Shown: positions 1 to 64,000 of the stretch, piece after piece | Layout: each line of letters begins with the position of its first letter | Position numbering within the stretch: position 1 is the first letter of the stretch | Source of the DNA: Chloroflexota bacterium | Lineage (GTDB): Bacteria; Chloroflexota; Dehalococcoidia; Tepidiformales; Tepidiformaceae | Assembly: GCA_026705605.1 (NCBI GenBank) | Contig: JAPPAK010000001.1 | Span: 682,001 to 746,000 of the forward strand | DNA length: 64,000 nt | Direction: 5' to 3' | Translations under genes and position numbers: made by a program | The notes under the pieces: model-generated | The model's input: only the letters and a program-made list of their open reading frames with translations | What the model was told of the DNA's origin: nothing | Databases searched by the model: none

Positions 1-84
1 AGTCTCGGGGGCGGCTTCGGCGCTCACGCGTGGGTTGCCGTTCTCGTCGCGTTCACGCTCCGGGTGCTTGCCGGTCGCATCCAT
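1..84 (-). CDS. Left-edge gene fragment, unknown hydrophilic N-terminus
   Basis: An ATG at 84 opens 28 sense codons on the minus strand that run off the left edge. The peptide starts MDATGKHPERERDENGNPR and is charged and hydrophilic. It is divergent from the GDPD gene and codon third positions are G/C-rich like the neighbours. Nothing in it identifies a family, so it is reported only as a probable partial gene. Confidence 0.35.
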   Translation of the reverse strand, partial: MDATGKHPERERDENGNPRVSAEAAPET

Positions 85-122
85 CTAGTGTGGCACGCGG
101 GGGCGTTATCCTCCCGAACGTC

Positions 123-857
123 ATGGGTGCCCCCATCGTCATCGCCCACGCCGCCGCCGCCGGTGAGGCGCCCGCCAACACCCTCGCGGGCGTGCGCGCC
201 TCCCTCGCGAGCGCCGCCGCCATGGAGATCGACCTCCACCTCTGCGCCGATGGCGTTCCCGTCCTCCTCCACGACCACACGCTCGACCGCACCACGAACC
301 TTTCCGGTCCCGTCGCAGCCGTGCCCCTCGCCGACCTCGCCCGCGCCGATGCCGGCGAGGGCGAGCCCGTGCCATCGCTCGACGAAGTGCTCGACCTCGT
401 CGATGGCCGCATCGAGGTCATGTGCGAGCTGAAGGTCGCTCCCGACCACCCCGAGGAAGGCCCCGCCCTCCTCGATGCCACCCTCGCCGTCATCCGCCGC
501 CACGGCGCCGAGTCCTGGACCGCTCTCCACTCCTTCGACCATGACCTCGTGGAGCGCGCCCGGTCCCTCGCGCCGGAGATCGACGCGGCCTTCATCGTCG
601 CCCCCATGGGCGGCGCTGGGCTCAAGACCCTCTGCGCCCGCGCGAATGAGCACGGCGTCGGCGCCATCTCCCTCTTTCACGCGGTCGTCGGGCCGCACGA
701 CTCGGACTCCACCCGTGACCACGGTCTGCAGCTCTGGGCCTGGACGGCCGACACCCCTGCGGACTGGGCCCGCCTTGCCGACTCAGGCGTCGACGGCATC
801 ATCACGAACCAGCCCGCCGCCCTCCGCGCCTGGAACGAGTCCCGTCCCTCCGCCTGA
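123..857 (+). CDS. Glycerophosphodiester phosphodiesterase family protein, atypical active site
   Basis: A 244-residue GDPD-type TIM barrel, which in the family hydrolyses glycerophosphodiesters to glycerol-3-phosphate plus an alcohol. Metal and catalytic positions are visible: His9, Glu35 and Asp37 in MEIDLH, His50 in LLHDHTLDRTT, and Glu102 in MCELK. The N-terminal motif, normally HRG with a following PENT, reads AHAAAAGEAPANT, so the phosphate-contacting Arg (Ala10) and the PEN Glu (Ala18) are missing. There is no signal peptide, so it is probably cytosolic. ATG 123 is chosen over the upstream in-frame GTG at 30 because the family N-terminus starts there. A TATCCT hexamer lies 10 nt upstream. 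The fold assignment is firm but the substrate is open. Confidence 0.8.
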   Translation: MGAPIVIAHAAAAGEAPANTLAGVRASLASAAAMEIDLHLCADGVPVLLHDHTLDRTTNLSGPVAAVPLADLARADAGEGEPVPSLDEVLDLVDGRIEVMCELKVAPDHPEEGPALLDATLAVIRRHGAESWTALHSFDHDLVERARSLAPEIDAAFIVAPMGGAGLKTLCARANEHGVGAISLFHAVVGPHDSDSTRDHGLQLWAWTADTPADWARLADSGVDGIITNQPAALRAWNESRPSA

Positions 858-959
858 CCCCGCCCACACTGCGCGTTCGCAGACACAGTAGGGGTTCCCC
901 TTTATGATCGAGCGCCGTGCGGGCGGCTTCAGGCCGCCCAGTCTTCCGAAGGATTGTTC

Positions 960-1832
960 ATGAAGGAGATCGACTACCTGGCGCCCTCCTCGCTCGGCGA
1001 GGCGTACGCCGCCCTCCAGAACGGCAAGACCTCGGCCTTCCTCGCTGGCGGTACCGACATCATCGTCCAGCTCCGCGAAGGCCGGAAAGAGGTCGACCAA
1101 CTCATCGACGTCAAGCACATCCCCGAGCTCGTGAGCTACGCCTGGACCGACGACGGCGGCCTCGTGATCGGAGCGTCCGTGCCTTTCGCCGAGATCTACG
1201 AGGACGACGAGATCGTCCGCCGCCTGCCCTGCGTCATCGACTGTGCGACGCTCGTCGGCGGCATCCAGATCCAGAGCCGCGCCTGCTTCGGCGGCAACAT
1301 CGGCAACAGCGGTCCCGCCGCCGACACCGTCCCCGCCCTCATCGCGCTCGGCGCCACGCTCACCCTCGGCTCGGCTGACGGAGCGCGTGACCTCCCCCTC
1401 GAGGACTTCTTCACCGGCCCCGGCCAGAACGTCCTCGGCCCCGGGGAGCTGATCATCACGGTCAACATCCCGCCGCAGCCCGCGAACTCGGGTTCCTTCT
1501 TCCATCGCTTCATTCCCCGCAACGAGATGGATATCGCCGTCGTCAACGTCGGCGCCCGCATCGACCTCGATGCCGGCGGGGAGCGCATCGAAGGGGCTCG
1601 TATCTCCGTCGGCGCGGTCGCCCCCGTGCCCCTCTTCGTCGCGGCCGCCGGCGATGCCCTCGTTGGCGAGACGCCGACCGAGGACAGCTTCGCCCGCGCC
1701 GCCGACATCGCCGCCGAGGCGGCTACCCCCATCACCGACATGCGCGGCTCCATCGCCCAGCGCGTGCACCTCACGCGCGTCCTCACCTACCGCGCCCTCG
1801 ACCGGGCGCTCGAACGAGCCCGGGAGGCCTAG
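960..1832 (+). CDS. Molybdenum hydroxylase, FAD-binding subunit (CoxM/XdhB family)
   Basis: A 290-residue FAD subunit of a xanthine dehydrogenase/CO dehydrogenase-type enzyme. It carries electrons from the 2Fe-2S subunit to FAD and on to the acceptor. Family marks are AFLAGGTDIIVQLREG for FAD pyrophosphate binding and CFGGNIGNSGPAADTVPAL in the middle, followed by the CO_deh_flav_C region. ATG 960 is preceded by GAAGGA at 948-953, a good ribosome site at 6 nt, which rules out the in-frame TTG at 954. It is the first gene of a four-gene operon ordered M-S-L-MoaD. Confidence 0.92.
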   Translation: MKEIDYLAPSSLGEAYAALQNGKTSAFLAGGTDIIVQLREGRKEVDQLIDVKHIPELVSYAWTDDGGLVIGASVPFAEIYEDDEIVRRLPCVIDCATLVGGIQIQSRACFGGNIGNSGPAADTVPALIALGATLTLGSADGARDLPLEDFFTGPGQNVLGPGELIITVNIPPQPANSGSFFHRFIPRNEMDIAVVNVGARIDLDAGGERIEGARISVGAVAPVPLFVAAAGDALVGETPTEDSFARAADIAAEAATPITDMRGSIAQRVHLTRVLTYRALDRALERAREA

Positions 1833-1835
1833 CCC

Positions 1836-2318
1836 ATGCCCCGTCGCACCCACATCCAGACCACCCTCAACGGCGAGGAGATCGACTTCCTCTGCGAGCC
1901 CCGCCAGAGCCTGCTCGAAGTCCTGCGCGACGAGCTCGGCCTGACCGGCACCAAGGAAGGCTGCAACAACGGCAACTGCGGCGCCTGCAGCGTCCTCATG
2001 GACGGCCGCGTCGTGAACTCCTGCTGCGTCCTCGGCGTCGAAGCCGAAGGCGCCGAAGTCGTCACCATCGAGGGCGTCGCCGATGGCGACACCCTGCACC
2101 CCCTGCAGCAGTGCTTCCTCGAAGAGGCGGCACTCCAGTGCGGCGTCTGCACCCCCGGGTTCATCGTCGCCGCCAAGGCCCTGCTCGATAGCGAGCCGGA
2201 TGCCGACGAGGGCCGCGTCCGCCACTGGCTGGCCGGCAACCTCTGCCGCTGCACCGGCTACGACAAGATCGTCCGCGCCGTCCTCAAGGCGTCCGAGATG
2301 GAGGAGGTCTCCGCATGA
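1836..2318 (+). CDS. Molybdenum hydroxylase, 2Fe-2S subunit (CoxS family)
   Basis: A 160-residue small subunit with the two 2Fe-2S sites usual in this family. The plant-ferredoxin-like site uses Cys43, Cys48, Cys51 and a Cys at 63 or 64 (CNNGNCGAC). The helical-domain site uses Cys102, Cys105, Cys137 and Cys139 (CGVCTPGF and LCRC). It starts 3 nt after the FAD subunit and its TGA overlaps the ATG of the large subunit as ATGA, so translation is probably coupled. There is no twin-arginine leader, so the complex is expected in the cytoplasm. Confidence 0.95.
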   Translation: MPRRTHIQTTLNGEEIDFLCEPRQSLLEVLRDELGLTGTKEGCNNGNCGACSVLMDGRVVNSCCVLGVEAEGAEVVTIEGVADGDTLHPLQQCFLEEAALQCGVCTPGFIVAAKALLDSEPDADEGRVRHWLAGNLCRCTGYDKIVRAVLKASEMEEVSA

Positions 2319-4579
2319 CAACCACCGAGAAGCCCGACTACAAGGTCATCGGCACCCGTCCCATCCGCCCCGACGGCGTCGAGAAGGTAACGGGCAAGGC
2401 GCTCTACGGCGCCGACATCCACCTTCCCGACCTCGTCCAGGGCGCCGTCCTGCGCAGTCCCCACGCGCACGCGCGCATCCTCTCCATCGATACCAGCGCG
2501 GCCGAGGCCATGCCCGGCGTCCTCGCCGTGGTGACCCACAGCGACCTTCCCGTCGTCGCCGACAAGGTGCTCGACATGGGTGAGGGCGCCTCCACCGCCT
2601 CCGACATGAGCAAGAACGTGCTTGCCGCCGACAAGGCGCTCTACCGCGGTCACGCCGTCGCCGGCGTTGCCGCGACCAACGTGCACGACGCCCTCACGGC
2701 GATCGAGGCCATCAAGGTCGAGTACGAGGTGCTCCCGCCCGTCCTCAACGTGCAGGACGCGATGCGCGACGATGCCCCGCTGCTTGATGCGAGCCGCCAC
2801 ACCAGGACCCCGACCGGCGAGGAGTCCGAGAACGCCAGCAACGTCGCGGCCCACAACCGCTTCGAGGGTGGCGATGTCGAGGCCGCCTTTGCCGACGCCG
2901 ACATCGTCGTGGAGCGCGAGTTCGACACGAAGATGGTCCACCAGGGCTACATCGAGCCCCACAACGGCACCGCCAACTGGAACTCCGACGGCACCCTGAC
3001 CGTCTGGACGAGCACGCAGGGCGCCTTCGCTGTCCGCGGCGCGCTCGCCGAGCTGCTCCAGCTGCCCGTCTCTCGCATCCGTGTCATCCCGATGGAGATC
3101 GGCGGCGGCTTCGGCGGGAAGATCGGTGTCTACCTGGAGCCGGTCGCCGCGCTGCTCTCCCGCAAGTGCGGCCGCCCCGTTCAGCTCACCATGGACCGCA
3201 CCGACGTCTTCCAGGCCACCGGCCCCACCAGCGGCGGCCACATGAGGGGCAAGATCGCCGTCAAGGACGGCAAGATCACCGCCGCCGAGGTCAGCCTCGC
3301 CTTTGAGGCAGGCGCCTTCCCCGGCTCGCCCGTCATGGCCGGCGCCATGTGCATGCTCTCCCCCTACGAGGTGGAGAACTTCAAGGTCGATGCCTACGAC
3401 GTCGTCGTGAACAAGCCGAAGGTGGCCGCCTACCGCGCTCCGGGCGCGCCCAACGCCTCCTTCTGCGTTGAGCAGCTCATCGACGAGCTCGCCCGCGAGA
3501 CCGGAGCGGACCCACTCCAGTTCCGCCTGAGCAACAGCGCCCGCGAGGGCACCCGCATGATCACCGGCGTCGCCCACCCCCGCATCGGGCAGGAGGAGAC
3601 GGTCCAGGCCGCCCAGGCCTCCGACCACTACCAGTCGCCGATCGAGGGGCCGAACCGCGGCCGCGGCGTTGCCGGCGGCTTCTGGTTCAACGCCGGCATG
3701 CAGTCGTCCGTCGTCGCCTCCGTCAACCCGGATGGCACGGTCAACCTGATCGAGGGCTCGACCGACATCGGCGGCACCCGCGCCGCCCTCGCCATGCAGC
3801 TCGCCGAGACCCTCGGCATCGAGTACGACAGCGTCCGCCCCACCGTCGTCGACACCGACTCAGTCGGCCACAACGACGTGACCGGCGGCTCGCGCACCGC
3901 CTACGCCAGCGGCCAGGCCGTGTACGAGGCCGGGCTCGATATCCAGCAGCAGATGGTCGCCCGTGCGGCCCAGCTCTGGGAGTGCGAGGCCGAGGACGTG
4001 GAGTACGCCGACGGCGGCCTCCGGCACACCTCCGACAGCGAGAAGACGATGACCTTCGCCGAGCTGGCGGGGAAGCAGATGGAGACCGGCGGGCCGCTCC
4101 AGGGTCGCGGCAGCGTTGTTGCCCGCAGCCCCGGCGCCGCGTTCGGCGTCCACGTCGTCGATGTCGAGGTCGACCCCGACACCGGCAAGGTCGACATCCT
4201 CCGCTACACGATCGCCCAGGACGTCGGCACGGCCGTGCACCCCGCGTACGTCGAGGGCCAGATGCAGGGCGGTGTCGTCCAGGGCATCGGCTGGGCGCTC
4301 AACGAGGAGTACTACTACGGCGAGGACGGGCGCATGGAAAACGCCTCCTTCCTCGACTACCGCATGCCCACCAGCCTCGACCTTCCGATGATCGACACGA
4401 TCATCGTCGAGGTTCCCAACCCCGGACACCCCTTCGGCGTCCGCGGGGTTGGCGAGGTGCCGATCGTGCCGCCGCTGGCGGCCATCGCCAACGCCGTCCA
4501 CGATGCCACCGGGCATCGCTTCACGGAGCTGCCCATCTCCCCGCGCCGCGTGGTGGAGGAGCTCCACAACCTGCAGTAG
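2315..4579 (+). CDS. Molybdenum hydroxylase, molybdopterin-binding large subunit
   Basis: A 754-residue catalytic subunit of the xanthine dehydrogenase family. It has the Ald_Xan_dh_C domain at about residues 20-130 and the Mo-binding domains after it. GGGFGGKIG is the pterin-contact loop, and GVRGVGE near residue 714 carries the catalytic base Glu. At the position where form I CO dehydrogenases have AYxCSFR it reads AAYRAPGAPNASF, so there is no copper-ligating Cys and it is not a form I CODH. The substrate is unknown; heteroaromatic or aldehyde hydroxylation fits the family. It is co-transcribed with its FAD and Fe-S subunits and a MoaD-like protein. Confidence 0.93.
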   Translation: MTTTEKPDYKVIGTRPIRPDGVEKVTGKALYGADIHLPDLVQGAVLRSPHAHARILSIDTSAAEAMPGVLAVVTHSDLPVVADKVLDMGEGASTASDMSKNVLAADKALYRGHAVAGVAATNVHDALTAIEAIKVEYEVLPPVLNVQDAMRDDAPLLDASRHTRTPTGEESENASNVAAHNRFEGGDVEAAFADADIVVEREFDTKMVHQGYIEPHNGTANWNSDGTLTVWTSTQGAFAVRGALAELLQLPVSRIRVIPMEIGGGFGGKIGVYLEPVAALLSRKCGRPVQLTMDRTDVFQATGPTSGGHMRGKIAVKDGKITAAEVSLAFEAGAFPGSPVMAGAMCMLSPYEVENFKVDAYDVVVNKPKVAAYRAPGAPNASFCVEQLIDELARETGADPLQFRLSNSAREGTRMITGVAHPRIGQEETVQAAQASDHYQSPIEGPNRGRGVAGGFWFNAGMQSSVVASVNPDGTVNLIEGSTDIGGTRAALAMQLAETLGIEYDSVRPTVVDTDSVGHNDVTGGSRTAYASGQAVYEAGLDIQQQMVARAAQLWECEAEDVEYADGGLRHTSDSEKTMTFAELAGKQMETGGPLQGRGSVVARSPGAAFGVHVVDVEVDPDTGKVDILRYTIAQDVGTAVHPAYVEGQMQGGVVQGIGWALNEEYYYGEDGRMENASFLDYRMPTSLDLPMIDTIIVEVPNPGHPFGVRGVGEVPIVPPLAAIANAVHDATGHRFTELPISPRRVVEELHNLQ

Positions 4580-4583
4580 TCCG

Positions 4584-4847
4584 GTGGCGACGGTTCTCAT
4601 ACCGTCGCCGCTGCGCTCGCTCTGCGCTGGCGCCGCGACCCTCGAGGTCGTGGGCGCCACGCTCGGCGAGGTTCTCCGCGCCATCGACGTCCGCTGCCCC
4701 GGCTTCTACGAACGCGCCGTGGAGGGCGGCCAGGTGCGTCCCGAACTCTCCATCGCCCTCAACGGCCACGCCTTCCGTTACGGCCTCACCGAGCCCATCG
4801 CCCCCAACGACGAGGTCACCATCGTCCCCGCGATAGGGGGTGGCTAG
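4584..4847 (+). CDS. MoaD/ThiS-like ubiquitin-fold sulfur carrier
   Basis: An 87-residue beta-grasp protein starting at GTG 4584, 4 nt after the large-subunit stop. It ends in NDEVTIVPAIGGG, the diglycine tail that is adenylylated and thiocarboxylated in MoaD and ThiS. The interior reads like a MoaD family member. Position at the end of a Mo-hydroxylase operon suggests sulfur supply for molybdopterin or for the Mo-sulfido ligand; this role is an inference. No MoaE or MoeB is in the window. Confidence 0.78.
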   Translation: MATVLIPSPLRSLCAGAATLEVVGATLGEVLRAIDVRCPGFYERAVEGGQVRPELSIALNGHAFRYGLTEPIAPNDEVTIVPAIGGG

Positions 4848-4853
4848 AGCTAG

Positions 4854-6560
4854 CTACGTTGACCGGCTGGCTATCTCGGCCATGAGCTGCTGCAGAACTC
4901 TGGCAACAACGTGGTCTAAGTCGGGCCCGTCTCTGTCCAACTGTGAGTAGGGCATGCTCCTATTGAGCTCCGAGAGGCTCGTTTCGTTGATTGCTACCGA
5001 CCTCGAGAGATGCGTCTTGCTCAAAGTCCATGTGACTGACAGCCCCACGTCGAAGTTGGCGTTGGAGCTGCCCGTGTAGCCGTTGAACGAGAAATCGCGG
5101 CCCAACGTGATCGGGCGGTCGTCGCTGAGGGCGAACCCCCTCTCAACAAGATAGGTCTCCTTCGTCCCTTCCCACATCCCAGTGTCTAACACGCTGGTGC
5201 CGTGTACCGACCCTGCGTGGCTGGTATGCCGATACCACCGAAAGAGTTCTTCGCCGAGGGGTCTACACGCGTCGGCCAACGCCTCAATCGTTGGTCGAAT
5301 GTGAGTCTGGTACGCAGAGTCGAGCTTCCCAATGTCGGCTTCGTCCGGTTCCGGGCCGGTCCGCTCCCTTACGAAGGCAGCGACCTCTTGGTCGACATCG
5401 AAGCGCTCAAGCGAGCCAGCAAACTCAGCTAGTGGGACCACCTGGCAGTCGCTGCGCGACTGTCGCGCTGTGCCGGCGTACACCACGGTCTTGGCCGATA
5501 CATCTGGTATCAGCTCCCCGACCCGGTTGATGGCGGTGAAGTAGTCAGAAGCCACGGTTGAGCCCGACTTGGCCTCAAAGGCGCTGATGCCGTGGCCCGT
5601 CTCGTAGAACAGATCGCACTCCAGACCCGTCGAGTCTCGGAAGAAAGAGAGGTTTGGCTGCTGGCCTCGATTGAAGCGGTGCTTCAATGCTTCGGTGACA
5701 AGGACATTCTCGAAGAGCGCCCCACGGAGGGGGTGAGTGGCTACCTGATCCGGACTCTCGATCCCGAGTAGGTAGCTAGCGAGACCGACATCGTAAAAAT
5801 AGAGCTTGGGTGACTTGACCAGTCGCTTTCGGATGTTCGCGTGAAACGGGGGGAGCTGGAAGACGATGTAGCTGGCTTCGAGGATTGTGAGCCACTCCCG
5901 GGCCGTCGTGTGGGACACGCCTGCGTCGGAGCCCAGGGAGCTCAGGTTGACGAGCTGCCCCACACGCCCCGCGCAGAGCCTCAGGAAGCTCCGGAAGGCC
6001 GAAAGGTTGCGGATAGCGCCAAGGCGGCGAACGTCGCGCTCGACGTAGGTCTCGAAGTAGTCGCCGAGCGCCTGGCGCGGATCAAGACCCTGGTCAAGGA
6101 TGCGGGGGTAGAACCCGGCGTAGACGATCTCGTCAAGCGCGTCGCTCGCGCCCGTCCTGCTCCGTTCGCGGAGCGAGAAAGGCAGAAGGCGCAGGAGCGC
6201 AGTACGGCCGGCAAGCGACTGGTTGATGGCATCGGAGAGCCTGAACTGCTCGCTGCCGGTGAGGACAAACAGGCCGTTCCCGCCCTTTTCGTCAGCAAGG
6301 ACCTGGAGGTAGGACAACAGGTCCGGCACATGCTGGATCTCATCGATGATTGCGCCTCCCCCCCATTGCGAGAGGAAACCGCGAGGGTCGGATTCGGCAA
6401 ATTCCCGCTGATCGGGCGCTTCAAGATTGACATAGTTGAGATCGGGAAAGGTCTGACGACACAGCGTGGTCTTCCCCGCCTGGCGAGGGCCAGTCACGGT
6501 AACGAACGGGTACTGCTGGAAGGATTCCTTCAGACGGCCGGTGATTTCGCGGTCAATCAC
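4854..6560 (-). CDS. AAA ATPase with DUF4143 and an extra C-terminal domain
   Basis: A 568-residue protein. The N-terminal AAA_14 module has Walker A GPRQAGKTT at residues 24-32, Walker B GGGAIIDEIQH, and sensor-like FVLTGSEQF. The DUF4143 half follows, with nuclease-fold-like segments up to about residue 380. Usual members stop near 380-420 residues. Here about 180 more follow (from about VPLAEFAGSLERFDVDQEV) with no family I recognise. GTG 6560 is the start. Base composition is visibly more A+T-rich than polA or the Mo-hydroxylase genes, suggesting transfer. The biological role of AAA/DUF4143 proteins is not established; they are scattered and mobile. A perfect inverted repeat lies just before the start. 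Confidence 0.82.
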   Translation of the reverse strand: MIDREITGRLKESFQQYPFVTVTGPRQAGKTTLCRQTFPDLNYVNLEAPDQREFAESDPRGFLSQWGGGAIIDEIQHVPDLLSYLQVLADEKGGNGLFVLTGSEQFRLSDAINQSLAGRTALLRLLPFSLRERSRTGASDALDEIVYAGFYPRILDQGLDPRQALGDYFETYVERDVRRLGAIRNLSAFRSFLRLCAGRVGQLVNLSSLGSDAGVSHTTAREWLTILEASYIVFQLPPFHANIRKRLVKSPKLYFYDVGLASYLLGIESPDQVATHPLRGALFENVLVTEALKHRFNRGQQPNLSFFRDSTGLECDLFYETGHGISAFEAKSGSTVASDYFTAINRVGELIPDVSAKTVVYAGTARQSRSDCQVVPLAEFAGSLERFDVDQEVAAFVRERTGPEPDEADIGKLDSAYQTHIRPTIEALADACRPLGEELFRWYRHTSHAGSVHGTSVLDTGMWEGTKETYLVERGFALSDDRPITLGRDFSFNGYTGSSNANFDVGLSVTWTLSKTHLSRSVAINETSLSELNRSMPYSQLDRDGPDLDHVVARVLQQLMAEIASRST

Positions 6561-6566
6561 GCATCC

Positions 6567-6605
6567 AAGGTACTACAGGGACATGTAATTTGAAAGTAGT
6601 ACCTT
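6567..6605. repeat. Perfect 10-bp inverted repeat before the AAA/DUF4143 gene
   Basis: Arms AAGGTACTAC at 6567-6576 and GTAGTACCTT at 6596-6605 are exact reverse complements separated by 19 nt. The nearer arm ends 7 nt from the GTG start at 6560. The spacer is A+T-rich and contains the palindrome ACATGT. It could be an operator for autoregulation or a cassette boundary element; it is too far apart to be a simple terminator and has no T-tract. Confidence 0.7.
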
Positions 6606-6626
6606 CAGATTGCAAGATGGCCTTTC

Positions 6627-9362
6627 CTAAAGCTCCGCCCAGGTCCGACCGCGCTTCAGGTCGACCTTGAGTGGCACCTTCAGCTCCATGCTCGCCGGCA
6701 TCACCTCCGCCAGCAGCGACCCCACCTCCTCCGCCTCGTCTTCCGGACCCTCGAAGATCAGCTCGTCGTGCACCTGCAGGATCATGCGACTGCGCAGTTC
6801 GCGCTCTCGCGCCGCGTCCGCGATCCGGATCATCGCCACCTTGATGATGTCCGCCGCCGTCCCCTGGATCGGCATGTTGATCGCCTCGCGCTCAGCCGCG
6901 CTCCGCACCTGGAAGTTCGTGCTGTGGATCGCGGGCAGGTAGCGCCGCCGCCCGAACAGCGTCTCCGCGTAGCCCTGTTGCTTCGTCGTCCCGAGCACGT
7001 GCTCCTGCCACGCCTTGATGCCCGGGAAGTTCGCGTAGTAGCTGTCGATGAACGCCTCCGCCTCCTCACGCGTCATTCCCGTGCGGTCGCTCAACCCGAA
7101 CGACCCCATCCCGTAGGCGATGCCGAAGTTGACCATCTTCGCCGTGTCCCGCATCTGCCGCGTTACCTCGTCCGCCTCCACCCCATAGACGCTCGCCGCC
7201 GTCGCCTGGTGGATGTCGGCGTCAGCCAGGAACGCGTCGATGAGGCCCGTGTCCTCGGTGATGTGCGCGAGCACCCGCAGCTCGATCTGCGAGTAGTCCG
7301 CCGCCACGTAGACCGGGTCGTCGTACCCCTCGGGCACGAACGCGCGCCGGATGTCGCGTCCCATCTCCGTGCGCACGGGGATGTTCTGCAGGTTTGGGTT
7401 CGTGCTGCTCAGCCGCCCCGTCGCCGCCACGGTCTGCTGGAAGTCGGTGTGGATGCGTCCGTCATTCGGCGAGACCGTTCCGGGCAGCGCATCGAGGTAG
7501 GTCGACTTCAGTTTCGTCAGCTGCCGGTACTCGAAGATCTTGTCGATGATCGGGTGCGACTCCCGCAGCCCCTCCAGCGCTCGCTGATCGGTGCTGTAGC
7601 CCTGCTTCGTCCGGCGCGTGGGCGGCAGCCCCAGCTCCCGGAAGAGGATGTCGCTGAGCTGCTGCGGGCTGCCGATGTTGAACTCGTGCCCGACGTGCTC
7701 GTAGACCTCCGCCTCCGCCGCCTCAATCTCCCCGATCAGCCCATCCGAGATCTCCCGCAGCACGCCGATGTCGATCCCGACCCCTACAGTCTCCATCTCC
7801 GCCAGCACGGGCATCAGCGGCAGCTCCATCTTCTCGTACAGCTCCCACTGCCCCCGCTCGCGGATCAGGTCCTCCATGCCCGGCACGACCTGCAACAGCA
7901 GATCGACCTGCTGGCAGGCCAGCTCTCCCGCCGACTCCGGGTCGACCTGCGCCAGCGGCGTCGCCTTCCGCCCCGTGCCGGTCAGCGCCTTCAGAGGTCG
8001 CAGCTCCACGCCGAGCCGCTCGTTGACGAGGTTCTCCAGCGCCTGCGAGGTCTCCCCCAGCAGGAACGCCATCAGGCTCGCCTCGTGGGTGACCCCCCGC
8101 AGCGCCATCCCCGCCCGCGAAAACTGGTGCAGCAGGTACTTCGCCCCATACGCCGTCTTCGGCAGCGACTCGTCCGCCAGCAGAGGTCCGAGCACCTCCC
8201 GGACGGTCTCGATCGACAGTTGTTCGCTCGGGCTGTCGAGCCGCGGCGCGTGCCCTATCGGGACGTACCACGCCCGCCCCGGCTCCGTCGCGAACGACAG
8301 CCCCAGCAGCAGCGGATGCGCCGTGTCCCCGGTCGTCGAGAGCGCCCCCAGGGCGAACCCGCCGGAATCGCGCAGCGTCGCCGCCAGCTCGCGAAGCTGG
8401 GATGCGTCTGTGACGTTGGCGTACTCGCCAGGCTCTGCCTCGGGAGCAGGCGACTCCTCGGCGTCGCCTGCCGCCGCCGGAAGCCGTTCAATCAGGCTGC
8501 GGAACTCCAGCTCGCGGAAGAACGCGACGACCTTCTCGCGGTCGTAGTCGGCGGCTTCGCACGCGGCGAAGTCGAAGCCGCACTCCACGTCCGTGCGGAT
8601 CGTAATCAGCTCCTTGCTCTCCAGCGCCTCCTCCCGCTTCCCCTCGAGCTTCCCCCGCACCGATTTCGACGAGATTTCGTCGAGTCGCGCGAAAATCTCC
8701 TCGACCGGCCCGAACTGGCGGATCAAGTTCGCCGCCGTCTTGTCCCCGACGCCCTTGATGCCGGGAATGTTGTCGCTCGTGTCCCCGCGCAGCGCCTTGA
8801 AGTCGGTCATGAAGGGCGGGCTGAACCCCCAGCGCTCGCTCGCGGCCTTCGTGTCGTACACCACGGTGTCGCGCTGGTAGGGGCGGAACATGAAGAGGTT
8901 GAGATTGGGCCGGATGAGTTGCACGAGGTCCGTGTCCAGCGTGACGATCCACGTGTCGATGCCCTCGGCGGCCGTTTTGGTTGCGATCGTGCCCGCCACG
9001 TCGTCCGCCTCGAACCCCGGCGCCTCGTACACGGGGATCGCGAACGCGTCGAGCATCTCGCGCACGCGGTCCATCTGCGGCAGCAGGTCCTCCGGGGTCT
9101 CGCGGCGCGTCGCCTTGTAGTCCTCGCGCGCCTCGTGCCGGAAGGTCTTGCCCTTCGCGTCCCAGGCCGCGCAGATGTGCGTCGGCGAAAGCTGGTCGAA
9201 CACGCGCAGCAGCGACTCCGCGTACCCGTAGGTCGCGAACGTGAGCTCGCCCTTGCTGCTCATCATCGGGTTGGGCACCGACCCCAGCGCGAAGAACGCG
9301 CGGTAGAGAATGCCGTGCGAATCGAGGATCACGAGGCGCGGCTTCGCGCCGTTGCCAGCCAC
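6627..9362 (-). CDS. polA: DNA polymerase I
   Basis: A 911-residue family A polymerase for gap filling and Okazaki fragment processing. The 5'-nuclease domain (about 1-300) has LVILDSHGILYRAF, FEADDVAGT and the H3TH region DTSDNIPGIKGVGDKTAA. The polymerase domain has motif A DYSQIELRVLAH, motif B RDTAKMVNFGIAYG and motif C LQVHDELIFEGP. The middle 3'-5' exonuclease domain is degenerate: FALGALST stands where the DxE motif should be, and the later Asp is replaced (THEASL). It should therefore lack proofreading, as in Thermus polymerases. The start is GTG at 9362, with a consensus TATAAT ending 6 nt upstream and no ribosome site. Confidence 0.97.
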   Translation of the reverse strand: MAGNGAKPRLVILDSHGILYRAFFALGSVPNPMMSSKGELTFATYGYAESLLRVFDQLSPTHICAAWDAKGKTFRHEAREDYKATRRETPEDLLPQMDRVREMLDAFAIPVYEAPGFEADDVAGTIATKTAAEGIDTWIVTLDTDLVQLIRPNLNLFMFRPYQRDTVVYDTKAASERWGFSPPFMTDFKALRGDTSDNIPGIKGVGDKTAANLIRQFGPVEEIFARLDEISSKSVRGKLEGKREEALESKELITIRTDVECGFDFAACEAADYDREKVVAFFRELEFRSLIERLPAAAGDAEESPAPEAEPGEYANVTDASQLRELAATLRDSGGFALGALSTTGDTAHPLLLGLSFATEPGRAWYVPIGHAPRLDSPSEQLSIETVREVLGPLLADESLPKTAYGAKYLLHQFSRAGMALRGVTHEASLMAFLLGETSQALENLVNERLGVELRPLKALTGTGRKATPLAQVDPESAGELACQQVDLLLQVVPGMEDLIRERGQWELYEKMELPLMPVLAEMETVGVGIDIGVLREISDGLIGEIEAAEAEVYEHVGHEFNIGSPQQLSDILFRELGLPPTRRTKQGYSTDQRALEGLRESHPIIDKIFEYRQLTKLKSTYLDALPGTVSPNDGRIHTDFQQTVAATGRLSSTNPNLQNIPVRTEMGRDIRRAFVPEGYDDPVYVAADYSQIELRVLAHITEDTGLIDAFLADADIHQATAASVYGVEADEVTRQMRDTAKMVNFGIAYGMGSFGLSDRTGMTREEAEAFIDSYYANFPGIKAWQEHVLGTTKQQGYAETLFGRRRYLPAIHSTNFQVRSAAEREAINMPIQGTAADIIKVAMIRIADAARERELRSRMILQVHDELIFEGPEDEAEEVGSLLAEVMPASMELKVPLKVDLKRGRTWAEL

Positions 9363-9368
9363 CCCGCG

Positions 9369-9374
9369 ATTATA
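9369..9374 (-). promoter_or_regulatory. -10 element for leaderless polA
   Basis: Minus-strand TATAAT, a perfect consensus, ends 6 nt before the polA GTG at 9362. Transcription from it would begin at or within a base of the start codon. No Shine-Dalgarno sequence is present, so leaderless initiation is the simplest reading. Confidence 0.7.
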
Positions 9375-9414
9375 GGTGCCCCCTCCCGGCCCGGGCCCGC
9401 AACCGCCGCCCGGC

Positions 9415-9420
9415 TATACT
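9415..9420 (+). promoter_or_regulatory. -10 element TATACT for the nitronate monooxygenase-like gene
   Basis: TATACT ends 27 nt before ATG 9448. This leaves a short leader containing CTGGAG, a weak ribosome site. It is divergent from the polA -10 about 40 nt away, so both promoters sit in one small intergenic region. Confidence 0.5.
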
Positions 9421-9447
9421 GCCCGCACTCTCGCGCTGGAGCGCCCG

Positions 9448-10620
9448 ATGGCCCGTCCCGTCCTCCGCACCGCCCTCTGTGACCTGCTCGGCATCGAGTA
9501 CCCCTTCATCCTCGCCGGCATGGGTCCCGTCGCCGGCGGCATCGTCGGACCGGTCGCCACCGCCGAGCTCGCCGCCGCCGTCTCGAACGGGGGCGGACTC
9601 GGCGTCCTCGGCGGCAGTGGCTACGGCCCGGAGCGTCTGCGCGAGGAGATCGACAAGATACGCGGGCTCACCGACAAGCCCTTCGGCGTCGACCTCCTCC
9701 TCCCCGCCAACTACATGGGCGAGGCTGCGAAGAAACCCCCGCCCGCCGACCCGCGCGAGCTCGTCCCCGTCGAAGTCCGTGACGGCCTCAAGGCCATCCT
9801 CGCCGACCTCGACGTTCCCTGGCTCGAAGCTCCGCCCGTCGAGACCGAGACGCGCCCCACCCTGCAGGGCCGCGGCGGTGGGATGTCCGACGCCCAGATG
9901 GAGGTCGTGATCGAGGAGAAGGTGCCGGTCTTCGCCGCCGGGCTGGGCAGCCCCGCTCCCTGGATCGACCGCCTCCACGCGAACGGCACGGTCGTCCTCT
10001 CCCTCGTCGGCAACGTGAAGAACGCGGAGCGCGTTGCCCACGCTGGCGTCGATGCCGTCGTCACCCAGGGCACCGAGGCGGGTGGCCACACCGGCCGCAT
10101 TGGCACCCTTCCTCTCGTGACGCAGGCGATCGAGGCTATCGACCCCGTCCCCGTCATCGCCGCGGGTGGCATCGGCAGCGGCCGGGGCATGGCCGCCATG
10201 CTCGCCGCGGGCGCCGCGGGCGTGTGGGTCGGCACCGCCTTCCTCGTCTCGGAGGAGGCCAATCAGCCCCCGGCCCAGCTCAAGCGCATCCTCGCCGCCA
10301 CCGAGGAGGACACGAAAATCACCCGCCTCTACAGCGGCAAGACCATGCGAAACATCCGCAACCCCCTTATCGACGCCTGGGAGAACAGCGGTATCCGCGC
10401 CCTCCCCATGGGGATACAGGGCATCGTGATCCGTGACGTTGCCCACTCCCTCCGCCAGGCCGGACGCGAGGACCTGCTCATGAACGCCGCCGGCCAGATT
10501 GCCGGCATGCTCAACGAGGTGCGCCCCGCCTCCGTCATCATGGAAGAGATCATTGGCGAGACGGTCGAGATCCTGAGCGACCGCCTCCCCGCCACCGTCA
10601 CCGCCCGCGTGGAGGCATAG
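9448..10620 (+). CDS. Nitronate monooxygenase / 2-nitropropane dioxygenase family flavoprotein
   Basis: A 390-residue FMN-dependent TIM barrel. The family includes nitronate monooxygenase and the FabK enoyl-ACP reductase. Motifs are LAGMGPVAGG at the N-terminus, EAGGHTGRIGT with the catalytic His region, and the phosphate-binding IAAGGIGSGRGMAAMLAAGA with VWVGTAF. ATG 9448 is preferred over in-frame GTG/CTG codons upstream because the family N-terminus begins here. It is followed after 2 nt by a CoA transferase gene, so the pair is an operon and the flavoprotein may act on an acyl-CoA or an activated acid rather than a nitronate. Confidence 0.85.
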   Translation: MARPVLRTALCDLLGIEYPFILAGMGPVAGGIVGPVATAELAAAVSNGGGLGVLGGSGYGPERLREEIDKIRGLTDKPFGVDLLLPANYMGEAAKKPPPADPRELVPVEVRDGLKAILADLDVPWLEAPPVETETRPTLQGRGGGMSDAQMEVVIEEKVPVFAAGLGSPAPWIDRLHANGTVVLSLVGNVKNAERVAHAGVDAVVTQGTEAGGHTGRIGTLPLVTQAIEAIDPVPVIAAGGIGSGRGMAAMLAAGAAGVWVGTAFLVSEEANQPPAQLKRILAATEEDTKITRLYSGKTMRNIRNPLIDAWENSGIRALPMGIQGIVIRDVAHSLRQAGREDLLMNAAGQIAGMLNEVRPASVIMEEIIGETVEILSDRLPATVTARVEA

Positions 10621-10622
10621 CC

Positions 10623-13130
10623 ATGTCCGACGGCCCGCTCGCGAACGTCCGCGTCCTCGAATTCACCGACGAGATCGGCGCCTACTGCGGCAAGCTGTTC
10701 GCCGACCTCGGCGCCGACGTGATCAAGGTCGAGCCCCCTAATGGCGAATCCCAGCGCCAGGCCCCACCCTTCCTCGACGGCGACCCGGGACCGGGCGCCA
10801 GCATCGCCTTCTGGGCCCAGAACACCTCGAAACGCTCGCTGGCGCTCAACCTCTACGACGAGGCCCAGCTCGCCCGCGCCCGCGAGCTCGCCCTGGGCGC
10901 CGACATCATCCTTGAGGACCACCTGCCCGGCTCCCTTGCGACCGTTGGTCTCGGCTACGACGACCTCCGCGGCGAGCGCCCCGACCTCGTCTACGTGTCG
11001 ATCACCGGTTTCGGCCAGACCGGGCCGCATGCGAACTTCGCCTACGACGACATCGTCGGCCAGGCGATGGGCGGCGTGATGACGCTCGCCGGCCAGCCCG
11101 AAGACCCGCCTAACCTCATCTACGGCAACCAGGGCAACATCTGCGCCAGCATCCAGGCCGCCCAGGGAACGCTGGTCGCCCTCCATCACGCCGAGCGCAC
11201 CGGCCAGGGCCAGCACGTCGATGTCTCCGTGCAGGAAGCCCTTTCCCTCCCCATGGAGACGGCCATGATGATGTGGGACTTCCAGCACACCAACCGCGTG
11301 CGCACCGGACCCCTCGGCCTCCTCCGCATGCCCATCCCCGGCGTCGGCGTCTACGAGACGCAGGCCGGCTACGTCATGGCCTACATCACCGCCCCGGGCG
11401 GCGCCGACTTCCCCGAGGTCGTCGCCTGGATGGACGAGGTCGGCTTCGAACACGACCTTCACGACGAGGCCTACACCGAGCTCGTCCACGGCATGAACCT
11501 TCGCTTCCTCGCCCAGGTCCTCTCCGACCCCGAGTCCGCCGCTTCCGCCGCCGGACAGCTCGCGCACATCAACGACGTGTTCACGGATTTCCTTGCCACC
11601 ATGACCGCCATCGAGGCCTACGAGGAGGGCCAGCGACGCCGCCTCCTTGTCGGCCTCGTGTCGACGCCCCGCGACCTCGTCGAGAACCGGCAGCTCCGCG
11701 ACCGTGACTGGTACCAGCCCGTCGCCGTCGATTCGCGCGAGGTCGAGTTCCCCGGCCCGCCCTACCGCCTCTCCGCCACCCCCGCCACCGTCTCCTCCCC
11801 GCCCGCCCTCGGCCAGCACGATGACGCGGACTGGAACGCGACCCCCGCCCGCCCCGTTACCTCCCCCGGCCGCCCCCGCCGTCCCCTCGAGGGCGTGCGC
11901 GTCGCCGACTTCTCCTGGTTCGGCGCCGGACCCATCGCCGGCCAGACCCTCGCCTCCTTCGGCGCCGAGGTCGTCCGCGTCGAGTCCGAGGCTCGCATCG
12001 ACTCTCTCCGCGTCGTCGAGCCCGCCGCCCTCAACGAGGACGGCTCGAAGATGACCGACACGTACAACGCCTCCGGCTACTTCAACAACTTCAACGCCGG
12101 CAAGCTCAGCTTCCTCCTCGACCTCAACAGCGAGCGCGGCCAGGAGATTGCCTACCGCCTCGTCGAGCGCTCCGACATCTTCATGACCAACTTCACCCCG
12201 CGCGTCCTGGAGAAGTGGAACCTCCTCTACGAGCACGTCTCCGCCGCTAACCCCCGCATAGTCGCCGGCTACGCGCCCATGCAGGGCATGGTCGGTCCCC
12301 ACCGCGACTTCCTCGGCTTCGGCGCCGTGCTCACGCCCATCACCGGCATCAGCGAGCTCTCCGGCTTCCCCCACCACCCGCCCATCGGCATCGGCACGAA
12401 CTACCCCGACTACGTGGTCAATCCCGGCCACCTCGCCTTCGCCCTGCTCGCCGGCCTCCGCCACCGCGACATAACCGGGGAGGGCCAGCTCGTCGAGATG
12501 CCCCAGATCGAGTCCGTCGTGAACGCCCTCGCCCCCGCCATCCTCGACTACACCGCCAACGGCGTCGTCCAGACCCGCGCCGGCAACCGCAGCCCCGTCG
12601 CCGCCCCCCACGGCGTCTTCCGCTGTGTCGACGATCCCACATCCGAGGGCTCCGAGGACCGCTGGATCGCCATCGCCTGCCGCAGCGACGAGCAGTGGGC
12701 CGCCGTCTGCGATGCGTTCGGCCAGGTCGGGTCCGCCAGCGACCCCCGCTTCGCCACCCACGAGGCCCGCAAGGCGAACGAAGACGCCCTCGAAACCCTG
12801 GTCAGCCTCTGGACCGCCGACCGCCGCGCCGAGGACGTCATGGCCGACCTCCAGGCCCGTGGCGTGCCCGCCGGCGTCGTCCAGAACGCTCAGGACATCC
12901 TCGACAAGGATCCCCACGTCCGCGACCGCGCCTACTACCAGTACCTCGACCACCCCGAGACGGGCCGCAGCGCCTACGACGGCCCCTGCGCGCGCCTCAG
13001 CGAAACGCCCGGCTTCCACGCCGCCCCCGCGCCCCTCTTCGGCCAGCACACCGACGAAGTCTGCCGCCGCATCCTCGACCTCAGCGACGACGAGGTCGCC
13101 ACCCTCCTCGTCGAGGGCGTCCTCGCCTAA
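10623..13130 (+). CDS. Two-domain CaiB/BaiF (family III) CoA transferase
   Basis: An 835-residue fusion of two family III CoA transferase modules (about 1-395 and 420-835), where classical enzymes are about 400-residue homodimers. Each half has the N-terminal pattern VLEF/VADF, GAEVV.VE, LNL or DLN segments and the TGQGQ/TGEGQ signature. In the second half NYPDYVVNPGHLAFALLAGL supplies the Asp expected to form the aspartyl-CoA intermediate. In the first half the same place reads YGNQGNICASIQAA, with no Asp. Single-chain enzymes with one working site are known in the family. Cofactor donor and acid substrate cannot be told from sequence. It is coupled to the upstream flavoprotein gene. Confidence 0.9.
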   Translation: MSDGPLANVRVLEFTDEIGAYCGKLFADLGADVIKVEPPNGESQRQAPPFLDGDPGPGASIAFWAQNTSKRSLALNLYDEAQLARARELALGADIILEDHLPGSLATVGLGYDDLRGERPDLVYVSITGFGQTGPHANFAYDDIVGQAMGGVMTLAGQPEDPPNLIYGNQGNICASIQAAQGTLVALHHAERTGQGQHVDVSVQEALSLPMETAMMMWDFQHTNRVRTGPLGLLRMPIPGVGVYETQAGYVMAYITAPGGADFPEVVAWMDEVGFEHDLHDEAYTELVHGMNLRFLAQVLSDPESAASAAGQLAHINDVFTDFLATMTAIEAYEEGQRRRLLVGLVSTPRDLVENRQLRDRDWYQPVAVDSREVEFPGPPYRLSATPATVSSPPALGQHDDADWNATPARPVTSPGRPRRPLEGVRVADFSWFGAGPIAGQTLASFGAEVVRVESEARIDSLRVVEPAALNEDGSKMTDTYNASGYFNNFNAGKLSFLLDLNSERGQEIAYRLVERSDIFMTNFTPRVLEKWNLLYEHVSAANPRIVAGYAPMQGMVGPHRDFLGFGAVLTPITGISELSGFPHHPPIGIGTNYPDYVVNPGHLAFALLAGLRHRDITGEGQLVEMPQIESVVNALAPAILDYTANGVVQTRAGNRSPVAAPHGVFRCVDDPTSEGSEDRWIAIACRSDEQWAAVCDAFGQVGSASDPRFATHEARKANEDALETLVSLWTADRRAEDVMADLQARGVPAGVVQNAQDILDKDPHVRDRAYYQYLDHPETGRSAYDGPCARLSETPGFHAAPAPLFGQHTDEVCRRILDLSDDEVATLLVEGVLA

Positions 13131-13135
13131 CGATT

Positions 13136-13157
13136 CGAAGGGCCTACGACCCCTTCG
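13136..13157. terminator. Hairpin between convergent genes
   Basis: CGAAGGG at 13136-13142 and CCCTTCG at 13151-13157 form a perfect 7-bp stem with an 8-nt loop. It lies just after the CoA transferase stop and overlaps the end of the opposing gene. There is no T-tract on either strand, so it is only a candidate bidirectional terminator. Confidence 0.35.
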
Positions 13158-13587
13158 CGCTCCTGCTGAGGAGCCGGGAGTCCTTCCCCACGATGGCGAG
13201 CCAGCGCAGCGCCATGGCCACGCGTTGCCAGGCTTCGGCTGCGGGCTCGTCCCCGGTCAGCTCGTCGAGGTGCACATCGATTCCGCATCGCTCGGCGAAC
13301 GCGGCGACGAAGCTCTCCGGACTCTCAAGGTCGCGCGTGGTCAGGGTGATGGTGCAGGTCCCCGCATTCACCAGCAGCTCTGCTCCGAGGCTCGGGGGCA
13401 TGACGCTTGGCCAGGCCTGCGCTATCCAGAGGGGGCGGGGAGCAGGCTGCTCGACCCCCATGGCCTGCAGCACGATCGTCGCCCTGCGAATCTTCTCCTC
13501 GATGTGGCCCACGGGGTCGTCGGACAGGACGGAGTCGCCGGCATCAGCCGCTTCGCGCACGTACGATCGCGCGTCACCCTCGCTCAT
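13144..13587 (-). CDS. Hypothetical protein, 147 residues
   Basis: The product is soluble, with an acidic N-terminal half and no membrane segment or known motif. The middle (RPLWIAQAWPSVMPP, then TCTITLTTRDLESPESFVAAF) looks like an alpha/beta domain. Codon third positions match the host genes. TAGAAT sits 7 nt before the ATG at 13587, the same leaderless arrangement as other genes here, which supports it being real. It converges with the CoA transferase gene. I do not recognise the family. Confidence 0.6.
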   Translation of the reverse strand: MSEGDARSYVREAADAGDSVLSDDPVGHIEEKIRRATIVLQAMGVEQPAPRPLWIAQAWPSVMPPSLGAELLVNAGTCTITLTTRDLESPESFVAAFAERCGIDVHLDELTGDEPAAEAWQRVAMALRWLAIVGKDSRLLSRSAKGS

Positions 13588-13638
13588 GCGGGCGATTCTA
13601 CCCCGGTCCTGCCGCTCCCTCGTCGAGGGGTCTTTGGG

Positions 13639-14970
13639 TCAGGAACCAGCGGCCAGCGCGTCCGTTTCGGCCTCAGAGGCGGCGGGCTCATCGACGGGTT
13701 GGGGCTTCTCCGCGGCAAGCTTCGGGGCAGGTGGCGTCCACGCCTTCAGCCCTTGCACGACCTCACGGTAGAACTCCTCCACAAGCTTCTCAACATCGCT
13801 GACGAAGCTTCCCGACCCCGTCCGCCGCTTCGTCCCCACCTTCTGCGTCTGGGCGACCGTGAAGGAACGAGGGGGTCGATCCGTACCTCCTAGCAAGGTC
13901 TTTGAATCGTTGCGTATCACGCCGAGAAGTTCGGAGTCTGCGAACTGGGTCCGCTCGAAGGCCGCGTCGATGCGGAGCGAGTCGGGCGCTGACCTTAGTT
14001 GCCGCAATAGCCAGTTCAACCGTGCAGTCGATCGAGCCAAACTCGGTGCGTCGAGGGTCACTGATGCAGAGGCGACCATGGACTTCAGGTCGGCACTGAC
14101 GGTCAGGGGGGCAACGGCATTGGGGATCGCGATCTTCCCGGAGAGCGTTCCCTCGTCCACCAATTCCTTGGCCAGAGCCGTGGTTCGCACCGTTGGATCC
14201 CTAGCCTCTCTGCGCGTGAGCACTGGATGAACGTCGCCTCCAAGACGGGCCGCGAGACTGAGGCTGATGTGCTGTAGGAGCTGCTCCCAGCGCACGGCAA
14301 CGCTGGTCGCCGTGTCGTCTCCTCGACGCAACGTCCCTTCCCGCAAGGCCGTACGAAGCGCCGTCCAGTCGGGCCCCATGTCGTCGAAGGCTCGCGCCCC
14401 TGACCCCTCGTACTGTAGGTAGCGGATGAGCTCACTAAGGATCCAGTCTTGCTCGGGGTCTTCGATGCCGATGTGGTCGTTCGCAACTAGAGCCGTGGAG
14501 AGAATCCGAGCCCAGGAAAGGTGGTAGAGCGGAACCCTCCCGTAGCGGACTTTGTTGACTGCGACCGGGTGTTGGCCGTAGACGGAAGCAATCTCGTTGC
14601 TGATGGTGAGAAGGCCATCAAAGCCCTCTTGCTTCACAACATCCAGGTAAGCCTCGACCTGCTCCTTGTCGAGTTCTGCCTTGCCCGTCTTCACTTCGAC
14701 GACGAGCGTCCACGCTCGCTTTCCACGAACAACGCGGACCACGCCGTCGACGCGCACCTTCCTTCCATCCGCAAGTTCAAACGGCACTTCGCAGAATGCA
14801 GAGACCTTGCCTGCGGGCGCCCCTAGCGGCTTCAGAAGTTCACGTTCGAACTCATGCACGGCCGTCAGGACAGCCAGGAGCGCTGAGGTTGCGCGTCTCT
14901 CCTGCTCGTCCTGTCCGCGGATGCCCGAGATGGGGATGAGTCGCGCCTCGTGCCAGTGTTCTTCGCTCAT
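13639..14970 (-). CDS. Unknown protein with a PD-(D/E)XK-like N-terminal domain
   Basis: A 443-residue protein. Residues about 60-130 show VRVDGVVRVV, then TLVVEVKTGKAELDKEQV and GLLTISNEI. The spacing Asp, then Glu-x-Lys, is that of the PD-(D/E)XK nuclease core. The remaining 300 residues are helical and unassigned; the C-terminal tail (WTPPAPKLAAEKPQPVDEPAA) is low complexity. The N-terminal phrase EQERRATSALLAVLTAV resembles proteins I associate loosely with actinobacterial accessory islands, but I cannot name a system. Base composition is more A+T-rich than the flanks. An extended -10 and GAGGAG ribosome site precede the ATG. A nuclease or defence role is an inference. Confidence 0.65.
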   Translation of the reverse strand: MSEEHWHEARLIPISGIRGQDEQERRATSALLAVLTAVHEFERELLKPLGAPAGKVSAFCEVPFELADGRKVRVDGVVRVVRGKRAWTLVVEVKTGKAELDKEQVEAYLDVVKQEGFDGLLTISNEIASVYGQHPVAVNKVRYGRVPLYHLSWARILSTALVANDHIGIEDPEQDWILSELIRYLQYEGSGARAFDDMGPDWTALRTALREGTLRRGDDTATSVAVRWEQLLQHISLSLAARLGGDVHPVLTRREARDPTVRTTALAKELVDEGTLSGKIAIPNAVAPLTVSADLKSMVASASVTLDAPSLARSTARLNWLLRQLRSAPDSLRIDAAFERTQFADSELLGVIRNDSKTLLGGTDRPPRSFTVAQTQKVGTKRRTGSGSFVSDVEKLVEEFYREVVQGLKAWTPPAPKLAAEKPQPVDEPAASEAETDALAAGS

Positions 14971-15001
14971 ACCAGTAGGACTCCTCTACACAAACGCCGG
15001 A

Positions 15002-15010
15002 GTTATAGCA
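15002..15010 (-). promoter_or_regulatory. Extended -10 for the PD-(D/E)XK-like gene
   Basis: The minus strand reads TGCTATAAC at 15010-15002, an extended -10 (TGn plus TATAAC), about 31 nt before the ATG at 14970. A GAGGAG ribosome site lies between. No good -35 is visible, as is usual for extended -10 promoters. Confidence 0.45.
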
Positions 15011-15047
15011 GAACTGTGTCTGCCCCGCTCCTACCCCCGCCCCCGCG

Positions 15048-15053
15048 TATCAT
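15048..15053 (+). promoter_or_regulatory. -10-like TATCAT before the HpaB/AbfD-family gene
   Basis: TATCAT lies about 65 nt before ATG 15119. The leader between holds a small hairpin, GCGGGC 15074-15079 with GCCCGC 15084-15089, and the GGAGG ribosome site. No convincing -35 is present, so confidence is low. Confidence 0.35.
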
Positions 15054-15118
15054 TGCCGCTCGCACCGACAACCGCGGGCCCGAGCCCGCCAATCTGACCA
15101 CGCACGGAGGACAGCGCC

Positions 15119-16555
15119 ATGGGACTGCGCACGCCGGCCGAATACCTCGAATCGCTCAAGGACGGGCGCACCGTCTACTACCGCGGCGAGCGCGTCGATG
15201 ACGTGACCACCCACCCCGTCATCTCCAAGGCCGCGAAGCACGCCTGCGTCGACTACGAGATGGCCGAGGAGCCCGAGTTCAAGGACCTCACCATCATCGA
15301 CGACGAGGAAGAGCCCTACGCCCGTTACTTCAAGGTCCCCCGGAGCAACGACGACCTGCTTAAGCGCTCACAGCTCATCGAGGCCTCCACCGCCCGCGGC
15401 AAGACGCTCGTGCCCCTCGTGAAGGAGATCGGCAGCGACGCCCTCTTCGGGCTCATGCGTATCAGCCGTGCCGTCGACCAGGCCCGCGAGACCTCCTACC
15501 GCGCCCGCGTCGACGAGTTCTACCGCCACTGCCGCGACAACGACCTGACGATGTCCGTCGCCCAGACCGACGTGAAGGGCGACCGCTCCGCCGGCCCCGG
15601 CGGCCAGCCCCACCCCGACTACTACCTCCGCATCGTCGACCGCCGCCCCGACGGCATCGTCGTGCGTGGCGCCAAGACCCACACCAGCTGCACGACGAAC
15701 GTCAACGAGGTCATCGTGCTCCCCACCCGCGCCATGTCCGAGGCCGACGCCGACTACGCCGTCGCCTTCGCCGTGCCGCCCGATACGCCCGGCCTGAAGC
15801 TCGTCGCCAGCCCCTACGGCGGCTGGTCCAAGAACAGCTTCGAGAACCCCCTCAGCGCCGACCGCAAGATGATGGAGACCACCACCATCTTCGACGACGT
15901 GTTCGTGCCCAACGAGCGCGTCTTCCTCGCCGGCGAGCACGAGTTCGCCGCCCCCCTCGCCCTCGGTTTCGTCGAGTACCACCGCTTCACGGCGGTCTCC
16001 TACAAGCTCCCCCTCGTCGACGCGCTCGTCGGCGCCGGGCAGCTGATGGCCGACATGAACGGCATCACCCGCGCCGGGCACATCCGCGAGAAGCTCGTCT
16101 GGCTCGTCAGCTACGCCGAGACCGTCCGCGCCCTCATCGAAATGGCCGCCGCCCGCGGCGCCCCCGACGAGGAAGGCATCTACGCCCCCGACGCCATGAC
16201 CACGAACATCGCCAAGTACCATTTCGCGCACCACTACCACGAGGCCCTGCAGCACGTGCAGGACATCTCCGGCGGCTCGCTCGTCACCGCCCCCGGCCTC
16301 GAGGACTTCGAGAGCGCGGATACCGGCGACCTCCTCCGCCACTACCTCGGTGGCCGCGAGGGCGTCGACGGCGAGGCGCGGATACGCGCCATGAACATGG
16401 TCAGCGACCTCACCACCGGCGATTTCGGCGGCTACCATGCGGTCCTGGCTATCCACGCCGAGGGCTCGCTCGAAGCGGAGAAGCTCATGATCGCCCGCGC
16501 CTACGACGGTCGCCGCACGCTCAACTACGCGAAACAGCTCGCCGGTATCGAGTAG
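15119..16555 (+). CDS. 4-hydroxyphenylacetate 3-monooxygenase / 4-hydroxybutyryl-CoA dehydratase family protein without cluster ligands
   Basis: A 478-residue protein of the HpaB/AbfD acyl-CoA-dehydrogenase-like flavoprotein fold. It matches AbfD closely in layout (TPAEYLESLKDGRTVYYRGE, TDVKGDRS, LRIVDRRPDGIVVRGAKTH, YHRF, IAGGL-like DISGGSL). AbfD binds a 4Fe-4S cluster through Cys99, Cys103, His292 and Cys299. The aligned residues here are Pro99, Glu103, His288 and Tyr295, so only the His remains. Radical dehydration is therefore unlikely; a flavin-dependent hydroxylase or other oxidation is more probable. GGAGG at 15106-15110 sets ATG 15119. Its stop overlaps the next start as TAGTG. Confidence 0.85.
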   Translation: MGLRTPAEYLESLKDGRTVYYRGERVDDVTTHPVISKAAKHACVDYEMAEEPEFKDLTIIDDEEEPYARYFKVPRSNDDLLKRSQLIEASTARGKTLVPLVKEIGSDALFGLMRISRAVDQARETSYRARVDEFYRHCRDNDLTMSVAQTDVKGDRSAGPGGQPHPDYYLRIVDRRPDGIVVRGAKTHTSCTTNVNEVIVLPTRAMSEADADYAVAFAVPPDTPGLKLVASPYGGWSKNSFENPLSADRKMMETTTIFDDVFVPNERVFLAGEHEFAAPLALGFVEYHRFTAVSYKLPLVDALVGAGQLMADMNGITRAGHIREKLVWLVSYAETVRALIEMAAARGAPDEEGIYAPDAMTTNIAKYHFAHHYHEALQHVQDISGGSLVTAPGLEDFESADTGDLLRHYLGGREGVDGEARIRAMNMVSDLTTGDFGGYHAVLAIHAEGSLEAEKLMIARAYDGRRTLNYAKQLAGIE

Positions 16556-17073
16556 TGGCAGCGACGCTTCTCCTGACACGCGAGCAGATTCGGGAGGGCG
16601 TCAGTGCGCTCGCCGCCCAGGTCGCCGAGGGCTTCCCTGCGGGCGAGATCCCCATCGTCTGCGTCGATATGGCCGCGCGTCGCTTCTCCGCCGACCTCGC
16701 CGCCCTGCTCGAAAGGGAGCACGGACGGCCCTGCCGCATCACCCACGTGCGCCCGAAGGACCCCATCCCCGACCACGTCATGCGTGACTTCAACCTCGTC
16801 GTCGACACGCTCTTCGACACGGGACGGACGTTCCAGCTGCTCGGAGCCATCCCGGGGATGCGCACCACCCTCTGCGTGAAGGCCGATATCGACCCGAGGC
16901 TGTGGCGCCTGCCCGACTGGTGGGCCTACCTCGTGCCCAACGTCTATATCCACGGTTACGGCCTCGACGACGCCGACGGGCTTAGCCGTGACCTCGACGA
17001 CATCCTCACCGACGAGCCCGTCCCCGCCGGCGCCACCGTCGTGTCGCGCATCGAGGTCAAGGCCCCGATCTAG
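16555..17073 (+). CDS. Phosphoribosyltransferase-fold protein (hypoxanthine PRTase-like)
   Basis: A 172-residue type I PRTase-like protein. LLTREQIREGVSALAAQV and ADLAALLE resemble the N-terminal half of hypoxanthine phosphoribosyltransferases. NLVVDTLFDTGRTF at about 80-93 is the PRPP loop, where the usual E-D-x-x-D-T-G appears as D84-T-L-F-D88-T-G. The second acid is thus Thr and the first is Asp. GTG 16555 overlaps the previous stop as TAGTG, so the two genes are translationally coupled, an unexpected partnership. It may be a purine salvage enzyme or a PRTase-fold regulator. Confidence 0.65.
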   Translation: MAATLLLTREQIREGVSALAAQVAEGFPAGEIPIVCVDMAARRFSADLAALLEREHGRPCRITHVRPKDPIPDHVMRDFNLVVDTLFDTGRTFQLLGAIPGMRTTLCVKADIDPRLWRLPDWWAYLVPNVYIHGYGLDDADGLSRDLDDILTDEPVPAGATVVSRIEVKAPI

Positions 17074-17111
17074 GCGGCATCGCCGCGCTCCCCAGCCCTG
17101 CCCCTGCCCGG

Positions 17112-17117
17112 TACACT
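17112..17117 (+). promoter_or_regulatory. -10 element TACACT, leaderless LON-domain gene
   Basis: TACACT ends 6 nt before GTG 17124 and no ribosome site is present. This matches the leaderless spacing seen at polA and rpe. Confidence 0.55.
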
Positions 17118-17123
17118 GCCCGC

Positions 17124-17786
17124 GTGGCGAGTCTCGAGATCCCGCTGTTCCCGCTGCGCGCGGTGCTCTTCCCCGGGCACGAGCTGCCCCTCCAGATCTT
17201 CGAGGAGCGCTACAAGACCATGACCCGCGAGCTGCTCGAGAGCGGCGGCGTCTTCGGCGTCATCCTCATCAAGCACGGGCGCGAGGTCGGCGGCTCCGCC
17301 GTCCCCTACGACGTGGGCACGACCGCCGTCATCGAAGAGCACCGCGAGCTCCCGGGCGGACGCTTCCAGCTCGACACCCGTGGCCGCGACCGCTTCCGGC
17401 TCGTGCGCATGCTCGAACCCCGCCCCTACCCCTACGGCGAGATCGAGTTCCTCGACGACGCCTACGACCCAGCCGACGTGCAGCTCAAGGCCGCCTTCGA
17501 GACCGCCCGCGCTACCTTCCCCGTCTACCTCCGCCTCGCCCTCGCCCTCTCCGACCAGTGGGCCCGCGACCTGAGCCTGCCCCGCGAGCCGCACCGCTTC
17601 GTCAACACCGTTGCCCCCTGGCTCCAGGTGGAAGAAGAGGGCAAGCAACGCCTGCTCGAGCTGGAGTCCGCCGCCGACCGCCTCGGCCAGCTCGCCGAGC
17701 AGCTCGACGGCCTCATCTCTCGCATCCGCGAGCAGGTCGACACCCACCACCGCCAGCGGTTCGCCAGCCTGAGTGCCATCAGCTAG
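17124..17786 (+). CDS. LON N-terminal substrate-binding domain protein
   Basis: A 220-residue stand-alone LON domain. IPLFPLRAVLFPGHELPLQIFEERY at the start is the family signature, although it is longer than can be called catalytic: there is no AAA or Ser-Lys protease part. The C-terminal third is helical. Such proteins occur widely and may be adaptors in protein quality control, which is not proven. The GTG start is set by the domain boundary and the TACACT hexamer. The end overlaps the PAP2 gene by 14 nt. Confidence 0.85.
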   Translation: MASLEIPLFPLRAVLFPGHELPLQIFEERYKTMTRELLESGGVFGVILIKHGREVGGSAVPYDVGTTAVIEEHRELPGGRFQLDTRGRDRFRLVRMLEPRPYPYGEIEFLDDAYDPADVQLKAAFETARATFPVYLRLALALSDQWARDLSLPREPHRFVNTVAPWLQVEEEGKQRLLELESAADRLGQLAEQLDGLISRIREQVDTHHRQRFASLSAIS

Positions 17787-18426
17787 AGCCCTCCCGCGGG
17801 CACTCCGCGCCCATCCCGGCGTCGTGGCGCTGTGGGGCGCCGTGCTGGCCGCCGCCGTGGCCCTTGCCGTCTTCGCCGCCCTCAACGACCGCCTCCCCGG
17901 CGATCTCTCCGCCACCCGCACGGTCCAGGGCTGGCCCTTCCCCGGCGAGCCCTTCGCCGACACCCTCCGCTTCCTCAGCGGAACCGAGTTCGTCGTGACG
18001 ATCGGCGCCGTCCTTGCAGTAGCTGCCTGGCTTGCCGGACGCCGCCGCCCCGCCCTCGCCCTTGCCGCCGGCCTCGCCGTGATGGTCCTGCTCCAGTTCG
18101 GCGTGAAGGAAGTCGTCGACCGGCCTCGTCCCTCGCCCGACCTGGTCGATCTGCGCTCCGGGTTCACCAGCCCCAGCTTCCCTTCCGGCCACACCATGAG
18201 CCCGACCTTCCTCTACGGCTTCCTGGCCGCTGCCGCTTTTGCCTTCCCCTTCACCGCAGGAGTCCGGTCCGCGGTCACGGGAGTTGCGGTCGCCTTCCTG
18301 GTGCTCGGCGGGCTCGCCAACGTGTGGCTCGGCGTGCACTGGACCAGCGATGTCGTGGGCGGCTACCTCTGGGCCTCCGCTGTCCTCGTCCCGACCGCCT
18401 GGATCGCCTTCCACAGCCGTCTGTAG
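17773..18426 (+). CDS. PAP2-family membrane phosphatase
   Basis: A 217-residue protein with about five or six membrane segments. Phosphatase motifs are KEVVDRPRP (motif 1), SFPSGHTM (motif 2) and NVWLGVHWTSDV (motif 3). Motif 3 normally begins SR; here the Arg is Asn, while the catalytic His and the Asp are kept. The family dephosphorylates lipid or isoprenyl phosphates at the membrane, for example undecaprenyl pyrophosphate. The GTG start lies inside the preceding gene (14-nt overlap), suggesting coupling. Confidence 0.85.
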   Translation: MPSARALPRALRAHPGVVALWGAVLAAAVALAVFAALNDRLPGDLSATRTVQGWPFPGEPFADTLRFLSGTEFVVTIGAVLAVAAWLAGRRRPALALAAGLAVMVLLQFGVKEVVDRPRPSPDLVDLRSGFTSPSFPSGHTMSPTFLYGFLAAAAFAFPFTAGVRSAVTGVAVAFLVLGGLANVWLGVHWTSDVVGGYLWASAVLVPTAWIAFHSRL

Positions 18427-18438
18427 CCCTTCCTCGCG

Positions 18439-18444
18439 TACACT
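18439..18444 (+). promoter_or_regulatory. -10 element TACACT before the antiporter gene
   Basis: TACACT ends 8 nt before GTG 18453 with no ribosome site, giving a near-leaderless transcript for the antiporter. Confidence 0.5.
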
Positions 18445-18452
18445 CCGCACTC

Positions 18453-20312
18453 GTGGAGATTGATGTCGCCCTCAGGGCGGCCGCCGCCATTGCCGGAGCC
18501 GCTGCGCTTGGTCAGATCATCTCCCGCCGCTTCCCCATCCCCCTGCCCCTCTTCCTGCTCGCCGCCGGCCTCCTGCTCGGCCGCGACGGCCTGAACATCG
18601 TCCGGTCGCACGAGCTCGAGGATCTGATCCGCATCGTCGTCGTCCTCGCCGTCGCCCTCATCGTCTTCGAGGGCGGCACGGCGTTGCGGCTCGCCTCCCT
18701 CCGCACCCTCGCGCCCGTCGTGCGCAACATCATCGTGCTCGGGCTTCTCGTGACCCCCACCGTCGGCGCTTTCGCCGCCTGGGTCTTTCTCGACTTCGAT
18801 TGGCGCATGGCCTTCCTCTTCGGCGCCCTCGTGAGCGTGACCGGACCGAGCGTGCTCACTCCCCTCCTGCGCTCCATCCGCGTCGACGATCGCCTGCGCG
18901 ACATCCTTGCCAGCGAGGGCGTCATCATCGACCCGTTCGGCGCCCTCCTCACGCTGTTCCTCCTCGAGATCGTCCTCGCCGAGACGCTCCACGTCGCCGG
19001 GCCCACCTGGTGGGTGATCGAGCGCCTGCTCATCGGGTTGGCGGTGGGTGCGGGAGGCGCGTTCGTCGTCTGGCTGCTGTCGCGCACCGTGAAGCGGCTC
19101 GGTGGCCGCGAGATGGCCCTCTTCGTGATCGGCGCCGCCGTTGCCGCCTTCGCCCTGGCCGAGTCGCTCGCGCACGAGTCCGGACTTGTGGCGATGGTCC
19201 TCATGGCCATCGCCATCGGGAACCTTCGGCTCCCCCAGCGCGAGCGCGTGGACGACCTGCAGGAGTCGGTCACCGTCTGGCTTATCGCCAGCGTCTACGT
19301 GCTCCTCGCCGCCGGCATCAGCATCGATGACCTCACGGGCCTCTGGCCCGAGGGACTCATCGTCGTCGCCATCCTGGCTCTTGTCGGACGCCCGCTCCTC
19401 ATCATGCTTGCCAGCATCCGCTCGGGCCTCAACTGGCGTGAGCAGGCCTTCCTCTCCGCGGTCGCCCCCCGTGGCGTGGTCGCCGCCTCCCTTGCCGGGG
19501 TCGTCGCCGTCGAGGCCAGCTCCCTGGCGGGGAGCGACGCCTCCCGCCTGGTCGCCATGGTCTTCGTCGTCATCCTTCTCACCATCGGAATACAATCCGC
19601 CTATGCGGGAACCCTCGCGCGACTCCTCCGGGTCCAGCCGATGACCACCGTCATCGCCGGCGCAGGCGAGGTCGGAAGGCGTGTCGCGACCCTGATCGCG
19701 GGCTCTGGCGAGCCCGTCCTCGTCGTCGAGACCGACGAGGATGCGGTCATGCAGGCCCGCGAGGAGGGCCTTGAAGTCCTCATCGGCGATATCTCCGACA
19801 CAGCCGTCCTCGAGAAGATCCGCCTCAACGAGGCGAAGGCCCTCCTCCTCGCCACTCCCGACGACGCCCGCAACCTGCTGGCCGCTCAGCTCGCTCGTTC
19901 CAAGTTCAACTGCGAATCGGTCTTCGTCCGCGTGAACGACGTCGCCAACATCGAGGCCTTCCAGAAGCTCGGCGTCGTGCCCGTGAGCCAGTCCGAAGCC
20001 GTTGCGTCCGAGCTCGCCCGCATGGTCGCCGGCCCCATGTTCCAGGACGTGCTCGCCCAGGTCGCCGAAGATGTCACCGTGGCTCGCGTCGTCGTCACCT
20101 CCGCTGCAGCGCAGCGCGAGATTCAGGCCATCCCGGAGCTTCGCGGCACCCTCGTCGTGCTCGTCACCCGCGGGAGCGACTCCGTCATCCCCAACGGCCG
20201 CACCGAGCTGCGCCTTGGCGACATCGTCACCATCTTCGGCAGCCTCCAGGACCTCGCAATTGCCCGCGGCGGTCTCTCCGTCGTTCCCGACCCCGAGCCC
20301 ATCATCTCGTAG
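18453..20312 (+). CDS. Cation:proton antiporter (CPA family) with C-terminal TrkA-N domain
   Basis: A 619-residue membrane transporter. The first about 390 residues form a Na+/H+ exchanger domain of about 12 helices, with segments such as LPLFLLAAGLLLGRDG, IVFEGGTALRL and SVTGPSVLTPLL. The TrkA-N/RCK-type nucleotide-binding domain begins near residue 397 with TVIAGAGEVGRRVA. A TrkA-C-like domain ends the protein. This layout resembles KefB/C and NhaP-type systems that exchange Na+ or K+ for H+ under nucleotide control. GTG 18453 is chosen because the protein reads VEIDVALRAAAAIAG from there into the first helix; longer frames upstream are shadows of the PAP2 gene. Confidence 0.9.
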   Translation: MEIDVALRAAAAIAGAAALGQIISRRFPIPLPLFLLAAGLLLGRDGLNIVRSHELEDLIRIVVVLAVALIVFEGGTALRLASLRTLAPVVRNIIVLGLLVTPTVGAFAAWVFLDFDWRMAFLFGALVSVTGPSVLTPLLRSIRVDDRLRDILASEGVIIDPFGALLTLFLLEIVLAETLHVAGPTWWVIERLLIGLAVGAGGAFVVWLLSRTVKRLGGREMALFVIGAAVAAFALAESLAHESGLVAMVLMAIAIGNLRLPQRERVDDLQESVTVWLIASVYVLLAAGISIDDLTGLWPEGLIVVAILALVGRPLLIMLASIRSGLNWREQAFLSAVAPRGVVAASLAGVVAVEASSLAGSDASRLVAMVFVVILLTIGIQSAYAGTLARLLRVQPMTTVIAGAGEVGRRVATLIAGSGEPVLVVETDEDAVMQAREEGLEVLIGDISDTAVLEKIRLNEAKALLLATPDDARNLLAAQLARSKFNCESVFVRVNDVANIEAFQKLGVVPVSQSEAVASELARMVAGPMFQDVLAQVAEDVTVARVVVTSAAAQREIQAIPELRGTLVVLVTRGSDSVIPNGRTELRLGDIVTIFGSLQDLAIARGGLSVVPDPEPIIS

Positions 20313-20332
20313 CCGCGCCCGTCGGAAATCGC

Positions 20333-20338
20333 TACGAT
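20333..20338 (+). promoter_or_regulatory. -10 element TACGAT before a small membrane protein gene
   Basis: TACGAT ends 6 nt before GTG 20345, again without a ribosome site. Confidence 0.5.
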
Positions 20339-20344
20339 CGAACC

Positions 20345-20698
20345 GTGAGGTTCCTGCTCCTCCTGTTGCTTCCCGGCCTTGTGGCCTTGATAGGACTGGT
20401 GCTGCGCACCTGGATCGCGATGCGCATGGCCGAGCGCAACCGCATCGTCGACGCCACGGTCACGGATGTCCGCTCCTCACCCGTCGATCCCGAGGAAGCG
20501 GCGTCCCGCCCTCGGGGTCGCCTGCGCCGTCGCGAGCCCCCGCCCTGCGGCCGCCACAACCTGCACCTGCTCTTCCGGCTCGTCGGTGGCGAGGACAGTT
20601 GCCGTCACTGCGCCGCCATCGAGCGCGCCCAGTACGAAGCCGATGCCGCCGCCGCCGTCGATGCCGCCGAGCAGGCCCTGCGTGGCGACCGTTCCTAG
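20345..20698 (+). CDS. Small hypothetical membrane-anchored protein
   Basis: A 117-residue product with one N-terminal hydrophobic segment (FLLLLLLPGLVALIGLVL). It is followed by a basic stretch, a Cys-containing part (PPCGRHNLHLLF, DSCRHCAA) and an Ala-rich C-terminal helix. The three cysteines could bind metal but the spacing is not a known zinc motif. A TACGAT element supports the GTG start. Family unknown. It converges with the cysteine desulfurase gene, 3 nt away. Confidence 0.55.
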   Translation: MRFLLLLLLPGLVALIGLVLRTWIAMRMAERNRIVDATVTDVRSSPVDPEEAASRPRGRLRRREPPPCGRHNLHLLFRLVGGEDSCRHCAAIERAQYEADAAAAVDAAEQALRGDRS

Positions 20699-20701
20699 CG
20701 G

Positions 20702-21877
20702 CTAGCGCGCAGCCACCGCCGACAGCCGCGCCCGTTCCACCTCCCCCGGAAGCGCCTCCAGGACGGTTGCGATGTCCGCTTCCGTCGTGCCCTCGCCCAG
20801 GCTGAAGCGCACGCTCCCTGCCGCCCGCCGGATGGGCACGCCCATCGCCAGCAGCACATGCGATGGCTCCCACATGGCGTTCGAGCAGGCGCTGCCGGTG
20901 CTCGCGGCGATACCACGCGCGTCCAGGCGCGCCACCAGGTCGTCCCCCTCGATACCGTCGAAGGAGATGTTCAGGTTGTTCGGCAGGCAGTTCTCGTGGC
21001 AGCCGTTCGTCTCCGCGTCGGGGACTGCCGCGAGCACGCCCTCGCGCAGCCGTTCCCGGAGCGCCCGCACGCGCGCCGACCGCTCGGTGACGTTCGTGCT
21101 CGCAAGCTCCAGCGCCTTCGCCGTCCCCACGATGCCGGCCACGTTCTCCGTGCCCGCGCGCTTCTGCATCTCCTGGCCACCGCCCAGCAGGAGGGCATGG
21201 AACGGCGTGGCCCGCCGCAGGAACAGCACCCCTGTCCCCTTCGGCCCTCCGAACTTGTGCGACGAGAGGCTTAGCGCATCGACCCCCAGCGTCTGCATGT
21301 CGAGCGGCGTCCAGCCCGCCGCCTGCACGGCGTCGGTGTGCAGCATCACCCGGTGGCGCTGGCGTGCCGCGTACTCCCGCAGGATGCCCGCCAGCTCCGC
21401 GATCGGCTCGATCGTCCCGACCTCGTTGTTCGCCAGCATCACGCTCGCCAGCACCGTGTCGGGGCGAAGCGCCCGTTCGAATTCCTCCGGGCTGACGTGC
21501 CCGAACCCGTCGCACCCGAGCGTCGTCACCTCGAACCCAATCTCCTCGAGGAACTGGGCTGCGTGCAATCCCGCGTGGTGCTCGATTGCGGTCGTGACGA
21601 CGTGTGAGCCCGCGCCCGCCCGGCGCATCGCGTAGGCGATGCCGACCATCGCCGTATTGATGGCCTCCGTGCCCCCGCTCGTGAAGAGCACCTCCGAGTT
21701 TCTCGCGTTCAGGCAACTCGCAACGGAATCCCGTGCGTCATCTACGGCCTGCTGCGCGATTCGCCCCGCCTCGTAGTGGCCGCTCGGGTTGCCGAACCGC
21801 TCGCCGAGGAAGGGCAGCATTGCTTCCCGCGCCTCCGGGCGCAGGGGCGTTGTGGCGGCGTGATCGAGGTAGACCAT
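20702..21877 (-). CDS. Cysteine desulfurase (NifS/IscS family)
   Basis: A 391-residue PLP enzyme that removes sulfur from cysteine for Fe-S clusters, thio-tRNA or molybdopterin. It starts VYLDHAATTPLRPEA. The PLP lysine lies in LSSHKFGGPKG and the persulfide Cys in STGSACSN. ATG 21877 is set by the conserved N-terminus; TAGGCT ends 7 nt upstream, so it may be leaderless. It is not next to iscU or sufBCD. Given the Mo-hydroxylase operon and ferredoxin nearby, several users are possible. Confidence 0.93.
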   Translation of the reverse strand: MVYLDHAATTPLRPEAREAMLPFLGERFGNPSGHYEAGRIAQQAVDDARDSVASCLNARNSEVLFTSGGTEAINTAMVGIAYAMRRAGAGSHVVTTAIEHHAGLHAAQFLEEIGFEVTTLGCDGFGHVSPEEFERALRPDTVLASVMLANNEVGTIEPIAELAGILREYAARQRHRVMLHTDAVQAAGWTPLDMQTLGVDALSLSSHKFGGPKGTGVLFLRRATPFHALLLGGGQEMQKRAGTENVAGIVGTAKALELASTNVTERSARVRALRERLREGVLAAVPDAETNGCHENCLPNNLNISFDGIEGDDLVARLDARGIAASTGSACSNAMWEPSHVLLAMGVPIRRAAGSVRFSLGEGTTEADIATVLEALPGEVERARLSAVAAR

Positions 21878-21926
21878 CCGGCTCAGCCTAGCAGAGCCCC
21901 GCCTCCCGTTCGCCGGCGCGGGTGCG

Positions 21927-22502
21927 TCAGAACTCGTAGTAGAGCCCGAACTGCCCCGCCCCGATTGGCGCATCCGGCCCCGACGACGAGATGGCCACCA
22001 CCCCCAGCACCAGCACCATGAACCCGAACCCAATCAGGCACGACACCACCACCTGCAACGGTTCCGCCCCTGTCGCCGCCTGCACCGCGTAGATCATCGC
22101 CACCAGCAGGAGGGCCAGCGGCATCAGCGCGAACACCGGATACAGCACCGGCAGGAACATCCCCATCGAGAGCGCCAGCGGCGCCGCCGCGTAGCCCATC
22201 GTTCGCACGATCGCCAGCAGGTCCACCTGCACGCGGAAGAACTGCACCATCAGCACGTAGATCAGGAGCGCCGCCGCCCCGTACATCGCCGCCAGGAACA
22301 GCGAGCCCAGCAGGAACGAGTTGATGAACGCATTCGGGGGCGTGTAGCTCGCGCCCTCCCAGTGGAGCCAGGCGCCGAGGCCCGCGAGCAGGCAGGCCCC
22401 GCCCGCCACGATCAGCGCCGAACCGAGCTCCCGCTCGTCGTCCCGCACTTCCTCGAAGACCCCCGTGTCGAGGAACACCATCCGCACGAGCCGCTCCAGC
22501 AC
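21927..22502 (-). CDS. YIP1-like integral membrane protein
   Basis: A 191-residue protein with about five hydrophobic helices (ALIVAGGACLLAGLGAWL, SLFLAAMYGAAALLIYVL, PVFALMPLALLLVAMIYAV and others) and the layout of Yip1-domain proteins. The start is uncertain. GTG 22502 is the first standard codon, but the same frame stays open back to about 22592 and reads like an amphipathic N-terminus (LNFLSSALQRAVDRVTG). A CTG at 22586 could therefore be the true start. The role is unknown. Confidence 0.65.
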   Translation of the reverse strand: MLERLVRMVFLDTGVFEEVRDDERELGSALIVAGGACLLAGLGAWLHWEGASYTPPNAFINSFLLGSLFLAAMYGAAALLIYVLMVQFFRVQVDLLAIVRTMGYAAAPLALSMGMFLPVLYPVFALMPLALLLVAMIYAVQAATGAEPLQVVVSCLIGFGFMVLVLGVVAISSSGPDAPIGAGQFGLYYEF

Positions 22503-22600
22503 GACCTTGCCGGGTCGCGTATCAACGCCGGTGACCCGGTCGACTGCCCGCTGCAGGGCGCTGGAGAGAAAGTTCAGGAACCTCAGGCGCGTCTACCCCT

Positions 22601-22638
22601 TCGTTCGCGAAGCTCCTCGCTGAAGCGAACGCGAACGA
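22601..22638. repeat. 9-bp inverted repeat between rsmG and the YIP1-like gene
   Basis: TCGTTCGCG at 22601-22609 and CGCGAACGA at 22630-22638 are perfect complements with a 20-nt loop, and shorter nested repeats are also present. There is no T-tract. It sits in the roughly 100-base stretch between rsmG and the possible upstream start of the YIP1-like gene. Confidence 0.45.
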
Positions 22639-22696
22639 TCGATCCCGGAAATAGTCCCACGGGACAGCTTCGCACTCTAGCACAGGCCTCTACTGC

Positions 22697-23401
22697 TCAG
22701 GATGCCGCGAGCGGCCGCTTCTCGGGCATGCCGGGCCTTCTTGGATATCGCGACGGTGTTGCCCCCCGCTTCCGGAACAGCAACACGCGCATCTGGCCTG
22801 CGACTTCGCTTCGCATCTGCTTCGTGCCCGTGTGCTCGCAGTTGAGCGCCTCCAGGGCGGTTCCTGCCTCCGCGAGCTCCGCCTCCCCCCTCGATCCCTT
22901 GACTGCCGCGATCATCCCGCCCGTCGCTGCCAGGGGCGCGGTGTACTCCAGCAGCACGGGCAGGGGCGCGACCGCGCGCGCGATCACGAGGTTCCCCCGC
23001 TCCCGCAGCGCCCCTCGCCCCGCTTCCTCCGCCCGCTCCCCGTGCGCCCTCACGTTCCCCAGCCCCAGCGCCTCCGCCATCTCCCCCAGCAGGTCCGCCC
23101 GCTTCCGCCGCGCCTCCACCAGGTGGACCTCCAACCCCGGCGCGACCGTCGCGATCACGAGCCCGGGAAAGCCGCCCCCACTCCCCACATCCACCACCAC
23201 CCCCGCCTCCGGAGACCCCGACAGCCGGTAGGCCTCGAGCGACTCCGCGTAGTGCCGCGCGACGACCATCTCGCCCTTCACGGTAGTCGTTTGGACGGGT
23301 GACTCCGCCAGCAACTGCGCGTGGCGACGCAGCAGCGGCAGCCAGCGTTCCGATTCGGCCAGATCCGGGAAGAGTTCGGGCAGGGATTCCCACGCTAGCA
23401 C
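22697..23401 (-). CDS. rsmG: 16S rRNA (guanine-527 N7) methyltransferase
   Basis: About 234 residues of a SAM-dependent methyltransferase that modifies G527 of 16S rRNA. Motif I is VVDVGSGGGFPGLVIA, followed by HLVEARRKRADLL and IARAVAPLPVLLEY (the GRAVA-like segment). VVARHYAESLEAYRL before motif I matches the RsmG rHi.DSl pattern. The frame is open to an ATG at 23470, but that would overlap the divergent greA start and its promoter. GTG 23401 gives a normal RsmG N-terminus and is preferred. Confidence 0.88.
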   Translation of the reverse strand: MLAWESLPELFPDLAESERWLPLLRRHAQLLAESPVQTTTVKGEMVVARHYAESLEAYRLSGSPEAGVVVDVGSGGGFPGLVIATVAPGLEVHLVEARRKRADLLGEMAEALGLGNVRAHGERAEEAGRGALRERGNLVIARAVAPLPVLLEYTAPLAATGGMIAAVKGSRGEAELAEAGTALEALNCEHTGTKQMRSEVAGQMRVLLFRKRGATPSRYPRRPGMPEKRPLAAS

Positions 23402-23456
23402 CGCGAGAAGCCCGGTTTTGGGAAGGAATGCGCCGGTTCGTTGCGCATGTGCATGG

Positions 23457-23462
23457 TACGAT
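23457..23462 (+). promoter_or_regulatory. -10 element TACGAT, leaderless greA-like gene
   Basis: TACGAT ends 6 nt before ATG 23469. The six bases between (CCTCCC) contain no ribosome site, supporting leaderless expression. Confidence 0.55.
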
Positions 23463-23468
23463 CCTCCC

Positions 23469-24287
23469 ATGAGTGATCAGCCGGGGGCCAGTGCCTCGAT
23501 AACGCTAGGCGAGGCGCTTGAGGAATACCTCGGAACGCTCTCGCCCGAAGCCCATAACAACGCTTCTCCTTTCGTCCGTCGCTACGTCGAACATGCCGGC
23601 CATGAGACCGCCGTTGCCGCCCTCACGGGCGCCCGCGTCGAGTCCTATGCCGAGTCGCAGATCCAGCTTTCGGATCCTGCCGCGCCCCAGCGCGTGGCCG
23701 CTCTCAAGGCCTGGTTCCAGTACCTGAAGAAGCGGAGCTACGTCGAGAAGAATTACGGCGTTCACATCCGCCTGCGCCGTTCCGCCGGTCGCGCCACGGT
23801 TGCCCACGCCGTCAACGAGGCGCCCATCGAGATGACCGCTGAGGGCATCACCAACCTCCAGCACGAGCTCGACAGGCTCGAGGGCGACGTTCCCGATCTC
23901 GTGAAGGCCATCTCCCTCGCTCGCGAGGACAAGGACTTCCGCGAGAACGCGCCCCTCGAGGCCGCCCGCGAAGCGCTCGCCTTCAACGAGACCCGCCGCC
24001 GCGAGATCAACGCCACCCTTCGCCGCGCCGTCGCGGTCGACGAGGGCAAATCCGCTGGCGACCGCTCCACCATCGGCTCGACCGTCCAGGTCACCCGCCT
24101 CGATAACGAACGCGACATCGAGTACAAGCTCGTCAGCGCTCGCGAGGCCAACGCCGCCGACCGCAAGATTTCGGTCGAGTCCCCCGTCGGGAAGGAGCTG
24201 CTTGGCCGACGCCCCGGCGACGAGGTCAGCGTCTCGGTGCCGGCCGGCGTCATCCAGTTCCGCGTGACCGGCGTCAGCAACTCCTGA
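23469..24287 (+). CDS. GreA/GreB-family transcription factor with N-terminal recombinase-like SAM domain
   Basis: A 272-residue protein. Residues about 118-272 are a complete Gre factor: the coiled coil begins EMTAEGITNLQHELDRLE, the tip has Asp156 and Glu159 in EDKDFRENAP (the two acids that stimulate RNA cleavage by stalled polymerase), and an FKBP-like C-domain ends with GDEVSVSVPAGVIQF. Residues about 8-104 are extra and resemble the SAM-like core-binding N-domain of tyrosine recombinases (ITLGEALEEYLGTLS, ALKAWFQYLKKRSYVEKN), without any catalytic domain. The likely role is rescue of backtracked RNA polymerase; the N-domain may add DNA or protein binding. TACGAT precedes the ATG. Confidence 0.82.
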   Translation: MSDQPGASASITLGEALEEYLGTLSPEAHNNASPFVRRYVEHAGHETAVAALTGARVESYAESQIQLSDPAAPQRVAALKAWFQYLKKRSYVEKNYGVHIRLRRSAGRATVAHAVNEAPIEMTAEGITNLQHELDRLEGDVPDLVKAISLAREDKDFRENAPLEAAREALAFNETRRREINATLRRAVAVDEGKSAGDRSTIGSTVQVTRLDNERDIEYKLVSAREANAADRKISVESPVGKELLGRRPGDEVSVSVPAGVIQFRVTGVSNS

Positions 24288-24309
24288 CGACCGGCCCTCA
24301 CCAGAGTCC

Positions 24310-24474
24310 CTAACAGCAGTCGTCCTTGTAGCCGCAGCGCCGGCAGACCGCCAGGCGCGATCCCTTGATGGCCGACATTGGCGCGAGACAGCGCGGACAC
24401 GTCTGCAGCGGGATGTTCCCGAGATCGTCTCCCGATGGTGTGCGTACCGTTCCGGCGACGTCTGAATTGCTCAT
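24310..24474 (-). CDS. Zinc-ribbon microprotein, 54 residues
   Basis: ATG 24474 opens a 54-codon gene ending TAG at 24310. Two CxxC knuckles (Cys26-P-R-Cys29 and Cys44-R-R-Cys47) are separated by 14 residues, as in a zinc ribbon, and the protein ends KDDCC, adding Cys53 and Cys54. The N-terminal 25 residues are polar. It lies convergent to greA and divergent from the katG promoter. Such a conserved knuckle pattern is unlikely by chance. The role is unknown; a redox or nucleic-acid function is possible. Confidence 0.7.
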   Translation of the reverse strand: MSNSDVAGTVRTPSGDDLGNIPLQTCPRCLAPMSAIKGSRLAVCRRCGYKDDCC

Positions 24475-24497
24475 CTGTCCTCGCGCTTGGGCAATAG

Positions 24498-26765
<2,268 letters not shown>

Positions 26766-26790
26766 TCGCACCTGGTTGGCAACCGAGCGC

Positions 26791-26820
26791 AGGGGGCGCA
26801 CCTCAACGGGTGCGCCTCTT
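26791..26820 (+). terminator. Hairpin terminator candidate after katG
   Basis: GGCGCACC 26795-26802 and GGTGCGCC 26809-26816 form a perfect 8-bp stem with loop TCAACG; G-T and A-T pairs can extend it to about 12 bp. Only a short T-rich tail (TCTT) follows. It is placed 25 nt after the katG stop. Confidence 0.5.
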
Positions 26821-26860
26821 GCGATCTGGCCGTAGGCCCCGGCTGCGTCACAATCGTTCC

Positions 26861-27199
26861 GTGTTTCGGACCCTCGTCGCGCTTGCCGCCGCCCTCGCCC
26901 TTGTGGCCTGCGCTGATCCCGGCGTCCCCGCCCCGAAGGACGTCCCCCCGGACGCGCCTTTCGTGTCCCAGGACCGGCTCACCTTCTCGCCGAAGGAGCT
27001 TCAGGTGCAGGTGGGCGAGCGAATCTACTTCTACAACGGGGAGACCGCCGTTCATAACCTCGTGTTCGACAAGTCAGCGCGTTCCCCGGACATGGAGGCC
27101 GGCGACATCTTCGTCTGGAGCTTCTCCACCCCCGGCGAACACGTCGTCACCTGCGACTACCATCCGCAGATGCGACTGCGCGTGACGGTGCTGCCATAG
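26861..27199 (+). CDS. Cupredoxin-like lipoprotein
   Basis: A 112-residue exported protein. A hydrophobic signal runs to a lipobox LVAC with Cys17 as the likely lipid-modified residue. The mature part is a cupredoxin fold with type 1 copper ligands in order: His65 (AVHNLVF), Cys98, His101 and Met104 (TCDYHPQM). It would carry electrons at the outer face of the membrane. GTG 26861 is preferred over an upstream in-frame GTG at 26810 because the signal peptide begins here and CACAAT lies 6 nt upstream. No oxidase genes are adjacent. Confidence 0.82.
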   Translation: MFRTLVALAAALALVACADPGVPAPKDVPPDAPFVSQDRLTFSPKELQVQVGERIYFYNGETAVHNLVFDKSARSPDMEAGDIFVWSFSTPGEHVVTCDYHPQMRLRVTVLP

Positions 27200-27253
27200 T
27201 CCCCACGCCCCTGCTCCCGTACGCTAGCGCCATTCGCCGCGCGGAGGCCGACC

Positions 27254-28048
27254 ATGCAATTCGAGGAAATTCTCTGGGAAGTCGATGACGATGGGGTCGC
27301 TCACCTCACCCTCAACAGGCCCGAGAAGCTGAACGCCATCAGCCTCGATACGCTGGCCGAGGTCGAGCAGGCCATCACCAGCGCCAACGATGATGACAAC
27401 GTGCGCTGCATTCTGATCACGGGGGCAGGCCGCGGCTTCAGCTCCGGCACCGACCTCACCGCGCGCGGCGGTACCCGCGCCGAGCGACCCTTCCCTGGAC
27501 GAGCGGGCATTACGCGCAGCACGATGCTCTGGCCCGCCTACCTCTACAACTCCAACAAGCCCAGCGTCTGCGCCGTTAACGGCGTCTGTGTCGGCGCCGG
27601 CTTCTCCTTTGCCCTCGCCGCCGATATCCGCATCGCTTCCACCGAGGCGCGCTTCAGCGCCATCTTCGTGAAGCGAGCTATCGTGCCCGATTCCGGCGCC
27701 AGCTGGCTCCTGCCCCGCCGCGTCGGCATGGAACACGCCCTCCGCATGATGTACACGGGCCGCATGGTCGGCGCCGAGGAAGCGAAGGAGATCGGCCTCG
27801 TGAGCGAGGTTGCCCCGCCCGAGGAGCTCATGGAACGTGCCGGCGCCCTCGCCCGAGAGATCGCGCGCGGTCCCTCCGTCGCCGTCGAAGTTTCGAAGAA
27901 GCTGGTGCGCGAGAGCCTCCACCGCGGCATCGAGGAGCAGACCGAGCTGGAGAACTTCTATCAGGGCTTCATGCAGCAGACCGAGGACGTGAAGGAAGGA
28001 CGCCTCGCGTTCGTCGAGAAGCGCGAGCCCAACTTCCAGGGCCGGTAG
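27254..28048 (+). CDS. Enoyl-CoA hydratase/isomerase family protein
   Basis: A 264-residue crotonase-fold enzyme. It has LTLNRPEKLNAIS at the start, the oxyanion-hole segment FSSGTDL and NGVCVGAGFSFALAADIRIAS. The segment FVKRAIVPDSGASWLLPRRVG resembles PaaG-type isomerases, with Asp in PDSGA in place of one of the two hydratase Glu residues. Isomerase or hydrolase activity is thus more likely than classic 2-enoyl-CoA hydration. It is a single gene with short flanks and fits the acyl-CoA theme of the region. Confidence 0.88.
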   Translation: MQFEEILWEVDDDGVAHLTLNRPEKLNAISLDTLAEVEQAITSANDDDNVRCILITGAGRGFSSGTDLTARGGTRAERPFPGRAGITRSTMLWPAYLYNSNKPSVCAVNGVCVGAGFSFALAADIRIASTEARFSAIFVKRAIVPDSGASWLLPRRVGMEHALRMMYTGRMVGAEEAKEIGLVSEVAPPEELMERAGALAREIARGPSVAVEVSKKLVRESLHRGIEEQTELENFYQGFMQQTEDVKEGRLAFVEKREPNFQGR

Positions 28049-28054
28049 CGACCC

Positions 28055-28789
28055 CTACGCCGCCAGTTCCCGGACGATCCGTCGCAGCTCGCGGATCGCC
28101 TCCGGCATCCGCGGGCCGTACCACCACAGCAGCTTCCCATCGACGACCGCCGTCGGCGCGATCCCCGAGAACTCGGGGATGTGCCCCTCGTTGAACCGGT
28201 ACGGCTCGTCCGGCAGCAGGATCGCTTCCGGCTTGAGCCCCGCCACCTCGTCCAGCGTCACCTCGGGGTAGCGCGTCCGACCCCCGAGCACGTTCCTCGC
28301 CCCGACCGCCTCCAGCACGGAATTCCCGTACGTGTCGCCCGCGAGCCCCATCAGCGGGTTCCGCCAGATGGGCACGAACAGCGCCGTCGGCCGCTCCCCG
28401 CTCCCCTCCGCGACCGCGGCCAGCACCTCGCCCACCAGCCCTTCCGCAGCCTCCTCTCGCCCCAGCGCTTCCCCCAGCTCCGCGATCATCGCCAAGGCTT
28501 CGCTCACGCTGTTCGGGTCCGTTAGCAGCACGTTGAGCCCTGCCTGCTGCAGCGCTTCGACGTCCTCTTCCCGGTTCTCTTCCCGGTTCGCGATGACGAG
28601 GTCGGGGGCGATGGCGGCGATGGCCTCGATGTCGGGATTCTTGGTCCCGCCGATTGTTGGGACGACTTCGATCTCGCCCGCCGGCTCTTCGCAGAAGCGC
28701 GTACGCCCGCCCAACGCGTCCCCGCAGCCCAGCCACCACACAAGCTCGGTCAGGCTCGGAACCAGTGAGACGATTCGCTCCGGGGCCAT
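28055..28789 (-). CDS. Cobalamin/siderophore-binding (BtuF-like) periplasmic-binding-fold protein
   Basis: A 244-residue helical-backbone metal-receptor fold. RIVSLVPSLTELVWWLG is the family start, followed by VPTIGGTKNPDIEAIAAIAPDLVIA and GHIPEFSGIAPTAVVDGKLLWWYG. There is no signal peptide or lipobox and no ABC permease or ATPase nearby, so this copy may be cytosolic or may be exported by another route. Stand-alone leaderless homologues are known from other phyla. TAGGCT ends 6 nt before the ATG. Confidence 0.8.
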   Translation of the reverse strand: MAPERIVSLVPSLTELVWWLGCGDALGGRTRFCEEPAGEIEVVPTIGGTKNPDIEAIAAIAPDLVIANREENREEDVEALQQAGLNVLLTDPNSVSEALAMIAELGEALGREEAAEGLVGEVLAAVAEGSGERPTALFVPIWRNPLMGLAGDTYGNSVLEAVGARNVLGGRTRYPEVTLDEVAGLKPEAILLPDEPYRFNEGHIPEFSGIAPTAVVDGKLLWWYGPRMPEAIRELRRIVRELAA

Positions 28790-28839
28790 GCCCCGAGCCT
28801 ACGGCAGCCCGCCGCCGCGCGCCCTCTGGCGCCGGCGCC

Positions 28840-29799
28840 CTAGCTGGCCGTTCTCGGCGGCTGCACAGGCGCCGGGTTCGTCAGGTTCGCCCCGATCACC
28901 CGCGGGAACACCCGCTCGAGCGAGGCCAGGTCCCAGCCGCCCTCGCGGTGAATCGTCGCCTCCTTGGTGGGCATCGTCATGAGCGACACCTCGTCGCCCC
29001 CGACCACGAAATCACGGCCGTTCACGTTCGCCGCCGAGTCCGTGCACAGATAGACCACCAGGGGAGCCACCATCTCGGGCGCGAGCGTGTCGAGCTGCGA
29101 AACGGCCTGCTCTGCGCCCGTCTCGCTGGCATCGCCATCCCCGCCCTGGCGTGAGGCGCGAGCGCGCTGCATCGCCTCGCGCAGCTCCGGCGAGAGCGTC
29201 AGCCGCGTCCCCGCCCGTGGACGGATGGCGTTCACCGTGACGCCGTACCGCCCGAGGTCGAGGGCGCAGGTCCGTGTCAGCCCTACGATCCCTTCCTTGG
29301 CCGCCGCGTAGTTCGCCTGGCCCATGTTCCCCAGCCCCGACTCAGACGACGTGTTCACGATGCGCCCCGACCGCTGCTGCCGGAAGACCAGGCTCGCGTG
29401 CTTGGTCGTCGTGAAGTGCCCCTTCAGATGGACGTCGATCACCGAGTCCCACTCCGCCTCGGTCATGTTGAAGACCATGCGGTCGCGCAGGATGCCCGCG
29501 TTGTTGATGAGGATGTCGAGCCGCCCGAAGCTGTCGAGCGCCGTCTGCACGATGCCCTCGCCCCCCTCCATCGTCGCCACCGAGTCGTAGTTCGCGACCG
29601 CTTCGCCCCCCGCCGCCACGATCTCCGCCACCACCTCGTCCGCTGGACGCGCATCCGCCCCCTCGCCCGCCTCCGAGCCGCCGAGGTCGTTCACCACGAC
29701 CTTCGCCCCCTCCTCCGCGAGCAGCAGCGCCTCGCCCCGTCCGATTCCGCGTCCTGCGCCCGTCACGATCGCAACCTTGCCTTCGAGCCGTCCAGCCAT
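28840..29799 (-). CDS. Short-chain dehydrogenase, MFE-2 type
   Basis: A 319-residue SDR with Rossmann motif VTGAGRGIGRG, the NDLGGS stretch seen in 3-hydroxyacyl-CoA dehydrogenases of multifunctional enzyme type 2, LINNAGILRD, and catalytic Ser and YAAAK in NTSSESGLGNMGQANY. About 60 extra residues at the C-terminus go beyond a classical SDR and resemble its paralogue at 35454-36425. The likely reaction is NAD-dependent oxidation of a 3-hydroxyacyl-CoA or related alcohol. GGAGAGAG before ATG 29799 is the ribosome site. Confidence 0.9.
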   Translation of the reverse strand: MAGRLEGKVAIVTGAGRGIGRGEALLLAEEGAKVVVNDLGGSEAGEGADARPADEVVAEIVAAGGEAVANYDSVATMEGGEGIVQTALDSFGRLDILINNAGILRDRMVFNMTEAEWDSVIDVHLKGHFTTTKHASLVFRQQRSGRIVNTSSESGLGNMGQANYAAAKEGIVGLTRTCALDLGRYGVTVNAIRPRAGTRLTLSPELREAMQRARASRQGGDGDASETGAEQAVSQLDTLAPEMVAPLVVYLCTDSAANVNGRDFVVGGDEVSLMTMPTKEATIHREGGWDLASLERVFPRVIGANLTNPAPVQPPRTAS

Positions 29800-29871
29800 C
29801 TTCTCTCTCCGTGTGCAAAACGATCCCGCCGTTAGTACGGCGGGCCGGGAGCGAATCTACACGGCTCCCCG

Positions 29872-30528
29872 TTACCCGTCAGGCCCGCCGTCCGGGCCCC
29901 GCCGGTTGAAGCGCGAGCTCGCTCGGTCGACCCCTTCCACCACGATCGCTTCGACCGCGTCCGCCGCGTGCCGCGTCGTCTCTTCCAGCGTCGCCCGTTC
30001 CTCCCCGACCGGGTCCGCTAGCACGTAGTCGGCCACGAGGTCCGGGTCGCGCGTCGGCTCACCCCCGTCCAGGGGCCTCCCGATGCCGATCCGCACCCTT
30101 ACGAAGTCCCCCGCCGTCTCCGCGATGATCGATTTCAGCCCGTTGTGCCCCCCGGCGCCCCCGCCCTCCCGCAGGCGCACTGCCCCCAGCGGCAGGTCGA
30201 GCTCGTCATAGATCACGATCGTCTGCTCCAGCTCAGCACCGCACGCCCGCAACGCCTGGTCCACCGCCCGTCCGCTCTCGTTTACGTAGGTGCGGGGACG
30301 CACGAGCGCGACGCGTTCGCCCGCGATCTCCCCGTACCCAATGCGGATCGAGCGCCCCTCGGCCTTCAGCTTCACGCCAAGCCGCCGCGCCAGCTCGTTC
30401 ACGGTCCAGATGCCGGCGTTGTGGCGGTTCCGGCTGTACTGCTCCCCCGGATTTCCCAGACCCACGACGCACCAGGCGGCGGGTTCCACCCGCTTTCGAC
30501 CGAATCGCAGGGCTCGTCGCAACCGCAT
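29872..30528 (-). CDS. pth: Peptidyl-tRNA hydrolase
   Basis: A 218-residue enzyme that recycles peptidyl-tRNAs. WCVVGLGNPGEQYSRNRHNAG holds the catalytic His in NRHNAG, here within a longer family stretch. TYVNESGRAV, YDELDLPLG and GGAGGHNGLKSI are all present. It has about 15 basic residues before the usual start and a 30-residue C-terminal extension rich in Arg, Gly and Pro. ATG 30528 is the start; TAGCGT lies about 21 nt upstream. It is divergent from the PHP gene. Confidence 0.96.
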   Translation of the reverse strand: MRLRRALRFGRKRVEPAAWCVVGLGNPGEQYSRNRHNAGIWTVNELARRLGVKLKAEGRSIRIGYGEIAGERVALVRPRTYVNESGRAVDQALRACGAELEQTIVIYDELDLPLGAVRLREGGGAGGHNGLKSIIAETAGDFVRVRIGIGRPLDGGEPTRDPDLVADYVLADPVGEERATLEETTRHAADAVEAIVVEGVDRASSRFNRRGPDGGPDG

Positions 30529-30589
30529 CGCCGTCCTCTTTTCCCTACGCTAAGCGAAACTGTGGAATGTGGTAGAGTCACCGACGGCA

Positions 30590-31267
30590 ATGCTGATCGA
30601 CTTGCACTCCCACACCTGGCCCAAGTCCCACGACAGCGTCCTCAACCCCGACGATCTCGTCGTCCGGGCGAAAGCCGCGGGCCTCGACGCCATCTGCTTC
30701 ACCGAGCACGACACCGTGTGGAGCCAGAGCGAAATAGAGGAGATGCGGGCCAAGCACAACTTCCTCGTGCTGGCGGGGGTCGAGATTAGCACCGACGACG
30801 GGCACATCCTCACGTACGGGATCGACCGCTACGTGTTCGGGATGCATCGTGCGCCGGAGCTGGCGAAGTACGTGGAGGAGGGCGGAGGCGTGATGGTCGC
30901 CGCGCACCCGTACCGGCGGCAGATGCCTTGGTTCACGAGCAGCGAGGACAAGTACGACGCCGCGCTTGAGAAGGCGAGCCGCAATCCCGCCTACGAGTAC
31001 TGCGAAGCGCTCGAGTCGTTGAACGGGCGGGGTAGCGACAAGGAGAACGAGTTTTCGCTCCGCCTCTGCGAGCGGATGGAGATGCCGGGTACATCGGGCA
31101 CGGACTCCCACGCGATCGGCGACATCGGCAAGTGCGCCACCTATTTCGAGCGGAACATCGAGGATGAGCGCCAGCTGATCGAGGAGATCAAGGCGGGGCG
31201 CTTCTACGCGGTAGACCTGCGCACGGGGTCCCCGGTGCCCTTCGTCTCGGAGCCGCTCGCGGTTTAG
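30590..31267 (+). CDS. PHP-domain metal-dependent phosphoesterase
   Basis: A 225-residue protein with the full set of PHP metal ligands: DLHSHT, FTEHDT, AGVEIS, VAAHPYRR and GTDSHA. The family hydrolyses phosphate esters such as nucleotides, trinucleotides or histidinol phosphate; the substrate here is unknown. ATG 30590 lies 11 nt after TAGAGT and starts directly at the first motif. Codon use leans to G-ending codons more than its neighbours. Confidence 0.85.
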   Translation: MLIDLHSHTWPKSHDSVLNPDDLVVRAKAAGLDAICFTEHDTVWSQSEIEEMRAKHNFLVLAGVEISTDDGHILTYGIDRYVFGMHRAPELAKYVEEGGGVMVAAHPYRRQMPWFTSSEDKYDAALEKASRNPAYEYCEALESLNGRGSDKENEFSLRLCERMEMPGTSGTDSHAIGDIGKCATYFERNIEDERQLIEEIKAGRFYAVDLRTGSPVPFVSEPLAV

Positions 31268-31290
31268 CGCGGCTCGTCGCAGGGGCTTGC

Positions 31291-31319
31291 TTCACACATA
31301 GGGGATCGGGTTGTACCAT
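31291..31319 (+). promoter_or_regulatory. Promoter of the ferredoxin gene
   Basis: TTCACA (31291-31296) and TACCAT (31314-31319) are spaced by 17 nt. The -35 is identical to that of katG. The leader to ATG 31373 is about 47 nt and contains a GAGAGGA-like stretch before the start. Confidence 0.55.
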
Positions 31320-31372
31320 GCGTTGCGGTCGCTGAGGGCGGCCCGTAGCAGAAGCCGAGAGGATCAAAGAGC

Positions 31373-31660
31373 ATGACCTACGTCATTACGACGCCGTGTA
31401 TCGATGTCCAGGACCAGTCCTGCGTCGAGGTCTGTCCAGTCGACTGCATCTACTTCGATGAAGACGGCGACCGTATGCTCTACATCCAGCCGGACGAGTG
31501 CATCGATTGTGGCGCTTGCGAGCCGGCCTGCCCCGTAACGGCCATCTTCGCCGAGGACGACGTTCCTGAGGAAGAGACCGAGTACACCGCCCTCAACGCG
31601 AACTGGTTCGAAGACAAGGAAGGCGTCCGCGCTCGCATCAACGAGCTGAAGCCCGCCTGA
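31373..31660 (+). CDS. fdxA: Seven-iron ferredoxin
   Basis: A 95-residue ferredoxin with [17 protein letters not shown] near the start (3Fe-4S type spacing) and [13 protein letters not shown] for the 4Fe-4S cluster, the pattern of bacterial 7Fe ferredoxins such as FdxA. It is a soluble low-potential electron carrier. Its redox partners are not evident locally; the F420 and flavin enzymes in the window are candidates only by inference. It has its own promoter. Confidence 0.95.
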
Positions 31661-31700
31661 ACCACCACCCGGTCACCGCTCCCCGGTCAGTGAGCGCGTA

Positions 31701-31719
31701 GACGCGTATCAAGCGCGTC
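31701..31719 (+). promoter_or_regulatory. Leader hairpin before rplY
   Basis: GACGCG 31701-31706 and CGCGTC 31714-31719 form a 6-bp stem with a 7-nt loop, ending just before AGGAGG (31724-31729). It could modulate access to the ribosome site of rplY. Chance occurrence in G+C-rich DNA is possible. Confidence 0.3.
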
Positions 31720-31733
31720 GCCCAGGAGGCGCC

Positions 31734-32414
31734 ATGCCAGACCGACTTACTCTTTCCGCAGCCAGCCGCACCGTGCTCGGCAAGAAGGTCAAGCGCCTTC
31801 GCCGCGAGGGACTGCTGCCCGCTAACGTTTACGGACGCGGGGTCGAGTCCACCGCCATCCAGCTCGACAGCCGCGACTTCCGCCGCGCGATCCGCCAAGC
31901 CGGTATCCGCAGCATGTTCGAGCTTGCCATCGACGGCGAGCAGGATTCCCGCCACGTGCTCGTCCGCGGCCTCGACCGCGAGGGCGGCACGGGCGACCCC
32001 ATTCACGTCGACTTCTACCAGGTCGACCTGAATCACCCCATCCAGACCACCACCAACATCCGCCTCGTGGGCACGGCGCCCGCCGTTGCCGACCTCGGCG
32101 GCACGCTCCTGCAGAACCTCGAGACGATCGCCATCCGCTGCCTGCCGCTCGATATTCCCGAGGCGATTGAGCTCGACGTCAGCTCCCTCGTCAGCTTCGA
32201 GCTAAGCCTCAGCGTCGGCGACCTGGCTGTGCCTGAGGGTGTCGAAGTGCTCGCCTCGTCCGATATCGGCGTCGCAACCGTCGATGCGCCTCGCCTCACG
32301 ATCGAGGGCGAGGAGGAAGAGGGCGACGAGGAGCTCGAGGGCGAAGAAGGCGAAGTCGCCGAGGGCGAGGAAGGCGCCGAGACCCCTGCGGAAGGGGCCG
32401 ACGACGAGGCCTAG
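31734..32414 (+). CDS. rplY: 50S ribosomal protein L25 (Ctc form)
   Basis: A 226-residue L25/TL5/Ctc protein that binds 5S rRNA. The N-terminal L25 domain reads LTLSAASRTVLGKKVKRLRR through GLDREGGTGDPIHVDFYQVD, followed by the beta domain typical of the long form. The tail from about 185 is an acidic Glu/Gly repeat common in long L25. AGGAGG at 31724-31729 sets ATG 31734. The next gene follows after 9 nt, suggesting an operon. Confidence 0.93.
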   Translation: MPDRLTLSAASRTVLGKKVKRLRREGLLPANVYGRGVESTAIQLDSRDFRRAIRQAGIRSMFELAIDGEQDSRHVLVRGLDREGGTGDPIHVDFYQVDLNHPIQTTTNIRLVGTAPAVADLGGTLLQNLETIAIRCLPLDIPEAIELDVSSLVSFELSLSVGDLAVPEGVEVLASSDIGVATVDAPRLTIEGEEEEGDEELEGEEGEVAEGEEGAETPAEGADDEA

Positions 32415-32423
32415 CGCCCGGCC

Positions 32424-33386
32424 GTGCCCGATCGCCTCTACCCCTCCGACCCCGGCGAAGCGGCGTTGCTGCTGTTCCTCGACTGGTTCGGGCATCGCTA
32501 TGCCCGCAGCACGCGCGTCGCTGAACGACCTGCGGAAGGGGAGCCCGTCCGGAGCGTCCGAATCCAGGTCGGGCGTCGCTGGGAGCTGGACTGCACCCTC
32601 ATCAACTCGGTGCACGGCGATGCCGACCTCCCCTTCGAGGCCGCGCGCGCCGCTGTCGAGCAGCGCCTCGACCTTGAAGGTCTGCCGTACGCCCTCTGGC
32701 TGCCCCGCGGCGCCGAGCTGCCCGTTGGCGAGCCTGCCCTGAGCGAGCTTGCACTTGCCGCCAACGAGGCGCGCCCCGTCGACGGCGACCGCCTCGAACT
32801 CCGTCGCGGTGTCAGCCTCTACCTTCGCCGCACCAGCCTCGACGGCTCTGTTGTCACGGTGCTGGGGGGGCTTGCGCCGCTCTGGGCCCAGTTCACGAAC
32901 CGCGTCGCCGGCTCCTTCCAGCTCAACGCCAGCGACCTGCACCGCCTGCCCGAGTCCGAGGAGGAACGCACGGAGCTCATCGAGCGGGTCGTTCTCGCCG
33001 CGGGCCAGCCCGATGTCGACGACTCCTGCGTCATCCCCGCCGACGACGTCTGGACCGCGAACCGCCTGCCGGGAGAACGCGCCTACGTCGTCGGCTCGCC
33101 CGTCGCCGAGGGCGACGAGGCCAGCGCCGGCCTCCGCCGCTCACTCCGCAAGCTCCTGCGGGAAGCGCAGGGCCTCTCGTCCGCGCCGGCAGACGCCCGC
33201 GCCCTCGTCATCCTCGCCGCCGCCACCGAACTCGCCGGGGAGAAGGTCTCGCTGACACTCCGGGGAATGGACCCCACCCTCTACTCCGGCTACGACCTCA
33301 TCGCCGTCGTCGCCGACGGGCAGGTCAGGACCGTCCTCGATTCCCGCGCCGGCGACCTCCCCTGGGACGCTCCCCTGCCCGGCTGA
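32424..33386 (+). CDS. Hypothetical protein, 320 residues, co-transcribed with rplY
   Basis: The product begins at GTG 32424, 9 nt after rplY. It is soluble, with no signal, membrane helix or motif I recognise. FLDWFGHRYARSTRV, LYLRRTSLDGSVVTVLGGLAPLWAQF and GERAYVVGSPVAEGD suggest two alpha/beta domains. Host-like codon use and close spacing support it as a real gene. No function is proposed. Confidence 0.7.
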   Translation: MPDRLYPSDPGEAALLLFLDWFGHRYARSTRVAERPAEGEPVRSVRIQVGRRWELDCTLINSVHGDADLPFEAARAAVEQRLDLEGLPYALWLPRGAELPVGEPALSELALAANEARPVDGDRLELRRGVSLYLRRTSLDGSVVTVLGGLAPLWAQFTNRVAGSFQLNASDLHRLPESEEERTELIERVVLAAGQPDVDDSCVIPADDVWTANRLPGERAYVVGSPVAEGDEASAGLRRSLRKLLREAQGLSSAPADARALVILAAATELAGEKVSLTLRGMDPTLYSGYDLIAVVADGQVRTVLDSRAGDLPWDAPLPG

Positions 33387-33393
33387 ACAGCGC

Positions 33394-33615
33394 CTAGCTG
33401 AACAGCGGCCCTCCGGGGTCCAGCACCTCGCCGCCGACCCCGATCACGCTCGGGCGCTCCTCGCAGTAGCCCTCGTTCTCGCACTTGTCGAACACGAACG
33501 CGCCCTTCGTCTTGTCGAAACTGATCGTCCAGCTCCCCAGCACGTGGCTGTCCGTCCCCAGCTCGTTCTCGCGCGCCAGGATGTCGATGAGGGCGGCGAT
33601 CTCCTTGCGTCCCAT
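33394..33615 (-). CDS. Small hypothetical protein, 73 residues
   Basis: The frame reads MGRKEIAALIDILARENELG, then SWTISFDKTKGAFVFDKCEN and two Cys (CENEGYC). It looks like a compact alpha/beta protein with balanced amino-acid composition rather than a shadow frame. It converges with the preceding gene and is divergent from the hydroxyacid dehydrogenase. The family is not recognised. Confidence 0.55.
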   Translation of the reverse strand: MGRKEIAALIDILARENELGTDSHVLGSWTISFDKTKGAFVFDKCENEGYCEERPSVIGVGGEVLDPGGPLFS

Positions 33616-33717
33616 GCGTCTGCTCCGTCTCGTTCGCCCGGAGGGCGGTCGTGTTTCGATGCTCCTCCATCGTACCGCCTTGCCTCACACCTAACCGCCA
33701 CCCCTGAGGGGGCCACG

Positions 33718-33723
33718 TACAAT
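33718..33723 (+). promoter_or_regulatory. -10 element TACAAT before the hydroxyacid dehydrogenase gene
   Basis: TACAAT ends 8 nt before GTG 33732 and no ribosome site is present. Confidence 0.55.
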
Positions 33724-33731
33724 CGTTCGCC

Positions 33732-34715
33732 GTGGGCCACGTGTTCGTCACCCGCCGCGTACCGGGACGCGCCATCGACCTTCTCGAGGAGGCAGGCCAC
33801 GACGTTACCGTCTGGCCGGGCGACTTCCCCCCCGATCCCGGCTCCCTCCGCGAGGGCGTCCGCGGAGCCGACGCCGCCCTCGTCCTGGTGACCGACCCCA
33901 TCGGCCCAGACCTCCTCGAGGCGGCGGCTCACCTGCGCGTCGTCGCGAATATGGCCGTCGGCTACGACAACATCGATGCGGAAGCCGCCGCCGAGGCCGG
34001 CGTGTGGGCCACGAACACCCCCGGAGTCCTGCACGAGACCACCGCCGACCTCGCGTTCGCCCTCCTCCTCGCCGCCGCCCGCAACGTCGTCCTGAGCGAG
34101 CGCGATACCCGCGACGGCGGCTGGCAGACCTGGTCGCCGACCGGCTTCCTCGGTCACGATCCCCACGGCGCCACCCTCGGCATCGTCGGCCTCGGCGAGA
34201 TCGGCCGCGCCGTCGCTCGCCGGGCCCGCGGCTTCGGCATGACCGTGCTGGCCGCCACCCGCACCGCTCGGCCCGAGGTCGAGCAGGAGCTTGGCGTCGA
34301 ACGCGTCCCCTTCCCCGAGCTGCTGGAGCGCTCCGACTTCGTCACCCTCCACGTCCCGTACGGCCCCGAGACCGAGGGCTTCATGGGCGCCGCCGAGTTC
34401 GCCGCGATGAAGGAGACCGCCATCCTCGTGAACACCTCTCGTGGCGGTGTCGTCGACCAGGATGCGCTCGTCGAGGCGCTCCACGCCGGCGCCATCGGCG
34501 GCGCCGCGCTCGATGTCACCGTCCCCGAGCCCCTCTCCCTCGACCACCCGCTCTTCGGCTTCCCCAACGTGGTCATCACGCCCCACATCGGCAGCGCCAG
34601 CCACGCGACCCGCGCCCGCATGGCCGAGATGGCGGCGAGTAACATCATCGCCGTCCTTGCCGGGGAGGAGCCCCCGAACCCCGTCAACCGGCCGCCCAAC
34701 CCCCGCTCCGCTTGA
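33732..34715 (+). CDS. D-2-hydroxyacid dehydrogenase (glyoxylate/hydroxypyruvate reductase type)
   Basis: A 327-residue NAD(P)-dependent dehydrogenase. The Rossmann motif is TLGIVGLGEIGRAVA. Catalytic residues are Arg in VNTSRGGVVD, Glu in VTVPEPL and His in VITPHIGSAS. VGYDNIDAEAAAEAGVWATNTPGVL is the conserved substrate loop. It resembles GyaR-type glyoxylate reductases more than PGDH since there is no ACT domain. The GTG start is supported by the leaderless -10. The next gene (OPRT-like) follows after about 70 nt. Confidence 0.9.
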   Translation: MGHVFVTRRVPGRAIDLLEEAGHDVTVWPGDFPPDPGSLREGVRGADAALVLVTDPIGPDLLEAAAHLRVVANMAVGYDNIDAEAAAEAGVWATNTPGVLHETTADLAFALLLAAARNVVLSERDTRDGGWQTWSPTGFLGHDPHGATLGIVGLGEIGRAVARRARGFGMTVLAATRTARPEVEQELGVERVPFPELLERSDFVTLHVPYGPETEGFMGAAEFAAMKETAILVNTSRGGVVDQDALVEALHAGAIGGAALDVTVPEPLSLDHPLFGFPNVVITPHIGSASHATRARMAEMAASNIIAVLAGEEPPNPVNRPPNPRSA

Positions 34716-34785
34716 CACCACCCGCGCCGTCGCGGACAACAGGGATGGCGCGCCACTCCATCACCCATGCCGGGAGGCCCTCGCC

Positions 34786-35430
34786 CTGAGCGACGAACCA
34801 GCCACCGAAAACCTCTGGCTCGCGGAAGAGCTCTGGGAGCTTGGCGCCGTCGAGTTCGGCAACTTCACCCTCGGCCGCACGACGGTTGACTCACCGATTT
34901 ACATAAACCTCCGCAAGCTCATCAGCAGCCCCCACGCGCTCCAACGCTGCGCCGACATCATCCGGGTCAAGCTCGAGGCGCTTGTTTCCATGCGCCACCC
35001 CCAGGTGCAGCCGTTCACCCTCGTCGCGGGCGTCCCCTTCGGCGGCCTTCACGTCGCGACGGCGTTCTCCCTGCACGTCAGCACGCCGATGATCTACATC
35101 CACCCGCCCGGCACCGCGAAGGAAGACCTGATCGAGGGGAACTACGTCCGCGGCCAGTCCTGCCTCATCATCGACGACCTCATTACCGGCGGGGGCAGCA
35201 TCATCCAGACGGCGGAGGCTCTCGCCGAGGCGGGCCTTGTCGCGCACGACGCCGTCACGCTCATCGACCGCCAGGAAGGCGGTCGTGCAGCCCTCAAGGC
35301 GAAGGGCATCAACCTGGTCAGCATCCTCACGCTCGACCAGATCGCGACCTACCTGCGCTACTCGGGCCGCATCGAGGCGCCCGACTACGAGCGCGTCGTG
35401 CGATACATCCAGGCCAGCCAGGGCGCCTAG
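34786..35430 (+). CDS. Orotate phosphoribosyltransferase-like protein, probable CTG start
   Basis: About 214 residues of a type I PRTase. The PRPP loop is CLIIDDLITGGGSII; the N-terminal SPIYINLRKLISSP and VAGVPFGGLHVATA match orotate PRTases of the longer, UMP-synthase-like type. It would convert orotate plus PRPP to OMP. No in-frame ATG, GTG or TTG fits: CTG 34786 has GGGAGG at 34772-34777 at 8 nt spacing and is the best start. It is the most complete candidate for the cell's pyrE, since the copy beside lepB is only a remnant and the one at 41700 lies in a foreign-looking cassette. Confidence 0.8.
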   Translation: MSDEPATENLWLAEELWELGAVEFGNFTLGRTTVDSPIYINLRKLISSPHALQRCADIIRVKLEALVSMRHPQVQPFTLVAGVPFGGLHVATAFSLHVSTPMIYIHPPGTAKEDLIEGNYVRGQSCLIIDDLITGGGSIIQTAEALAEAGLVAHDAVTLIDRQEGGRAALKAKGINLVSILTLDQIATYLRYSGRIEAPDYERVVRYIQASQGA

Positions 35431-35453
35431 GGCGCCTGGGGGCGAGCCGGGAC

Positions 35454-36425
35454 TCAGGAGCGCCCCGGAACCTCCAGGTCGCCCGGTGGCGGCGCGGGGT
35501 TCGGAATGCCCGCCATGAGCTGCGTCGGCACCTGCTGCCGCAGCTCGTCCAGCGTCCACATGCCGTCCTTGTAGATCTGCCGCAGCGGCGGATAAATCTC
35601 GTTCAGCAGACCCACCTGCCCTCCGGCGACCGAGAAGATCTTCCCGTTGATGTTCCACGCCTCGTCGAGTAGCAGGTAGACGGTCATCGGCGCGACCATC
35701 TCCGGACCGCGCATGCCCGAGGCCTGCGCCGCCTGGCGCTGCGCCTCCGCCGCCCGCCCGCCGCCGGAGGACATGCCCCGCTGCTGGCGGATCTGCCGCG
35801 CCGAGTCCGGAACCGTCGCCGTCAGGCGCGTGGCCGCGCCCGGCGCGATCGCGTTCACGGTCACGCCGTAGCGACCCAGATCGCGCGCGGACACCCGCGT
35901 CAGCCCCGCGACGCCCGCCTTGGCGGCGCCGTAGTTGGCCTGTCCCGAGTTGCCCTGCAGGCCCGACACCGATGAGTAGTTGATGATGCGGCCGTGCCGC
36001 TGCTGCCGGAACAGCACCGCTGCTGGCTTCGTCGTCGTGAAGTGGCCCTTCAGGTCGATCCGGATGACGTCGTCCCACTCGTCCTCGGTCATGTTGAAGA
36101 CCATGCGGTCGCGCAAGATGGCCGCGAAGTTGATCAGCCCATCGAGCTTGCCGTAGGCGTCCAGGGCCGTCTGGATGACGCTTTCGCCGCCTTCCATCGA
36201 GGAGACGTCGGCGAAGTTCGCCGTGGCATTGCCGCCGGCGTCCTTGATTTCGGCGACAACCTGCGCCGCCGGGTCGTCGTCATGCCCGCTTCCGTCGGGG
36301 TTCACCCCCGGGTCGTTCACGATGACGCGCGCTCCCTCCGAAGCGGCCAGCAGCGCGGTCGCGCGTCCTATCCCCCGCCCCGCCCCCGTCATCGCGACGA
36401 CGCGGCCTTCAAGCAGATTCGCCAT
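35454..36425 (-). CDS. Short-chain dehydrogenase, MFE-2 type, paralogue
   Basis: A 323-residue SDR with MTGAGRGIGRATA, VNDPGVNPDGSG, FAAILRDRMVFN and catalytic YGAAK after SSVSGLQGNSGQAN. It is closely similar in layout to the SDR at 28840, including the C-terminal extension. It is the third gene of an operon with two MaoC-type subunits; ribosome site AGGAG precedes ATG 36425. The trio fits hydration plus oxidation of an enoyl-CoA, that is a beta-oxidation-like step. Substrate unknown. Confidence 0.9.
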   Translation of the reverse strand: MANLLEGRVVAMTGAGRGIGRATALLAASEGARVIVNDPGVNPDGSGHDDDPAAQVVAEIKDAGGNATANFADVSSMEGGESVIQTALDAYGKLDGLINFAAILRDRMVFNMTEDEWDDVIRIDLKGHFTTTKPAAVLFRQQRHGRIINYSSVSGLQGNSGQANYGAAKAGVAGLTRVSARDLGRYGVTVNAIAPGAATRLTATVPDSARQIRQQRGMSSGGGRAAEAQRQAAQASGMRGPEMVAPMTVYLLLDEAWNINGKIFSVAGGQVGLLNEIYPPLRQIYKDGMWTLDELRQQVPTQLMAGIPNPAPPPGDLEVPGRS

Positions 36426-36435
36426 GTGTGTGCTC

Positions 36436-36852
36436 CTACGGCAGGCGGACGGTTGCGCTTCCCGGCGAGGTTCTCTGCCCGTCCGGGTTCTCCGTCCAGA
36501 TCTCGAGGTCGACGAGCTTCTCCCCGTTTTCCTCGTACTTGCGCGTCACCACGCCCTTGCAGTGGATGTCCTCGTCGGGGAAGTCCATCCCGCGGTAGCT
36601 GCAGCCGACGCGCTTCACGCGGCCCTCGTTGCCCACCCAGTCGTGGAGGAGCTGTCCGAGGAAGGCATGCTTCAGCGCGCCGTGCACGATGATGTTGGGG
36701 AGCCCCGTGGCCTCCGCGAAGTTGTGGTCGTAGTGAATCTGGTAGAAGTCGCCTGAACCTGCGGCCCAGTGCACGAGCTGCTGCGTGCTGCAGTTCTTCT
36801 CCAGTGTGGGGATCTCCATCCCCTCCTGAACCTCGTCCCAGCTAGCGCCCAT
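36436..36852 (-). CDS. MaoC-like hydratase subunit (catalytic half)
   Basis: A 138-residue hotdog-fold protein. AAGSGDFYQIHYDHNFAEATG is the R-hydratase motif in essence, with the Asp and His catalytic pair in GDFYQIHYD. LPNIIVHGALKHAFLG follows, as in MaoC dehydratases. It is paired with the divergent half at 36863-37348, 10 nt away, like two-subunit enoyl-CoA hydratases. AGGAGG precedes ATG 36852. Confidence 0.88.
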   Translation of the reverse strand: MGASWDEVQEGMEIPTLEKNCSTQQLVHWAAGSGDFYQIHYDHNFAEATGLPNIIVHGALKHAFLGQLLHDWVGNEGRVKRVGCSYRGMDFPDEDIHCKGVVTRKYEENGEKLVDLEIWTENPDGQRTSPGSATVRLP

Positions 36853-36862
36853 GGTGGTCCTC

Positions 36863-37348
36863 CTAGTACCGGATGCCCGTGCCGGTCATGATGGCGACAA
36901 CCTCGCCGTCCTGGTTCCGGTACGTCGTCTTCGTCGTGGTGATCAGCATCTCGCCGAGGCGCCCCTTGCGCTCCTCGATCGACGCGACCGCGCTTATCGA
37001 GGTGAGGATGTCGCCCGCGCAGATGTCCGTCAGGTATTCGATGTCCGTGCCGCCGTTCAGCACTCGCTTCAGCGGGCGGCTTGGCTCCAGCACTCCCTGG
37101 GGCCGGGCGCTGCGCTTGTTCGGGTTGAATACCGGCGTGCCCAGGTACCCCGGAGGGGCGGGCAGGCTCCGGTAGCCCGCGGCCTGCGCCGCCGCTTCGT
37201 CGTAGTAGACCGGGTCGGTGTACCCCACGGACCGCGCAAACATGCGCACGGAGGTCTTGTCCACCTCCAGCGTCGTCGGCTCCGATTCCCTGCCGATCGA
37301 TGCCCGCATCTCGTCCGTGATCAACGATTCTTGCGTCTCGTCGCTCAT
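36863..37348 (-). CDS. MaoC-like N-terminal (FAS1-type dehydratase) subunit
   Basis: A 161-residue hotdog protein of the MaoC_dehydrat_N type. FARSVGYTDPVYYDEAAAQAAGY occupies the place of the hydratase motif but lacks the Asp/His pair, so it is likely the non-catalytic, substrate-binding partner. LNGGTDIEYLTDICAGDIL and YRNQDGEVVAIMTGTGIRY complete the fold. First gene of the MaoC-MaoC-SDR operon; GAGGAG is its ribosome site. Confidence 0.86.
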   Translation of the reverse strand: MSDETQESLITDEMRASIGRESEPTTLEVDKTSVRMFARSVGYTDPVYYDEAAAQAAGYRSLPAPPGYLGTPVFNPNKRSARPQGVLEPSRPLKRVLNGGTDIEYLTDICAGDILTSISAVASIEERKGRLGEMLITTTKTTYRNQDGEVVAIMTGTGIRY

Positions 37349-37451
37349 GCCGTCTCCTCAATCCAAATTGGCGCGGTGAACGATAGACCAGCCCGTTCGG
37401 GGCGTAAACCGATCCCCGCCGCCCCCGGTGGCTCGCCGCTTCGCAACCCGG

Positions 37452-37457
37452 TACGGT
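37452..37457 (+). promoter_or_regulatory. -10-like TACGGT before the zinc-finger gene
   Basis: TACGGT ends 6 nt before ATG 37464. It supports that ATG over the in-frame GTG at 37428. Confidence 0.4.
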
Positions 37458-37463
37458 GATTTC

Positions 37464-37868
37464 ATGGCCGGGGATCGCTGCGCGCTCGGAGGTCGCCTGC
37501 GGCGTTGCAAACGCCCTCCGCGCGACACCTGCCAGTACTGCGCGCGCCCCATCTGCGAAGAGCACGCCTACGTCCTCGAAGGCTACGACGCCGTCTGCGT
37601 TCGCCCGGCCTGCACCGCCAAGCACGACGACCTCCCGCGCCACCACGAGTACGTTCGGGGCGTTCGCCTCCGCAACCGCGACGGCCTCTGCGGGTTCGAC
37701 GGGTGCGAAAACAACCACACCTTCGACTGCACCAAGTGCGGGGGGCGCTTCTGCCTTCGCCACCTGTCCGATGAGCTCTATCCCTCCATGGGCTCCCGCG
37801 ATGATGCCGAGATGGCCATCGTCTGCGCCCACTGCTGGGAACGCCGCACCATCTGGAGCAAGCCATGA
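37464..37868 (+). CDS. Cysteine/histidine-rich zinc-binding protein
   Basis: A 134-residue protein with many metal-ligand pairs: CALGG, CKRPPRDTCQYC, CEEHAY, CVRPAC, HHEY, CGFDGCENNHTFDCTKC, FCLRHLSD and CAHCWE. The pattern resembles treble-clef or AN1/B-box-like fingers. Role unknown; perhaps nucleic-acid or protein binding. Its TGA overlaps the ATG of the threonine deaminase gene (ATGA), so the two are translationally coupled. Confidence 0.7.
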   Translation: MAGDRCALGGRLRRCKRPPRDTCQYCARPICEEHAYVLEGYDAVCVRPACTAKHDDLPRHHEYVRGVRLRNRDGLCGFDGCENNHTFDCTKCGGRFCLRHLSDELYPSMGSRDDAEMAIVCAHCWERRTIWSKP

Positions 37869-39133
37869 CCGCCGCCCCGTCCGTCACCATCGACGACATC
37901 GAGGCAGCCCGCGACGTGATCGCGGGAGGCATCCTCGAGACGCCGGTCTGGCCAGCCCGCGCGCTGGAGCGCCTGACCGGCGTCCCGGTCGTGCTCAAGT
38001 GCGAGCAGCTCCAGCGCGCCGGCTCCTTCAAGATTCGCGGCGCCCTCAACGCCATCCACTCCCTCTCCGAGGAGGACCGCGCCCGCGGCATCGTGGCCGC
38101 CAGCGCCGGCAACCACGCCCAGGGAGTGGCCCTGGCCGCGCAGGCCGCGGGAATCGCCGCGACCGTCGTCATGCCCGAGGGAGCGCCCCTCGTGAAGGCC
38201 GCCGCCACCGAGGGATACGGCGCCCGCGTCGTCTTCCACGGCGAATCGCTCGAGGAGGCCCGTGCCCATGCCGGCGAGCTGGCCGCGCGCGAGGGCCTCG
38301 TCTACCTGCCCCCGTTCGACAACGACGCGGTCATCGCCGGCCAGGGAACGCTTGGCCTCGAGCTGCTCGAACAGATTCCCGACCTCGCCGAAGTGCTCGT
38401 CCCGGCTGGTGGCGGCGGGCTCCTCGCCGGCGTCGCCACGGCCATCAAGGCGCGCCGCCCCGAGGTGCGCATCGTCGGGGTGCAGGCTGCGGCTATGGAC
38501 GGCATCTGCCGCTCGTACGAGGCCGGCGAGGTCCGCAGCGTGCCCCACGCGGGCACCCTTGCCGACGGCGTCGCCGTTTCGGGTCCCTCCGCCCGCACCT
38601 TCGCCCTCATCCGGGAGCACGTCGACGAGATGATTGCCTGCGGCGACACCGCCATCGCCCACGCGATGGTGTACCTCCTCGAGACCTCGAAGCTGCTTGT
38701 CGAGGGCGCCGGCGCCCTTGGTGTCGCCGCGCTTCTCTCCGACGCCTACCGCCCCCGCGGGAAGACCGCCATCGTCCTCTCCGGCGGCAACGTCGACATC
38801 AACCGGCTCGGCTCAATCGTGCGCTACGGCCTCGTCGAGGACGGCCGCTACCGCCACCTCACCATCGAGATCGCCGACGTGCCCGGCGAGCTTGCCGCCA
38901 TCACCGGCGCCATCGCGAGCGAGTCAGCCAACCTGCTCGAAGTGAACCACGACCGCGAGGCCCCGGGCCTTCCTGTCGAGGTCGCCCTCATCGACCTCCT
39001 GCTTGAGGTCAATGGCCCCGAGCACTTCGAGCGCGTGCGGGAAGCGCTGCGAGAGAAAGGCCTCGGTGACATCACCCTCGATCCGCCGCGCATGAACACA
39101 GCAGGCGCCCGCCGTCGTTACGAAACCGGCTGA
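37865..39133 (+). CDS. ilvA: Threonine ammonia-lyase (threonine deaminase)
   Basis: A 422-residue PLP enzyme that makes 2-oxobutanoate from threonine, the first step to isoleucine. The PLP lysine is in GSFKIRGALNA, the Gly-rich phosphate loop in LVPAGGGGLLAGVA, and SAGNHAQGVALAA is typical. A single ACT domain is at the C-terminus (HLTIEIADVPGELAAITGAIA). The form is the shorter one with one ACT domain. No ilv or leu genes are adjacent. Confidence 0.93.
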   Translation: MTAAPSVTIDDIEAARDVIAGGILETPVWPARALERLTGVPVVLKCEQLQRAGSFKIRGALNAIHSLSEEDRARGIVAASAGNHAQGVALAAQAAGIAATVVMPEGAPLVKAAATEGYGARVVFHGESLEEARAHAGELAAREGLVYLPPFDNDAVIAGQGTLGLELLEQIPDLAEVLVPAGGGGLLAGVATAIKARRPEVRIVGVQAAAMDGICRSYEAGEVRSVPHAGTLADGVAVSGPSARTFALIREHVDEMIACGDTAIAHAMVYLLETSKLLVEGAGALGVAALLSDAYRPRGKTAIVLSGGNVDINRLGSIVRYGLVEDGRYRHLTIEIADVPGELAAITGAIASESANLLEVNHDREAPGLPVEVALIDLLLEVNGPEHFERVREALREKGLGDITLDPPRMNTAGARRRYETG

Positions 39134-39147
39134 CCCATCCCTGCGCC

Positions 39148-39867
39148 CTAGTACGTGACGAAGCTGCCCTCGGCGGTCTGGAGGTGATGGGTGTCGTTCA
39201 GGCTCTGGAGTGCCCGGTTGTGTCCCTTGGCGAGAACCACGTGCACCGAGGTGTGCGCCGGCCGGAAGAACATGTCGAAGTCGGTGGCGATCACGTAGCC
39301 CGTGTAGGCGTTGATGACGCCGCCATGGCACGCGATGACGACTCGCGCCGTCTCGTCGGCGTGCCTCGCGATGATGCCCTCGATGGCGTTCACCACGCGC
39401 TTCTGGAACTCCGCGCTCGGCTCCGTCAGCGGGAACACGTCCCACGACCGCTCCCGCGCCATCCGCTTCCGCAGCCCCGCCAGGTAGTCGATGCCCAGCG
39501 CCTCCGCCGCCGTCTGGTCGCGCGGAACGTCGCGGAACATCCCGATCTCCTGCAGGTCGTCGATCACGACCGGCTCAAGCCCGTGGTGCCCCCCGATCGC
39601 CGCTCCCGTGTCGAACGCGCGCCGCATTCCGCTTGAGTACAGGGCATCGACCCGCTCCGTCGCGAATCGCTCGCCTACCAGCCGCGCCTGTTCCCGTCCG
39701 AGGTCGCTCAGGGGCGCATCCACGCTGTCCCCGAGCTTCGCGTTCGGCAGGTTCGGGACCGACTGCTGCCCGTGGCGCACCAGCACGATCTCCGTCGTTC
39801 CCTCGATCCCGGTCAGGAACGCCTCGTTGAACGCGTTGGAAGCCGGACCCCGCTGCGGCGAACTCAC
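39148..39867 (-). CDS. Histidine phosphatase (phosphoglycerate mutase-like) family protein
   Basis: About 239 residues. The RHG motif is in IVLVRHGQQS and the second catalytic His in VIACHGGVINAY. Family members include phosphoglycerate mutases and acid phosphatases; the substrate is unknown. Two starts are possible: ATG 39879 and GTG 39867. The GTG lies 7 nt after TATGCT (39880-39875), the leaderless pattern found across this window, and is preferred. Longer frames upstream are shadows of folP. Confidence 0.85.
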   Translation of the reverse strand: MSSPQRGPASNAFNEAFLTGIEGTTEIVLVRHGQQSVPNLPNAKLGDSVDAPLSDLGREQARLVGERFATERVDALYSSGMRRAFDTGAAIGGHHGLEPVVIDDLQEIGMFRDVPRDQTAAEALGIDYLAGLRKRMARERSWDVFPLTEPSAEFQKRVVNAIEGIIARHADETARVVIACHGGVINAYTGYVIATDFDMFFRPAHTSVHVVLAKGHNRALQSLNDTHHLQTAEGSFVTY

Positions 39868-39919
39868 CGGGCCGAGCATACAGCCCGCGCATGAACGCGC
39901 GAGCCAGCGAGCGGAGCCC

Positions 39920-41122
39920 CTACCAGCGCTGCCCCGGCGGCGCGTCGATGAGCGCCTTCTCCGCGATCGCTTCCGGCGCCGTCGCCCCCGCCGCCCACGG
40001 CCAGCTCCCCTCGTCCGGTGCGAATGCCCCCGGCGTCGCCGACACGATCGCCGCCGCCATCGCCAGGGTTCGGCGCGTCCCCGCGACGTCGTGCACGCGG
40101 AAGACGCGCGCGCCCTGCGCGTACGCAAGCGCCGTCGTGACGTGCGTCTCGAGGTCGCGGTCCTCGGGACCGGCTCCCGAGACGCTGCCGATGTAGTTCT
40201 TGCGCGAGTGCGCCAGCAGCAGGGGCTGTCCCGCCGTGCGCACTTCGGAAAGGCGACGGAGCGACTGGATGTCCTCGTCGTGGCTCTTCCCGAAAGCGAT
40301 CCCCGGGTCGATGGCAACGGCCTCCCGCTGCAGCCCCGCCGCCTCCAGCTCCGTCAGCCGCTCTGCCATCCACCCAACCGTCTCCGCGACCACGTCCTCG
40401 TACACGGGCGCGGGGTCGGGGCGGTGCTTCGGGACCGTGTAGCTGTAGTTCAGCACGTACCCGGTCCCGCCCTCGGCCGCCGCTTCCGCCGCCTCGGTCC
40501 CCAGCGTCAGCCCGCTGATGTCGTTGACGATGGCAGCCCCGCTCCCGATTGCCGCCTCCGCCACCTCGCGCTTGTACGTGTCGATCGAGACGAGGTGCCC
40601 TTCCCCCACCAGCGCCGCCACCACCGGCGCCGCGATCGTAGCCTCCGCCTCCGCCTCCAGTTGCGGACGGCTCGCCCGCGCCGTCTCCGCCCCCACGTCG
40701 ATGATGTCCGCCCCCTCCGACCGGAGTCGCGCGGCGTGGGCCAGCGCCGCCGTCACGTCCGTCCCCACCCCATCCCCCGAAAAGGAGTCGTCGGTCAGGT
40801 TCACGATGCCCATCACGAGGGGCTGGTCCAGCGCCAGCTCGTGCGGCCCCGCCCGCCACCGCAGGACCGGGGACAGGTAGCGCGTCAGCGGCGCCGACAG
40901 CGGGCTCTGCCGCCGCTCCAGCTCCGCCGCCAGCCGTCCGAGGTCGCCGGCGCTCGCCGACACCCGGCCCGTCCCCTCCGCCACCGTCAGGCCGAGCCCG
41001 AGCGCGCTCGTAGCCAGCGCCAGCCGTTCGAGGTCGTCCCCGAAGTAGGCGATGTGCTCGGCCTCGCCGTCCGTCGCCAGCGCCCACTCCGCCGGCGGGA
41101 CGGCTCGCAGCAGCGGGGTCAC
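39920..41122 (-). CDS. folP: Dihydropteroate synthase with N-terminal extension
   Basis: About 400 residues. The pterin-binding TIM barrel begins near residue 125 with LVMGIVNLTDDSFSGDG, then IIDVGAETARASR, IVNDISGL and LLLAHSRKNYIGSV. The usual TPDSFSDGG is TDDSFSGDG. It joins p-aminobenzoate to hydroxymethyl-dihydropterin in folate synthesis. The first about 120 residues (from TPLLRAVPPAEWALATDG) are an additional domain seen in some Chloroflexi and Thermus-type proteins. GTG 41122 overlaps the stop of the DinB gene as GTGA. Confidence 0.88.
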   Translation of the reverse strand: MTPLLRAVPPAEWALATDGEAEHIAYFGDDLERLALATSALGLGLTVAEGTGRVSASAGDLGRLAAELERRQSPLSAPLTRYLSPVLRWRAGPHELALDQPLVMGIVNLTDDSFSGDGVGTDVTAALAHAARLRSEGADIIDVGAETARASRPQLEAEAEATIAAPVVAALVGEGHLVSIDTYKREVAEAAIGSGAAIVNDISGLTLGTEAAEAAAEGGTGYVLNYSYTVPKHRPDPAPVYEDVVAETVGWMAERLTELEAAGLQREAVAIDPGIAFGKSHDEDIQSLRRLSEVRTAGQPLLLAHSRKNYIGSVSGAGPEDRDLETHVTTALAYAQGARVFRVHDVAGTRRTLAMAAAIVSATPGAFAPDEGSWPWAAGATAPEAIAEKALIDAPPGQRW

Positions 41123-41619
41123 CGGCGCGGAATCGGGTCGAGGCCGAGCATGCGCCGGGCCTGCCAGAGGTGCTCGAGGTCGTGCTTGTACAGGTCGCGC
41201 ACCAGGTCGATGAGCGCAACCTCGCCCCGGTAGGGGTGCATCGCCGTCCGCTCCCACTCCATCTGCGAGAGCCCCCAGAGCGAATACGACGTGTCCTGGC
41301 GCGCGTGGGAGAAGCCCGAGATCGCCTCGTCGATGCTCACGTACTGGTAGTCCTCCGGGAAGGGGATGTTGTCGAGGTCGATGTTGCGGATGGGCGCGAA
41401 GGGCCGCCGCAGGATCGTTTCGAACTGCTGGGTGGTTTCCCGCTCCACCTCGCGCAGGTGGAACGCGATGGCGAGCAGACACCACCCCTCGTCCTGCCCC
41501 TCCCCCGGCTCTCGCGCCTGCCGCTCGCTCGTCGACCAGAGCAGGCCGCGCAGCTCACCCGCCGCTTCTCCCAGCGCCTTCAGGAGAAACCGGTCGCTGC
41601 TGGTGGGGGCTTCCTGCAT
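41119..41619 (-). CDS. DinB-like metal-binding protein
   Basis: A 166-residue four-helix-bundle protein of the DinB/YfiT superfamily. Likely metal ligands are His in IAFHLREVE and two His in YKHDLEHLWQAR. Members act as thiol transferases or hydrolases, but function is open here. TAGAAT ends 6 nt before ATG 41619, so it may be leaderless. Its stop overlaps the folP start, forming a coupled pair. Confidence 0.8.
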   Translation of the reverse strand: MQEAPTSSDRFLLKALGEAAGELRGLLWSTSERQAREPGEGQDEGWCLLAIAFHLREVERETTQQFETILRRPFAPIRNIDLDNIPFPEDYQYVSIDEAISGFSHARQDTSYSLWGLSQMEWERTAMHPYRGEVALIDLVRDLYKHDLEHLWQARRMLGLDPIPRR

Positions 41620-41625
41620 GCGCCC

Positions 41626-41631
41626 ATTCTA
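41626..41631 (-). promoter_or_regulatory. -10 element TAGAAT, DinB-folP operon
   Basis: Minus-strand TAGAAT (41631-41626) ends 6 nt before ATG 41619. No ribosome site is seen. Confidence 0.5.
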
Positions 41632-41645
41632 CGAACCCTGCCAAC

Positions 41646-41679
41646 CCCACCCGCGGCTCAGGTAGTCACGAGGGGTGGG
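41646..41679. repeat. 7-bp inverted repeat after the cassette OPRT gene
   Basis: CCCACCC 41646-41652 and GGGTGGG 41673-41679 are complementary with a 20-nt loop. It lies about 20 nt beyond the stop of the OPRT-like gene and could end its transcript, though no T-tract follows. It also marks roughly the end of the lower-G+C cassette. Confidence 0.3.
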
Positions 41680-41699
41680 TGACTGTAGGGCAGGCGAAG

Positions 41700-42326
41700 C
41701 TAGCTCGCGATCGCGGGGGCCAAGCCAGTTGAGGAAGGTCCGAGGTTGCCCTTCTTGTCGAGATCCGCGACAGCGTAGAAGTGGGGCGCGGCCTTGCGAA
41801 TACCCTCTGCTCGGTCATCGCCCCTGTCGATCAAGACCAGTACACCCTGCACGTGGGCTCCCCGTTCCCGAACTTCTGCGATGGCACGTCCAATGCTCCC
41901 CCCCGTCGTCATCACGTCGTCGACTATCAACACCTCTGTGCCCTTCGACAGGAGTTCTCGTCCATCTTCTCTAAACGATTGGTAGACCCGTTCCTTGGTC
42001 CCGTGTGTCTTGGCGCTGTCCAAGACATAGAACCCTTCTAGCTTTGACTTTGCGGTGAACGTCGCGTACGCGACGGCGGCGTCCGAGATGGGGATGGAAC
42101 CGACAGCCAGCCCCCCTACGGCCTCGGCACCGATTTTCGTTGCGAATTCCCAAACCACCTGCCCGACTAAGGGCATGCCTTCGTAGGACTGCGTAACTCG
42201 CTTGCCGTCGAAGTAGACTTCGCTGCCCTCACCCGATGCCAGCTCGAAGCGAGTACCTGCATCTCGGTTGACGCGCGCGAAGCGGTCCAGGAGGTCAATG
42301 AGCTTGTCCCGCGTCTCGTCAACCAA
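41700..42326 (-). CDS. Orotate phosphoribosyltransferase-like protein in a lower-G+C cassette
   Basis: A 208-residue PRTase. FELASGEGSEVYFDGKRV, GLAVGSIPISDAAVAYA, the flexible loop DSAKTHGTKERVYQSF and the PRPP loop VLIVDDVMTTGGSI are all laid out as in orotate PRTases. The usual RKxxKxHG loop is altered (LDSAKTHG), so specificity may differ. Base composition is clearly more A+T-rich than the flanks. Directly upstream lies a pyrE N-terminal remnant, so this gene seems to sit where the native pyrE was. Confidence 0.8.
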   Translation of the reverse strand: MVDETRDKLIDLLDRFARVNRDAGTRFELASGEGSEVYFDGKRVTQSYEGMPLVGQVVWEFATKIGAEAVGGLAVGSIPISDAAVAYATFTAKSKLEGFYVLDSAKTHGTKERVYQSFREDGRELLSKGTEVLIVDDVMTTGGSIGRAIAEVRERGAHVQGVLVLIDRGDDRAEGIRKAAPHFYAVADLDKKGNLGPSSTGLAPAIAS

Positions 42327-42487
42327 TTTCTCGCTCCTCTGAATCGCGAGATTGTAAGGTCGGCAGCTTGGGGAAACTGACGTAATCCTCCAAGCTCTGA
42401 TCAGAATCGGGGCGAACTTGTCTGAAGTTTAATACTAGACATAGACACGTCTAAGGAATAGGGCTTTGTCTGGCGTCGCCCCTCAGA

Positions 42488-42559
42488 TCACTTGAGCTTG
42501 AAGTGCCCTTGCAGCATCGCGCCGCGCTCTTCGAGCTGCTCGCGGAGGCCATCGCTCAC
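42488..42559 (-). pseudogene. Truncated orotate phosphoribosyltransferase N-terminus (pyrE remnant)
   Basis: GTG 42559 overlaps the lepB stop as GTGA and opens 23 codons ending TGA at 42488. The peptide runs from VSDGLREQLEERGA to MLQGHFKLK. LLxGHFxLxSG is the conserved start of PyrE, so this reads as a PyrE N-terminus broken just before the SGRHS part. After the break the base composition drops and no OPRT sequence follows in any frame until the unrelated copy at 42326. It may be translated as a short coupled peptide. Confidence 0.65.
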
Positions 42560-43458
42560 GGTTCCGATGGCTCCGCTGGTTCGTCCGGCTCCGGTGGTTG
42601 CGACGGAGTCGACACGGCTGTCCCCGTCAGCTCCGCGCCCCCGTTCGGCGCCAGCCCGAAGGAGTCGAACGGCCAGTAGCGAAGCAATGCCTTCCCCACG
42701 ATGCGTTCTCGCGGCACCAGCCCGATTCGTCCGCTGCGGCTGTCCTGGCTGCTGTTCCGGTTATCCCCCAGCACGTAGTAGTGCCGCGCCGGGATCAGGA
42801 TCTCGGCGCGCGTGTCGCTCCACGTTTCCGTGATGTACGGCTCGTTCAGCAACTGCCCGTTGATATACACCCGCCCCTGCACGATCGCGATGCGTTCCCC
42901 CGGCAACGCGATGACGCGTTTGATGAGGTCGTTCCCGCTGCCCGCCGAGCTTTCGAAGACGATGATGTCGCCCCGCTCGGGCCCGCCGAATACCTGCCGC
43001 ACGTCGCCGTCCTCGGCATCGACGAACGGGATGAAGTCCGTCAGCCGGTCCATGTTGACCTCGGCGTAGCCCAGCTTGTTCACGAGGATGTGCTGGCCGT
43101 GGTCGAGCGTGGGGAACATCGAGTACCCCTCGACGAGGTAGTTCTGCAGGCTCGCCCTCACCGCCAGGAACACGAGCAGCGCCAGCAGGGCCGTCTCGAT
43201 GATCTCCCGGATCCACTTACGGCCGCGGTCCGGCTTCTCCGCCACCGCCTCCACGGCCACGCCCTCCGTCCACGAGGGCACCAGGAAGGCCTCGGCCTCC
43301 AGCGCGGGAAGCTCGTTGGCCGCTGGTTCCCGGCCCGAGACGGAGCGCGCTTCTGCCACGGGCGGCATCATGCCGCCGCCGATGATCGGGGCGGCCTCGT
43401 CGCCTGGATCCGTTTCCTCAGGCTGCGAGCCGGGAGCGCGTTCGTCTTCGGAAGCCAC
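42556..43458 (-). CDS. lepB: Signal peptidase I
   Basis: A 300-residue membrane peptidase that cuts signal peptides at the outer face of the membrane. A long Pro/Glu-rich cytoplasmic tail (about 85 residues) precedes one membrane helix (IIETALLALLVFLAVRASL). Box B is EGYSMFPTLDHG with the catalytic Ser; Lys is in NDLIKRVIALPGE; box E is YYVLGDNRNSSQDSR. GTG 43458 is the start, with TAGGCT 6 nt upstream. Its stop overlaps a pyrE remnant start. Confidence 0.95.
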   Translation of the reverse strand: MASEDERAPGSQPEETDPGDEAAPIIGGGMMPPVAEARSVSGREPAANELPALEAEAFLVPSWTEGVAVEAVAEKPDRGRKWIREIIETALLALLVFLAVRASLQNYLVEGYSMFPTLDHGQHILVNKLGYAEVNMDRLTDFIPFVDAEDGDVRQVFGGPERGDIIVFESSAGSGNDLIKRVIALPGERIAIVQGRVYINGQLLNEPYITETWSDTRAEILIPARHYYVLGDNRNSSQDSRSGRIGLVPRERIVGKALLRYWPFDSFGLAPNGGAELTGTAVSTPSQPPEPDEPAEPSEP

Positions 43459-43559
43459 CCCACGAGCCTATCACTTGTCATTACGAACAGGTCGCGCGTC
43501 TCTTGCTCGTCACCTACGCTCGATGCAGCTCGCAACGAACGCGAGCCCTGGAGGCCCGG

Positions 43560-44300
43560 ATGACTCGCTCCCGCATGGTGGCTGCCCTCGTGGCGGTGGC
43601 GGCGCTCCTCGTACTGGCCTCGGCCTGCTTCGAGACGTCCGTCGAAGATGGCATCGACGACTCCCGTTCCATCATGGTGTCCGGGACGGGCGAGGTCCGT
43701 GCCGAGCCCGACATCGCAACGGTGAACACCGGTGTCGAAGTCCGTGCCGAAACCGTCGCGGCAGCCCGCGCGGGCGCGGCCGAGGCCTCGAACGCGATCA
43801 TTGCCGCGATCCGCGCCCATGGTGTCGATGAGCTCGATGTCCGCACCGTCGACTTCTACGTCTACCCCGAGTACGACTGGGGGGACGACACCCCCCGCGT
43901 GACCGGGTACGTCTTCTCGAACACCGTGCAGGTAACCGTGCGCGACGTCGAGCGTATCGGCGAGCTGATCGATGCCATTGCCGTCGCCGGCGGCGATGCC
44001 GTCCGCTTCGGCGGCATCTCCTTCGCTCACGCCAATCCCGGAGCCCTCGCTGAGGAAGCCCGCGAGCTTGCCATCGGCGATGCACGAGCCAAGGCGGAGC
44101 AACTCGCCGAGCTCACGGGTGTCACCCTCGGCTCCATCATCGCCGTCGTTGAAACGAGTTGGGCCGCTCCGCTGGTGGGGCTGGGGCCGCGTGCCGAGTT
44201 CGCCGCAGACGATAGCTTCGGCGCCTCCATCCAGCCCGGCACGTCGGCGGTCACGGTCACCGTGCAGGCGGCCTGGGAGATTGAGGACGAGGGCGACTAG
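43560..44300 (+). CDS. SIMPL-domain (DUF541) exported protein
   Basis: A 246-residue protein with an N-terminal signal (MVAALVAVAALLVLASAC), possibly a lipoprotein though the lipobox (ASAC) is not canonical. The SIMPL fold follows: ISVSGTGEV-like IMVSGTGEVRAEPDIATV, then VTGYVFSNTVQVTV and ELAIGDARAKAEQLAELTGVTLG. GGAGG before ATG 43560 sets the start. Members are periplasmic and linked to stress in some bacteria; the mechanism is unknown. Confidence 0.85.
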   Translation: MTRSRMVAALVAVAALLVLASACFETSVEDGIDDSRSIMVSGTGEVRAEPDIATVNTGVEVRAETVAAARAGAAEASNAIIAAIRAHGVDELDVRTVDFYVYPEYDWGDDTPRVTGYVFSNTVQVTVRDVERIGELIDAIAVAGGDAVRFGGISFAHANPGALAEEARELAIGDARAKAEQLAELTGVTLGSIIAVVETSWAAPLVGLGPRAEFAADDSFGASIQPGTSAVTVTVQAAWEIEDEGD

Positions 44301-44306
44301 TTCGGG

Positions 44307-44882
44307 CTAGCTGTCCAGCTTCCCTGTGCGTTCCAGGATCATGTAGCGGCCGAGCCCCTTCATGAAGTGCTGGTGGATCGTGGGGTAGCGCACGCGCAAC
44401 TCGTTCTGGAACTGGTTCATGGGGTACCGGCGACGGTGGTAGCCGGCGCCGTCGGGAATCGGTCCCACCTCGCTCGCCACCGCCACGTAGAGCGGCCTCA
44501 GGGACCGGAAGTGCGTCTCGTACTGCTCGTTGTAGCTCGTCGCCTCGCAGTCGAGGTAGCCAAGCAGGAGCGTTTGCGAGATGGTGGCGCCGATCTGCTC
44601 GTGCGCGGCCCGCGCGATGAACTCCTCGGGCGTCTCGCCCTCGCCGATTTCGCCTTCCACCACCCGCCAGCCGTCGCCGTCCTCGTCGGGCTCCGTCACG
44701 TAGCCGTAGTCGCCACGCACGACGCAGGCGTAGCCGAAGAGCGCGGGCCTGTCCTCGGGAAGCGCCTCCTCTTCCTCGACGTACACCGAGCGCCAGTCGC
44801 GCCCGAGGATGATTTCGGTCTTCCCGTGGAAGTGGACCTCCGGGATCGGGATCTTGGGCATGGGAATGTCGCCGAGTGGCAT
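44307..44882 (-). CDS. Nudix-like protein with degenerate Nudix box
   Basis: A 191-residue protein. GWRVVEGEIGEGETPEEF, then IARAAHEQIGA, has the layout of a Nudix box, G-x5-E-x7-R-E-x2-E-E-x-G. However, the R-E-x2-E-E part is R-A-A-H-E-Q, so one metal-binding Glu is Ala and another is Gln. It may be inactive as a pyrophosphatase or bind ligand only. C-terminal YPMNQFQNELRVRYPTIHQHF is unusual. It is 3 nt from the YgfZ-like gene in the same operon. Confidence 0.6.
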   Translation of the reverse strand: MPLGDIPMPKIPIPEVHFHGKTEIILGRDWRSVYVEEEEALPEDRPALFGYACVVRGDYGYVTEPDEDGDGWRVVEGEIGEGETPEEFIARAAHEQIGATISQTLLLGYLDCEATSYNEQYETHFRSLRPLYVAVASEVGPIPDGAGYHRRRYPMNQFQNELRVRYPTIHQHFMKGLGRYMILERTGKLDS

Positions 44883-44884
44883 CG

Positions 44885-45931
44885 CTACGTCTTCCTCCGC
44901 CGGTAGAGCGGCCTCTGCGCGACCAGTGCGCGCGTCCCGCCTACCGAAATCGCTGTACCTGGATGGCTCCGGTTGCGATTGAGTATTGCCAGTCCTGCCG
45001 CAGCGTCAAGCGCGAACGAGAACGCGCTGCTGCGAAGCTCCCCCACGACCTGCTCGTCCGCCAGCGCCGGCGTCCCCACGGGGGGCGCCTCCGCCCCCTC
45101 GAACAGGAGCGCGCTGAGCACGCGCGTGGGCTCCTCTGCGGGCAGTCCGAGCAGCTCGCTGAGCCCCGCCTCCCCCGGCGTGAGTCCCGTCTCGAGGTCC
45201 GGGGTGAAGGCGGGCACCCCCGCCTCGATGCGCGCGATCTCCTGCGCTCCCGCGCCCGCCAGCCCCACTCCTGATGCCTGCAGCATCCCCAGCAGGTGCT
45301 CCGCCACCGGTGGGGCGACCATGAACTCGAAGCCGTCCTCGCCCACGCTGCTCGTGCGGATGGCCAGCGCCCGGTATCCGTGAAACTCGAACGGGGACGC
45401 GTGCATCGAGGGCAGGCGTGGCGGAAGTCCCTCGTTCACATGCTGCGCCGCCGCCTCCGCCGCCCCCGGCCCCGCTATCCCTACCAGGCAGGTGGTCGCC
45501 GTCCGGTCCTGGATGGCGACGTCGTACCCCTCTCCCACCGCGTCCTCCAGCATCCCCATCGTCGTGGCTCCCCTGCCCGGCTCCCCCATGACGATGTAGG
45601 CGATGCCCCCCGTCCGCGCGACCAGCGCGAGGTCGGCGATGCGCCCGCGCGAGTCGAGCGCCGCCGCCCGCACCGCCCGCCCCTCCTCCAGTTCCCCGGC
45701 AGCGTCTCCGAAGACCACCCCCAGCACCGTCCCCGCGTCTGTGCCGCTCACCAGCAGCCGCGTCCGGTCTGAGCGATCGAAGGCGACGGCGTTCGACCGC
45801 AGCCGTGCGTACTCGTCTTCGCTGTCGCCGTAGATCTCGGGGAGCCGCCAGCCGCCGCGCAGCCGGAACGTCGCGCCCAGCGCCTCGTGGACCGCGTGCA
45901 GGGCCAGCCGGTTGATGCCTGCTTCGGTCAC
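44885..45931 (-). CDS. Folate-binding YgfZ/GcvT-like protein
   Basis: About 348 residues with the aminomethyltransferase fold: an RSNAVAFDRSDRTRLLVSG start, a central folate-binding part and ARIEAGVPAFTPDL..GLTPGEAGL, which resembles the GcvT/YgfZ signature. YgfZ-type proteins assist Fe-S cluster enzymes with tetrahydrofolate. The YgfZ KGCYxGQE motif is not seen (GLTPGEAGLSELLG stands there), so exact role is unclear. GTG 45931 overlaps the stop of the metallo-hydrolase gene (GTGA), showing coupling. Confidence 0.75.
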   Translation of the reverse strand: MTEAGINRLALHAVHEALGATFRLRGGWRLPEIYGDSEDEYARLRSNAVAFDRSDRTRLLVSGTDAGTVLGVVFGDAAGELEEGRAVRAAALDSRGRIADLALVARTGGIAYIVMGEPGRGATTMGMLEDAVGEGYDVAIQDRTATTCLVGIAGPGAAEAAAQHVNEGLPPRLPSMHASPFEFHGYRALAIRTSSVGEDGFEFMVAPPVAEHLLGMLQASGVGLAGAGAQEIARIEAGVPAFTPDLETGLTPGEAGLSELLGLPAEEPTRVLSALLFEGAEAPPVGTPALADEQVVGELRSSAFSFALDAAAGLAILNRNRSHPGTAISVGGTRALVAQRPLYRRRKT

Positions 45932-46785
45932 TCCTCGACGAAGCGCCGCCGCCCGTCGACCTCGGTCAGACGCCCCACCCCCGGGAATGCGTTGTGTACG
46001 CAAACGAGCAAGGCGTTCTCGCGCACGGCCCGCTCCATCAGCCGCTTCTTCGTCTCCAGCGAGACCACGGGCAGGATGTCGAAAGCCGCGATCCATGCCG
46101 GGCGCTCCGCCTGCACGGCGTGGTGCACGAGGTCGCCAGTGTAGATGGCCGTTTCCCCGCCTGAGCTCAGCACGACCGAGGCGTGGTCGGCGGTGTGGCC
46201 CGGCGTCGGCAGGAACGTGATGCCGGGCAGGATCTCGCGCTCCCCGGCCACTAGCTCAAGCTGCCCCGTCCGCTCCAGGGGCTCGAAGTTCGGGGCCAGG
46301 TACGTCGCCCGCGTTCGGTCGTTCGGGTTCATCGCCGCCTCGTACTCGCCCTCCTGGATGAAGTAGCGCGCGTTCGGGAACGTCGGCGTCACCTCTCCGT
46401 CGCGTTCGAGCGTGTTCCAGCCGCAGTGGTCCGTGTGCAGGTGCGTGTTGACCACGTGGGTCACGTCGCCGGGTGTGACGCCGATCGCTGCCAGCTCGTC
46501 GAGCAACATGCCGTACTCGCCCGGCCAGATGCGTTCGCGTTCACGCTCCGTGTACTTCGTGCCCATGCCCGTCTCGACCAGCACGATGTGGTCGCCCCGG
46601 CGCACGAGCATGCAGTTGAGCGCCAGTGGAATCCGGTGCTGCTCGTCGATGTTCTCGCTGCCGACTACGGGCTCCCAGAGGATGCGCGGCACCAGCCCGA
46701 ATATCGCCCCGCCGTCGAGCTTGATGTGCCCGTCGGAGACGACCGCGATGTCGAATTCGCCCGTCCGGTAGGTTGCCGCCACCAT
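45928..46785 (-). CDS. Metallo-beta-lactamase-fold hydrolase
   Basis: A 285-residue MBL protein. The metal motif THLHTDHCGWN is HxHxDH; further His and Asp are in PTPGHTADHAS and AIYTGDLVHHAVQ. The family includes lactonases and hydroxyacylglutathione hydrolases, and the sequence leans to the AHL-lactonase/alkyl-hydrolase group. TACTGT ends 6 nt before ATG 46785. Operon with the YgfZ-like and Nudix-like genes. Confidence 0.88.
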   Translation of the reverse strand: MVAATYRTGEFDIAVVSDGHIKLDGGAIFGLVPRILWEPVVGSENIDEQHRIPLALNCMLVRRGDHIVLVETGMGTKYTERERERIWPGEYGMLLDELAAIGVTPGDVTHVVNTHLHTDHCGWNTLERDGEVTPTFPNARYFIQEGEYEAAMNPNDRTRATYLAPNFEPLERTGQLELVAGEREILPGITFLPTPGHTADHASVVLSSGGETAIYTGDLVHHAVQAERPAWIAAFDILPVVSLETKKRLMERAVRENALLVCVHNAFPGVGRLTEVDGRRRFVEE

Positions 46786-46791
46786 GCCGCA

Positions 46792-46797
46792 ACAGTA
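46792..46797 (-). promoter_or_regulatory. -10-like TACTGT, leaderless MBL gene
   Basis: Minus-strand TACTGT (46797-46792) ends 6 nt before ATG 46785; no ribosome site is present. Confidence 0.4.
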
Positions 46798-46833
46798 CGG
46801 ATCGCCACCCGTGCGCGCCAGAAGGTGGGGCCG

Positions 46834-47781
46834 CTAGTCCTTGGCCGCGGATTCCACTGCCGTCTCGAAGGCCGCAATCGCGACCTCGATCTGGTCGTCC
46901 TCCGGAACCCGGGTCGTGAGCGCCTGTAGCGCGATGTTCGGTGCGAACATGGCTCGCACGAGCGCATTCGACTCGAAGCGCGCCCCGAAGCGCAGCACCT
47001 CGTAGCTGATTCCCGCAATCGGTGGTAGCAGCACCACCCGCGAGAGGATGCGCACGACGATGCCCTCGTCCACAAGCAGGTCGAACGCGAGGAATGCCGC
47101 CAGCGCGATCATGATGACGACCACGAGGAAGCTCGTCCCGCAGCGCGTGTGTTCCTTCGGAAATCGGCGGACGTCCGCCACCTGCAGCGGCCGCGCCGCC
47201 TCGTAGGCGTGGATCGTCATGTGCTCGGCGCCGTGGTACTGGAACACCCGCCGGATGTCGGGCATCAGCCCGATCAGGGCGATGTAGGCCACGAACAGCA
47301 CGAGCCTCACCGCCGCCTCGATCGCGACCACCCCCGCCCGCGCGATCCCCTGCGACTCAAGGAAGTTCGCCAGCAGCACCGGCCCCACGAAGAAGAGACC
47401 GACTGCGAAGACGATCCCCACCGTCATCGAGAACCACATCGCCGCGTCGGCCAGCGGCTCCTCTTCGTCCGGGAGGGGCGTGGTCGCGGCTGCCGCCTCG
47501 CCGTCGTCCTCAGCCGGCTCATCAAGGGCGATGCGCGAGGAATAGTTGATGGCGCGCAGGCCCAGTGAGAGCGTCTCCCACAGCACGACCGCCCCGCGCA
47601 CCAGCGGGATCTGGCGCAGCCGTCCAGTCGTGAAGCCGGTCAGCTCTTCCGAGTGCCGCACGATCTCGCCGCTGGGGTGGCGAACGGCCACGGCCATGTG
47701 CCGCGGCGCGCGGATCATCACGCCCTCGATCACGGCCTGGCCGCCGTAGTACACGTCCGGACGTTGGGGGGCGGCGCTCAT
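46834..47781 (-). CDS. DUF1385 membrane protein
   Basis: A 315-residue protein. YYGGQAVIEGVMIRAP at the start and YHGAEHMTIHAYEA, FPKEHTRCGTSF in the middle are the DUF1385 signatures. About four or five membrane helices follow. The family is common next to prfA, rpmE and thymidine kinase genes in Gram-positive and Chloroflexi genomes; here it is upstream-adjacent to L31 in the same direction. Biochemical function is unknown. Confidence 0.9.
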   Translation of the reverse strand: MSAAPQRPDVYYGGQAVIEGVMIRAPRHMAVAVRHPSGEIVRHSEELTGFTTGRLRQIPLVRGAVVLWETLSLGLRAINYSSRIALDEPAEDDGEAAAATTPLPDEEEPLADAAMWFSMTVGIVFAVGLFFVGPVLLANFLESQGIARAGVVAIEAAVRLVLFVAYIALIGLMPDIRRVFQYHGAEHMTIHAYEAARPLQVADVRRFPKEHTRCGTSFLVVVIMIALAAFLAFDLLVDEGIVVRILSRVVLLPPIAGISYEVLRFGARFESNALVRAMFAPNIALQALTTRVPEDDQIEVAIAAFETAVESAAKD

Positions 47782-47862
47782 GGGGTGATCAGCCTCCGCC
47801 TCGGGTCTGGCCGGTCGCAGCGCGTGGCTGCATGACTCCCGGCCCGGTGGGGAGGTGCCGCT

Positions 47863-48072
47863 CTATGAGGGGTCGCCGAGGGAGTAGCGGCGCTGGAAGC
47901 GCTCAACCCGGCCCGCCGTGTCGACGATGCGCTGCTCGCCCGTGAAGAACGGGTGGCACTCGCTGCACACGTCGATGTGCATCTGCTCTTTGGTGGCGCG
48001 GGTCTCGACCCGGTGGCCGCACGAACAGGTGATGACGGCGTCTACGTACTCGGGATGAATCTCGGCCTTCAC
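47863..48072 (-). CDS. rpmE: 50S ribosomal protein L31
   Basis: A 69-residue L31 of the zinc-binding type. Ligands are Cys in ITCSCGH and CSEC (Cys-x-Cys, then Cys-x-x-Cys). HPFFTGEQRIVDTAGRVERF is the universal L31 motif. It follows rpmA by 4 nt in the rplU-rpmA-rpmE operon. Confidence 0.97.
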   Translation of the reverse strand: MKAEIHPEYVDAVITCSCGHRVETRATKEQMHIDVCSECHPFFTGEQRIVDTAGRVERFQRRYSLGDPS

Positions 48073-48076
48073 CGCG

Positions 48077-48346
48077 CTACTCCTGGCCTGCCGGCACGAG
48101 CACGCTCACGCGCTTGCGCCGTCCCTTGGCGTGGGGGCTGAACTTCACCCTGCCCTCCACCTTCGCGTAGATGGTGTGGTCGCGGCCCAGTCCCACGTTC
48201 TCACCCGGATGGAAGCGGGTGCCGCGCTGCCGCAGGATGATCGTCCCCGGCGTCACGTACTCGCCGTCGTAGCGCTTCACGCCCAGCCGCTGGCTGTTGC
48301 TGTCGCGGCCGTTCTTGGTGCTGCCCAGGCCCTTCTTGTGCGCCAT
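48077..48346 (-). CDS. rpmA: 50S ribosomal protein L27
   Basis: An 89-residue L27 beginning [16 protein letters not shown], with [15 protein letters not shown] and [11 protein letters not shown]. It has no Firmicutes-type cleaved N-terminal leader. The N-terminus reaches the peptidyl transferase centre. Between rplU (3-nt gap) and rpmE. Confidence 0.98.
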
Positions 48347-48349
48347 GGC

Positions 48350-48661
48350 CTACCCCTTCGTGATCGACTCGACGATGAGCCGCGTGACGGGCTGCCGGTG
48401 CCCGAGCGTGCGCCGGTAGCGCACCTTGTTCTTGTACTTCATGAAGCGCAGCTTCGGGCCCTTGCCGTGCTGCGCGATGCGCGCCCGCAACGAGGCCCCC
48501 GGAACCGTCGGCTCGCCGACCTCGACGTCCATGCCGTCGATCAGCAGCAGCACGTCGAAGTCGATGGTGTCGCCGGGCTCGCCATCAAGGGTGCCCACGT
48601 CGAACTCCTGCCCTTCCGTGAGCATGAATTGATGTCCGCCGGCCCGCACGATCGCCTGCAC
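48350..48661 (-). CDS. rplU: 50S ribosomal protein L21
   Basis: A 103-residue L21: AIVRAGGHQFMLTEGQEF, then KGPKLRFMKYKNKVRYRRTLGHRQ. The start is GTG 48661 with GGAG 6 nt upstream. It is the first gene of the L21-L27-L31 operon, behind a clear promoter. Confidence 0.96.
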   Translation of the reverse strand: MQAIVRAGGHQFMLTEGQEFDVGTLDGEPGDTIDFDVLLLIDGMDVEVGEPTVPGASLRARIAQHGKGPKLRFMKYKNKVRYRRTLGHRQPVTRLIVESITKG

Positions 48662-48700
48662 TGGTTGCTCCGTTTGCTCCCGCTCTGACGGGGAAAGTTC

Positions 48701-48728
48701 AGTCTAGGAAGGCCCCCCGTAGGGTCAA
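48701..48728 (-). promoter_or_regulatory. Promoter of the rplU-rpmA-rpmE operon
   Basis: On the minus strand TTGACC (48728-48723) and TAGACT (48706-48701) are separated by 16 nt. The predicted start near 48694 leaves a leader of about 33 nt before the rplU GTG. Confidence 0.6.
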
Positions 48729-48735
48729 CGCCGGC

Positions 48736-48843
48736 CTAACCCTCCGACGCGATGATGCAGTCCACGCACAGCTCGCTGTCGGCGCCTTCGTCCAACTCCG
48801 CACCGCAGGCGGTGCACCGTCGAGGCTCGTCGTCGTCGCTCAT
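48736..48843 (-). CDS. Zinc-ribbon microprotein, 35 residues
   Basis: ATG 48843 to TAG 48736 encodes 35 residues with two CxxC knuckles (Cys10-T-A-Cys13 and Cys26-V-D-Cys29) and acidic flanks. This is a minimal zinc ribbon. It lies between ftsH and the rplU promoter, in the same direction as ftsH and 26 nt after its stop. The exact knuckle spacing argues against chance. Function unknown. Confidence 0.65.
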   Translation of the reverse strand: MSDDDEPRRCTACGAELDEGADSELCVDCIIASEG

Positions 48844-48869
48844 TCGTTTCAGCGCCCGCGCTGAGAGGG

Positions 48870-50876
<2,007 letters not shown>

Positions 50877-50937
50877 AGTGGGAACTCCTGGCGGCAAGGA
50901 GGCCGCTCAGAGAAGGTGTTTCTTGCTCTCGGAATCG

Positions 50938-50943
50938 AGTATA
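50938..50943 (-). promoter_or_regulatory. -10 element TATACT of ftsH
   Basis: Minus-strand TATACT (50943-50938) lies about 60 nt before the TTG start; the leader contains the AGGAG ribosome site. No clear -35. Confidence 0.5.
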
Positions 50944-51033
50944 GCAGAGCAACCGCCTTGGCCCGTAAGGCCCGGCGAAAGCCCTGCCGGTGGACCCTAC
51001 CGCGCCTCGCGCGTCCCTTCCACCGACTTCCGC

Positions 51034-51039
51034 TAGACT
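51034..51039 (+). promoter_or_regulatory. -10 element TAGACT of the npdG-cofE operon
   Basis: TAGACT ends 8 nt before ATG 51048 with no ribosome site. Confidence 0.5.
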
Positions 51040-51047
51040 CCCCAGCC

Positions 51048-51698
51048 ATGAAACTTGCATTCGTCGGCGGGACGGGCCCCGAGGGCCTCGGGCTCGCCAT
51101 CCGCTTCGCCGCCTCCGGCCACCACGTTGCCATCGGCTCCCGCTCCACCGAACGGGGCGAGGAGGGGGCCGCCAAGATCGCCGAGGCCGTCCCCGGCGCC
51201 ACCGTCAGCGGCGGCGAGAACGCCGCCACCGTCGCAGGCGCCGACGTCGTCTTCCTCACCTTCCCCTACAGCGGCCAGGGCCCGACTCTCGAGGCAATCG
51301 GCGGCGCCCTCGACGGCGCCATCGTCTGCGATGTCGTCGCTCCCCTCGAGTTCGTCCGCGGGAAGGGCGCCGTCGCCCTCGATGTCGATGGCAACAGCGC
51401 TGCCGAGGAGGCCGCCGTCGCCCTCCCCAACGCCCGCGTCGTCTCCGCCTTCCAGAACATGAGCGCCGAGAAGCTGATGGAGCTCGACAAGCCAGTCGAG
51501 GCCGACGTCCTCGTCTGCGGCGACGACAAGGAGGCGAAAGCCGTCATCATGGGCCTGGCCGACGAGATCGAGGGTGTCCGCGGCGTCGACGGTGGCGCCC
51601 TCAGCAACAGCCGCTACGTCGAGATGCTCACGTCCCTGCTCATCAACCTCAACCGCGTCCACAAGACGCAGACCAGCGTCCGCATCGCCGGCGTCTAG
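51048..51698 (+). CDS. npdG: NADPH-dependent F420 reductase
   Basis: A 216-residue Rossmann protein: KLAFVGGTGPEGLGLAIRFA is the NADPH loop, SRSTERGEEGAAKI follows with the Arg pair that prefers NADPH, and VSAFQNMSAEKLMELD is typical of Fno/NpdG. It moves hydride between NADPH and coenzyme F420. The next gene is CofE, so the organism makes and uses F420. ATG 51048 starts the fold; upstream extension is a shadow of the ftsH region. Confidence 0.9.
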   Translation: MKLAFVGGTGPEGLGLAIRFAASGHHVAIGSRSTERGEEGAAKIAEAVPGATVSGGENAATVAGADVVFLTFPYSGQGPTLEAIGGALDGAIVCDVVAPLEFVRGKGAVALDVDGNSAAEEAAVALPNARVVSAFQNMSAEKLMELDKPVEADVLVCGDDKEAKAVIMGLADEIEGVRGVDGGALSNSRYVEMLTSLLINLNRVHKTQTSVRIAGV

Positions 51699-51709
51699 GG
51701 AGGACCGAG

Positions 51710-52459
51710 GTGGCCGTCTCCGTCATCGCCGTCGAGGGCCTTCCCGAGATCACCGAGGGCGATGACCTCGCCGCGATGATCGTGGAGTCAGCCGCTGCCG
51801 GCGGCGAACCCCTGGCCGGCGGCGACATCGTCATCGTCACCTCGAAGATCGTCTCCAAGTCGGAAGGGCGCACCGTCGACCTCGACACCGTCGAGCCCTC
51901 CCCCTTCGCTCGCGACTTCGCCGAGCGCTGGGAGAAAGAGCCCGGAATCGTCGAGCTCGTCCTGCGGGAATCGAAGCGCGTCGTCCGCCAGGTCGGCCCC
52001 GTCCTCATCACCGAGACCCGTCACGGCTTCGTCTGTGCCAACAGCGGTGTCGACCAGTCCAGCTCCGGCGCGAAGGGGCGCGCCGTCCTCCTCCCCGTCG
52101 ACCCCGACGCGAGCGCCCGCGGCCTGCGCGCCCGCTTCCGCGAGCTCGGCCACGAGGTCGCCGTCATCATCTCCGACACCTTCGGCCGCCCCTGGCGCGA
52201 GGCCCAGGTCGACGTCGCCATCGGCATCGCCGGCATCAACCCTGTCATCAGCTACATCGGCGAGCACGACCCCCACGGCCACGAGTTCCTCGTCCAGGCC
52301 GTCTGCCGCGCCGACGAGCTGGCCAGCGCCGGCGAACTCGTGAAGGGCAACCTCAGCCGCGTGCCCGTCGCCCTCATCCGCGGCTACCCCTGGGAGCCCG
52401 ACGACACGGCCTCGATGACCGACATCATCCGCGAGGCCGAGCGCGACCTTTTCCGTTGA
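51710..52459 (+). CDS. cofE: Coenzyme F420-0:L-glutamate ligase
   Basis: A 249-residue CofE-type ligase that adds glutamates to F420-0. ITEGDDLAAMIVESAA, GDIVIVTSKIVSKSEGR, NSGVDQSSSG and IISDTFGRPWREAQVDVAIGIAG are the family motifs. The C-terminal nitroreductase-like domain of FbiB is absent, so this is the short archaeal-like form. GTG 51710 has GGGAGGA at 51698-51704. The dut gene follows at once. Confidence 0.92.
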   Translation: MAVSVIAVEGLPEITEGDDLAAMIVESAAAGGEPLAGGDIVIVTSKIVSKSEGRTVDLDTVEPSPFARDFAERWEKEPGIVELVLRESKRVVRQVGPVLITETRHGFVCANSGVDQSSSGAKGRAVLLPVDPDASARGLRARFRELGHEVAVIISDTFGRPWREAQVDVAIGIAGINPVISYIGEHDPHGHEFLVQAVCRADELASAGELVKGNLSRVPVALIRGYPWEPDDTASMTDIIREAERDLFR

Positions 52460-52467
52460 GCCCGGCG

Positions 52468-52899
52468 ATGGACGAGATCGAGGTCAAGGTGCTGCGCGAC
52501 GGAGCGCGGCTGCCGCAGAAGGCCAGCGAGCACGCTTCCGGCTACGACCTCTACGCCTGCCTCCCCGACGGCCCGGTCGAGGTTGGGAACTTCCCCGTGC
52601 GCATCCCCACAGGGCTCGCCTTCGCCGTACCCCCTGGGCTCGACGCGCAGATCCGTCCCCGGAGTGGCCTTGCCAGCCGGGGGGTACTCTCGACTCTCGG
52701 AACCCTCGACGCCGACTATCGCGGCGAACTCTTCCTGAGCCTCTACACGCTCACCCCCGAGGTCAGGCACGTCGTCGAGCACGGCGACCGTGTCGCCCAG
52801 CTCATCATCACGCGCCTCGCGGAGGTCGAGTTCGCCCTCCGCGACGAACTCCCTGAGACCGAGCGCGGCGCCGGCGGCCACGGCAGCACCGGCCGCTGA
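52468..52899 (+). CDS. dut: dUTP diphosphatase
   Basis: A 143-residue trimeric dUTPase. Motif 1 is ASGYDLYA, motif 2 RPRSGLASRG, motif 3 GTLDADYRGEL (usual GTID is GTLD), motif 4 RVAQLIITR and motif 5 ERGAGGHGSTGR. It hydrolyses dUTP to dUMP and prevents uracil incorporation. ATG 52468 is chosen; a TTG at 52456 overlapping the cofE stop is an alternative. Its own TGA is inside a long inverted repeat. Confidence 0.95.
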   Translation: MDEIEVKVLRDGARLPQKASEHASGYDLYACLPDGPVEVGNFPVRIPTGLAFAVPPGLDAQIRPRSGLASRGVLSTLGTLDADYRGELFLSLYTLTPEVRHVVEHGDRVAQLIITRLAEVEFALRDELPETERGAGGHGSTGR

Positions 52900-52931
52900 C
52901 ACGCGCCGTTGGCCGTAGGCCGCGCGTGTCA
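52897..52931 (+). repeat. Long inverted repeat overlapping the dut stop, before rplS
   Basis: TGACACGCGC 52897-52906 and GCGCGTGTCA 52922-52931 pair perfectly over 10 bp, with an inner GGCC-GTA-GGCC stem (52911-52921). The dut stop codon forms the first bases. There is no T-tract. It may be a terminator for dut, an rplS leader structure or a protein site. Confidence 0.6.
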
Positions 52932-52969
52932 TACCGTATGCGTTCACGCCTTCCCGCAGGGACGCACCC

Positions 52970-53314
52970 ATGTCGTACGAACTCGATGCCCTGACCGACG
53001 CCACGCCCCGCGACGACCTGCCCGACTTCGGCAGCGGCGATACGGTGCGCGTCCACGCCAAGGTCGTTGAGGGTAACAAGGAGCGCATCCAGGTCTTCGC
53101 TGGCGTCGTCATCCGCAAGCGGCGCAAGGGCATGGCCTCGAACTTCACCGTGCGCAAGATCGCCAGCGGGGTCGGCGTCGAGCGCACCTTCCCCCTCTAC
53201 AGCCCCCGCCTCGACAAGATCGAGGTCGTACGGCGCGGCAAGGTCCGCCGCAAGAACCTCTCCTACCTCCGCGGCCTCACCGGCCGAGCCGCCCGCATCA
53301 AGGAACGCCGCTAG
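52970..53314 (+). CDS. rplS: 50S ribosomal protein L19
   Basis: A 114-residue L19: [40 protein letters not shown] and [20 protein letters not shown]. It lies at the 30S-50S interface. A weak TACCGT element at 52933-52938 follows the inverted repeat, and the ribosome site GCAGGGA is weak. Its usual neighbours trmD and rimM are absent here; note the separate F420/dut context. Confidence 0.97.
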
Positions 53315-53321
53315 CCGCCCC

Positions 53322-54917
53322 CTACGCCTCCACCGCCGCCACCAGCTCGTAGAGCGGCTGGCCCCCCTCCACCACCTCCACCTCGACGTCCTCGAACGCC
53401 GCCTCGATGCGCTCCGCCAGCTCGTCCCGCGAGCCTTCGAACCCCTCCCCCACGTAGACCGTCACGATGGCGGCTTCCTCCGCCTCCGCTTCCGACAGCC
53501 CCGCCAGTAGCCCCTCCACCGGGTCGTCCGTACCCCCGGTGAGCGTCCCGTCGACGAGCGTGATCGCCTCCCCCTCCCGCACGTCCACCCCGTCCGCCGT
53601 GCGGTCCGCAGCCGCGCGCGTTACCTCGACCGAGCGCGTCGCCTCGAGCGCCTCCGCCAGCGCCTCCGTGTTCTCCTCCGGCGTTGAGAGGGCGTTGAAG
53701 GCGATGGCCGCCGCCGCCCCCTGCGCCAGCGAGATCGAGGGCGCCACGTGCAGGTTGCAGCGCGCCAGCTCCACCGCCTGCTCCGCCGCCGGAATCGCAT
53801 TCTTGTGGTTCGGAAGGACGATCACGTCCGACGGCCCGAGCGCGTCCGCCGCCTGCGCGATGTCGCCCGCCGCCGGCTTCACGATAGCCTCCAGGCGGTG
53901 AACGCTCGCGCCCAGGCTGCCGAACACCTCGTCGAACCCTGCGCTGCTGCTCAACGCCAGCAGCCCCACCTTCAGCCCCTCGCCGCTCCCCTCCTCCCGG
54001 AAGCGCACGTGCTGTGCGCTCATATCCTCGAACTTCGGCCGCGTCAGCTCCCCGAACGTCCCCGCCTCCTCCAGCAGCCGCTCCGGCTCGTTCGTGTGCA
54101 CGTGGACGCGCAGGGCCTGCTCGTCGCCCACGATCACGACCGACCCGAACCCCTCTCCCTCCGTGTGTCGCCGCAATCCCTCGACGTCGACCTCCCGCTC
54201 GCCTGGGACCAGCACGAACTCCGTGCAGTACCCGAACCCGTCGTCGATGTGCCCGGGCAACATCGCCAGCGGCTTGTCCGGGATGGCGACCGGTGGCGGG
54301 AGCTCGCCCCGCAGTGCCGCCACAAGGCCCCGCAGCACGACGCAGACCCCCTCGCCCCCCGCATCGGTGACCCCCGCCTCCCGCAGTGCCGGGAGCTGGT
54401 TGATGGTTTCCTCCTCTGCCCGTTCGGCCTCCCCCAGCGCCGCCTCCAACACCGCCAGCACTCCTTCCCCCGACCGCTCCTCCGCCCCCGTCGCCGCCGC
54501 CCGCAGGACCGTCAGCATCGTCCCCTCCACCGGCTCCGACACGGCCGTGTAGGCCGCCGCCGCCGCCGCTTTCAGCCCCTCTGCGAGCACGTCGCCAGCC
54601 AGTTCCTCCACCTCTCCGACGCCCTTCGCCAGCCCGAGCAGCGACTGCGACATGATCACGCCGGAGTTCCCCCGCCCGCCGTAGAGCGCGCCGCGCGCGA
54701 ACGTCGCCAGCACCTGCCCTGCCGCCAGCGGCTCTTCCAGGGCAAGCATGTGATCGCAGGCCTCGCGCAGTGTCGCTGCCATGTTCGAACCCGTGTCGCC
54801 GTCCGGCACCGGGTAGACGTTGATGGCGTCGACTGCCTTCGCCGACGCCGTCAGGTAGTCCGACGCCGACGTGATCGCGGCACGCAGGTCTGTCCCGCTC
54901 AGCGCCTCGACGCTCAT
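53322..54917 (-). CDS. DAK2-domain protein (FakA-like fatty acid kinase)
   Basis: A 531-residue protein. The DhaL/DAK2 ATP-binding domain has NVYPVPDGDTGSNMAATL and GGRGNSGVIMSQSLLG; the Asp residues coordinate Mg-ATP. The middle and C-terminal domains are FakA-like (EFVLVPGEREVD, VHTNEPERLLEEA, PNHKNAIPAAEQA). FakA phosphorylates fatty acids delivered by a FakB (DegV) protein, and a DegV gene lies nearby at 55943. GGGAGG precedes ATG 54917. Confidence 0.9.
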   Translation of the reverse strand: MSVEALSGTDLRAAITSASDYLTASAKAVDAINVYPVPDGDTGSNMAATLREACDHMLALEEPLAAGQVLATFARGALYGGRGNSGVIMSQSLLGLAKGVGEVEELAGDVLAEGLKAAAAAAYTAVSEPVEGTMLTVLRAAATGAEERSGEGVLAVLEAALGEAERAEEETINQLPALREAGVTDAGGEGVCVVLRGLVAALRGELPPPVAIPDKPLAMLPGHIDDGFGYCTEFVLVPGEREVDVEGLRRHTEGEGFGSVVIVGDEQALRVHVHTNEPERLLEEAGTFGELTRPKFEDMSAQHVRFREEGSGEGLKVGLLALSSSAGFDEVFGSLGASVHRLEAIVKPAAGDIAQAADALGPSDVIVLPNHKNAIPAAEQAVELARCNLHVAPSISLAQGAAAAIAFNALSTPEENTEALAEALEATRSVEVTRAAADRTADGVDVREGEAITLVDGTLTGGTDDPVEGLLAGLSEAEAEEAAIVTVYVGEGFEGSRDELAERIEAAFEDVEVEVVEGGQPLYELVAAVEA

Positions 54918-55000
54918 GCCCCCGCCTCCCACAAAGCCCGATGGCTGGTAGCCGAAACCGGTGCTAGCATCGGCCTTCAGCCTTTCGAGGGAGCAGCCCA

Positions 55001-55213
55001 ATGGCCAGCGGCGCCTGCGACACCTGCGACAAGAAGACCACCTTCGGTCGCCATATCCGCCACCGCCACGGCGGACGCTGGGAGCGCAAGGCGCCCTCGA
55101 AGCCGCGCATGCTTCGCCCCAACGTGAACAAGCAGCGGGTCTTCATCGATGGCTCCTGGAAGCGCCTGAACATCTGCGCTCGCTGCCTCCGCACGCTCTC
55201 CAAGAGCGCCTAG
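55001..55213 (+). CDS. rpmB: 50S ribosomal protein L28
   Basis: A 70-residue L28 with zinc knuckles: CDTCDKKTTFG and CARCLRTL. RPNVNKQRVFIDGSWKRL is conserved. Divergent from the FakA-like gene and convergent with rpe; TAGCAT at 54965-54970 and a GAGGGAGC ribosome site precede ATG 55001. The stop codons of rpmB and rpe share the palindrome CTAG at 55210-55213. Confidence 0.96.
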   Translation: MASGACDTCDKKTTFGRHIRHRHGGRWERKAPSKPRMLRPNVNKQRVFIDGSWKRLNICARCLRTLSKSA

Positions 55214-55878
55214 CTCCCGGCGGCCAGCGCCGCCCGCAGCGACGCAAGGTTCTCCGCCACGCTCGCCCGATCGTTGTAGACGCTGCTCCCGCAGACGAGG
55301 GCGTCCGCGCCCGCCGCCGCGCAGGTGGCCGCGTTCTCGACCTTCACGCCCCCGTCGATCTCGATGCGCGCTCCATGACCGCCCTCATCGAGTAGCGCCC
55401 GAAGCCGCGCCACCTTCTCCAACTGCGCCGGCATCAGCGTCTGGCCGCCCCAGCCGGGGTTGATCGTCATCACCATCACCTGGTCGACCTCCGGCAGCGA
55501 TTCCTCGATCGCTGCCAGCGGCGTGCCGGGGTTCAGGCAGATGCCCGCCTGCGCGCCTCCCTTCCGGATCAAGTCGAGCGTGCGGTTGATGTGGTTGGTC
55601 GCCTCCACGTGTACGTTCACGGTGTGAGCTGCCTCCGTGTAGAACCCCACCTGCCGCTCCGGCTCGGACACCATCAGGTGGATGTCGAATGGAAGCGACG
55701 TGACCTTCCGTAGCGCGTCCACCACGACGTGGCCGAAGGTGATGTTTGGCACGAAGCGCCCGTCCATCACGTCCAGGTGGAGCAGGTCCGCCCCGCCTTC
55801 CTCCGCCGCCCGCACTTCGTCCGCGAGCCTTCCAAAGTCCGCCGTCAGGATCGAGGGAGCGAGTTTCACGGTGCGCAT
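55210..55878 (-). CDS. rpe: Ribulose-phosphate 3-epimerase
   Basis: A 222-residue TIM barrel of the pentose phosphate and Calvin pathways. APSILTADFGRLADEV, LHLDVMDGRFVPNITFG, MTINPGWGGQTL and IEIDGGVKVENA carry the metal ligands His, Asp, His, Asp. TACAAT ends 6 nt before ATG 55878, so it should be leaderless. Confidence 0.97.
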   Translation of the reverse strand: MRTVKLAPSILTADFGRLADEVRAAEEGGADLLHLDVMDGRFVPNITFGHVVVDALRKVTSLPFDIHLMVSEPERQVGFYTEAAHTVNVHVEATNHINRTLDLIRKGGAQAGICLNPGTPLAAIEESLPEVDQVMVMTINPGWGGQTLMPAQLEKVARLRALLDEGGHGARIEIDGGVKVENAATCAAAGADALVCGSSVYNDRASVAENLASLRAALAAGS

Positions 55879-55884
55879 GGCTGG

Positions 55885-55890
55885 ATTGTA
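55885..55890 (-). promoter_or_regulatory. -10 element TACAAT, leaderless rpe
   Basis: Minus-strand TACAAT (55890-55885) ends 6 nt before ATG 55878; no ribosome site. Confidence 0.6.
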
Positions 55891-55911
55891 TGCGCTCGGC
55901 AGCGCCCGCCG

Positions 55912-55917
55912 TATACT
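55912..55917 (+). promoter_or_regulatory. -10 element TATACT of the degV-recG operon
   Basis: TATACT lies 25 nt before ATG 55943; the short leader includes GTAGGGGG, a possible ribosome site. Confidence 0.5.
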
Positions 55918-55942
55918 TCACGTGCGTAGGGGGTTGATCCTT

Positions 55943-56785
55943 ATGCCCGTACAGGTCGTTACCGATTCCACCAGCGATATCAGCCCTCCGGAAGCCGAGG
56001 AGCTCGGCGTCAGGGTCGTCCCCGCCCTTGTGGCGTTCGGCGACGATGTCTACCGCGACCGCGTCGATATCACCCCCTCCGAGTTCTACGAACGCCTGAC
56101 GACCGCGCGCGAGTTCCCCAAGACCAGCCAGCCCAGCGTCGAGGCCTTCGCGAGCGTCTACCGCGAGGTCTCCGCCGAAGGGAACGACATCGCCTCCATC
56201 CACGTCTCCTCCAAGCTCTCCGGCACGCTCAACTCCGCCTCCATCGCCAGCGAGACGAGCGAGCTGGAGACGCGCATCGAGCTCCTCGATTCCTACACCG
56301 CCGGCGTCGGGCTGCGCGCCGTCGTCGAGGCTGCCGCGGACCGCGCCCGCGAAGGCGCGCCGCTCGAGGAAGTGACCGCCGCGGCCCGCAGCGTGATGGA
56401 CCGCGCCCGTGTCGTCGTCACCCTCGATACCCTCGAGTACCTGCAGAAGGGCGGCCGCATCGGCCGCGCCGGCGCCCTCGTCGGTACCGCCCTTCGCATC
56501 AAGCCGCTCATCCACATCGATGGCGGCGAGGTTGCCCCCTTCGACCGCGTCCGCACGCGCTCCAAGGCCCTGAAGCGCCTGGAGGAGGTCACGCTGGAGG
56601 ACAAGACCCTGGAGCGGCTCTTCGTCATCTATTCGGACAACGACGCCAGCGCCAGGCAGCTCGTCGAGGACGTGACGCCGCAGCTTCCGCACACCCGCAT
56701 CCAGGTGATCCAGACAGGCCCCACCGTTGGCGCCTATCTCGGTCCCAACGCCCTCGGCATCTGCACGGTGCGGCGGAGCCCGTAG
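55943..56785 (+). CDS. DegV family (FakB-like) fatty-acid-binding protein
   Basis: A 280-residue DegV protein: VQVVTDSTSDISPPEAEELG, TSQPSVEAFASVY, SSKLSGTLNSA and LIHIDGGEVAPFDRVRT. FakB proteins hold the fatty acid while FakA phosphorylates it. The presence of a FakA-like protein 1 kb away fits that pair. recG follows after 2 nt, so the two are co-transcribed. Confidence 0.93.
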   Translation: MPVQVVTDSTSDISPPEAEELGVRVVPALVAFGDDVYRDRVDITPSEFYERLTTAREFPKTSQPSVEAFASVYREVSAEGNDIASIHVSSKLSGTLNSASIASETSELETRIELLDSYTAGVGLRAVVEAAADRAREGAPLEEVTAAARSVMDRARVVVTLDTLEYLQKGGRIGRAGALVGTALRIKPLIHIDGGEVAPFDRVRTRSKALKRLEEVTLEDKTLERLFVIYSDNDASARQLVEDVTPQLPHTRIQVIQTGPTVGAYLGPNALGICTVRRSP

Positions 56786-56787
56786 GG

Positions 56788-59226
56788 TTGGCCGCCACCC
56801 CTTCTCCACCCTCCCCCGCGACCGAGCTTTCCCGTCTCCGGGCCGTCTTCGAACGCGAGCTTGAGCAGGGCGCCGCGAACAGCGAGATCACCGGCGGTCT
56901 CGACCCGCTGCTCATTCGCATGGTCGACAACGGCGTCATCGCCCGCGGCCATCCCCTGTACGAACGCATCCGCGGCCTTCAGCGGGGCGGCGGCTACCGC
57001 GGCCTGACCGAGGAGGGCCGCCGCAAGTGGCTGGAACGCGCCATCCCCGCCGCCGGCTCCGACGCCAGCGACGATGTCCCGGCGCCCTCCGCCACGAGCG
57101 GGCGGAAACGTCCCCTCGCCGCCGAAGATCCCGTGACCCGCCTGCCCGGCATCGGCAAGAGCGCCGCCGAGCGCTTCGAGAAGCTCGGCGTGATGACCGC
57201 CGGCGACGCCGCCCTCTTCTTCCCTCGCCGCTTCCGCGACTTCACCGACGTCCGCCGCATCTCCGACCTTGAGCCCGACGGCCTCCCCAAGACCGTTGTG
57301 GGCACAATCCTCAAGTCCGGCCAGCTCCGCTACGGCAGGCGCGTGCGCGGCAGCGAGGCCGAGATCACCGATGGCTCAGGCGACCCTCTCCGCCTCGTCT
57401 GGTTCAACATGCCCTGGGTACATCGCGGCTTGAAGGAGGGCGAGGAGTATGCCGTTTCAGGCGCCGTCACCGTCTACCGGGGGCGCATGCAGATGGCGAA
57501 CCCGCCCGAGTACGAGCCCTTCGACTCGAACCTCATGCGCCCCGGCCGCCTCCTCCCCATCTACCCCGGCACGCAGGGACTCGGTCAGCGCACCATCCGC
57601 CGCGCCGTTGGCCACGCCGTCGAAGAGCTCGCCGACCGCCTCCCCGACCCCGTCCCCGGCTGGCTCGCGAAGGAGGAGGGCCTTGAGCCCTTCGGCGACT
57701 GCGTCAGCGCCTACCACACGCCGGAGACGCTGCGTGACGTTGAAACCACCCGCCAGCGCCTGGCCCTGGGCGAGTTCCTCGCCATCCAGGTGGCGGTGCT
57801 CCAGCGGCGGGCTGCCTGGCAGCACGACCAGCACGCCCCCGAGCTCGACTTCGGCGCCCATCTCGACGGCTACCTCGACTCGCTCCCCTTCCGCCTGACC
57901 AACCCTCAGCGCAGCGCCCTCGACGAGATCCTCGCCGATATCGGGAACACGGCCCCCATGCTGCGGCTGCTCCAGGGCGATGTCGGCAGCGGCAAGACCG
58001 TCGTCGCCTTTGCCGCCATGCTCGCTGCCGTCGCCGCCGGACGGCAGGCGGCGCTCATGGCGCCCACGGAGATCCTGGCCGAGCAGCACTACCGCTCCCT
58101 CACCACCCTGCTCGGTGGCGGCGAGTCCGCCTTCGAGGGCATGTTCGCGCCCGACTGGCTCGACCAGCGCCCCCTCCGCGCCGCCCTCCTCACCGGCTCC
58201 CGTACCGCCGCCGAGAAGAAGCGCGTCCGCGAGGCCGCCGCGCACGGCGGCGCCGACATCGTGATCGGCACCCACGCCATCATCGAAGAGGCGGTCGAGC
58301 TCCCCCGCCTCGCCCTCGCTGTCGTCGACGAGCAGCATCGCTTCGGTGTCGACCAGCGCGCTCGCCTCCGCCAGAAGGGCGCCAATCCCCACCTCCTCGT
58401 CATGACCGCCACGCCGATCCCCCGCACCCTCGCCCTGACCGTGTATGGCGACCTCGAAGTCTCGACCATCGACGAGCTCCCACCGGGGCGCCTCCCCGTT
58501 ACCACCTCGTGGGTCGAGCCGGGCGAGCGCGACGAGGCCTACGACTTCCTCCGCGAGCGCCTCGATGCGAAGGAGCAGGCGTTCGTGATTTGCCCCCTTG
58601 TCGATGAGTCCGAGGTGCTCGATGTGCGTTCCGCCGAGGAGGAGTTCGAGCGGCTGCGGAGCGGCCCCCTCGCTGCCTACCGCCTTGACCTGCTGCACGG
58701 ACGCATGTCGGGTCGCCAGAAGGATGAGGTCATGAGCCGCTTCGGTTCCGGCGAGACCGACGTGCTTGTCTCGACCAGCGTCGTCGAGGTCGGCATCGAC
58801 GTCCCCAACGCGACCACGATCGTCATCGAGGGCGCCGAGCGTTTCGGCCTCAGCCAGCTCCACCAGTTCCGCGGCCGCGTCGGGCGCTCCGACCGCCAGG
58901 GATACTGCCTCCTCTTCAGCAGCGACGAAGACCCCAATCCGGACGCGCAGAACCGCCTCCGAGCCATGGAGCGCACCACCGACGGCTTCGAGCTCGCCGA
59001 GGTCGATCTCGAGATGCGCGGTGAAGGCGAGGCCTGGGGCATGGCCCAGAGCGGCGGCAACGGCATGCTTCGCGTCGCCCGCGTCACCGACCGCGACCTG
59101 CTGACGGATGCGCGCGAGATGGCGCGCCGCATCCTCGCCCGGGACCCGCTCCTGCAGAAGCCCGAGCACCGGGGCACCGCCATGAACGCCAGGCCCTTCC
59201 TCGAGACCGCTACCGAGGCAAACTGA
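56788..59226 (+). CDS. recG: ATP-dependent DNA helicase RecG
   Basis: An 812-residue branch-migration helicase. An N-terminal extension of about 110 residues precedes the wedge domain (RLPGIGKSAAERFEKLGV, FPRRFRDFT). Helicase motifs are GDVGSGKTVVAF, APTEILAEQHY, DEQHRFGVDQRARL, MTATPIPRTL and STSVVEVGIDVPNAT, QFRGRVGRS. It unwinds stalled forks and Holliday-type junctions. TTG 56788, 2 nt after degV, is the start; extension length matches Chloroflexi-type RecG. Confidence 0.96.
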   Translation: MAATPSPPSPATELSRLRAVFERELEQGAANSEITGGLDPLLIRMVDNGVIARGHPLYERIRGLQRGGGYRGLTEEGRRKWLERAIPAAGSDASDDVPAPSATSGRKRPLAAEDPVTRLPGIGKSAAERFEKLGVMTAGDAALFFPRRFRDFTDVRRISDLEPDGLPKTVVGTILKSGQLRYGRRVRGSEAEITDGSGDPLRLVWFNMPWVHRGLKEGEEYAVSGAVTVYRGRMQMANPPEYEPFDSNLMRPGRLLPIYPGTQGLGQRTIRRAVGHAVEELADRLPDPVPGWLAKEEGLEPFGDCVSAYHTPETLRDVETTRQRLALGEFLAIQVAVLQRRAAWQHDQHAPELDFGAHLDGYLDSLPFRLTNPQRSALDEILADIGNTAPMLRLLQGDVGSGKTVVAFAAMLAAVAAGRQAALMAPTEILAEQHYRSLTTLLGGGESAFEGMFAPDWLDQRPLRAALLTGSRTAAEKKRVREAAAHGGADIVIGTHAIIEEAVELPRLALAVVDEQHRFGVDQRARLRQKGANPHLLVMTATPIPRTLALTVYGDLEVSTIDELPPGRLPVTTSWVEPGERDEAYDFLRERLDAKEQAFVICPLVDESEVLDVRSAEEEFERLRSGPLAAYRLDLLHGRMSGRQKDEVMSRFGSGETDVLVSTSVVEVGIDVPNATTIVIEGAERFGLSQLHQFRGRVGRSDRQGYCLLFSSDEDPNPDAQNRLRAMERTTDGFELAEVDLEMRGEGEAWGMAQSGGNGMLRVARVTDRDLLTDAREMARRILARDPLLQKPEHRGTAMNARPFLETATEAN

Positions 59227-59229
59227 CCC

Positions 59230-59994
59230 CTAGGCGGGTCGCTCTTCCCGGAAGGCCGCGGTCAGCCGGGCCTTGTCCTCCGGCGGCAGGTACTTCACCG
59301 CCTCCCGGAAGGTCACGCCCGAGGCGCGACCCGTGCGAGGCGCCAGCCACTCCACCACCAGCGCCGGGCGCTTCTTGCTGACCTCGCGCAGCACCCACCC
59401 GATCACCTTGCGGATGAAGAACTCGCGCTCGTCCAGCATCGCGTCTGCGTAGCCCGCGAACCGCTCGAAGTCGCCACCGCCCCGCCGTAGGGCGGGCAAC
59501 AGGGCCAGCATCGCCTGGCGCCGCACCCAGAAGTCCTCGTCCTCCGCCCAGCGGTCAAGCGTCGCGACCAGCTCCGGGTAGCGCTCGACCAGAGGTCCGA
59601 GCACGCTGATCGAGAGCGTGTCGAGCAACGCCCACGTCTGCGCCTCGCGGACGAACCGCTCCAGCGTCGGAAGGTCCCCGGCTTCGAGCAGCTCGATGTG
59701 CACCCGCAGTGCATCGATAGCCGCCAGCCGCAGGTCGTACACGCCCGCGTCCCACAGGCGCTCGGCCAGCGCGACCAGATCGCGGCGGTCCGTGACCGGC
59801 CGCGCCCGGAGCGCCGCCTTCGTCGTGCTGCGAACGACGGGCACCCGAACTCCAAGGTACTCCAGCTTGATCGCCGGCCCGGGGGGATCGGGGATGTGCT
59901 TCTCCCGGTCGGCCTGCTGGCCGCGCCCCACTTGAGCGTTGCCCTGTGCTCGCAGCTCCCGCTCGATCTCCGCCGCAATCGCCTCGATCGACAT
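59230..59994 (-). CDS. DNA alkylation repair (AlkD-like) HEAT-repeat glycosylase
   Basis: A 254-residue all-helical protein. AQTWALLDTLSISVLGPLVE holds the Trp and Asp that AlkD uses, and DEDFWVRRQAMLALLPALR and DEREFFIRKVIGWVLREVS match the HEAT glycosylase motif. It would remove N3- or N7-alkylpurines. ATG 59994 is divergent from the dehydrogenase gene; converges with recG, 3 nt apart. Confidence 0.85.
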   Translation of the reverse strand: MSIEAIAAEIERELRAQGNAQVGRGQQADREKHIPDPPGPAIKLEYLGVRVPVVRSTTKAALRARPVTDRRDLVALAERLWDAGVYDLRLAAIDALRVHIELLEAGDLPTLERFVREAQTWALLDTLSISVLGPLVERYPELVATLDRWAEDEDFWVRRQAMLALLPALRRGGGDFERFAGYADAMLDEREFFIRKVIGWVLREVSKKRPALVVEWLAPRTGRASGVTFREAVKYLPPEDKARLTAAFREERPA

Positions 59995-60043
59995 GCCCTT
60001 TACCTGCCCTTCCGGGGCGCACGCGGCTTGACCATCGCTGCGC

Positions 60044-60049
60044 TACCAT
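60044..60049 (+). promoter_or_regulatory. -10-like TACCAT before the amino-acid dehydrogenase
   Basis: TACCAT ends 7 nt before ATG 60057 and no ribosome site is present. Confidence 0.45.
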
Positions 60050-60056
60050 CGAGGCC

Positions 60057-61154
60057 ATGCAGGTATTCGGAGCCGTCGAACAGGACGGTCACGAGCGCAT
60101 CCTCTTCGCCCAGGACGCCGAATCGGGGCTGAAGGCCATCATCGCCGTGCACTCTACCGTGCTCGGTCCGGCCCTCGGAGGCACGCGTTTCTACCCGTAC
60201 GAGTGCGAGGAGGATGCCCTCGCCGACGCGCTCCGCCTCTCCCGCGCCATGACCCGCAAGAACGCCGCCGCCGGGCTTGACCACGGCGGCGGGAAGGGCG
60301 TCATCATCGGCGACCCGCGCACGGTGAAGTCCGAGCGCCTCCTGCGCGCCTACGGCCGTGCCGTCGACTCGCTCGGCGGCGCCTACGTCACCGCCGAGGA
60401 CGTGGGGACGACCATCGCCGACATGGAGGTGATCGCCCGTGAGACCGGCTATGTCACCGGCGCGTCCTCCGACACGGGCGGCTCCGGCGACCCCTCGCCC
60501 GTTACCGCCCGCGGGCTGATGGCCGCCATGCGCGGCACGGCCCGCTTTCTCTGGGACTCCACGGACCTTTCGGGCCGGCATGTCGCCATCCAGGGTGTTG
60601 GCAAGGTGGGAGGCGCCTTCGCGAGGCTCCTCGCCGCGGGCGGCGCCCACCTCACCATCGCCGACGTCAACCAGAAAGCGTTGAAGGCCCTCGCCCACGA
60701 GATCGGGGCCGACATCGCCGCCCCCGACACCATCCACGCAACCGAGTGCGACATCTTCGCGCCGTGCGCCCTCGGCGGCGCCCTCAACCCCGAGACCATC
60801 CCCGACCTGCGGTGCGCGGCCGTCGTCGGCAGCGCCAACAACCAGCTCGCCACAGACGAGCTCGCCGCCGACCTCGCGGCCCGCGACATCCTCTACGTCC
60901 CCGACTTCATCGTGAATGCCGGCGGCGTCATCAACCTCGCCGAGGAGGTCGGCCACGAGTACCGCCTGGAGCGCGCCAACCGCCGCGTCGATGGCATCGA
61001 AGCGACCGTCATGGAGCTGCTTGAGCGCGCCCACGAGAGCGGCGGCACGCCACTTGCCGAGGCGATCGCCCTGGCCGACCGGCGCATCCGCGAAGTGGGC
61101 GGTCTGCACGCCCGCGTCTCCCGGCCGCCGCGCACCGGCTCGGGAGCCCGCTAA
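60057..61154 (+). CDS. Glu/Leu/Phe/Val dehydrogenase (leucine dehydrogenase type)
   Basis: A 365-residue NAD-dependent amino-acid dehydrogenase. The catalytic Lys lies in AAAGLDHGGGKGVIIGDP, the Rossmann loop in VAIQGVGKVGGAFARLL, and LGPALGGTRFYPY and YVTAEDVGTT are typical of the leucine/valine branch. It deaminates branched-chain amino acids to 2-oxoacids reversibly. ATG 60057 fits both the family start and the TACCAT spacing. Confidence 0.92.
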   Translation: MQVFGAVEQDGHERILFAQDAESGLKAIIAVHSTVLGPALGGTRFYPYECEEDALADALRLSRAMTRKNAAAGLDHGGGKGVIIGDPRTVKSERLLRAYGRAVDSLGGAYVTAEDVGTTIADMEVIARETGYVTGASSDTGGSGDPSPVTARGLMAAMRGTARFLWDSTDLSGRHVAIQGVGKVGGAFARLLAAGGAHLTIADVNQKALKALAHEIGADIAAPDTIHATECDIFAPCALGGALNPETIPDLRCAAVVGSANNQLATDELAADLAARDILYVPDFIVNAGGVINLAEEVGHEYRLERANRRVDGIEATVMELLERAHESGGTPLAEAIALADRRIREVGGLHARVSRPPRTGSGAR

Positions 61155-61166
61155 CCGCACGTCTGC

Positions 61167-61172
61167 TATAGT
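61167..61172 (+). promoter_or_regulatory. -10 element TATAGT of the nusA operon
   Basis: TATAGT, 5 of 6 matches, lies upstream of the leader hairpin. Predicted start near 61179 gives a leader of about 54 nt to nusA. Confidence 0.55.
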
Positions 61173-61196
61173 GATGGAGGCCAATCCCTTGGGAGA

Positions 61197-61221
61197 GGTG
61201 GGCGCATTGCCCGCCTTTTTT
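61197..61221 (+). terminator. Intrinsic terminator / attenuator in the nusA leader
   Basis: GGTGGGC 61197-61203 and GCCCGCC 61209-61215 form a 7-bp stem (one U-G pair) with a 5-nt loop, followed by six T (61216-61221). It starts only 11 nt before nusA and lies after the TATAGT -10, so it can act as an attenuator, or as the terminator of the dehydrogenase gene. Confidence 0.75.
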
Positions 61222-61232
61222 GTTGAACAAAC

Positions 61233-62768
61233 ATGAAGAACGATTTTCTGCTTGCGATCAGCCAGCTGGCCGCGGAAAAGAACCTCGCCCGCGAGGTAAT
61301 CTTCCAGGCCGTTGAGGCCGCGCTTGCCTCCGCCTACCGCCGTGATGGCGAGGAAGGCCCCGAGGTGCATGTCCGCATCTCCGGCGAGACTGGCGATATC
61401 AGCGCCTTCATTCAGAAGACCGTCGTGCGCAAGGTCGAGGATTCGAACCTCGAGATGGACCTCGAGGAAGCCAGCCGCTACAAGCCCGACGCCCGCATCG
61501 ACGATGTCCTCGAGTTCGAGGTGAAGCCGCCTGAGAACGCCGGCCGCATCGCCGCCCAGACGGCCAAGCAGGTCGTCCTCCAGCGCCTCCGCGAGGCCGA
61601 GCGTGGCGCCATCTACGAGGAGTACGCGGATAAGCAGGGCGAGGTCCTGCTCGCCACCGTTCAGCGCGTCGAGTCCCGCCAGGCCACCGTCGAGATCGGC
61701 CGCGGTACCGAGGCCCTGTTGCCCGGCAGCGAGATGGTCCGCAATGAGCACCTCCGCGCCGGCCAGCGCGTGAAGGTGCTGCTGCTCGAGGTAAACGACG
61801 AGGTCAAGGGCCCGCAGGTCATCGTCAGCCGTGGGCACCGCCTCCTGCTGCGCCGCCTGCTTGAGGTCGAAGTGCCCGAGATTGCGCAGGGCCGGGTCGA
61901 GGTCAAGGCCATCGCCCGCGAGGGCGGCCATCGCAGCAAGGTCGCCGTCCACGGACGCGCCGCCAGCGTCGATCCCATCGGCGCCTGCGTCGGCATGCGT
62001 GGTTCCCGCATCCAGAACGTAGTCAACGAGCTCGGTGGCGAGCGCGTCGACATCATCAAGTGGGATCCCGACCCCGTGAACTTCGTGACCAACGCCCTGA
62101 GCCCGGCGCAGGTCGTTGATGTCCAGCTCGACGAGGACTCCCGCGAGGCCGTTATCGTCGTTCCCGATTCGATGCTCTCCCTCGCTATCGGCAAGGAGGG
62201 GCAAAACGCCCGCCTCGCCGCCAAGCTCTCCGGTTACCGCATCAGCATCCGCAGCCAGACCGGCACCGAGCGCGAGACCGAAGGAGCCACCATTACCGAA
62301 GCCCCCGCCGCCTTCGACGCCTTCCCGCCCGGCACCGAGCCGGACCTCGACATCCTCCAGCTTCCCGACGAGCCGCTGCCCCCGATCGAGATCGAGGTGC
62401 CGCGTCCCGCCGCCGCCGTGCCCGTCGCCACCCCGGCCGTCGCCGAGGAGCCTGCCGCCGCCGTCGCAAGCGCCGAGGAGGACCTCGCCTTCCCTGCCGC
62501 TCTCGCCGAGATGGAGATTCCCGACGAGGAGACGCGCGAGGCCGAGGACTACGGCGAGGAGGAGTTCGACGACGAGGAGGGCGAGGAGTACCAGGTGCCG
62601 ACGCTCGTGGTGCCCGAGGAACGCCCCACCGCCATCCGCTTCGCCGAAGACGTGCTTCCCGCTCGCGAGGAGGAGGACCAGCCCAAGCGCCGCCGCCGGC
62701 GTGGACCGCGCGTCGAAGAAGAGGACGAGTTCGAAGACGACATCGACTACTCCGGCCGGATCCACTGA
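61233..62768 (+). CDS. nusA: Transcription termination/antitermination factor NusA
   Basis: A 511-residue NusA. The N-terminal polymerase-binding domain (about 1-125), S1 domain (GEVLLATVQRVESRQATVEIG), KH1 and KH2 (GMRGSRIQNVVNELGGERVDI and SLAIGKEGQNARLAAKLSGY) are complete. The tail from about 345 is a long acidic, low-complexity extension ending in RRRRGPRVEEEDEFEDD. rimP, normally just before nusA, is absent. Followed by ylxR and infB, the usual order. Confidence 0.97.
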   Translation: MKNDFLLAISQLAAEKNLAREVIFQAVEAALASAYRRDGEEGPEVHVRISGETGDISAFIQKTVVRKVEDSNLEMDLEEASRYKPDARIDDVLEFEVKPPENAGRIAAQTAKQVVLQRLREAERGAIYEEYADKQGEVLLATVQRVESRQATVEIGRGTEALLPGSEMVRNEHLRAGQRVKVLLLEVNDEVKGPQVIVSRGHRLLLRRLLEVEVPEIAQGRVEVKAIAREGGHRSKVAVHGRAASVDPIGACVGMRGSRIQNVVNELGGERVDIIKWDPDPVNFVTNALSPAQVVDVQLDEDSREAVIVVPDSMLSLAIGKEGQNARLAAKLSGYRISIRSQTGTERETEGATITEAPAAFDAFPPGTEPDLDILQLPDEPLPPIEIEVPRPAAAVPVATPAVAEEPAAAVASAEEDLAFPAALAEMEIPDEETREAEDYGEEEFDDEEGEEYQVPTLVVPEERPTAIRFAEDVLPAREEEDQPKRRRRRGPRVEEEDEFEDDIDYSGRIH

Positions 62769-62776
62769 GGCCCGCC

Positions 62777-63073
62777 ATGGCAGTCGCCCGTCGTGAGCCG
62801 CAGCGCACCTGCATCGCTTGCCGCGAAGTCGCCGGCAAGCGGAGCCTCGTGCGCCTCGTGCGCTCCCCCGAGGGCTCGGTAGCCGTCGAATCGCCCGGCG
62901 AGCGCCTTGCCGGAAGGGGCGCGTACCTCTGCCGCAGCCGTTCCTGTTGGGAGCACGCCCTTGGAGGCGCTACCATAGGCAAGGCCCTGCGAATATCCCC
63001 GAATTCCGGCGATATCGAGGGCCTGCGGCGGTACTTCGAGACCATTCCCGACACAGGCGCGGAGGAAGCATGA
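62777..63073 (+). CDS. ylxR: YlxR family RNA-binding protein (DUF448)
   Basis: A 98-residue protein: [37 protein letters not shown]. It is a small nucleic-acid-binding protein encoded between nusA and infB in many bacteria. Its TGA overlaps the infB ATG (ATGA). Confidence 0.95.
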
Positions 63074-64000
63074 CAGCCCGACAGTCGTCCGGTCCGCGCA
63101 CCGTCACCCTCCCCGAGGCGATCACCGTCAAGGGGCTCAGCGACCGCCTCGGCATCTCCCCCATTGAGGCGATCAAGCGGCTCATGACGCACGGCGTCAT
63201 GGCCGCCATGAACGACACGATCGACTACGAGACTGCCGCGATCGTCTCGTCCGAGCTGGGCATCGCGCCTTCCCCGGAGGCCGCCGCTGCAGCCGTCGCC
63301 ACCGCCGTCCGCGAGGATGAGGAGGGTGAGGAAGGCGACGAAGCTGGCGCCCCCCGCCCCCCGGTCGTGACCATCCTCGGCCACGTCGACCACGGCAAGA
63401 CAAGCCTGCTCGACGCTATCCGCGAGACGAACGTCGTCGCCGGCGAGGCGGGTGGCATCACCCAGCACATCGGCGCCTACCAGATCGAGCGCGGCGGCAA
63501 CCCCATCACCTTCATCGATACCCCGGGCCACGCGGCCTTTACCGCCATGCGCGCCCGCGGCGCCCAGATCACCGACGTCGCCGTCGTGGTCGTCGCCGCC
63601 GACGACGGCGTTATGCCCCAGACCATCGAGGCGATCGATCACGTACGCGCCGCCGACGTGCCCATGATCATCGCCATCAACAAGACGGATCTCCCCGCCG
63701 CCAACGCCGACCGCGTCAAGCAGCAGCTCACCGAGCAGAGCGTCGTCGTCGAGGACTACGGCGGCGATGTGCTCGCCGTACCGGTCTCCGCCACCACCGG
63801 CGCCGGCCTCGGCGACCTGCTCGAATCTATCGATCTCGTCTCGGAAATCCAGGAGCTCAAGGCCAACCCCGACCGCCTTGCGACGGGGACGGTCATCGAA
63901 GCCGAGCTCGATTCCCGGCGCGGGCCCCTTGCCACCATTCTTGTCCGCAACGGCACCCTGCGGCAGGGTGACGCCCTCGTCAGCGGCCTCATCAGCGGCA
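63070..64000 (+). CDS. infB: Translation initiation factor IF-2 (partial, runs off right edge)
   Basis: At least 310 residues are visible; the gene runs off the right edge. The N-terminal IF2_N fold ([20 protein letters not shown]) is followed by the GTPase: G1 GHVDHGKT, G2 [11 protein letters not shown]3 DTPGHAAF and G4 NKTD (usual NKID or NKMD). The N-terminal extension is short, unlike the long charged region of many IF-2. It positions initiator tRNA on the ribosome. ATG 63070 overlaps the ylxR stop as ATGA. Confidence 0.97.

Follow-up and report, generated by a model that had tools for sequence, protein, structure and literature searches.

In the genome of a Chloroflexota bacterium (G000; genomes are given below as G numbers and families as f numbers), the window analysed here, a stretch of 64,000 nucleotides, holds a lepB gene whose stop codon overlaps the first codon of a pyrE-like reading frame. 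This frame breaks off early, and a complete orotate phosphoribosyltransferase (OPRT) gene of a different kind follows. How did one OPRT gene come to lie within the remains of another? The best reading is recurrent xenologous displacement in situ, inside pyrE. We put at about 87% the probability that a foreign OPRT (type B) displaced the native pyrE (type A) in situ behind lepB in the lineage of G000 and G006, and now performs the orotate step. The features on which this reading draws are given below.

42556..43458, minus strand: lepB, signal peptidase I (TIGR02227, 146 bits against a cut-off of 47); its stop overlaps the pyrE start (GTGA).
42494..42559, minus strand: 5' fossil of the native type-A pyrE, codons 1-22 (ungapped match to G003 pyrE; genome search).
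41676..42493, minus strand: inserted segment, in place of pyrE codons 23 to 180 (junctions from the alignment of G003, G001 and G006; composition).
42327..42401, minus strand: leader of the incoming gene, under constraint, with AGGAG ahead of the TTG start (identity between G000 and G006).
41700..42326, minus strand: incoming type-B long-loop OPRT, 208 aa, loop LDSAKTHG (TIGR00336 below cut-off; OPRT fold; dN/dS 0.06).
41658..41675, minus strand: 3' fossil of the native pyrE, last five codons and stop (alignment; shuffles).
41119..41619, minus strand: DinB_2-like gene, the slot's right flank (PF12867, E 4.8e-4, 21 bits, below the cut-off of 24.8; by synteny, the neighbour that follows pyrE in relatives).
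34786..35430, plus strand: type-C OPRT-like paralog, outside the replacement (sequence; presence in relatives).

Read along the minus strand, lepB is followed by a pyrE start of 22 codons, an insert of 818 bp that contains a complete OPRT gene, the five final codons of pyrE and the DinB-like gene. From the GTG at 42559, which shares bases with the lepB stop, the frame reads MSDGLREQLEERGAMLQGHFKLK and then a stop codon. A preliminary description of this DNA had taken the frame as 23 codons of pyrE; codons 1-22 (42559-42494) and the overlap with lepB stand, but codon 23 and the stop are insert DNA, which closes the frame at 42488, and the alignment places the start of the insert at 42493 rather than at 42487. 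The 22 codons align without gaps with the intact pyrE of G003 at a score reached by none of 1000 shuffles, and a genome search with intact pyrE recovered them (E 1.2e-5, 79% identity). At the far end, 41675-41658 reads P-L-V-T-T-stop, five codons that the preliminary description had overlooked, so that the survival of the pyrE 3' end is an addition to it. The score of this 3' fossil was reached by 3 of 1000 shuffles in G000, where it is short, and by none of 1000 in G006. The type-A profile alone scored the start fossil of G006 weakly (E 0.39, against 0.0038 in G000), and support for the low-scoring fossils of G006 and G262 comes from DNA comparison with close relatives, not from that profile. 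Because two different assemblies, G000 and G006, share the structure, a single assembly error is unlikely.

Type-A pyrE stands behind lepB in seven of the nine genomes of the genus (G001, G002, G003, G004, G005, G007 and G008, counting G002 although its contig ends inside pyrE), and the insert is present in two, G000 and G006. In the seven, the RTGA overlap opens pyrE itself, and a DinB-like gene then follows in six (the G002 contig ends earlier). Elsewhere in family f1, the lepB locus was examined in 13 genomes, and type-A pyrE lies behind it in 12; G023, also of f1, has type-A pyrE on another contig. Among eight lepB loci outside f1, type A comes next in G024, G028 and G031, no OPRT is found in G026, G030 and G039, and the sequence stops before this can be judged in G025 and G027. 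Type A also follows lepB in G160, G099, G190, G171, G201 and G296. Since it does so across f1 and in outside genomes, lepB-pyrE is probably the ancestral order. The displaced gene is of type A, that is of TIGR01367 (pyrE_Therm), which the G003 copy passes with 159 bits against 150.25; unlike its relatives with the intact gene, G000 keeps only the ends. Intact lepB-pyrE without the cassette, the comparison proposed in the preliminary description, was thus found in close relatives at the same position, and it supports a replacement of native pyrE in place.

The complete, different OPRT at 41700-42326 proved real, with a TTG start and membership of another family. Its best family is TIGR00336 (pyrE), which it resembles in fold and PRPP motif; it differs in its long loop, its replaced loop Arg and its score of 90.3 bits, below the curated cut-off of 106.8. 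Among the genes found in the same slot in other genomes, those of G291 (101.8) and G139 (100.4) also fail and that of G262 (123.9) passes. In a 92-row tree, from which near-duplicate and short rows had been removed, types A and B separate with support of 99/98 (bootstrap not settled; long-branch warnings), which places the newcomer in another clade than the native gene. In this tree, of the kind that had been suggested as a check, the three OPRT sequences fall into three separate clades.

The inserted gene has a GC of 0.604 and a GC3 of 0.712, against a GC3 of 0.83-0.94 in the 15 other genes of the region that were measured, in agreement with the A+T-richer composition reported earlier. Between G000 and G006 it shows a dN of 0.026, a dS of 0.443 and a dN/dS of 0.06, and is under purifying selection. 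The dS of 15 flanking genes in the same pair is 0.08-0.30, below the 0.44 of the insert; amelioration or an older split may account for the higher value. Of the final 75 nt of the leader, 72 are identical in the two genomes, although the gene itself differs at 34 of its 109 fourfold sites; because of this difference in divergence, the incoming gene apparently came with a control region of its own, and 42327..42401 is probably its promoter and 5' UTR. No sigma-70 consensus promoter was found in the f1 leader (G000/G006). TTGACA-18 sites occur once each in the inserts of f70 and f59 described below (10/12 matches), and f59 has a second (9/12). An RNA element in the leader was considered and set aside, Rfam giving sub-threshold matches only.

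The predicted structure of the inserted OPRT (pLDDT 88.8) has OPRTs as its best PDB matches, the top one being that of Mycobacterium tuberculosis (PDB 5hki, TM 0.70/0.82). Arg94 and Lys95 of the M. tuberculosis enzyme contact pyrophosphate and Lys98 is key in catalysis (PMC5430920); these residues align with Leu102, Asp103 and Lys106 of the insert. The two proteins are therefore alike at the catalytic Lys, which is K103 in Escherichia coli (PMC10087573), and unlike at both contact positions. The PRPP motif, LIVDDVMTTGGS, is retained together with K106 and H108. The altered loop LDSAKTHG pointed out in the preliminary description thus keeps its catalytic Lys and has lost an otherwise invariant Arg: this Arg, which contacts PRPP, is present in 45 of the 47 aligned type-B rows, the exceptions being G000 and G006. 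The change from Lys to Asp beside it was rejected as special to the inserted gene. That Lys is kept in just 13 of the 47 rows, and its loss is ordinary among type-B OPRTs; only the loss of Arg stands out.

Searches of G000 for the two neighbouring pathway genes gave matches to PF01180 (pyrD) and PF00215 (pyrF). A genome search of the 94% complete assembly found no type A or type B beyond the insert and the fossils, so that fossils are all that was found of the native gene; another OPRT could lie in the missing sequence. Beyond these, the OPRT-type matches comprise type C and hits to PRTases that do not exceed 24 bits. Type B occurs with neither A nor C in G139, G080 and G191 (search of 11 genomes), and no type A was found in any of nine type-B genomes listed (G000, G006, G262, G139, G350, G256, G358, G056 and G082). 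Two f1 genomes, G010 and G016, hold both types, so type B does not always displace A. The dN/dS of 0.06 and the pathway context bear on a kept function, here a predicted activity. Because no other canonical OPRT was found in G000, type C is without the loop pattern and three genomes gave type B without A or C, the orotate step in G000 is most likely carried out by type B. Its activity is not certain, since the loop Arg that contacts PRPP is lost and the score lies below the TIGR00336 cut-off.

In a side observation on the same pathway, the PyrF of G000 (L120) shares 95-96% identity with its counterparts in G003 and G001 but only 76% with that of G006 (L127); in G006, pyrF is apparently a second pyrimidine gene to have been replaced.

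Two further explanations concern the function of the pieces. That the short coupled peptide might serve as a regulator of lepB was suggested in the preliminary description, and the overlapping GTGA is indeed kept in G000 and G006, with 5 of 48 gap-free aligned nucleotides differing. In G006, however, the peptide has lost 12 nt and ends differently, and seven of the nine genomes of the genus use this start for pyrE itself, a full gene. The regulator is therefore not supported and extremely unlikely, and the peptide is the decaying start of pyrE. It is also very doubtful that type B is not the working OPRT, pyrE having been lost, the type-C paralog having taken over and type B doing something else. 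In favour of this, the insert's loop has lost its Arg, and type C is OPRT/UMPS-like in sequence and strongly conserved (dN 0.000-0.008 to G006, G003 and G001). Yet the RKxxKxHG loop pattern is lacking at 34786 as in all ten aligned type-C sequences, the insert retains K106, H108 and the PRPP motif, and three genomes hold B without A or C. Moreover, type C is present in 11 of 11 genomes of one survey, nine of which keep type A, which was thus not made dispensable there; in another survey it is present in 7 of 11. The type-C gene is an old paralog common to relatives, and its presence in those with intact pyrE takes away its value as a sign of changed dosage, as which it had been tentatively read. 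Type C (34786-35430) is widespread in the class beside type A or B, and its PRPP motif is changed (DDLITGGGS).

The displacement is not confined to one lineage. We took the surroundings of 113 type-B loci, from all 115 class genomes with a hit minus G000, G006 and G010 (G262 contributing two loci); 110 had at least 600 nt upstream. At eight loci, lepB lies directly upstream on the same strand (lepB profile built without the lepB slice of G350): G139, G350, G264, G256, G287 and G358 in f2, G262 in f70 and G291 in f59. In G370, another f2 genome, the sequence ends inside the gene. The type-B gene of G262 sits between a type-A start fossil and a 53-nt end fossil, each with a score against G171 and G201 that none of 1000 shuffles reached (E 0.39 and 3.3 by the type-A profile alone); these two congeners have intact type A behind lepB. 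In G291 (L310 2559-3359), the type-B gene directly precedes the last 36 type-A codons and stop (37.7 bits), and no type-A start can be recognised; intact type A lies behind lepB in G190, a member of the same family. In f2, six genomes have type B in the slot and G024 has type A, and no fossils were found behind lepB, either by eye in the translated spacers or with the type-A profile. In-place displacement of A by B with fossils is thus seen in three families, and in a fourth (f2) by position. The newcomer has the orientation of lepB in each case, and that of the fossils where seen. All ten slot-resident genes have a loop longer than the common short form, G291 least so. GC3 of type B is below that of lepB in G262 (0.77 vs 0.86) and G291 (0.63 vs 0.75), although overall GC in G262 is above that of lepB (0.65 vs 0.61); the GC3 comparison is mixed in f2, with G350 higher and G264, G139 and G358 lower.

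Two of the type-B genomes have further peculiarities. The slot OPRT of G262 (L191 3137-3628) has Cys for Ser in the PRPP motif (TTGGC) and Cys for Asp in the usual DR, and a second type-B gene lies elsewhere in that genome. In G010 (L150 8150-11087), the type-B gene is part of a segment whose GC is mostly 0.54-0.65 and which extends to the end of a contig with a GC of 0.69, and intact type A is found elsewhere in that genome.

A random hit on a 0.56-kb gene in a genome of 2-3 Mb would be expected about once in 5000, and repeated landing in pyrE therefore calls for targeting, selection or slot-to-slot transfer. At the PRPP motif, types A and B in f1 agree over 27 of 30 nt (the score is 21, and the highest of 200 shuffles was 15), which could have served as a recombination anchor in f1, not in the other families; as a general explanation a homology anchor was rejected, since f70 and f59 show nothing beyond shuffles. 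A mobile element (transposon, integron or phage cassette) was likewise rejected: the insert is one gene with no recombinase and only weak short repeats. No viral relatives were confirmed in 2.9 million viral contigs, and the best identity was at most 34% in phage and 36% in plasmid records. No close donor was found in the 57 loci from genome_contigs (identity drops to 34-42% in those that rank next by E-value behind the sister contig), in 393 class genomes, or in 400 phylum genomes at E 1e-50 or better; the nearest relative is in G010, at about 40%.

Two accounts of the recurrence have to be weighed. Type-B genes already behind lepB, for example in f2, might have spread from slot to slot by recombination in shared flanks, the landing site being inherited from the donor. 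We regard this as unlikely, though a serious contender: type B follows lepB in six f2 genomes, and a branch with unstarred support of 88/72 has the slot genes of four families and that of G010 together on the same side, but the visible breakpoints fall within native pyrE rather than lepB, the fossils of each host match its own relatives, the G010 gene lies elsewhere, and the ten slot genes without G010 were rejected as one clade (p-AU 0.012). The long-branch rows Synspong and PlanctoBJ17 were left out of the tree behind these two values. A more speculative account, which we consider improbable, makes the lepB-pyrE slot a natural hot spot where mobile long-loop OPRTs of one lineage overwrite pyrE time and again. 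This would be selected because a single step both removes the old enzyme and supplies a new one, for example where the old enzyme activates a toxic orotate analogue and the new one tolerates it, as a natural counterpart of 5-FOA counter-selection.

Under displacement in situ, the reading that we prefer, a foreign long-loop type-B gene would have come into the chromosome within the type-A pyrE that lay behind lepB. It stands in place of codons 23-180, with both ends of the old gene left as fossils; with its own leader and ribosome site, it would now do the orotate step between PyrD and PyrF. We infer the newcomer's OPRT activity, the direct takeover and the route of entry into pyrE. On the lepB side, 76 shared sites pair G000 with G006 against 46 and 31 for the other pairings, and the DinB side shows no preference (46, 59 and 49). 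One insertion in the ancestor of G000 and G006 is the simplest reading; a gain in an older ancestor followed by restoration in G003 is possible. Because the DinB-side sites do not clearly pair G000 with G006, the age of the event and its single origin are tentative.

In-place displacement is usually inferred from trees, its traces being already gone. Xenologous gene displacement in situ was reportedly described by Omelchenko et al. in 2003. The concept is also found in a further source (PMC1274311). As in such displacement, the native gene has disappeared and its position is taken by a foreign homolog of presumably the same function; unlike it, both ends of the displaced gene survive here around the newcomer, and three families carry fossils of such an event at one locus. 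Our search of the literature on displacement, pyrE, orotate analogues, sponges, illegitimate recombination and Chloroflexi OPRT, which covered few subscription journals, found no recurrent pyrE displacement. With broken ends of the old gene bracketing or following the new one in three families, the breakpoints can be read and compared. The loop change poses the question of how an OPRT works without the Arg that contacts PRPP. Recurrence inside one gene is not expected of random insertion, and it allows a test between targeted recombination, transfer from slot to slot and selection acting on the old enzyme to its disadvantage. The event is of a known kind, and its fossils are unusually clear; what is new and surprising is that it recurs at one slot.
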